Below are positions 1-22,723 of a stretch of DNA of 22,723 nt, in pieces. This DNA comes from a virus. Positions within the stretch are counted from its first letter, which is position 1; each line of letters begins with the position of its first letter. A program made the translations under genes and the position numbers. The stretch spans positions 1 to 22,723 of the IMG/VR virus record IMGVR_UViG_3300008110_000709. One strand, written 5' to 3'. Below the pieces are notes generated by a model that saw only the letters and a program-made list of their open reading frames with translations, was not told the DNA's origin and did no database searches.

Positions 1-1
1 A

Positions 2-262
2 GATGCGCTAAAAGACTGGGACGTGAAAGCCATTGTTCGAGATGACAAATGTATTGGTGCGGCGTATTTTAAGGGTGACGAATTGCATGTTTCGGTACTG
101 CCGGAATGGCGCCGTAAATGGGCAACCAAAGGCATCTTGTCGAAACTATTTGCAAAAGATCGTATTACGACAAAGGTAACTCCGGGGCATGAATACATGC
201 ACGGAGTATTGGAAAGATTGGGATTCGTTCAACACGACGGCATGTTCGTAAGAGGCCATTAA
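2..262 (+). CDS. GNAT-like acetyltransferase-fold phage protein (5' partial)
   Basis: The frame is open to the left edge of the window, so only the last 86 codons are present; a GTG at 23 is an internal possibility. The C-terminal end reads GVLERLGF followed by a short hydrophilic tail, a pattern typical of the last beta-alpha-beta part of GNAT folds. T7-type podoviruses carry a GNAT-like protein (gp13 type) next to their internal virion proteins, and the next genes here look like ejection proteins. That suggests a virion-assembly role rather than metabolic acetylation. The acetyl-CoA loop would lie upstream of the window, so catalysis cannot be judged. The next start follows the stop by one base. 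Confidence 0.55.
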   Translation, partial: DALKDWDVKAIVRDDKCIGAAYFKGDELHVSVLPEWRRKWATKGILSKLFAKDRITTKVTPGHEYMHGVLERLGFVQHDGMFVRGH

Positions 263-263
263 C

Positions 264-1019
264 ATGGGCATCGAAACAGCAATTATTGGTAGTGCATTGG
301 TTGGTGGCGCGGCGTCCGCTAGGGGCGCAAGCAAGGCCGCAAGAGCGCAAGCAGACGCCGCTCGATCAGCGGAAGCAACCCAAGAGCGGATGCTTGAACG
401 GCAGTTACAGGAAACTCGTCCGTTCAGAGATTTGTCGCTTCAGCAACTAAACCGATTGTCGGAGTTGTACGGGCCTGAAGGCATGTACACCAAGACTCCG
501 ACCATGGAAGACCTGACGATGGACCCCGGCTTTTCTTTCAGACTGTCTGAAGGAGAAAAGGCGCTTGCTCGTATGCAGTCTGCTCGTGGGGGGTTGCTTG
601 GCGGCGGCGCAATTAAGGCCGGTGTGCGGTATGGGCAGGAGATGGGTTCTCAGGAATTCCAAAATGCTTACAACCGCCTGATGAATCAACGCGCAACCGT
701 TACTAACGCACTGCTCGGAATCGGCGGTTACGGCCCCGCGATTGCTGGACAAAATGCCGCAGCGATGGGATCGGCTGGCAGCAACATCGCAAACATTCAG
801 TTAGGCGGCGGTCAGGCCCGTGCTTCGGGCTACTTAGGCCAAGCCAATGCTTTAAGCAATGCGCTTGGTCAGGCTGCAATGGGATATGGAATGTATAAGG
901 GTGGCTACTTTGGATCACCCGGCGGCGGTTTGTCGCGTCAAACCTTAGATGAAATTTTGCCGGGTGTAACGCCAACTGGTCGTTATGGTGGATCGGTTAT
1001 TCCGTATCGCGGAATGTAA
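264..1019 (+). CDS. DNA transfer/ejection-type virion protein
   Basis: 251 aa. The N-terminus has a small hydrophobic Gly/Ala stretch (about residues 5-20), then an Ala/Gln/Arg-rich helical segment (21-55) and a long Ala/Gly-rich region (100-215) with repeated GQAxA-like pieces. This composition and length fit the DNA-transfer (P22 gp7-like or generic ejection) proteins that precede two larger internal virion proteins in podoviruses. It lies 1 bp after the GNAT-like gene and 9 bp before the next, in one rightward transcript. There is no enzymatic motif. The ejection role is inferred from composition and gene order. Confidence 0.6.
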   Translation: MGIETAIIGSALVGGAASARGASKAARAQADAARSAEATQERMLERQLQETRPFRDLSLQQLNRLSELYGPEGMYTKTPTMEDLTMDPGFSFRLSEGEKALARMQSARGGLLGGGAIKAGVRYGQEMGSQEFQNAYNRLMNQRATVTNALLGIGGYGPAIAGQNAAAMGSAGSNIANIQLGGGQARASGYLGQANALSNALGQAAMGYGMYKGGYFGSPGGGLSRQTLDEILPGVTPTGRYGGSVIPYRGM

Positions 1020-1028
1020 GAGGTTTTT

Positions 1029-2288
1029 ATGGCAGTTATAGGCGCAACCCAAATCGAGCCGGTCAATATCCTCGGCGCGTATGTGCAAGGCCGAGAACTT
1101 GGCCGTGCCAACCAACTTGCTCAACAGCAAGAAGCAGAGCGTATGCTTGCGATGCAAGAGCAGCAGCAGTTGAAAAATGCTCTGGCTGGCGGTTTAGACA
1201 TCAGAACGCCAGAAGGACAAGCGGCACTGATGAAGTTTGGCCCGCAAGGTCTTGCTATGGCTGCTCAAGGCGCACAGTTAGGCCAATACGATTTTCAGGC
1301 TAAACAAGCGGAGCGAGCGGCTGCAAGAGAAAAGTTGGGTGAATTAATTGGGATATTGCGATTTGGCGAAAAGGACGATAAGTCCTACGCAATTGCTTAT
1401 CAAACAGCGAAGGCTCGTGGATTTGATATGACGGGCGTTCCAACGACCCGCGATCCTGCATACCTTCAAAGTCAGTTGCAGTCTTTAATTCCTCTTAAGG
1501 ATCAATTGGACTTTGAATTGCGCGGGCGTATTGCCAACGTTCAAGAAAGACAAGTTGGCGTTTCAGAGCGCGAAGTTGGAATTCGTGAACGAGATGCAAT
1601 GGGTGGTTCAAAAAAAGAAAAGCCGCCTGAAGGTTACCGCTGGACAGAAGCCGGAAATCTTGAGTTTATTCCCGGCGGTCCCAAAGACCCTGCCAACATT
1701 GCTGGCACGGCAACTGAATTGCCGCCGAAAGTTCGCGCAAAACGTGAAGAGTTGTATCCAAAGGCCACTACCGCAGTAAATTCTGCGGTACGGGATATTG
1801 ATAACCAAATTGCTCTTGCAAAACGGCTGCGAGACCACCCCGGCCTTGGCGCCATCACCGGCAGCATTGACGCTATAACTCCAAACATTAGAGATGTTGC
1901 GACTAGCGCTCAATCTGACTACAACACTTTGCTGTCACAGGGCACGCTTTCAAGTTTAACTAGGCTTCGCGCTGCGTCGGAAACTGGTGGAGCGTTGGGT
2001 AATGTGTCAAACCAAGACACTAATTTGCTGCGAGACAGCGTTGGTTCTCTCAGCCAATCGCAAGGAAAAGAGGCGCTTCAGAGCAACCTAAACCAATATA
2101 TTAGTGATTTGGAGTTTGCTAAGGATAACGTCCAAAACGCATATAACGAAACATACGCATACCGAATCGGTGCTGGCGAGCAGGGCGTGCCGTCCAAACC
2201 GCGTCGGCCCAGAGGCGATCCGTCTAAGCGCAAGCCGTCTGATGCGGCGGCTATCCTGAAACAAGCCGATGCTATTTTGGGGCTGTAA
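1029..2288 (+). CDS. Putative internal virion (ejection) protein, helical
   Basis: 419 aa, start preceded by GAGGTTTTT. Predicted mostly helical: Gln/Ala/Glu-rich coiled-coil-like segments at about 25-60, 95-115 and 165-195, then a Pro/Lys-rich linker (195-230), then another helical domain (235-375). The C-terminus is Arg/Lys/Pro-rich. No catalytic motif was recognised. As the middle of three consecutive large virion-type proteins it occupies the slot of P22 gp20-like ejection proteins. This is a positional inference. The stop is 2 bp before the next start, so translational coupling is likely. Confidence 0.5.
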   Translation: MAVIGATQIEPVNILGAYVQGRELGRANQLAQQQEAERMLAMQEQQQLKNALAGGLDIRTPEGQAALMKFGPQGLAMAAQGAQLGQYDFQAKQAERAAAREKLGELIGILRFGEKDDKSYAIAYQTAKARGFDMTGVPTTRDPAYLQSQLQSLIPLKDQLDFELRGRIANVQERQVGVSEREVGIRERDAMGGSKKEKPPEGYRWTEAGNLEFIPGGPKDPANIAGTATELPPKVRAKREELYPKATTAVNSAVRDIDNQIALAKRLRDHPGLGAITGSIDAITPNIRDVATSAQSDYNTLLSQGTLSSLTRLRAASETGGALGNVSNQDTNLLRDSVGSLSQSQGKEALQSNLNQYISDLEFAKDNVQNAYNETYAYRIGAGEQGVPSKPRRPRGDPSKRKPSDAAAILKQADAILGL

Positions 2289-2290
2289 GA

Positions 2291-4609
2291 ATGGCTACTG
2301 CCGAGCAATATGCTGACTGGATTGTTCGTAATAAGGACAAAAAAGGCACGCCGGAATTCGAGACTGTTGCTCAGGCTTATCAAGTAGCCAAGCAACAGGA
2401 GGGCGTGGCCGCACAAGTGGCTTCGGGGATGCCTGCGGCTCGACGCGAGCCAGAACGATTTACTGGCTTCAGTCGGGACGTTGGCCCCGCTATGGCTATG
2501 CTGTCGCCTGAGCAAAAGGTAGATGCGCTAAAAACTGGCGTCGGCGGCGCTGTTGGGCTGGCTGCGGGTCCGGTTTTGGCTGCTGGCACTCGGGCTGCTG
2601 CCGCTGTTTTCCCTGTTATGCAGCGCGTTGCTGCGCCTTTGGAAACTGCTTTTAGAACCGGCGGTTTTCAAACCGGCCTTCCAGCGCAAGCGCCGAGAGC
2701 CGCTAAAATTGCTACTCGCGTTGTTGGCGGTGCAGTGCCCGGTGCTATCGGCGGCGCTGTAACAGGCGATGCCGAGACTGGCGCTTATGTTGGTGGCGGT
2801 TTGGCGTTACTTGCTCCGCCTGTTGCCAAAATCGTTTCTGAAGGAGCGGGATCGGTTATAGACTCATTGATGGGTCGCAAAGCCGATACGCGAGCCAATC
2901 AACTTATTCGCCTCGCCGCGAACGATGAGGTAAATGCGTTGCGTGCCGCTATGGCCGCAAACCCTGATGTCCCTGCAAGCCGTGCTGCCGCGCAACTCAA
3001 TCTGCCTGTGCTTCAAGCATTGCTGCAACGAGCAGAAAAAGCGGACGTTCAAGGAGTTACCAACGCGTTCCGTCAACGTGAATCACAAGATGTTGTTAAT
3101 GAGTTAACTCGTCTTGCCGGTGGCCCGACTGCCGAAACGGCCCGCGCTGTTCGTGAAAAAACGAAAGAAAGTTTGGGTGAATTGACTGGGCGTATGCGCG
3201 AGGAAGCCTTCGGCGCCGCTCGACGCACTGGCGAGGTAATGCCTAAGTTGCAAACAATCGCAACGGAAGCCCGTGCCGACGCTAAAAAGAATGTTGATCT
3301 CGTGCGACGAGTTAGTGATGCTATTAACAGAGCCGATGATTGGGCTCGTAATTGGGTCACTGAATCTCGACTGGTTGAAGGGCCGGGCGGCGCATTTACG
3401 CGTCAATATGTAACTAACCAAGGCGTTGGCGAGGCTGGCGTTCGCTTGGGATCGCAGGCTGAACAGCGATACACGTTCCCCGGTCAGTTGGCAGAAAGCG
3501 GTCGTCAAACAACTGTTGGCGGGCCGTTCCAGCGTCAAGTTATTGACGAAGGCGGCACAATTGCTCGCCGCGTTGATGAAGCGGCACAAGCATCCTTGCA
3601 GGCTGGCGCTCGCGCACGAGCGGCGGAAAACGCTTATCAGAGCATGGTTGATCGCGGCCTTGAGCCAATCACAATAGACAAGTTTACGTCTCCAATTGAC
3701 AACCTGTTGAGCGATCCGGCGATTGCAACAAATCCAACGTTGAAAAATGCGTTACCGCTAGTGCGGCAAATGTTTAAAGATTGGGCAGACGAATATGGCG
3801 TTGTAACCCCGGAAGCGTTAGATGCTATCCGTAAAAACGGGGTTAGCGGCATCATTGAACAATTGACGCCCGGAGCGGATTCTACGTCTCAAAGCCGTTT
3901 GGCTGCTCAGGTTTTGGCTAAGTTAAAACCTGCTATTGACGAAGCCATCGAAAAGGCTGGTGGCAAAAATTGGTCTAATTACCTTAAGTCGTTTGAGCGC
4001 GGCATGAGCGACATTCGTGGTATGGAGTTAGCCGATCAAGTTCGCAAGTTGTACGCCAAAGGAACGTCAGAATCCAAACAACAGATTATTGATTTGGTGC
4101 GCGGCGAATCGCCGGACGCAGTGGAAGACTTGTTTGGCTCTGGCCGTTACAAAATCAGCGAGGAAATGGCTAAAGATATGCCGTTCCTTCAGAAAATTGC
4201 CGACACACTGGAGTTGGACATCACGGCTGTTAAACAAGCCGCCGAAGGTAGAGCGGCGCTTCGCACGGCAGAGCAGGAGGCTGGCTGGCGTATTCGCTTG
4301 CCGTTCTTTACGCGTTTCACAACCGCAACAAACGAAATCATTGCGGTACTTGAGCGCAAGATGAAAGAGCAAACGATGGAGTCGCTAATTAAAGCGGCTC
4401 GATCTGGACGAGACTTTAATAAGATTCTTGACGCAATTCCTACCACCGAACGATCTGCGTTTTTAAATCAATTTAAGAACGCAGAAAGTTGGAAGAAATT
4501 TAGCGTCGATGTGGCAAATGCTGCGCGTGCCTACACGGTTGCGGAAAGCAACAAGTCAAGCAATGCCCTTGCCCCCCAACAGAACAGCAACGCCCTAGCG
4601 ACGAGGTAG
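2291..4609 (+). CDS. Large internal virion/ejection protein
   Basis: 772 aa, the largest protein in the window. The N-terminal 35 residues form a short charged helix (EQYADWIVRNKDKKGTPEF). A Gly/Ala-rich hydrophobic stretch follows at about 75-110 and 140-180 (GGAVPGAIGGAVTG region) and could be membrane-active. Residues 200-770 are a long helical rod rich in Ala, Glu, Arg and Gln. The glycine-zipper-like hydrophobic part fits a protein ejected into, or forming a channel across, the host envelope (P22 gp16-like role). No lytic transglycosylase catalytic motif was seen. Its DNA looks more A/T-rich, with more A/T-ending codons, than the lysis genes that follow. Confidence 0.5.
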   Translation: MATAEQYADWIVRNKDKKGTPEFETVAQAYQVAKQQEGVAAQVASGMPAARREPERFTGFSRDVGPAMAMLSPEQKVDALKTGVGGAVGLAAGPVLAAGTRAAAAVFPVMQRVAAPLETAFRTGGFQTGLPAQAPRAAKIATRVVGGAVPGAIGGAVTGDAETGAYVGGGLALLAPPVAKIVSEGAGSVIDSLMGRKADTRANQLIRLAANDEVNALRAAMAANPDVPASRAAAQLNLPVLQALLQRAEKADVQGVTNAFRQRESQDVVNELTRLAGGPTAETARAVREKTKESLGELTGRMREEAFGAARRTGEVMPKLQTIATEARADAKKNVDLVRRVSDAINRADDWARNWVTESRLVEGPGGAFTRQYVTNQGVGEAGVRLGSQAEQRYTFPGQLAESGRQTTVGGPFQRQVIDEGGTIARRVDEAAQASLQAGARARAAENAYQSMVDRGLEPITIDKFTSPIDNLLSDPAIATNPTLKNALPLVRQMFKDWADEYGVVTPEALDAIRKNGVSGIIEQLTPGADSTSQSRLAAQVLAKLKPAIDEAIEKAGGKNWSNYLKSFERGMSDIRGMELADQVRKLYAKGTSESKQQIIDLVRGESPDAVEDLFGSGRYKISEEMAKDMPFLQKIADTLELDITAVKQAAEGRAALRTAEQEAGWRIRLPFFTRFTTATNEIIAVLERKMKEQTMESLIKAARSGRDFNKILDAIPTTERSAFLNQFKNAESWKKFSVDVANAARAYTVAESNKSSNALAPQQNSNALATR

Positions 4610-4651
4610 TCATGCTGCAAGGCGCACTCAAGTTAAGTTTGGAGAAGTGAC

Positions 4652-4873
4652 GTGGACTATCAGGCGGCTTTTAACATTGCGGTGGCAGTTGCAGCAGCGT
4701 TTGGCGGTTGGACCTTGCGCTCGATTACGACGAGCCTAGAGAACCTTCAGCGCGACCACAAAGAGATGATGAACCAGTTCGTGCGCCGCGATGACTACAA
4801 GTCCGCCTTAGAGCGTATTGAGCAAATCCTGACCCGCATCTGGGACAAGTTGGACGAAAAGGCCGACAAGTAA
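4652..4873 (+). CDS. Small membrane-anchored coiled-coil protein, lysis cassette
   Basis: 73 aa with a GTG start, chosen because GGAGAAG lies 7 bases upstream and the frame fits the cassette. One N-terminal transmembrane helix (about residues 5-24, Ala/Val/Phe-rich) is followed by a charged helical tail with heptad-like spacing (SLENLQRDHKEMM..., then ERIEQILTRIWDKLDEKADK). The topology resembles small phage haemolysin-XhlA-like or spanin-like accessory proteins. Its stop overlaps the next start by one base (TAATG). The lysis role rests on location before the holin and endolysin genes. Confidence 0.55.
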   Translation: MDYQAAFNIAVAVAAAFGGWTLRSITTSLENLQRDHKEMMNQFVRRDDYKSALERIEQILTRIWDKLDEKADK

Positions 4874-5130
4874 TGAACATGCAGAAGATTGTCGATATGT
4901 TGTTTCCGGTGTTGCTGGCCGCTGTCGGCTGGCTGCTCGCGGAAATCGCGTCGTTCAACAATCGCCTGATTGCCATTGAGTCCAAAATCCCCATTTTGAT
5001 TACCGAGGATGGGGTGCCGACTGACAGCCCGTTAAGCGCGTCGCGTCGTCAAGAATTGAAGGATGACATTATGGAGGATATCCACGACCTACAGGTGCGT
5101 GTCAAATTGATGGAGGAACGCAACAAATGA
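4873..5130 (+). CDS. Small membrane-anchored coiled-coil protein, lysis cassette (second copy of this topology)
   Basis: 85 aa. One transmembrane helix (about residues 6-27, FPVLLAAVGWLLAEIA), a helical linker, and a charged C-terminal helix (HDLQVRVKLMEERNK). It has the same layout as the preceding gene, anchor then coiled coil, so the two may be distant paralogues or act as a hetero-complex in the inner membrane. The start overlaps the previous stop by one base and the stop overlaps the next ATG by four. It could be an accessory holin, an inner-membrane spanin-like protein or a regulator of the downstream holin. No lipobox was seen. Confidence 0.5.
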   Translation: MNMQKIVDMLFPVLLAAVGWLLAEIASFNNRLIAIESKIPILITEDGVPTDSPLSASRRQELKDDIMEDIHDLQVRVKLMEERNK

Positions 5131-5612
5131 TGACAATGATCAGCACGTTCCTGTCGTTTCTTGCAGGCGGCCTTCCTAAGATTCTTGAGATTTTCCAAGA
5201 CCGCCAAGACAAGAAGCACGAACTTGCCCTTGTTGCCGCCCAAAAAGAGCGCGAATTAGCCCTCGCAGAGAGGGGGTTTATCGCGCAGGCACGGGTTGAG
5301 GAAATCAAACTAGAGCAAATCCAGACTCAAACGGCAGGCGAGGAGCGCCAAGCCCTGTACCAGCACGACGTTGAGATCGGCAAAGGCGCAAGCCAATGGA
5401 TGATTAACCTTCGCGCCTCGGTGCGTCCGGTCGTTACCTACATCTTTGTGCTAGAACTCGTCGCCATCAACATCGCAGGCGTCTGGTATGCCTACAACAC
5501 AGGCGTGCCGTTTGCCGCTGCAATGGCTGAAGTGTTCTCAGATGACGAGATGCTGATACTGTCGTCAATCATTGCCTTCTGGTTTGGCACGCAGGCTTTC
5601 GGCAAGAAGTGA
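5127..5612 (+). CDS. Holin-like protein (GTA holin 3-TM type)
   Basis: 161 aa. An N-terminal amphipathic or hydrophobic helix (about 1-22) is followed by a long charged coiled-coil (25-85, rich in E, K, Q, A). Two C-terminal transmembrane segments follow (about 103-128 and 140-157), ending in a Lys-rich tail. This order fits the holin-of-three-TMs family first named for gene-transfer-agent release. It overlaps the preceding gene by ATGA and the endolysin by four bases (its TGA lies inside the GTG region of the next start), the expected holin-endolysin coupling. Confidence 0.7.
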   Translation: MMTMISTFLSFLAGGLPKILEIFQDRQDKKHELALVAAQKERELALAERGFIAQARVEEIKLEQIQTQTAGEERQALYQHDVEIGKGASQWMINLRASVRPVVTYIFVLELVAINIAGVWYAYNTGVPFAAAMAEVFSDDEMLILSSIIAFWFGTQAFGKK

Positions 5613-6148
5613 AGGTCAGTCCTGCTGCAATACAAATGATCAAGCATCATGAGGGCGTAAGGACGCGCCCTTATCGGTGTCCGGCCCTGCTATGGACGGT
5701 CGGGGTCGGCCACGTTATAGACCCGCGCCCTTATCGGTGTCCGGCCCTGCTATGGACGGTCGGGGTCGGCCACGTTATAGACCCGGCTCACGCTGCGGTG
5801 AAGTATGAGGAACGCAAGAGCCTACCGATACCCGCAGGCTGGGATCGGACTCTCTCAATGGACGAGGTGGACCAGATACTTGCTCAAGACCTTGGCCGGT
5901 TTGAGCGTGGTGTGGTTCGACTTTGCCCTGCTGCTGTTGGCCGTCAGGGAGTCTTTGATGCTCTCGTATCTTTTGCCTTTAACGTGGGGCTAGGCAACCT
6001 TCAGCGCTCTGGCTTGCGGATGAAAGTCAATCGAGGCGACTTTGAAGGGGCAGCCGAAGAATTCAAAAAGTGGACAAAAGCCGGTGGTAAGGTGTTACCC
6101 GGCCTCGTCAAGCGTCGTAACGACGAGCGGGTATTGTTTTTGAGTTAG
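5609..6148 (+). CDS. Endolysin, T4-type lysozyme (GH24) with internal 20-aa duplication
   Basis: 179 aa with a GTG start that overlaps the holin. It should cleave the MurNAc-GlcNAc bond of peptidoglycan at lysis. The GH24 triad is visible: E15 (HHEG), C24 and T30 give the E-x8-C/D-x5-T spacing. The C-terminal helical lobe has the conserved FDALVSFAFNVG block (about 115-126) and the KRRNDERVLF end. There is no signal peptide, so it needs the holin. Residues 20-39 are repeated exactly as 40-59, encoded by an exact 60-bp tandem repeat. Without it the protein would be 159 aa, a normal size for the family. The second copy brings a spare C44/T50 next to the active site, so activity may be altered. 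Confidence 0.92.
   Translation: MKVSPAAIQMIKHHEGVRTRPYRCPALLWTVGVGHVIDPRPYRCPALLWTVGVGHVIDPAHAAVKYEERKSLPIPAGWDRTLSMDEVDQILAQDLGRFERGVVRLCPAAVGRQGVFDALVSFAFNVGLGNLQRSGLRMKVNRGDFEGAAEEFKKWTKAGGKVLPGLVKRRNDERVLFLS
5664..5785 (+). repeat. Exact 60-bp tandem duplication inside the endolysin gene
   Basis: Bases 5664-5725 and 5724-5785 are identical over 62 bases with a period of exactly 60, with no mismatch. The unit is in frame (20 codons) and covers the Cys/Thr half of the catalytic E-C-T triad. The absence of any synonymous difference means the duplication is very recent or is an assembly/handling artefact. Confidence 0.97.
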
Positions 6149-6171
6149 CCTCATCTAACGGAGCGGGCGCT

Positions 6172-6468
6172 ATGCGACAAGACGGCATCCCAGAGCGCTT
6201 CCAACTAGCCGGTCACACCATCAATGTCAAAGTAATTCCGCCCTCCAAGTGGCGTCACGGCAAAAATTGTGTTGGAATGTGGCTTCCAGACAAATACGAG
6301 ATACACATCGTAAGTTCTTGTAAAGGCACAAACCGGCAGCAAGTGTGGGCGCATGAGGCGATTCACGCGATGCTCGACATCGCTGGTCACGATGACCTAA
6401 GCCGAGACGAGCAATTTGTAGATCGGATTGGACACTTGCTGCAACAGATGCTCACAACAATGGAGTAA
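6172..6468 (+). CDS. Small HExxH zinc metalloprotein (minimal zincin)
   Basis: 98 aa. It carries H61-E62-A-I-H65 in a helix context (WAHEAIHAML), the HExxH zinc-protease motif; an acidic DE at 79-80 could supply a third ligand. A single small domain with this motif resembles the ImmA/IrrE- or SprT-like minimal zincins found in many phages. The substrate is unknown; cleavage of a host or phage regulator is one possibility. It lies 23 bp after the endolysin and 3 bp before the next gene, so it is cotranscribed with lysis genes although it need not act in lysis. Confidence 0.65.
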   Translation: MRQDGIPERFQLAGHTINVKVIPPSKWRHGKNCVGMWLPDKYEIHIVSSCKGTNRQQVWAHEAIHAMLDIAGHDDLSRDEQFVDRIGHLLQQMLTTME

Positions 6469-6471
6469 GCA

Positions 6472-7533
6472 ATGCAGTCCAAGGCATCCGATGATCAGAT
6501 ATTAAAGTCGCTACAGGAAGCAAACGGCATACGGGCAATAGTCGCTGCAAAGTTCAAAATGAACGAGCGGACTTTGCAGATGCGGCTAAAAAAGATGAAG
6601 GACAAGGGGTACATTATCCCTGACTCCACCTACCAGCCCGGACGCCAAGTGGTAGACAAGGGCGATTACGAGTTCACCGCGCTGCCCGACGACGACGTTC
6701 CCATCGAGGAACTGATTGCCCAGCGCAAGCGCAAGTTCCAGCACAAGCGGGAACATGAAGAAGCCAGCAAACTCATTCCTATCAAAGTGAAGATGGACGG
6801 TGCTATCGGCATCCTGCACTTTGGTGACCCGCACGTAGACGACGACGGCTGTGACATTGAGGCTATCGAGCGCCACACCGACCTTGTAAACCGCACCGAG
6901 GGGCTATTCGCAGCGAACGTAGGCGACACCACGAACAACTGGTGTGGCCGCCTTGCCCGCCTCTACGCCGACCAGACGACCTCGGCAGCGCAGGCTTGGA
7001 AAATAGCCGAGTGGTTTATCAACCGCTGCAACTGGCTGTACATGATCGGCGGCAACCACGACTTGTGGTCAGGCTCAGGCGATCCCCTGCGCTGGATAGC
7101 CAAGCAGCAGGATGCCCTTTATAAGTCCTCAGAAGCCCGCCTAGCGCTTCGGTTCCCGAACGGCCTAGAGGTACGGGTTAACGCCCGCCACGACCACAGC
7201 GGCTCTAGTATTTGGAATCCGGCGCATGGGCCGATGAAGGCTGCGCTGATGGGAACCCGTGACCACCTGTACGTGGCCGGTCACAAGCACGAGTCGGCTT
7301 ATAGCGTCCTGAAGGATGCAATCAGCGGCATTACGATGCACGCCTGTAAGGTGGCGTCCTACAAGATTTACGACCGCTACGCCAAAGAGCGCGGCTTCAG
7401 GGACAACTGCCTGTCGCCCTGTGCGCTGACGACAATTAACCCTGCGCTACCGGCTGACCATCCAGACTTGGTGAAAGTGTGGTGGGACCCGGAAGAGGGG
7501 GCTGACTACCTGACATACTTGCGGCGGCGCTAA
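6472..7533 (+). CDS. HTH-fused calcineurin-like metallophosphoesterase
   Basis: 353 aa. Residues 5-50 look like a winged-helix/HTH (QILKSLQEANGIRAIVAAKF then NERTLQMRLKKMKDKGY). The rest is a calcineurin-like phosphoesterase with all main motifs: GDPHVD (118-123), GD (151-152), GGNHD (193-197), RHDH (239-242) and GHKH (270-273). The metal ligands are therefore intact, and it probably hydrolyses phosphodiester or phosphomonoester bonds on a nucleic acid or nucleotide. The HTH half suggests DNA targeting or a transposase-like origin of the N-terminus. Its last 98 bp overlap, tail to tail, a leftward gene ending at 7436. Confidence 0.8.
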   Translation: MQSKASDDQILKSLQEANGIRAIVAAKFKMNERTLQMRLKKMKDKGYIIPDSTYQPGRQVVDKGDYEFTALPDDDVPIEELIAQRKRKFQHKREHEEASKLIPIKVKMDGAIGILHFGDPHVDDDGCDIEAIERHTDLVNRTEGLFAANVGDTTNNWCGRLARLYADQTTSAAQAWKIAEWFINRCNWLYMIGGNHDLWSGSGDPLRWIAKQQDALYKSSEARLALRFPNGLEVRVNARHDHSGSSIWNPAHGPMKAALMGTRDHLYVAGHKHESAYSVLKDAISGITMHACKVASYKIYDRYAKERGFRDNCLSPCALTTINPALPADHPDLVKVWWDPEEGADYLTYLRRR

Positions 7534-7699
7534 ATATCTCAGCCCGTTCGCGGTTTGCACGCAGGGTGCAGTACCGCTGGTGCAGGCGCTTGAGGAACGT
7601 GGAACGCCGCTGACCGGCAATCTCCTCGTCCAAAAGCGCCTTGACCTCAGCCTCGTCAAACCGATTCAGGTTTTGGTTCAATACGCGCCAGTTCTTCAT
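7436..7699 (-). CDS. Small conserved-looking phage protein, unknown
   Basis: 87 aa, last gene of the leftward methyltransferase block. The first 55 residues are helical and charged, with the pattern RFDEAEVKALLDEE and RSTFLKRLHQRYCTLRANRER; short phage proteins of this kind are familiar but have no function I can name. The C-terminal 30 residues are Pro/Ser-rich and lie entirely inside the 98 bp that overlap the metallophosphoesterase gene. That tail may be unconstrained or created by the overlap. No catalytic motif was seen. Confidence 0.6.
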   Translation of the reverse strand: MKNWRVLNQNLNRFDEAEVKALLDEEIAGQRRSTFLKRLHQRYCTLRANRERAEIFSAAASMSGSQPPLPGPTTLSPSLDGQPVAQG

Positions 7700-7717
7700 G
7701 GCCGTATTGTAAATGAA

Positions 7718-8026
7718 TTATTTAAGGCGCTGCAAGTAAAGCGCCTGTAGGGCGCATACGGTGTCGTCGGGGTCACGGGCTTCGTACCACTCGCCCCTTG
7801 GCTGGAATAGCCCCTGAAAGCGTTTCTGCCCCTCTGACAGCCGCCCGCCCTTGGCCTTGACCTCTATCCAGCAAATCCACGCCATACCGTCGTGCATTGG
7901 CTTGACGGCCAACAGGTCAGGGATGTCGTGCCCTGCCGAGGCGTAGTCGATGACCTCAAAGTTGGCCTTACGTAAGGCTTCTACGATGTCGGTGTGGTTG
8001 TTGTCTCGGCGTTTGGCGTAGCGCAT
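7718..8026 (-). CDS. VRR-NUC domain nuclease (PD-(D/E)xK fold)
   Basis: 102 aa, the usual size of stand-alone phage VRR-NUC proteins. Motifs in order: an N-terminal helix (HTDIVEALRKANFEVI), then IPDLLAV with D37, then IEVKAKGGRLSEGQKRF with E55 and K57 plus Q67. These are the metal-binding and catalytic positions of the PD-(D/E)xK superfamily. Family members act on branched or flapped DNA (Holliday-junction resolvase-like), which fits a phage with an annealing-recombination module in the next block. It lies 7 bp after an unknown gene. Confidence 0.8.
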   Translation of the reverse strand: MRYAKRRDNNHTDIVEALRKANFEVIDYASAGHDIPDLLAVKPMHDGMAWICWIEVKAKGGRLSEGQKRFQGLFQPRGEWYEARDPDDTVCALQALYLQRLK

Positions 8027-8033
8027 ACGCCGA

Positions 8034-8348
8034 TTATGCCGGTTTGCACCTAGCCTTCAACTTGGTCACACCCGGCTCGCCCCATAGTTCCCGCACCATG
8101 CCCCGAACGTGCGGGTCGCCGTATGCCTCAGTCGCATCGTCCAGCGAGCGCAGGATGTCACCCACGTAGTTCTTCAACCAAGATGTGCGTTCCGCACGCT
8201 GCGACCAATCCCCCACGCCGATCCGGGCAAGGTACGCATCGGCTAACCGCAGTTTGCCAAACGGCGTGTGCTTGACGCTTTCCCAATACCGCACGTTGGC
8301 CTGTGACGCCCACGATATGTCGGTGCTATTTGTGACTGGATTGTTCAT
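8034..8348 (-). CDS. Unknown phage protein
   Basis: 104 aa. Its ATG lies inside the end of the methyltransferase gene (23-bp overlap in another frame), so the two are coupled. It is mixed helical and basic at the C-terminus (GVTKLKARCKPA), with a tryptophan-rich middle (GDWSQRAERTSWLKNYVGDIL). No domain was recognised. Position between a methyltransferase and a nuclease suggests a DNA-related job, but that is only context. Confidence 0.55.
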   Translation of the reverse strand: MNNPVTNSTDISWASQANVRYWESVKHTPFGKLRLADAYLARIGVGDWSQRAERTSWLKNYVGDILRSLDDATEAYGDPHVRGMVRELWGEPGVTKLKARCKPA

Positions 8349-9171
8349 ATATCCACTTTCCTATCAGTTCTGGTATTTGCGGCACTACGGCGTTTCCGAG
8401 TGCTTTAAGTCTGTCCAACCGATTGGGAACCCCATTAGCCACTCGACCCACGCTGGGTTCAATCTCCCAGTTTCGCCCTGAAACTCCACCGCATCCGGTA
8501 ATGAGTTGGTTTGTGGATTGCGTCCAGACTTCTGCATCGTTTCGGGTTTCCTGGCTCCTTTGCCATCGCGTGCCGTTGGTGTCGGCCACATCCGCCGACC
8601 AACCACCGTTTCCAAGTTTGGAAACCGATTCTCCTTCCAAACTGATTCGGGAGTTATTGTCGCCGACATCGCGCTGCAACTGCGGGGGGCAGGCCACGAT
8701 CCAGATGCGGTCCCTCTGGTGAGGAGCGCCAACGGCTGAAGCGGGTATACAGTGCCATTCCGCGTCATACCCGATCTCAGCGAGGCTCCTGAGTACATCG
8801 TCCAGTCCTCGATGCCGAAGGGCCGCGACGTTTTCCGCGATGACCCAGGACGGCCTCGTTTCCGCGATGAGGCGGTGATATTCCCACCAGAGTCCTGATC
8901 GTTCACCGGCAAGTCCTGCGCCTTTCCCGGCGACGCTAATGTCTTGGCAAGGGAATCCGCCACAGATAACGTCGAACTGGATTCCATCGTTAACCAATCG
9001 AGTTGCTGATAGGTCACGTACATCCTCGTATATCGGCACATCCGGCCAGTGCTTGTGTAGCACGGCTTGGCAAAACTTATTCGGCTCGCAGAACGCTACC
9101 GTCTGCATACCGGCACGCTCAAGCCCAAGGCTAAAGCCGCCGATACCGCTGAACAAATCAAGCACCTTCAC
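8326..9171 (-). CDS. DNA (cytosine-5) methyltransferase
   Basis: 281 aa with a GTG start inside the 3' end of the regulator gene (14-bp overlap). It transfers a methyl group from SAM to cytosine C5. Motif I is DLFSGIGGFSLGLERAG (5-21), motif IV GGFPCQ with catalytic C75, motif VI ENV (113-115), motif VIII QRDRIWIVA (152-160) and motif X LKALGNAVVPQI (255-266). The target-recognition part (about 162-240) is short, hydrophilic and of low complexity. No cognate restriction enzyme was recognised, so it is probably an orphan enzyme protecting phage DNA or altering host-recognised sites. The region of motifs VIII-X also carries a second long frame (next entry). Confidence 0.93.
   Translation of the reverse strand: MKVLDLFSGIGGFSLGLERAGMQTVAFCEPNKFCQAVLHKHWPDVPIYEDVRDLSATRLVNDGIQFDVICGGFPCQDISVAGKGAGLAGERSGLWWEYHRLIAETRPSWVIAENVAALRHRGLDDVLRSLAEIGYDAEWHCIPASAVGAPHQRDRIWIVACPPQLQRDVGDNNSRISLEGESVSKLGNGGWSADVADTNGTRWQRSQETRNDAEVWTQSTNQLITGCGGVSGRNWEIEPSVGRVANGVPNRLDRLKALGNAVVPQIPELIGKWIYEQSSHK
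8385..8987 (-). CDS. Candidate overprinted gene inside the methyltransferase (+1 frame)
   Basis: A 200-aa frame (218 aa if the ATG at 9041 is used) lies entirely inside the methyltransferase, shifted +1 on the same strand. Counting from the longer form, it contains SGMTRNGTVY (90-99), RFPNLETVV (139-147), WPTPTARD (152-159) and LNPAWVEWLMGFPIGWT (194-210). I recognise these as recurring motifs of a phage protein family usually listed as hypothetical or methyltransferase-associated; that is from memory and was not searched. The N-terminal third does not look family-like. No strong ribosome site is visible at either start. It is either a true overlapping gene or a shadow that explains how the family arose. 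Confidence 0.4.
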   Translation of the reverse strand: MESSSTLSVADSLAKTLASPGKAQDLPVNDQDSGGNITASSRKRGRPGSSRKTSRPFGIEDWTMYSGASLRSGMTRNGTVYPLQPLALLTRGTASGSWPAPRSCSAMSATITPESVWKENRFPNLETVVGRRMWPTPTARDGKGARKPETMQKSGRNPQTNSLPDAVEFQGETGRLNPAWVEWLMGFPIGWTDLKHSETP

Positions 9172-9349
9172 GGACTTTCAGCACGCACTCAATCTGGTAA
9201 AGGCGCAGAGGCGGAATCTTGTCCTCTTTGAACCAGCGCAGCACAGCCTGCCGGGTTACGCCCAACGCCCGAGCAATCTCGCTCTGGGAGCCATAAATCT
9301 TCAGTAGTTGTTTCGGTGTCATAGGTTGCACAGTAACAGGTGTTGACAT
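9158..9349 (-). CDS. Cro/YdaS-like HTH transcriptional regulator
   Basis: 63 aa from the ATG at 9347-9349. The HTH is clear: LLKIYGSQSEIARALGVTRQAVLRWFKEDKIPP, the layout of Cro/YdaS repressors. A longer frame exists upstream (from 9478), but it would run through the divergent promoter and first rightward gene, so it was rejected. A second in-frame ATG at 9322 just before the HTH is also possible. The chosen start codon lies inside an inverted repeat (9342-9359), so the protein probably represses its own transcription. It is first in the leftward block with the methyltransferase. Confidence 0.82.
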   Translation of the reverse strand: MSTPVTVQPMTPKQLLKIYGSQSEIARALGVTRQAVLRWFKEDKIPPLRLYQIECVLKVREGA

Positions 9350-9359
9350 GATCGTCAAC
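9342..9359. promoter_or_regulatory. Palindromic operator candidate
   Basis: Perfect inverted repeat GTTGAC-ATGATC-GTCAAC. It overlaps the -35 box of the rightward promoter and the start codon of the Cro-like regulator. Operator function for that regulator is inferred from position and symmetry. Confidence 0.6.
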
Positions 9360-9370
9360 GGGAGTATACT
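9343..9370 (+). promoter_or_regulatory. Sigma70-type promoter for the recombination block
   Basis: TTGACA at 9343-9348, a 16-bp spacer and TATACT at 9365-9370, about 34 bp upstream of the first rightward start at 9404. The -35 box is one arm of the operator palindrome, so occupancy by the regulator should block it. Confidence 0.7.
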
Positions 9371-9403
9371 GCGCTTCGGGGATTGGCCCCGATGGAGAAA
9401 GCA

Positions 9404-9616
9404 ATGGAAGACGATTACCGCATCTTGGCCGAGCAGGAACGTGACCGACTCATGGAGTTGCACTGCCGCGCCGAACACGCCGCCTTCAACGTCATCGAAG
9501 GCTTAAACGAACTCAACCGCATCGAAGCCGAAGGCGCTTTCAAACTGCACCAAGCGTTTGCCGAGTGCATTGCTGCGATTGACGCCGCATCCGCCAAACT
9601 GAGGAACCCGCAATGA
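9404..9616 (+). CDS. Small helical phage protein, unknown
   Basis: 70 aa. The ATG at 9404 was chosen over TTG/ATG codons at 9383 and 9392 because GGAG lies 7 bases upstream. The protein is almost entirely charged amphipathic helix (ILAEQERDRLMELHCRAEH..., then LNRIEAEGAFKLHQAF), suggesting a coiled coil or small bundle. It is first in the rightward block and its stop overlaps the ERF start (ATGA). It may be an accessory of the annealing protein, but only by position. Confidence 0.6.
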   Translation: MEDDYRILAEQERDRLMELHCRAEHAAFNVIEGLNELNRIEAEGAFKLHQAFAECIAAIDAASAKLRNPQ

Positions 9617-10188
9617 AGGTCTACGAGAAGATTGCCGCTGTCACCGCTGAACTATCCAAGATCGGCATCAGCAAAGACAGCAAGAACCAATCGCAGGGCT
9701 ACGCTTTCCGTGGCATCGACGCTGTGTACGGTGCGCTCTCGCCGCTGCTGTCAAAGCACGGCCTTTGCATCCTGCCTCGCGTTACCGACCGACAGGTTAT
9801 CGAGCGCCAGAACCGCCAAGGCACTGCGCTGTTCTACGTCACGCTGACCGTGGAGTTTGACTTTGTGGCCGCCGAAGACGGCAGCAAGCACACGGTCATT
9901 ACCGTAGGCGAGGCGATGGACTCAGGCGACAAAGCCAGCAACAAGGCCATGTCTGCCGCCTACAAGTACGCCGCCTTCCAAGCGTTCTGTATCCCGACCG
10001 AGGGCGACAACGACGCTGACTCGCAGACGCATGAAGTCGCCGCAGACACTACCGATCCTGCGGTTGAAGCGGCAGTACAACTAGCAGCCACTATCGAGGA
10101 GTTAAACGGAATATGGAAAAGCCTAAACGCAAACGAGCGAAAGGCGCATCTGAGCCTGTTCAGCGAAAAGAAAAGCAAGTTGGCCTAA
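9613..10188 (+). CDS. erf: ERF-family single-strand annealing protein
   Basis: 191 aa. The ERF core is visible at about 5-140: YEKIAAVTAELSKIGI, then QGYAFRGIDAVYGALSPLLSKHGL, then a beta-rich part ending in GDKASNKAMSAAYKYAAFQAF and IPTEGDNDAD. P22 Erf and relatives anneal complementary single strands during phage recombination and genome circularisation. The C-terminal 50 residues form a separate helical tail (IEELNGIWKSLNANERKAHL). It is paired with a YqaJ exonuclease downstream, the usual partner. The 3' end overlaps the next gene by 76 bp if that gene's upstream start is used. Confidence 0.9.
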   Translation: MKVYEKIAAVTAELSKIGISKDSKNQSQGYAFRGIDAVYGALSPLLSKHGLCILPRVTDRQVIERQNRQGTALFYVTLTVEFDFVAAEDGSKHTVITVGEAMDSGDKASNKAMSAAYKYAAFQAFCIPTEGDNDADSQTHEVAADTTDPAVEAAVQLAATIEELNGIWKSLNANERKAHLSLFSEKKSKLA

Positions 10189-10424
10189 GCCTAAAGGAGC
10201 AGAGGCTAGTGAAAGAAATAGTAAGTGATGTTGAGTCATACATCGTGGCTTGGTCGCTGACCAATACCGTTGAGATGATGGAACAGATGATCGAAGAGCG
10301 TAAGGCTGGTGCGTATCCAAACGGCGTGTTTGAGAAGAACAAGGCCAAAGACCTGCGCTTGCTGAAAGATCATCGAGATGCGGCTGAGATTGTCTTGTCT
10401 TGGTACAAGGTGCCGAGCGCATGA
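10113..10424 (+). CDS. Unknown phage protein between ERF and exonuclease
   Basis: 103 aa from the ATG at 10113, which has GAGGAG 11 bases upstream but overlaps ERF by 76 bp. A GTG at 10209 with AGGAG 9 bases upstream would give 71 aa and no overlap. The N-terminal extension is very Lys/Arg-rich, while the core (from about residue 34) is helical with NTVEMMEQMIEERKAG and LRLLKDHRDAAEIVLSWY. The core is the secure part. Unknown function; its stop overlaps the next ATG (ATGA). Confidence 0.6.
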   Translation: MEKPKRKRAKGASEPVQRKEKQVGLSLKEQRLVKEIVSDVESYIVAWSLTNTVEMMEQMIEERKAGAYPNGVFEKNKAKDLRLLKDHRDAAEIVLSWYKVPSA

Positions 10425-10696
10425 CTTATCACACCATTAGACGCCAGAGCGATGTAGATCGGCCATCAACAGATGACTCAGGCTACCGCCGACTGTGGTC
10501 TGCCGTGCTGTGGCAGGCGATTAAAGACGCAGACAACGCCGATGGCCGAGGCGCTGCGTTTCACTGGATTTTTTCCCGTCGTGATGACGCCGGGTCGATG
10601 CGCTGGATATGCGACATGCTCGACTTTGACTACAACAAGTTGCAGTCGTTGTGTATGACCCGTGATGGCCGTAAAAAAATCTTAGGGAGAGTGTGA
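10421..10696 (+). CDS. Unknown phage protein
   Basis: 91 aa from the ATG at 10421, chosen for its ATGA overlap with the preceding gene; the same frame can be extended to 10400. Visible features are a Trp-rich helical core (YRRLWSAVLWQAIKDA, then HWIFSRRDDAGSMRWICDMLDFDY) and a basic end (RDGRKKILGRV). This gene type is common in phage recombination blocks, but I know no function. Its stop overlaps the exonuclease start by one base. Confidence 0.6.
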   Translation: MTYHTIRRQSDVDRPSTDDSGYRRLWSAVLWQAIKDADNADGRGAAFHWIFSRRDDAGSMRWICDMLDFDYNKLQSLCMTRDGRKKILGRV

Positions 10697-11307
10697 TGGA
10701 GCAGCGAACAACAGAATGGCACACCGCCCGTCTGGGCAAGGTGACTGCCTCTAAGGTGTCTGACGTAGTGGCACGCACGAAGAGCGGTTATGCCGCTACT
10801 CGCGCAAACTACATGGCGCAGTTGGTATGCGAACGCTTAACCGGCAAGCCAACGGAAGGTTTTTCTACAGCAGCGATGGAGTGGGGCGTGGAGCAGGAAG
10901 CCGCAGCGCGTGACGCTTATAGCGCCAAGGTGGGCGAACTGGTCACCGAGGTAGGCTTTATCAACCATCCTGCAATCGAGATGGCAGGTGCCAGCCCCGA
11001 TGGGCTAGTCGGCGTGAATGGCTGCGTCGAGATCAAGTGTCCGTCCACGGCTACGCACATCGAATATCTTTTTGAGCGTGAGCCGCCACAAAAATATTTT
11101 TACCAAATGCAATGGCAAATGGCTTGCACGGGTACGGACTGGTGCGATTGGGTTTCATACGATCCGAGGATGCCCGAGGAGTTACAACTGCTGGTGCTGC
11201 GTATCCCTCGGGATACAGACTGCATCACCCTCTTAGAGAAAGAGGTATTTGATTTTTTGGCTGAGTTGGATGCTAAAGTTTCTAAACTGAAGGAGATGAC
11301 CCTGTGA
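10696..11307 (+). CDS. YqaJ/lambda-exonuclease family viral recombinase
   Basis: 203 aa from the ATG at 10696 (GGGAGA just upstream; a GTG one codon earlier is possible). It is a 5'-3' exonuclease of the PD-(D/E)xK superfamily that resects double-strand ends for the ERF annealing protein. Motifs: TTEWHTARLGKVTASK (5-20), the ME-G-x2-QE helix (61-68), ASPDG with D102, VEIKCP with E112 and K114, and FYQMQWQMACTG (135-146). The length is normal for phage members. The start overlaps the previous stop by one base and the stop overlaps the next GTG by four. Confidence 0.9.
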   Translation: MEQRTTEWHTARLGKVTASKVSDVVARTKSGYAATRANYMAQLVCERLTGKPTEGFSTAAMEWGVEQEAAARDAYSAKVGELVTEVGFINHPAIEMAGASPDGLVGVNGCVEIKCPSTATHIEYLFEREPPQKYFYQMQWQMACTGTDWCDWVSYDPRMPEELQLLVLRIPRDTDCITLLEKEVFDFLAELDAKVSKLKEMTL

Positions 11308-11576
11308 ACTATGACAATACTAATCGTGGCGTGCTGTTCCCGAACGACAAGAAGGGCAACGAAAAGCGCCCGGACTTTACTGGCGACCTAAACGTGGGCG
11401 GCACGGAGTACAAACTGTCTGCGTGGAAGAAAGCCTCAAAGGCGGGTAACAATTTTTTGTCCATTAGCGTCCAGTTGAAGGAAGGCCAGCAAAGGCCGCA
11501 GAAGCCTGCGCCTGCTGCGGGGTTGACTGAGGACAACTGGTCAAAGGCTGACCTCAACGATCCGTTGGGCTTCTAA
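11304..11576 (+). CDS. Small beta-rich phage protein, possibly ssDNA-binding-like
   Basis: 90 aa with a GTG start overlapping the exonuclease stop. The pattern NRGVLFPNDKKGNEKRPDF, then LNVGGTEYKLSAWKKASKAG, then NFLSISVQ predicts short beta strands, as in small phage proteins resembling DUF736 or OB-fold proteins. The C-terminal 30 residues are Pro/Ala-rich and acidic, like the tail of some single-strand-binding proteins. Position directly after ERF/YqaJ supports a recombination role. The fold is a guess. Confidence 0.55.
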   Translation: MNYDNTNRGVLFPNDKKGNEKRPDFTGDLNVGGTEYKLSAWKKASKAGNNFLSISVQLKEGQQRPQKPAPAAGLTEDNWSKADLNDPLGF

Positions 11577-11896
11577 TGATTAGCGAAGAAAGAGCCGAGA
11601 AAGCGCTGCGGTATCTCGTCGATACAGACGAGCCGTGCGCGCTGGCAAAGGCTGAGATGGAGCGTGCTGAGTATGGATGGAAGGCGACCCGTGAGGCCGT
11701 CTTCACACATGCCGAGGGTACGGTGGCGGAGCGGCAAGCGATTGCCGCGACCCACCATGCCACGAAAGAGTCGCACGAACGGTATTGTGCGGCTGTCGCG
11801 CTCTACGCCAAGATGGCGAACAAGCGCGAAACCGAGCGCATCGTCCTCGACACATGGCGCACCATCTCGGCTAACCGACGAATGGGCAGTCCATAA
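11576..11896 (+). CDS. Unknown helical phage protein (replication-block type)
   Basis: 106 aa, TAATG overlap with the previous gene. Three long charged helices: SEERAEKALRYLVDTDEPCALAK, AEMERAEYGWKATREAVF and an ALYAKMANKRETERIVLDTWRTISANRRMG end. Proteins with this layout and a WRT-x2-AN-R-M ending recur in phage recombination/replication cassettes without known function. The stop codon lies in the A-tract of the terminator-like hairpin that follows. Confidence 0.6.
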   Translation: MISEERAEKALRYLVDTDEPCALAKAEMERAEYGWKATREAVFTHAEGTVAERQAIAATHHATKESHERYCAAVALYAKMANKRETERIVLDTWRTISANRRMGSP

Positions 11897-11922
11897 AAAA
11901 AGCCCCACGGTGAGGTGGGGCT
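11895..11922 (-). terminator. Rho-independent terminator for leftward transcripts
   Basis: Stem AGCCCCAC (11901-11908), loop GGTGAG, stem GTGGGGCT (11915-11922). Seven A residues precede it on the plus strand, giving a U7 tract on the minus strand; there is no T-run on the plus-strand side. It is therefore oriented against rightward gene direction and suits leftward RNA. Confidence 0.75.
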
Positions 11923-11943
11923 GAAGTCTCTCTAGGAGAAGTA

Positions 11944-11969
11944 CACGGAGAAAATCGCAATGCTCCGTG
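11944..11969. other. Hairpin in the leader of the helicase gene
   Basis: CACGGAG (11944-11950) and CTCCGTG (11963-11969) are perfect 7-bp arms around a 12-base loop, 27 bp before the helicase ATG. It may be a translational or processing element in the leader RNA. The role is unknown. Confidence 0.45.
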
Positions 11970-11996
11970 AGAATAGCAGATTAGTGGGGTTATGCA

Positions 11997-13331
11997 ATGG
12001 ATCAGTTACTCGCGGAGATTAAGGCTCGGGACATCAGCAAGTTGACACAGGTAGAGTGGTACAGCCGCTTTGCCTACGTTAGTTCCGAGGATTCCTACTT
12101 TGACATGGTGGAGCGGCGGGAACTGTCCCGATCCGCGTTCAATGCCATATTTCGGGGCGTCTCATGCGCCTCCGTACACAATAAACGCCGCATTGAAGCG
12201 TCTGTGGCGTTTGATGAGAGCCGCGCCGAGATGGGTGGCCTAGCCCTTGAGGGCATTACGTTTGCCGCTGGCGAGAGCGCGTTAGTGGGTCGCACCGGCT
12301 TGGTTTACGGCAACCGCTGGCAGAACGGACGCCCCAAAGGGGTTCAGGGTAATGCCTCGAAGTGGCTGGAACACTTGGAGCGCATGGTTCCCGACGAAGC
12401 CGAGCGCGACCATGTGTTGAACGTCATGGCGTACAAGCGTCAGTTCCCGAACCGCAAGATCAACCACGCCGTCCTGCATGGCGGGATGCCGGGAGCGGGT
12501 AAGGACACGCTTTGGGCGCCGTTCCTGTGGGCGATAGGCGGTGCGTTAAACACCAACATAGCCGTTGTGCGAAACGAGGAACTGGCGAGCCAATGGGGCT
12601 ACGTCTTGGAGTCCGAGGTCGTGGTCATCAACGAACTGCGGCAGTCGTACAGGGGCGATCAGCGAGCGATGGAGAACACGCTGAAGCCCCTTATTGCCGC
12701 CCCGCCCGAACTGTTGCAGGTCAATCGGAAGGGACTGCACCCCTATTATGCTCTTAATCGTCTGTTCGTCTTGGCGTTCAGCAATGACCGCAACGCCATA
12801 GCCTTGCCAGCCGATGACCGCCGATGGTTTGTGCTGTGGTCACACGCCCCGAGAATGGAGGACAGGGACGCCGCCGCGCTCTGGCAATGGTACGCCGAGG
12901 GCGGCCTAGAGGTGGTCGCAGGGCTGCTCGACGCTCGGGATGTGAGCCAGTTTAATCCGGGCGCGGCTCCGATGATGACCGACGCCAAGGCCATCCTATT
13001 GCAGCAGGGTATGAACCCCACCGAGGCGGCAGTTGCCGAACTTATTGCAAGCCGTCAGAGCGTGTTCAAACCTGGTGTGATTGCTGCACCGTTCCATCGA
13101 ATCGTGCAGGAACTCGCCAACCAGTTAGGCGAGAGGTTCCGAGTCAATCAGAACGTGCTTCAGATCGCGCTAAAGGACTGCAAATGGGAGGACAGGGGGC
13201 GCATCTACTCGAAAGAGTACCCAACCAAGAAACACGTTTATGTGTCGCCTGAGTTCTCGCACCTGTCTAACACCGAGTTGCGGCGGATGGTTGAGAATCC
13301 GCCACAACCCGTGCTGTCAGTCGTCAAATAG
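11997..13331 (+). CDS. SF3-type replicative helicase (DUF5906 / D5-like)
   Basis: 444 aa. Walker A is GGMPGAGKDT (162-171), Walker B EVVVINE (207-213), the SF3 motif C FVLAFSND (257-264) and an arginine-finger-like DDRRWF (273-278). This fits phage superfamily-3 helicases that unwind the fork during replication. Residues 1-120 hold the linker usually found between primase-polymerase and helicase (SEDSYFDMVERRELSR). No primase catalytic motif is present, so this is the helicase half alone. The C-terminus (about 340-440) resembles a DNA-binding wing. The last 15 bp overlap the leftward gene ending at 13317. Confidence 0.85.
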   Translation: MDQLLAEIKARDISKLTQVEWYSRFAYVSSEDSYFDMVERRELSRSAFNAIFRGVSCASVHNKRRIEASVAFDESRAEMGGLALEGITFAAGESALVGRTGLVYGNRWQNGRPKGVQGNASKWLEHLERMVPDEAERDHVLNVMAYKRQFPNRKINHAVLHGGMPGAGKDTLWAPFLWAIGGALNTNIAVVRNEELASQWGYVLESEVVVINELRQSYRGDQRAMENTLKPLIAAPPELLQVNRKGLHPYYALNRLFVLAFSNDRNAIALPADDRRWFVLWSHAPRMEDRDAAALWQWYAEGGLEVVAGLLDARDVSQFNPGAAPMMTDAKAILLQQGMNPTEAAVAELIASRQSVFKPGVIAAPFHRIVQELANQLGERFRVNQNVLQIALKDCKWEDRGRIYSKEYPTKKHVYVSPEFSHLSNTELRRMVENPPQPVLSVVK

Positions 13332-13478
13332 GATAGAGGCTAGAACGGTTAGGGCTACGGCTATCAGAAATCCCGCCATAGCGTAGCCCTCGCCGTGTCG
13401 ATACACCTGCCCAGATATGTCACCCAGTATCGACGGGTGCAGCGCGTGAGTTTCGGGTAGGTTGGCTGCAACCCCCAT
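13317..13478 (-). CDS. Small single-span membrane protein, unknown
   Basis: 53 aa, too short for usual ORF filters. ATG at 13476-13478. A polar N-terminal half (NLPETHALHPSILGDISGQVY) is followed by one transmembrane helix (MAGFLIAVALTVLASI) and a LFDD end. It is the last gene of the leftward tiny-gene operon, 16 bp after its neighbour, and its tail overlaps the helicase end by 15 bp. The ASI-x2-DD ending is also seen in another tiny membrane gene of this operon. The ribosome site is weak; an internal ATG would leave only the membrane helix. Confidence 0.5.
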   Translation of the reverse strand: MGVAANLPETHALHPSILGDISGQVYRHGEGYAMAGFLIAVALTVLASILFDD

Positions 13479-13494
13479 CGTTCGTGAAACTCAG

Positions 13495-13704
13495 TCACGG
13501 TCGTCTGTCCGTTTCAGCGCGTAGCCTTTCAACGTACGGGGCTAGTTGCCTGATCGTCAGGTCGTCGTCCCATGCGTACAAAAACGTCCGTATAGCCACC
13601 AAGAGGCGGAATACGCGCTGCGCGTCCGTCTCCGTAGGTGGTGGCGCATCCTCTCTGAATAGGTCTTCTAATTCTTGCAGGGTGGGTATGTGTGGTTTTT
13701 CCAT
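13495..13704 (-). CDS. Unknown small protein, leftward operon
   Basis: 69 aa with GGTGAG upstream of the ATG. An acidic Pro-rich N-terminus (LQELEDLFREDAPPPTETD) is followed by a helical, more basic half (RVFRLLVAIRTFLYAWDDDL, then RQLAPYVERLRAETDRRP). No domain was recognised. It is separated by 4 bp from the gene upstream. Confidence 0.55.
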   Translation of the reverse strand: MEKPHIPTLQELEDLFREDAPPPTETDAQRVFRLLVAIRTFLYAWDDDLTIRQLAPYVERLRAETDRRP

Positions 13705-13708
13705 AGGC

Positions 13709-13837
13709 TCACCAGTAGTTAGACAATGGGTGCTGTGCGCGGCTAGAGCGGACGTTAGGCGGGGGCACCTCGCGCCAGTCGATCAACCCACGGCCAAACC
13801 ACCTAGTCAGTTTGCGCCAGAGTTTAAACCGCGACAT
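13709..13837 (-). CDS. Tiny basic protein, unknown
   Basis: 42 aa from the ATG at 13835-13837, chosen because CGGAGG lies just upstream; the frame extends to 13906, but that part overlaps the HTH gene. Arg/Trp-rich (SRFKLWRKLTRWFGRGLIDW) followed by a Pro/Ser-rich tail. It is unusual as a basic protein in a mostly acidic operon. Overlaps the HTH gene by 14 bp. Confidence 0.5.
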   Translation of the reverse strand: MSRFKLWRKLTRWFGRGLIDWREVPPPNVRSSRAQHPLSNYW

Positions 13838-14033
13838 ACGGCCTCCGTAGTTGGTAACGCGCATAACGCTTACCGTTGGTTGTCTCCGTCTTGCACTCGA
13901 TATCAAGCCCCTCTCGCCTTAGTTCGGCAATCCGAGCGGCAAGGCGAAAACAGCCGTAATCCTGGAGCGCGTCCAACGGGGTAAGCGACCGCCCTAGAAT
14001 CAGGGCGGCGCGTATCTGGTCATTCTGCGACAT
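13824..14033 (-). CDS. Helix-turn-helix protein (HTH_39-like)
   Basis: 69 aa. The pattern NDQIRAALILGRSLTPLDAL, then YGCFRLAARIAELRREGLDI matches the short phage/bacterial helix-turn-helix type in which a LTPLDAL helix and a CFRLAARI recognition helix precede a basic strand. The end (NGKRYARYQLRRP) is a wing-like basic hairpin. It is probably a DNA-binding regulator inside the operon. It overlaps both neighbours by 14 bp. Confidence 0.75.
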   Translation of the reverse strand: MSQNDQIRAALILGRSLTPLDALQDYGCFRLAARIAELRREGLDIECKTETTNGKRYARYQLRRPYVAV

Positions 14034-14205
14034 CTAGGGGGTCTCCTACGTTGACCTCTTCTACTTCCCAATCAAGGGTGGAACAAGCCACATGACCGGC
14101 TTTCACGATAGATAGGGCTATCTCTGCGGCTTCGTCCTCATCCCTTGCGCCTACGCTCACAACCTCTTGCACGGTCGCATATAGCACTACGTCAAAGTAC
14201 TTCAT
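14020..14205 (-). CDS. Small acidic beta-alpha protein, unknown
   Basis: 61 aa. A beta strand (MKYFDVVLYATVQEVVSVGA), an acidic helix (RDEDEAAEIALSIVKAG), then a second strand pair (DWEVEEVNV). The layout resembles short DpnD/PcfM-like phage proteins, a loose likeness only. ATGA overlap with the gene upstream; the gene upstream has a similar length and also contains a WEV-x3-V strand, so the two may be related. Confidence 0.55.
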   Translation of the reverse strand: MKYFDVVLYATVQEVVSVGARDEDEAAEIALSIVKAGHVACSTLDWEVEEVNVGDPLDVAE

Positions 14206-14387
14206 GCGATAACCTCCGCACCTTTTGCGTCGATCCGAACGCGCTCGACGGGTTCGTCGGTAACGTCAAACACTTCCCACCCTGTCACCTCGCTTCCGAT
14301 TAGTTCGTCAAATCCCCATTTTGCGGGGTGGTATACGTCCTCGTCCTCGTCAATTTCTAGATGAATTATGACAGCGTACTTTTTCAT
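14202..14387 (-). CDS. Small acidic protein, unknown
   Basis: 61 aa. It begins with a beta strand (KKYAVIIHLEI), followed by a strongly acidic DEDEDVYHPAKWGFDELIG segment and a WEVFDVTDEPVERVRI strand. The acidity would fit a nucleic-acid mimic or protein inhibitor, but nothing in the sequence proves that. ATGA overlaps on both sides indicate tight translational coupling. Confidence 0.55.
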   Translation of the reverse strand: MKKYAVIIHLEIDEDEDVYHPAKWGFDELIGSEVTGWEVFDVTDEPVERVRIDAKGAEVIA

Positions 14388-14578
14388 GTGGCCTCCTGCG
14401 GGTCGCCTATGGTGGTTTCATATTCAATCAGCAACTCAGAGTCGCTCATGTTGTCAAAGCCAACAAAGCCGAATTGCAGGTAGTCGCCTAGCAAGGCTGT
14501 ATCGCCTCGCAGAGCGGCCTCGTAGATGTACTGGACGGCTTCGAGCGTTAAGGCTTTTATCATTTGCTCTCGCGTCAT
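14384..14578 (-). CDS. Small helical protein, unknown
   Basis: 64 aa. An N-terminal helix (REQMIKALTLEAVQYIYEAALRG) and a second helix with LLGDYLQFGFVGFDNMSDSEL, ending in an acidic stretch. No motif recognised. ATGA overlap with both neighbours. Confidence 0.5.
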   Translation of the reverse strand: MTREQMIKALTLEAVQYIYEAALRGDTALLGDYLQFGFVGFDNMSDSELLIEYETTIGDPQEAT

Positions 14579-14790
14579 AACGCCTCCCCTGTAGCCTTTG
14601 AGATTGCAGAACGGATGGCCTTAACGTCACGTTGGACAACTCCGGCCTTAAAGCAAGCCAACTGCTCGGGATCGTCCAATACGCTCTCAACGTAAGGCAA
14701 CGCGAGAAAGAGGGCTTCCAAAAGGTCAGGCGCGGCAGAGAGTAGGTCGCCCGTGTACTTACCACGCGCTCCGATAACTTCGATTTTCAT
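14575..14790 (-). CDS. Small phage protein with AAPDLLEAL / AIRSAISKATG pattern
   Basis: 71 aa from the ATG at 14788-14790, chosen because AAGGAG lies upstream; an earlier ATG (14814) would run into the gene upstream. The SAAPDLLEALFLALPYVESV helix and the AIRSAISKATGE end form a pattern that recurs in many small phage proteins of unknown role. The first 15 residues are a beta strand plus GARGKYTG turn. Confidence 0.6.
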   Translation of the reverse strand: MKIEVIGARGKYTGDLLSAAPDLLEALFLALPYVESVLDDPEQLACFKAGVVQRDVKAIRSAISKATGEAL

Positions 14791-14800
14791 GTGTGTCTCC

Positions 14801-15037
14801 TTAATAAACTTCAACGGGGCAGTTATGAAGGTCGGCGCGACCTTCTGCCCACGTTAGGGCGGCGGCAAGCGTGGGAAAGTCCCGCTCTTCGCCGTGGTCA
14901 AATGTGCCGCCTTCGTCCGTTTCGGTACGCTCGAACGCGCACCACCCGTCGGGGCTTTCGTCCTCGGCGCAATATTCGGAGCCGTCCGCATTGTTGCGGA
15001 AGGCGTGGACGTAAATGACTTGAATGGAAAGGCTCAT
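14801..15037 (-). CDS. Small acidic protein, unknown
   Basis: 78 aa. It starts with a beta strand (LSIQVIYVHAFRNNADGSEY) and a strongly acidic middle (AEDESPDGWCAFERTETDEGG). A TLAAALTWAEGRAD helix and PVEVY strand follow. ATGA overlap with the gene upstream. No known domain. Confidence 0.55.
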   Translation of the reverse strand: MSLSIQVIYVHAFRNNADGSEYCAEDESPDGWCAFERTETDEGGTFDHGEERDFPTLAAALTWAEGRADLHNCPVEVY

Positions 15038-15333
15038 GCGGCCTCCTGCTTGATAGCGTCAACCATATGCTCGGCAATCTCTCGCCAGTTAACGTCAGAC
15101 AGGAAGGCGCGGGCATAGTCAGCGGCTAACCCCTCGACGGTAGCGCACTCAAATAGCACTTGGTCGGCGTAGTCAGACAGGCCGTTAGCCAATGCGTCGA
15201 TATCGTCAGCGTCAAAGCCTGAGAAATAGTCAGAGGGGTCGAAGCCGTCGAATATCTCCAGATTGACGCGCCATGTAGCGTAATTAGTCCATCCGTTGTG
15301 ACGGCTGTCGGTGTCGTTGATTGTGTAACCCAT
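15034..15333 (-). CDS. Phage protein with NGWTNYATWRVNL motif (DUF7249-like)
   Basis: 99 aa. The N-terminal HNGWTNYATWRVNLEIFDG block is a recurring phage motif and lets me place this gene in a known but uncharacterised family. The middle is strongly acidic (DPSDYFSGFDADDIDALANG), and the rest is helical (GLAADYARAFLSDVNWREIAEH). AACTAGGAGAACAATC lies before its ATG. It is the best-defined member of the tiny-gene operon. Confidence 0.7.
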   Translation of the reverse strand: MGYTINDTDSRHNGWTNYATWRVNLEIFDGFDPSDYFSGFDADDIDALANGLSDYADQVLFECATVEGLAADYARAFLSDVNWREIAEHMVDAIKQEAA

Positions 15334-15358
15334 GATTGTTCTCCTAGTTAGTTATTAG

Positions 15359-15550
15359 TTAGGCGGCTTTGGCGATAGCGTTAAAGGCTTTCCAATAGGT
15401 CAAGGCAGAGCGGTAATCGTCACACCTCACCTTGTCGTGTACGTCGCCACGAGCGTTGCGAACGACGACACACCACCACGAGCCAGAGCGCGAAAAATGG
15501 GTAGACCAATCGTTTTTGAAAATCTTTACTTTTGAGGATGCGTAAGACAT
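15359..15550 (-). CDS. Small basic protein, unknown
   Basis: 63 aa from the ATG at 15548-15550, chosen for AGGAGATAAAGCA upstream; an upstream extension exists but overlaps the membrane gene before it. It contains KVKIFKNDWSTHFSRSG, a WWCVVVRNARGDV strand pair and a helical end (YRSALTYWKAFNAIAKAA). No family recognised. Confidence 0.55.
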   Translation of the reverse strand: MSYASSKVKIFKNDWSTHFSRSGSWWCVVVRNARGDVHDKVRCDDYRSALTYWKAFNAIAKAA

Positions 15551-15567
15551 TGCTTTATCTCCTAGAA

Positions 15568-15708
15568 TTAGTTGCGGCAATAGTCAACGAGGGCGGCGAG
15601 ACCGGCGACGCAGATGCTAAACGCACCGAGCCGGAAGTCGTCCAAAACGATGGAGGCCAAAGCAACGCTGAAGCCTACGAAGACGAGAGAGTTGAGGAAA
15701 CGAGTCAT
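15568..15708 (-). CDS. Tiny two-span membrane protein, unknown
   Basis: 46 aa, below usual ORF-length filters. ATG at 15706-15708 overlaps the upstream stop (ATGA). Two hydrophobic helices (FLNSLVFVGFSVALASIVL and LGAFSICVAGLAALVDY) are separated by a short DDFR turn, so a hairpin in the membrane is predicted. The ALASIVLDD piece resembles the VLASILFDD end of the other membrane gene in this operon. It could be an early membrane-acting or superinfection protein; unproven. Confidence 0.55.
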   Translation of the reverse strand: MTRFLNSLVFVGFSVALASIVLDDFRLGAFSICVAGLAALVDYCRN

Positions 15709-15986
15709 TTTGCGAACTCCACAGCAGCAAGTGCCAACTCAATATCGCTGAAGTTGTCGGAAGTCGCGGAAGCGATCGGACACTCACCGAAAGCGTCCTC
15801 AGATGCGTACACGCAGACGTTGAAGTTATCCAACGTCGGATAATCCATGCCGTCGGTGTCCGTGATGACGATGAAGCGTCCATCGTCAAGGGTGAGCGTT
15901 AACGCTTGAAAGCGTCCGTCATCGTAAGCGTCAAACTCTGGCAACTCAGCGCGGATGCTGTAGTCGCGCTCATAATTGTTTTGCAT
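15705..15986 (-). CDS. Acidic small protein, unknown
   Basis: 93 aa. Strongly acidic and beta-rich: AELPEFDAYDDGRFQALTL, LDDGRFIVITDTDGMDY, then FNVCVYASEDAFG, ending in an acidic helix (FSDIELALAAVEFAK). It shares an identical 14-base leader with the first operon gene (ACGGAGCAACTAGC before ATG). No domain recognised. The acid-rich surface makes it a candidate for binding a host protein or mimicking DNA; this is speculation. Confidence 0.6.
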   Translation of the reverse strand: MQNNYERDYSIRAELPEFDAYDDGRFQALTLTLDDGRFIVITDTDGMDYPTLDNFNVCVYASEDAFGECPIASATSDNFSDIELALAAVEFAK

Positions 15987-15987
15987 T

Positions 15988-16001
15988 GCTAGTTGCTCCG
16001 T
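15988..16001 (-). repeat. Leader repeat (copy 2) before the 15705-15986 gene
   Basis: The 14-base string read leftward as ACGGAGCAACTAGC is identical to 16217-16230 and sits at the same distance from the start codon. It holds the ribosome site CGGAG. Confidence 0.85.
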
Positions 16002-16002
16002 A

Positions 16003-16215
16003 TTAATTAGCGAGGGCTGAGAGTTTCGCGGACATATCAGAGAGGCGATACGCGAAAATCGGGACGTTGCGGTACTTCGCTACGTTGTCACCATGCGAGA
16101 CGCTGGCGAACCAGTTTCCGTAAGTGCTGTTAGTGCGGGTGATATGGAACACGCAACCATCTGCGTAACCTACATATTCACCCTTGCGGAATGCTGACTT
16201 CTCAATGTTGAACAT
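16003..16215 (-). CDS. First gene of the leftward operon, small basic protein
   Basis: 70 aa. KSAFRKGEYVGYADGCVFHITR, then GNWFASVSHGDN and FAYRLSDMSAKLSALAN; predicted mostly beta with a helical end. No family recognised. It is the promoter-proximal gene, about 40 bp downstream of the strong promoter, so it is likely the most highly and earliest expressed of the operon. Ribosome site CGGAG 10 bases before the ATG. Confidence 0.6.
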   Translation of the reverse strand: MFNIEKSAFRKGEYVGYADGCVFHITRTNSTYGNWFASVSHGDNVAKYRNVPIFAYRLSDMSAKLSALAN

Positions 16216-16216
16216 G

Positions 16217-16230
16217 GCTAGTTGCTCCGT
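16217..16230 (-). repeat. Leader repeat (copy 1) before the 16003-16215 gene
   Basis: Read leftward as ACGGAGCAACTAGC, identical to 15988-16001. It contains the Shine-Dalgarno CGGAG for the first operon gene. Confidence 0.85.
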
Positions 16231-16246
16231 GTTACCTGGTAGTTGT

Positions 16247-16294
16247 CTGTCAACGATTCCTTTATATACCCATGCTCATATGCTGTCAACGATT
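16247..16294. repeat. Direct repeat of a 12-mer flanking the leftward promoter
   Basis: CTGTCAACGATT occurs at 16247-16258 and 16283-16294, 36 bp apart. One copy covers the -35 box, the other lies just past the transcription start. The core GTCAACG also occurs in the operator palindrome at 9342-9360. Likely half-sites of a shared regulator. Confidence 0.6.
16261..16289 (-). promoter_or_regulatory. Strong sigma70-type promoter for the leftward operon
   Basis: Read leftward: TTGACA (16289-16284), 17-bp spacer, TATAAA (16266-16261). A perfect -35 with optimal spacing, about 45 bp before the first gene's start. The -35 lies in a 12-base repeat (see 16247-16294), so a regulator may bind over it. 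Confidence 0.85.
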
Positions 16295-16324
16295 TATTTA
16301 CAGATAGATAGATGCTCAGATGCT
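16272..16324. repeat. Second direct repeat near the leftward promoter
   Basis: ATGCTCATATGCT (16272-16284) and ATGCTCAGATGCT (16312-16324) match at 12 of 13 bases, 40 bp apart. They are interleaved with the 12-mer repeat. Confidence 0.5.
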
Positions 16325-16352
16325 ATGCAATTTGTGCCAGTTGTGTAGGTCA

Positions 16353-16372
16353 TCACGGACAGTCACGGACAG
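16353..16372. repeat. Tandem 10-mer repeat
   Basis: TCACGGACAG is present twice without gap. GGACAG recurs singly further right, near 16469 and 16522, suggesting a spread of protein-binding sites. Confidence 0.6.
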
Positions 16373-16388
16373 CCCGAAAATGACGATT

Positions 16389-16407
16389 TTGGTCAAAAAG
16401 TGACCAA
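16389..16407. promoter_or_regulatory. Inverted repeat, operator or hairpin candidate
   Basis: TTGGTCA-AAAAG-TGACCAA, perfect 7-bp arms with a 5-base spacer. It lies about 120 bp upstream of the leftward promoter. No T-run follows on either strand, so operator rather than terminator is favoured. Confidence 0.5.
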
Positions 16408-16529
16408 TCAACCCAAAACGGAGACGCAAACGAGTGGTTTATAGGTATCGAGTGGACACCTAAAAGGACAGTTTTTTAGGATCGCTTAACTGACTGTTTC
16501 GCAAGTGGAAAATGACAGTTAGGACAGAA

Positions 16530-16604
16530 TAGGTCATTTGTCTCTTAGTCAATTTGATGATGGATATAAATAATGACTTAAAAGACACTTGCCTATTTGA
16601 CCTA
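16530..16604. repeat. Long imperfect palindrome
   Basis: TAGGTCA (16530-16536) pairs with TGACCTA (16598-16604), and inside these GTCTCTTAGTCA (16540-16551) pairs imperfectly with TGACTTAAAAGAC (16574-16586). The centre is A/T-rich (TTTGATGATGGATATAAATAAT). It could extrude or bind a dimeric protein. Confidence 0.45.
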
Positions 16605-16635
16605 CCGAGTGATGTAGTGCAGTAGCACACCCACC

Positions 16636-16735
16636 GTGTTGCACCCTCACCACTTGTTGCGATCTCGCCACAAACGTCCAGGTGTTGCACAAACGCAACG
16701 TGTTGCATCTACGCAACATCTACGCATTGCAAACG
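16636..16735. repeat. Iteron-like cluster of GTGTTGCA / ACGCAAC elements
   Basis: GTGTTGCA occurs at 16636-16643, 16682-16689 and 16700-16707. ACGCAAC occurs at 16693-16699 and 16711-16717. CATCTACGCA is repeated at 16706-16715 and 16717-16726, one helical turn apart. GCAAC-GT-GTTGC (16695-16706) is palindromic. It may be an origin with iterons or a multi-site operator. No DnaA box was recognised nearby. Confidence 0.55.
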
Positions 16736-16746
16736 ATTCTGTTATG

Positions 16747-16765
16747 GCTAATAAGAATGATTAGC
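16747..16765. other. Inverted repeat GCTAAT-N7-ATTAGC
   Basis: Perfect 6-bp arms around AAGAATG, between the iteron-like cluster and the tandem hairpin units. Function unknown. Confidence 0.4.
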
Positions 16766-16770
16766 ATCCA

Positions 16771-16822
16771 GGGTTGTGGTACACGCACAACAGGGTGTTG
16801 TGGCAAAACAACAGGGGGGGGG
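16771..16822. repeat. Two tandem hairpin-like units followed by a G9 tract
   Basis: Each unit has GTTGTGG (16773-16779; 16797-16803) and ends in ACAACAGGG (16787-16795; 16808-16816). Each folds on itself (GTTGT/ACAAC; TGTTGT/ACAACA). Nine G residues follow directly at 16814-16822. An A/T-rich stretch with T-runs lies at 16865-16885. Confidence 0.5.
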
Positions 16823-17137
16823 TAGGGCCATGGGTCGCCCGGTCACGATTACGATGCCCTCACAAAAACTTTTTTATTTTTTTTAAACTCTGCTAACATT
16901 CCTTTTGCAACGTCTGACCAGATGCGCTGGTAGCGACCGAGAGGTAACTGAAGCGGTTTTGATGACTTGGATAATTTGAATGTCCAAGAGCCGCACAATC
17001 TAAGGCACTAAACGTATCCCTAGACGCTTCCGCCTCGGCACACAGGCTCCACGGTTGTTGGAGATCGCGGCCTCCCGGCAGGATCACCCTGCACGTTGCT
17101 CTTCCTTCCCTGCCAAACCTTCTGTTACAGTCCGCTT
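16823..17137. other. Non-coding stretch before the packaging genes
   Basis: No open frame here looks like a protein and no tRNA could be folded by eye. It holds the T-runs at 16870-16884, a possible extended -10 (TGCTAACAT, 16891-16899) with a poor -35 for rightward transcription, and a perfect hairpin CTTGGA-N11-TCCAAG (16966-16988). It may contain the rightward late promoter or the packaging recognition site, as expected just before terminase. Neither is shown. Confidence 0.35.
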
Positions 17138-17341
17138 ATGTCGATACGTATGTCGGAGTTGGAGTGGGCAGAGTTTGCTGCCAAGTCTTTGGTATGCCGC
17201 TCTTGCTTCTGGGCCGCTCAAGTGACTAGGGTTGCTGAGAAGGTCTGGTGTGCCCACGCTGTCCACCACGGATGGATGTCTGACGTTCCCGCCTGTTCTG
17301 GCAAAGAGTTCCGGTATGAACCTCGTAACAGAATCCTTTAA
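17138..17341 (+). CDS. Small Cys4 (zinc-ribbon-like) protein
   Basis: 67 aa from the ATG at 17138; ATG at 17150 is also possible, and no clear ribosome site decides. Cysteines at 20, 23, 38 and 53 give C-x2-C-x14-C-x14-C, suggesting one structural zinc. An acidic N-terminal helix precedes it. Small Cys4 proteins are common near phage packaging genes without known function. It overlaps the small terminase gene by 26 bp. Confidence 0.55.
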   Translation: MSIRMSELEWAEFAAKSLVCRSCFWAAQVTRVAEKVWCAHAVHHGWMSDVPACSGKEFRYEPRNRIL

Positions 17342-17804
17342 GTCCATTCCTTTTGCGCCTCGGGAACTGAAGGCATCGCCGGAGGTTCTGCAAAAGATTT
17401 ACGACGCTGCCAAACTCGGGCTAAAAGGTGACGCCTTGGCCTTTGCGGCAGGGTTGCTGCCCGTCGAGTACCGTAGACTTTGCCAGTTAGATAACGCGGC
17501 TGCGGTCGCCGAGGGGAAAGGTCGTGCGGACTCTGAGGTTGAGGCAGCGTCGGCCTTGCGAGAAGGCGCGATTAATGGGGACACCAAAGCCGCGCTTGCC
17601 CTGCTCCAAAACCTTCATGGTTGGGTGGCTAAACAGCAAGTCCAAGTGGACATTAAATCCCAGATTAGTATTGTCGCCGCGCTGCAAGAGGCAGAATCTC
17701 GCGTCTTGGCGGGCCGCGTATTTGACGCTACGCCGGATCAATTAGCGCATGAGGCTACTGAGCCTCTAACCCTGAAGGACGAACGTGCAACAGCCGATCT
17801 ATAG
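17316..17804 (+). CDS. terS: Terminase small subunit
   Basis: 162 aa from the ATG at 17316; the frame runs back to 17232, but that part lies inside the Cys4 gene. Residues 18-60 contain an HTH-like stretch (SPEVLQKIYDAAKLGLKGDA, then FAAGLLPVEYRRLCQ), the DNA-recognition part. Then come an oligomerisation helix (ADSEVEAASALREGAINGDTKAALALLQNLHGW) and a C-terminal helix rich in Glu and Arg. It selects phage DNA for packaging and hands it to the large subunit. The overlap with the next gene (20 bp) and gene order support the call. Confidence 0.8.
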   Translation: MNLVTESFKSIPFAPRELKASPEVLQKIYDAAKLGLKGDALAFAAGLLPVEYRRLCQLDNAAAVAEGKGRADSEVEAASALREGAINGDTKAALALLQNLHGWVAKQQVQVDIKSQISIVAALQEAESRVLAGRVFDATPDQLAHEATEPLTLKDERATADL

Positions 17805-19314
17805 CCCTGAAGAAGAAGAGTTGCTGATGAGCAAACTCTGGTCGCCCGTTATTAAGGACGACCCAGAGGCTTTCGTGCTGCTCGCTTTCCCTTGGGGCCA
17901 GAAAGGCACGCCTTTAGAACACTTCAAGGGTCCGCGTAAGTGGCAGCGGGAAATCCTGCGAGACATCGCCGCCCACACTGCGAAGAACAAGACTGCTACC
18001 TCCTACGAAGTCCTGCGTATGGCAACGGCTTCGGGTCGCGGTATCGGTAAATCTGCGCTCGTGTCGTGGCTTATCCTCTGGATGCTCAGTACGAGGATTG
18101 GCTCAACGACCATTGTGTCGGCTAACTCGGAAGCGCAGTTACGCTCGATCACATGGGCAGAAATTACTAAGTGGGCAGCATTGCTCATTAACTCGCATTG
18201 GTTTGAGATTAGCGCCACCCGCGTGATGCCTGCCAAGTGGCTCGCCGAACTCGTTGAGCGTGACCTTAAAAAAGGTACTCGTTACTGGTCCGTCGAGGGT
18301 CGCCTGTGGTCAGAAGAGAACCCCGACTCATATGCCGGTGTCCACAACTTTGACGGCGTTATGGTGATCTTCGACGAAGCCAGCGGTATCCCTGACCCCA
18401 TCTGGTCGGTGACGGCAGGCTTCTTTACGGAAAACACCCCGCACCGTTTCTGGCTGTCGTTTAGCAACCCCCGTCGTAACGAGGGCTACTTCTTCGAAGC
18501 GTTCCACTCTAAGCGTGCGTTCTGGAACACCCGCAACATTGACGCTCGCACCGTTGAAGAAACCGATAAGTCGGTGTATCAACAGATTATCGACGAATAC
18601 GGCATCGACTCACCGCAAGCCAAGGTGGAAGTCTATGGTGAATTTCCGTCTGAAGGAGATGATCAATTCATACCGCCAAGCCTTGTGGATTTGGCGATGT
18701 CGCGTAGCAAGTACAAGGATGAGACGGCGCCTATTGTTATTGGAGTCGATCCGGCTCGCAGCGGAGCGGACTCGACCGTTATCGCCGTCCGCAAAGGTCG
18801 AGACATCATCGCCATCAAGCGCTTTAAAGGCGAAGACACGATGGAGATTGTTGGCCGAGTTATCGACGCGATTGACGAGTACCAACCCACACTCGTCGTC
18901 CTCGACGAAGGCGGATTAGGCTACGGCATCCTTGATCGCTTGAAAGAGCAGCGTTATAAGGTAGTGCGTGGCGTTAACTTCGGATGGAAGTCCAAGACCC
19001 CGGCTATGTGGCAAAACAAACGTGCAGAGTTGTGGGGCGAAATGAAGTCGTGGCTGAAAGACGCTGCGCTACCCAATGATAGGCAGTTAAAGGCTGACCT
19101 GACAGGGCCAAAACAGAAAATTAATTCCTCTGGCGCTATCTTGCTGGAGTCGAAGAAAGACATGAAAGCGCGTGGCCTTGCATCGCCTGACGCTGCCGAT
19201 GCCATCGCCGTCACGTTTGCGTATCCAGTGGCGCACCGCGAATACCGCGAGCGACCGCGCACGATTACTACAAGTCGCGAGAGTGGCATGATCAACACTT
19301 GGATGGGTGCTTAA
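17785..19314 (+). CDS. terL: Terminase large subunit (packaging ATPase-nuclease)
   Basis: 509 aa with a GTG start and AAGGAC 8 bases upstream. It packages DNA into the procapsid. Walker A is SGRGIGKS (83-90), Walker B VMVIFDEAS (192-200), and a coupling motif SFSNP is at 225-229. The RNase H-like nuclease half has GVDPARSG with D322, VVLDEGG with D374, and SPDAADA with D469/D472. All catalytic positions are present and the length is normal. It docks on the portal encoded downstream. Its stop overlaps the next ATG by one base. Confidence 0.95.
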   Translation: MQQPIYSPEEEELLMSKLWSPVIKDDPEAFVLLAFPWGQKGTPLEHFKGPRKWQREILRDIAAHTAKNKTATSYEVLRMATASGRGIGKSALVSWLILWMLSTRIGSTTIVSANSEAQLRSITWAEITKWAALLINSHWFEISATRVMPAKWLAELVERDLKKGTRYWSVEGRLWSEENPDSYAGVHNFDGVMVIFDEASGIPDPIWSVTAGFFTENTPHRFWLSFSNPRRNEGYFFEAFHSKRAFWNTRNIDARTVEETDKSVYQQIIDEYGIDSPQAKVEVYGEFPSEGDDQFIPPSLVDLAMSRSKYKDETAPIVIGVDPARSGADSTVIAVRKGRDIIAIKRFKGEDTMEIVGRVIDAIDEYQPTLVVLDEGGLGYGILDRLKEQRYKVVRGVNFGWKSKTPAMWQNKRAELWGEMKSWLKDAALPNDRQLKADLTGPKQKINSSGAILLESKKDMKARGLASPDAADAIAVTFAYPVAHREYRERPRTITTSRESGMINTWMGA

Positions 19315-19574
19315 TGGCTAAGAAGTCTGTCAGCCTCTCAGTTGGTAGAGGAGAAAAGCAGTCCGTGTCAAGAGGGGCGGGATTGACCGCGAAAGGCCGT
19401 GCAAAATATAATCGTGCAACGGGGTCTAATTTGAAGGCTCCGGCGCCCAGTCCGAAGACAAAAGCGGACGCAGGACGTAAAAAATCGTTTTGCGCCCGCA
19501 TGAAAGGGGTCGTTCGCAACGCCAAGGGGCCAGCCGAACGCGCTAAAGCATCCTTAAAACGATGGAAATGCTGA
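19314..19574 (+). CDS. Small basic protein (DUF6321-like)
   Basis: 86 aa, TAATG overlap with terminase. Very basic: GRGEKQSVSRGAGLTAKGRA, KYNRATGSNLKAP and a KKSFCARMKGVVRNAKGP block ending in LKRWKC. I recognise these as the pattern of an uncharacterised phage domain (DUF6321). It may bind DNA or be packaged in virions. First of four tiny basic genes before the portal. Confidence 0.7.
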   Translation: MAKKSVSLSVGRGEKQSVSRGAGLTAKGRAKYNRATGSNLKAPAPSPKTKADAGRKKSFCARMKGVVRNAKGPAERAKASLKRWKC

Positions 19575-19575
19575 A

Positions 19576-19749
19576 ATGGCTGCAAACAAGGGACTATATG
19601 CGAACATTAATGCTAAACGCGCTCGAATCGCTGCGGGATCGGGCGAAAAGATGCGTAAACCGGGTTCTAAGGGCGCTCCAACGGCTGCCAATTTCAGAAA
19701 GTCAGCCCTTACCGCCCGAAAACCCCGTAAAACCTCCAAAAAAGGCTAA
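19576..19749 (+). CDS. Tiny basic protein with LYANI / GSGEKMRKPGSKGAP motif
   Basis: 57 aa, below usual length filters. GLYANINAKRARIAAGSGEK followed by MRKPGSKGAPTAANF is a recurring motif of short, very basic proteins in environmental phages. Net charge is strongly positive, with a Lys/Arg-rich tail. Placed 1 bp after the DUF6321-like gene. Function unknown; nucleic-acid binding is plausible. Confidence 0.75.
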   Translation: MAANKGLYANINAKRARIAAGSGEKMRKPGSKGAPTAANFRKSALTARKPRKTSKKG

Positions 19750-19754
19750 AAAAC

Positions 19755-19943
19755 ATGTACGGAAAGAAAAACCCCGGTCCGATCGGCGTGTCTCCCGGCG
19801 CAACAGTCGGTGACATGATCCAAAACAGCCGGATGCAGCAGCCCAGAATGCAAATGCCGCGTGCCCCAAAACGGGTAAACGCTGACATGCTACGCACAAC
19901 AGTTGATTTTCGACCGACTCCGATAAAACGGGGTATGCGTTAA
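19755..19943 (+). CDS. Tiny Pro/Met/Arg-rich protein, unknown
   Basis: 62 aa. MYGKKNPGPIGVSPGATVGD, then a Met/Gln/Pro/Arg-rich stretch and an FRPTPIKRGMR end; no folded domain is evident. It is probably real because it sits 5 bp after one gene, and its stop overlaps the next start (TAATG). It could be a short disordered virion protein. Confidence 0.5.
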   Translation: MYGKKNPGPIGVSPGATVGDMIQNSRMQQPRMQMPRAPKRVNADMLRTTVDFRPTPIKRGMR

Positions 19944-20080
19944 TGCCTTTAGTAAGGTCTGCGTCTAAGGGCGCCTTCCGCAAGAACATCCGCGCTGAAG
20001 TGAGGGCAGGCACGCCGGTAAAGCAAGCCGTTGCCATTGCGTATTCCGTTAAGCGCAAAGCCAGTAAGAAGGGCAAGTAA
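19943..20080 (+). CDS. Tiny basic protein (DUF6496-like)
   Basis: 45 aa, below usual length filters. MPLVRSASKGAFRKNIRAEV, then AGTPVKQAVAIAYSVKRKA and a Lys-rich tail. This KQAVAIAY-S-KR layout is a familiar uncharacterised phage domain (DUF6496). TAATG overlaps on both sides place it firmly between its neighbour and the portal. Confidence 0.75.
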   Translation: MPLVRSASKGAFRKNIRAEVRAGTPVKQAVAIAYSVKRKASKKGK

Positions 20081-22263
20081 TGGCTAAAGACCCGACAGGG
20101 ATGAAGGGCGCGGCTCAGGTGGCTAATACGCCCGAGAGCCGCCGTGCGCGTAGTACGGGCGATATCCTCGCCCAAGCGCGTACCCGAATGCAGTTGTCCC
20201 TGACGGCTTATAGCGAGTCTCGGGACAGCGAACTGGACGACTTGCGCTTTATGGCAGGTTCCCCAGATAACCGCTGGCAGTGGCCGCAAGAAGTCTTAGC
20301 CACCCGTGGCGCAGTGCAAGGTCAGACGATTAACGCTCGTCCCTGCCTGACCATCAACAAACTGCCTCAACACGTTCGGCAGGTCACTAACGACCAGCGC
20401 CAGAACCGCCCTGCGGGCAAGGTCATCCCGGTCGATGACAAGGCGGACATTGAAGTCGCTGAGGTGTTTGACGGTATCGTCCGGCACATCGAGTACATCT
20501 CGGATGCCGACGTTGCCTACGACACTGCTTGTGAGAATCAGGTCACGTATGGCGAAGGCTATATCCGCATTCTGACCGAGTATTGCGATCCCGATTCGTT
20601 TGACCAAGACATCCGTATTGCTCGCGTTCGTAACTCGTTCTCGGTATATATGGACCCGCACATCCAAGACCCGTGCGGAGCCGATGCAGAATGGTGTTTC
20701 ATAACCGAGGACATGCCCCGTGAGGAGTTTGAGCGTCATTTTCCTGACGCCGAACCCATCTCGTCGATCCAGAGCCGTGGTATTGGTGACGAGAATCTGG
20801 CGCAGTGGATTACCGACGATTCAGTACGGATTGCGGAATACTTCTACGCTTACTATGAAAAAGCGAAATTAAACCTGTATCCGGGCGGTATGACCGCCTA
20901 CGCCGACTCGCCCGAAGCCGCGCAGATGGAGGCCATGGGCCTCGCCCCTGTTCGCACCCGTGACGTAGACATCCGCAAGATCAAGTGGATGAAGACGAAC
21001 GGCTACGAGGTGCTAGAAGAGCAGGAGTGGCCGGGTAAGTCGATTCCGGTTGTCCGCGTGGTCGGCAACGAGTACGAGGTTGAAGGCCGTATCTACATCA
21101 GCGGCCTCGTGCGTAACGCTAAAGACGCGCAGCGCATGTACAACTACTGGGTATCCCAAGAGGCAGAAATGCTCGCCTTGGCCCCCAAAGCGCCGTTTAT
21201 CGGCTATGGCGGGCAGTTTGAGGGATACGAGCATCAGTGGAAGACCGCCAATACCCAGAACTGGCCGTATTTGGAGGTCAATCCTGACGTTACGGACGGC
21301 GCTGGCAACATGCTGCCGCTGCCCCAACGTGCCGCCCCACCCCTTGCACAAACGGGCCTTATTCAGGCTAAGATGGGCGCGTCGGACGACATTAAGTCTA
21401 CGACGGGCTACTATGACTCCAGCCTTGGCGCCACGTCTAACGAGCGCTCGGGTCGAGCCATATTGGCGCGTGAACGTCAGGGCGATACGGGGTCATATCA
21501 TTACGTCGATAACCTTGCCCGCGCTATCCGCTACGTCACTCGCCAACTCGTTGACTTGATTCCGAAGATTTACGATACCCAGCGTATCGCTCGCATCATC
21601 GGCATCGATGGGGAAACCTCGACGGTGCGTATTGACCCGATGCAGCAAGAGCCTGTCCGCAAGTTGGTGGATCAGGCTGGCGTTGTTATTGAGAAAATCT
21701 ACAACCCGTCCGTTGGTAAGTACGACGTAGCCGTCACGACTGGCCCGTCCTACATGACCAAGCGCCAAGAGGCGATGGACGCGATGTCGCAAATCCTGCA
21801 AGCCAACCCGAACCTCTGGGGCGTGGCAGGCGACCTGTTCGTCAAGAACATGGATTGGCCGGGAGCGCAGGAGATTGCCAAGCGTCTTTCCAAAACAATT
21901 GATCCGAAACTGCTTGCTGATCCTGACGAAGACCCAGCGTTGCAGGCTGCTAACCAGCAGATTGAGGCGATGGGCGCTGAGATGGATCAGATGTTCCAAA
22001 TGCTCCGAAATGTCTCGCAGTCCATGGAAGCCACGGAACTGCGGATTAAGGAGCAGGAGGCGCAGATTAAGGCGTATGACGCCGAAACTAAGCGTATCAG
22101 CGCGGTTCAGGCGGGTATGTCCGAAGAGCAAATCCAAGACATCGTGATGGGCACGATTAGCGGGATGCTGTCCTCTAATGACCTTGTAGCCCCGGCCCCT
22201 AGAGAGGCTGAAATGCCGATGGAAATGCCACCGCAAATGCCGATGGAGTTACCGCCGCAATGA
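20080..22263 (+). CDS. Portal protein, P22 type
   Basis: 727 aa, the size of P22 gp1-like portals. It forms the dodecameric ring at the capsid vertex through which terminase pumps DNA. Conserved pieces: SELDDLRFMAGSPDNRWQW (60-78), ARPCLTINKLPQHVRQVTND and RQNRPAGKVIPVDD (96-131), then TYGEGYIRI and SFSVYMDPHIQDPCGADAEW (about 165-210). The C-terminal third is a helical barrel with acidic coiled coil and a Met/Pro-rich tail (EMPMEMPPQMPMELPPQ). The stop overlaps the next start by four bases. Confidence 0.93.
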   Translation: MAKDPTGMKGAAQVANTPESRRARSTGDILAQARTRMQLSLTAYSESRDSELDDLRFMAGSPDNRWQWPQEVLATRGAVQGQTINARPCLTINKLPQHVRQVTNDQRQNRPAGKVIPVDDKADIEVAEVFDGIVRHIEYISDADVAYDTACENQVTYGEGYIRILTEYCDPDSFDQDIRIARVRNSFSVYMDPHIQDPCGADAEWCFITEDMPREEFERHFPDAEPISSIQSRGIGDENLAQWITDDSVRIAEYFYAYYEKAKLNLYPGGMTAYADSPEAAQMEAMGLAPVRTRDVDIRKIKWMKTNGYEVLEEQEWPGKSIPVVRVVGNEYEVEGRIYISGLVRNAKDAQRMYNYWVSQEAEMLALAPKAPFIGYGGQFEGYEHQWKTANTQNWPYLEVNPDVTDGAGNMLPLPQRAAPPLAQTGLIQAKMGASDDIKSTTGYYDSSLGATSNERSGRAILARERQGDTGSYHYVDNLARAIRYVTRQLVDLIPKIYDTQRIARIIGIDGETSTVRIDPMQQEPVRKLVDQAGVVIEKIYNPSVGKYDVAVTTGPSYMTKRQEAMDAMSQILQANPNLWGVAGDLFVKNMDWPGAQEIAKRLSKTIDPKLLADPDEDPALQAANQQIEAMGAEMDQMFQMLRNVSQSMEATELRIKEQEAQIKAYDAETKRISAVQAGMSEEQIQDIVMGTISGMLSSNDLVAPAPREAEMPMEMPPQMPMELPPQ

Positions 22264-22622
22264 CCTGCGAAGTCTTTATCGGACGGCTATTTTTAGCGCG
22301 GGATGTGACCCATTCCACGCACCTGAATACCCGTAACTACGCTAAACACAAGGCACTACAGAAGTTCTACGAGGGCATCATCCCCCTCGCAGACGACTTT
22401 GCCGAGGCGTATCAGGGTCGGCACGGACTGATTGGCCCGATTGCCCTAGCATCTGCCCAGAAGTCAAACAACGTACTTGACTTTCTGGAAAAGGAACTTA
22501 AGGAACTTGAGGAAATGCGGTATAAAGTCGTCAGTAAAGACGACACAACGCTGCAAAACCTGTTAGATGCCATATTTGGCTTATATCTGTCCACGATTTA
22601 TAAACTGAAATTCTTGGCTTGA
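22260..22622 (+). CDS. DUF5856-like helical protein
   Basis: 120 aa. FIGRLFLARDVTHSTHLNTR, then YAKHKALQKFYEGIIPLADDFAEAYQGRHGLIG, and two further helices (LDFLEKELKELEEMRYK; LQNLLDAIFGLYLSTIYKLK). This is the pattern of an uncharacterised phage family (DUF5856) predicted as a small helical bundle, with His/Glu residues recalling ferritin-like proteins, though metal binding is unshown. It directly follows portal and may be structural or DNA-protecting. Confidence 0.7.
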   Translation: MTCEVFIGRLFLARDVTHSTHLNTRNYAKHKALQKFYEGIIPLADDFAEAYQGRHGLIGPIALASAQKSNNVLDFLEKELKELEEMRYKVVSKDDTTLQNLLDAIFGLYLSTIYKLKFLA

Positions 22623-22629
22623 GGTATAG

Positions 22630-22723
22630 ATGATGCAATTACTTATTCCGTTGGACGACAGTCTGTTCCCGGCCAAGACTGCCTCTTATTCTGGCACTGC
22701 CGGGTCTACAGGAACTTGGGACG
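22630..22723 (+). CDS. Start of a further virion-region gene (3' partial)
   Basis: Only 31 codons are present. Begins MMQLLIPLDDSLFPAK, then a Ser/Gly/Thr-rich stretch (YSGTAGSTGTW). GAGG lies 6 bases before the ATG. It could be a small beta-rich virion or decoration protein, but too little is visible to decide. Confidence 0.5.
   Translation, partial: MMQLLIPLDDSLFPAKTASYSGTAGSTGTWD

Follow-up and report, generated by a model that had tools for sequence, protein, structure and literature searches.

The query locus very probably encodes a two-subunit cytosine-C5 (m5C) methyltransferase whose subunits, alpha and beta, are read from interleaved frames of the same DNA. The locus lies in the window, a 22,723-nucleotide stretch (positions 1 to 22,723) of virus record IMGVR_UViG_3300008110_000709 (Table 1). 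Frame 1 would give alpha, in which a long unstructured linker connects the AdoMet and catalytic motifs I-VIII to motif X. The +1 frame would give beta, made up of an N-terminal region, between one and five exchangeable modules for target recognition, and motif IX. Alpha would have no recognition domain of its own and would be provided with one by beta. The two polypeptides would assemble, and the alpha-beta heterodimer would methylate the sequences specified by the beta modules. Its role appears to be protection, which in the simplest case would mean that phage DNA is shielded from host restriction.

Alpha and beta at the query locus

Table 1. Features of the query locus and its neighbourhood, in positions of the window.
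Feature	Position	Strand	Basis
Alpha ORF, cytosine-C5 methyltransferase	8326..9171	-	281 aa, GTG start
Alpha catalytic domain, residues 1-165, motifs I-VIII	8677..9171	-	AlphaFold, M.HhaI match
Alpha linker, residues 166-240, contains VADTNG, overlies beta modules	8452..8676	-	disorder predicted
Alpha residues 241-281: VGRVANGVPNRLDRLK and motif X (LGNAVVPQ) helices	8329..8451	-	pLDDT, invariant residues
Beta ORF, 218 codons from first ATG, +1 relative to alpha	8385..9041	-	stop-free, selected, PHROG_1008
Beta N-terminal conserved region (S.AKTSA ... KTSQ.F ... RSGMMRNGxVY)	8697..8987	-	alignment A1; synonymous constraint 1.2-1.8x
Beta putative recognition module 1 (WPAPRSCSAMSATITPESVWKENRFPNLETVVGRRM)	8589..8696	-	recurs in other slots: L151, L155, L090
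Beta putative recognition module 2 (WPTPTARDGKGARKPETMQKSGRNPQTNSLPDAVEFQGETGR)	8463..8588	-	recurs in L017, L033, L163, others
Beta putative motif IX (GRLNPAWVEWLMGFPIGWTDL)	8406..8468	-	A1 profile, hhalign, synonymous constraint 3.3x at alpha codons 241-250
Candidate beta start signal: GAGG 9027-9024, 6-nt spacer, GTG 9017-9015	9015..9027	-	conservation in five close sequences
Rival beta start ATG	8987-8985	-	conserved in five close sequences
Neighbour, VRR-NUC nuclease	7718-8026	-	
Neighbour, P22 Cro/YdaS-like regulator	9158-9478	-	overlaps methyltransferase start
Neighbour, ERF recombinase	9613-10188		
Neighbour, YqaJ exonuclease	10693-11307		
P22-like portal	20080-22263		

In profile searches, alpha matched PF00145 (5.6e-48), TIGR00675 and PHROG_363 (5.1e-84). 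It carried motifs I-VIII and X, with the PF00145 motifs I, IV, VI, VIII and X all present, and motif IX was absent in frame; a recognition domain and motif IX were not found in this chain, motif IX being located in beta. The AlphaFold model of alpha showed a confident large domain at residues 1-160 (pLDDT 88-98), no secondary structure at residues 177-232 (pLDDT below 50) and motif X helices at residues 251-280 (pLDDT 77-95), and the small domain was absent from the model. The best solved-structure match to this model was M.HhaI (Z 25.8, 209 residues aligned, 3.1 A). The G.PCQ, EN, H.R.R and GN positions were invariant in the alpha alignment A3, as were G259 and N260. The overlapping methyltransferases aligned to PF00145 only up to approximately position 165-230 of 324.

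The sequence-only reading had placed a 218-codon open frame inside the methyltransferase, +1 to it and on the same (minus) strand. This frame was confirmed from ATG to stop, and all of the motifs quoted from it were present. The accompanying suggestion that its product resembles a protein family of many phages was borne out by matches to PHROG_1008 (1.1e-21), PHROG 26627 (1.5e-10) and PHROG 27243. Profile searches gave no Pfam or NCBIfam match for beta, HNH included, and profile searches of the PDB with the beta alignment or the beta C-terminus returned no methyltransferase match. The conserved N-terminal region of beta overlaps alpha motifs IV-VIII. Modelled alone, beta gave a poor AlphaFold model (pLDDT 61). 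This and the PDB result count against the two-subunit reading, although an obligate subunit might model poorly, which is no evidence in itself.

The position of the beta start at the query locus is uncertain, which counts against the two-subunit reading. A start at ATG 9041 was doubted because this codon is lost in the close relative L084, which also lacks the next ATG at 9023, and because both GAGG-N6-GTG (GTG 9017) and ATG 8987 were kept in 5/5 close sequences compared. Judged by this conservation, ATG 9041 is probably not the true start; the extent first given for beta thus held as an open frame that is real and selected, and probably failed at its first codon. Of 74 relatives considered for an internal start like that of the query locus, 57 had an open ATG at alpha codons 40-72 and 17 lacked one, the latter also counting against this reading. 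In a second architecture, beta has its start 4 nt downstream from that of alpha (GTGAATGAGTTGGCT) and opens with MSWLFSQALV. This arrangement was present at 26 loci, in Pseudomonas, Acinetobacter, Halomonas and E. coli and in Klebsiella phage BUCT711, with an SD-like sequence upstream in 24 of them. A search of E. coli for a system like M.EcoHK31I showed only a few chromosomal, prophage-like copies, and in L240, the one that was read, both frames were broken.

Putative recognition modules, motif IX and relatives outside the overlap

Beta comprises a conserved N-terminal part, one to five modules of approximately 28-45 aa starting (W)PTPxA, and then LNPxWVEWLMGFPxGW, the putative motif IX. The same module types recur across hosts, slots and combinations. 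The TAQDxKNSTLPPSQ... module was the last of three both in L190 (Brevibacillus) and, as TSQDSKNSTLPPSQ, in L164 (Pseudodesulfovibrio), but the first of three in L231 (Paenibacillus). We infer that the beta modules set target specificity.

The assignment of motif IX to beta is putative; its basis in short motifs together with the in-frame relatives counts against the two-subunit reading. Several canonical methyltransferases of overlap-carrying genomes had an in-frame motif IX that was RRLTPRECARLMGFP or near it, whereas the overlapping methyltransferases had none in frame and showed GxLNPxWVEWLMGFP in the +1 frame instead. The A1 profile, built from the overlapping proteins, scored 17.2 bits against the in-frame motif IX of a canonical phage methyltransferase, Rctr41k_14 (RRLTPTECERLQGFPDGWTDG), more than any shuffled or reversed decoy, and hhalign also selected motif IX (E 0.019, low probability). 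When the beta C-terminal profile was run on canonical enzymes, its best places were mostly motif IX, with scores at decoy level, a poorer result than that of the full A1 profile. Joining alpha 1-160 to the beta modules and motif X in a chimeric probe left the PF00145 coverage no higher; against M.HhaI, this probe aligned motifs IX and X with sensible spacing at only 2.4 bits.

A tblastn probe in which motif X was placed after the alternate motif IX returned phages with both in one frame. In the Mycobacterium prophage prophiFVLQ01-1, gp6 is a single 452-aa chain of motifs I-VIII, PTP modules, LNPRFAEWMMGWP and motif X, and it matched both PHROG_363, the alpha family (4.8e-70), and PHROG_1008, the beta family (3.4e-49). 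Streptomyces phage Heather (gp35/gp36) and Arthrobacter phage Colucci (gp82/gp83) each have a catalytic gene and a separate gene for modules, IX and X. In the actinophage relatives, the frame where a methyltransferase would lie showed no unusual openness and no trace of a methyltransferase or motif X. Colucci gp83 (L318:718-1983), annotated as a hypothetical protein, has about seven PTP modules with motifs IX and X. In another single-chain relative, Propionibacterium phage B22 gp50 (L317:1-1986), an intein-like insertion splits the catalytic PCQ motif.

Because these in-frame actinophage relatives have no overlapping methyltransferase, the beta family is best taken as the target-recognition half of a methyltransferase and not as its by-product. 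The sequence-only reading had proposed that the WPTPT/LNPxWVEWLMG family arose by overprinting of the methyltransferase recognition region. That proposal did not survive, since the family itself appears to be the recognition array with motif IX and the shifted frame of the actinophage relatives carries no methyltransferase trace. An independent or de novo overprinted beta family was also rejected, as in-frame and split relatives exist outside the overlap. Overprinting is better ascribed to the methyltransferase-frame linker than to beta. That the enzyme occurs in single-chain, split and overlapping forms suggests that the overlap originated by frame separation of an ancestral single chain.

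The same single chain bears on a programmed frameshift, by which ribosomes started on alpha would enter the +1 frame and make a fusion of the alpha N-terminus, the recognition array and motif IX beside full alpha. The two frames do correspond to the two halves of prophiFVLQ01-1 gp6. However, selection on the beta frame is strong from alpha codon ~61, approximately 100 codons ahead of the modules, and this upstream part is a conserved protein. In addition, beta of the second architecture starts just past the alpha start, mostly under one SD-like sequence, and the fusion product would have no motif X. We therefore consider a frameshift unlikely, and infer that beta is made via its own initiation.

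That beta is not a subunit but a separate accessory protein, such as a regulator or an anti-restriction factor, whose gene was overprinted on that of the methyltransferase is very improbable. The failure of beta to match Pfam or NCBIfam and the retention of PF00145 by alpha would suit such a protein, but alpha is without a recognition domain and motif IX, actinophages fuse beta parts in frame to alpha-type parts, and the beta modules shuffle like recognition domains. These points favour beta as a subunit of the two-subunit methyltransferase.

Selection on both frames and distribution of the overlap

Each alternate codon is made up of methyltransferase positions 2 and 3 and the next position 1, so the methyltransferase wobble falls at alternate position 2, which makes it easy to test both frames for conservation. 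Loci found with the alternate protein were pooled with loci found from the methyltransferase alone, giving 124 distinct genes, 123 of them shufflable. In the shuffling, synonymous codons were permuted while each protein and its exact codon usage were kept. The non-redundant set held 74 relatives with methyltransferases less than 70% identical.

At the query locus, the +1 open run was 236 codons compared with 78 expected after synonymous shuffling, and 0/300 shuffles reached it. The mean longest +1 open run of the 123 relatives was 231 codons observed and 102 shuffled (p < 0.05 in 96%), while the other same-strand frame (+2) of these relatives showed no excess openness (56.8 vs 59.1 shuffled). 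Alternate-frame stops in the 74 relatives numbered 221 at methyltransferase codons 1-60, 18 at codons 61-120, 0 at codons 121-240 and 168 after codon 250. Stops scattered through the alternate frame of relatives, which would have spoken against a second protein, were thus absent from codons 121-240 in 74/74. Codon identity at conserved residues relative to shuffled was 0.99-1.05 at codons 1-50 and 1.13 at codons 51-60. It was 1.15-1.76 at codons 61-160 and reached its maximum of 3.34 at codons 241-250, inside the overlap, and went back to 1.08 and 0.97 after codon 260. The test of synonymous variation that had been proposed thus found codon constraint inside the overlap only. Canonical cytosine methyltransferases from overlap-carrying genomes had no open +1 frame (18/18), whereas the overlapping methyltransferases from those genomes were open in 6/6 (five with p < 0.05, one with 0.053). 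When the shifted frames of relatives were checked, the best 80 viral loci all lay on a methyltransferase in the same relative frame.

Over the modules, the balance between the frames was different. In close pairs, the share of changes that fell at methyltransferase third positions was 67% outside the overlap, against 49% at codons 101-160 and 17% at codons 161-240; in this last bin, which held only 23 pairs, the methyltransferase first position (the alternate third) accounted for 61%. Module pairs picked by nucleotide identity alone, 60 of them in different slots, had amino acid identities of 71%, 34% and 35% in the alternate, methyltransferase and third frames, respectively, with nucleotide identities of 0.73, 0.79 and 0.44 at alternate codon positions 1, 2 and 3. 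Because both the module-pair identities and the substitution spectrum favour the alternate frame, this frame is the protein over the modules, and the computations show it to be the main coding frame both there and over motif IX. In the methyltransferase frame, no amino acid constraint was detectable across the modules, yet this frame is kept open: alpha-frame stops over beta numbered 0 in 71/71 genes, against 3.0 expected per gene when the alternate codons were shuffled. Over this stretch, alpha would need only to remain open, letting ribosomes reach motif X.

Both frames are under selection, and the earlier surmise of two functional frames at one locus was correct. So was the idea that the second frame shapes the low-complexity VADT region, given the module-pair identities above. 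An alternate frame arising as a by-product of methyltransferase conservation and codon bias, or by chance, is ruled out for practical purposes: GC-rich genes often have open same-strand +1 frames, but shuffles that keep protein and codon usage fail to reproduce the openness, the overlap ends sharply, the canonical controls are negative and amino acid identity over the modules is twice as high in the alternate frame as in the methyltransferase frame.

The overlap was confirmed in at least 598 relatives. By record titles, many of them of metagenome bins with rough labels, it was present in contigs of genomes labelled Pseudomonadota, Bacillota, Bacteroidota, Actinomycetota and Chlorobiota, and, with labels equally rough, in contigs labelled Myxococcales, Verrucomicrobiales, Lentisphaeria, Gemmatimonadales, Nitrospiria and others. 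It was also present in cultured phages of Mycobacterium, Paenibacillus, Microcystis, Synechococcus, Lacticaseibacillus, Acinetobacter, Vibrio and Stenotrophomonas. L276 and L277 belong to another methyltransferase clade (motif X PLAHGxPSRVGRLRAYGNAI) and have the same +1 overlap with LNPAHSRWLMGLPPEWDAC, so the overlap layout spans several methyltransferase clades. One Roseovarius MAG carried five near-identical overlapping loci (L177-L181) in one chromosome. L204, L207 and L228 each had a single in-frame alpha stop near or after motif VIII with the beta frame intact, which could be decay or an incipient split like that of M.AquI.

For phage and prophage m5C methyltransferases of many phyla, we regard it as reasonably probable that shuffling modules and motif IX are double-coded in the catalytic gene and that alpha is a disordered tether to motif X, the whole probably being a frame-separated single chain with a newly overprinted alpha linker.

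Relation to known methyltransferases and meaning

In M.EcoHK31I (YGGCCR), an alternative reading frame within the large-subunit gene codes for the small subunit, and beta is likewise encoded inside alpha in another frame at the query locus and in its relatives. M.EcoHK31I was reported as a two-polypeptide m5C methyltransferase by Lee, Kam and Shaw in 1995, as summarised in PMC3404938. In the published description of this two-polypeptide enzyme, the large subunit has motifs I-VIII and X and the small polypeptide has motif IX (PMC3404938); compared by that description, alpha (I-VIII and X) and beta (IX) show the same layout at the query locus. M.EcoHK31I has also been described as naturally split (PMC3439449). 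The review assigns the predicted M.EcoHK31I recognition domain to the large subunit (PMC3404938), which counts against the two-subunit reading here. In contrast, the recognition array of the present family is in beta, and the corresponding alpha stretch is unconstrained. By this comparison, the family is best read as a variant of the EcoHK31I kind that would join a tandem recognition array with a second polypeptide in an overlapping frame.

Tandem interchangeable recognition modules are shared with the Bacillus phage enzymes SPR, phi3T and H2, which offer a functional parallel to the array; here, there are 1-5 modules per protein, recurring across loci and slots. In phi3T, as in the other multispecific phage m5C methyltransferases, tandem recognition domains give one enzyme several specificities. 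These enzymes are single chains read in one frame, whereas the present array belongs to a second polypeptide encoded in the +1 frame. SPR and H2 are cited as multispecific phage m5C methyltransferases in PMC8936443. M.AquI similarly has its catalytic and recognition/IX parts on separate polypeptides, and Heather gp35/36 and Colucci gp82/83 resemble it. However, motif X of M.AquI is with IX on the small subunit (PMC3404938), while the present system keeps X on alpha and reads its two overlapping genes in different frames. ShiLan also has an out-of-frame ORF hidden in a phage methylase gene, with the in-frame reading predicted as a loop, but that ORF is an HNH homing insertion of patchy presence (PMC11855218), whereas beta gave no match to HNH and occurs in all of the family.

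Paenibacillus phage Shelly gp56, already annotated as 'g55 internal gene', matched PHROG_1008 at 8.2e-74 and is of the same beta family, annotated inside a methyltransferase gene. PHROG_1008 and Shelly gp56 differ from the account given here in being labelled hypothetical protein or DNA methyltransferase, with no recognition role given. In the open-access literature searched, we found no recognition array in an overlapping frame.

What is new is best read as beta being a shuffling recognition array, widespread and mostly unannotated. The locus is a well-supported long same-strand overlap in a phage, with controls, and it points to a route of origin other than de novo overprinting, in which one enzyme is split between two frames. 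Because annotation mostly reports one frame, records of many phage methyltransferases omit the recognition half or list it as hypothetical, and specificity is not predictable from the annotated chain. With modules being exchanged in the hidden frame, simple module swaps offer a way to test how phages evade restriction.
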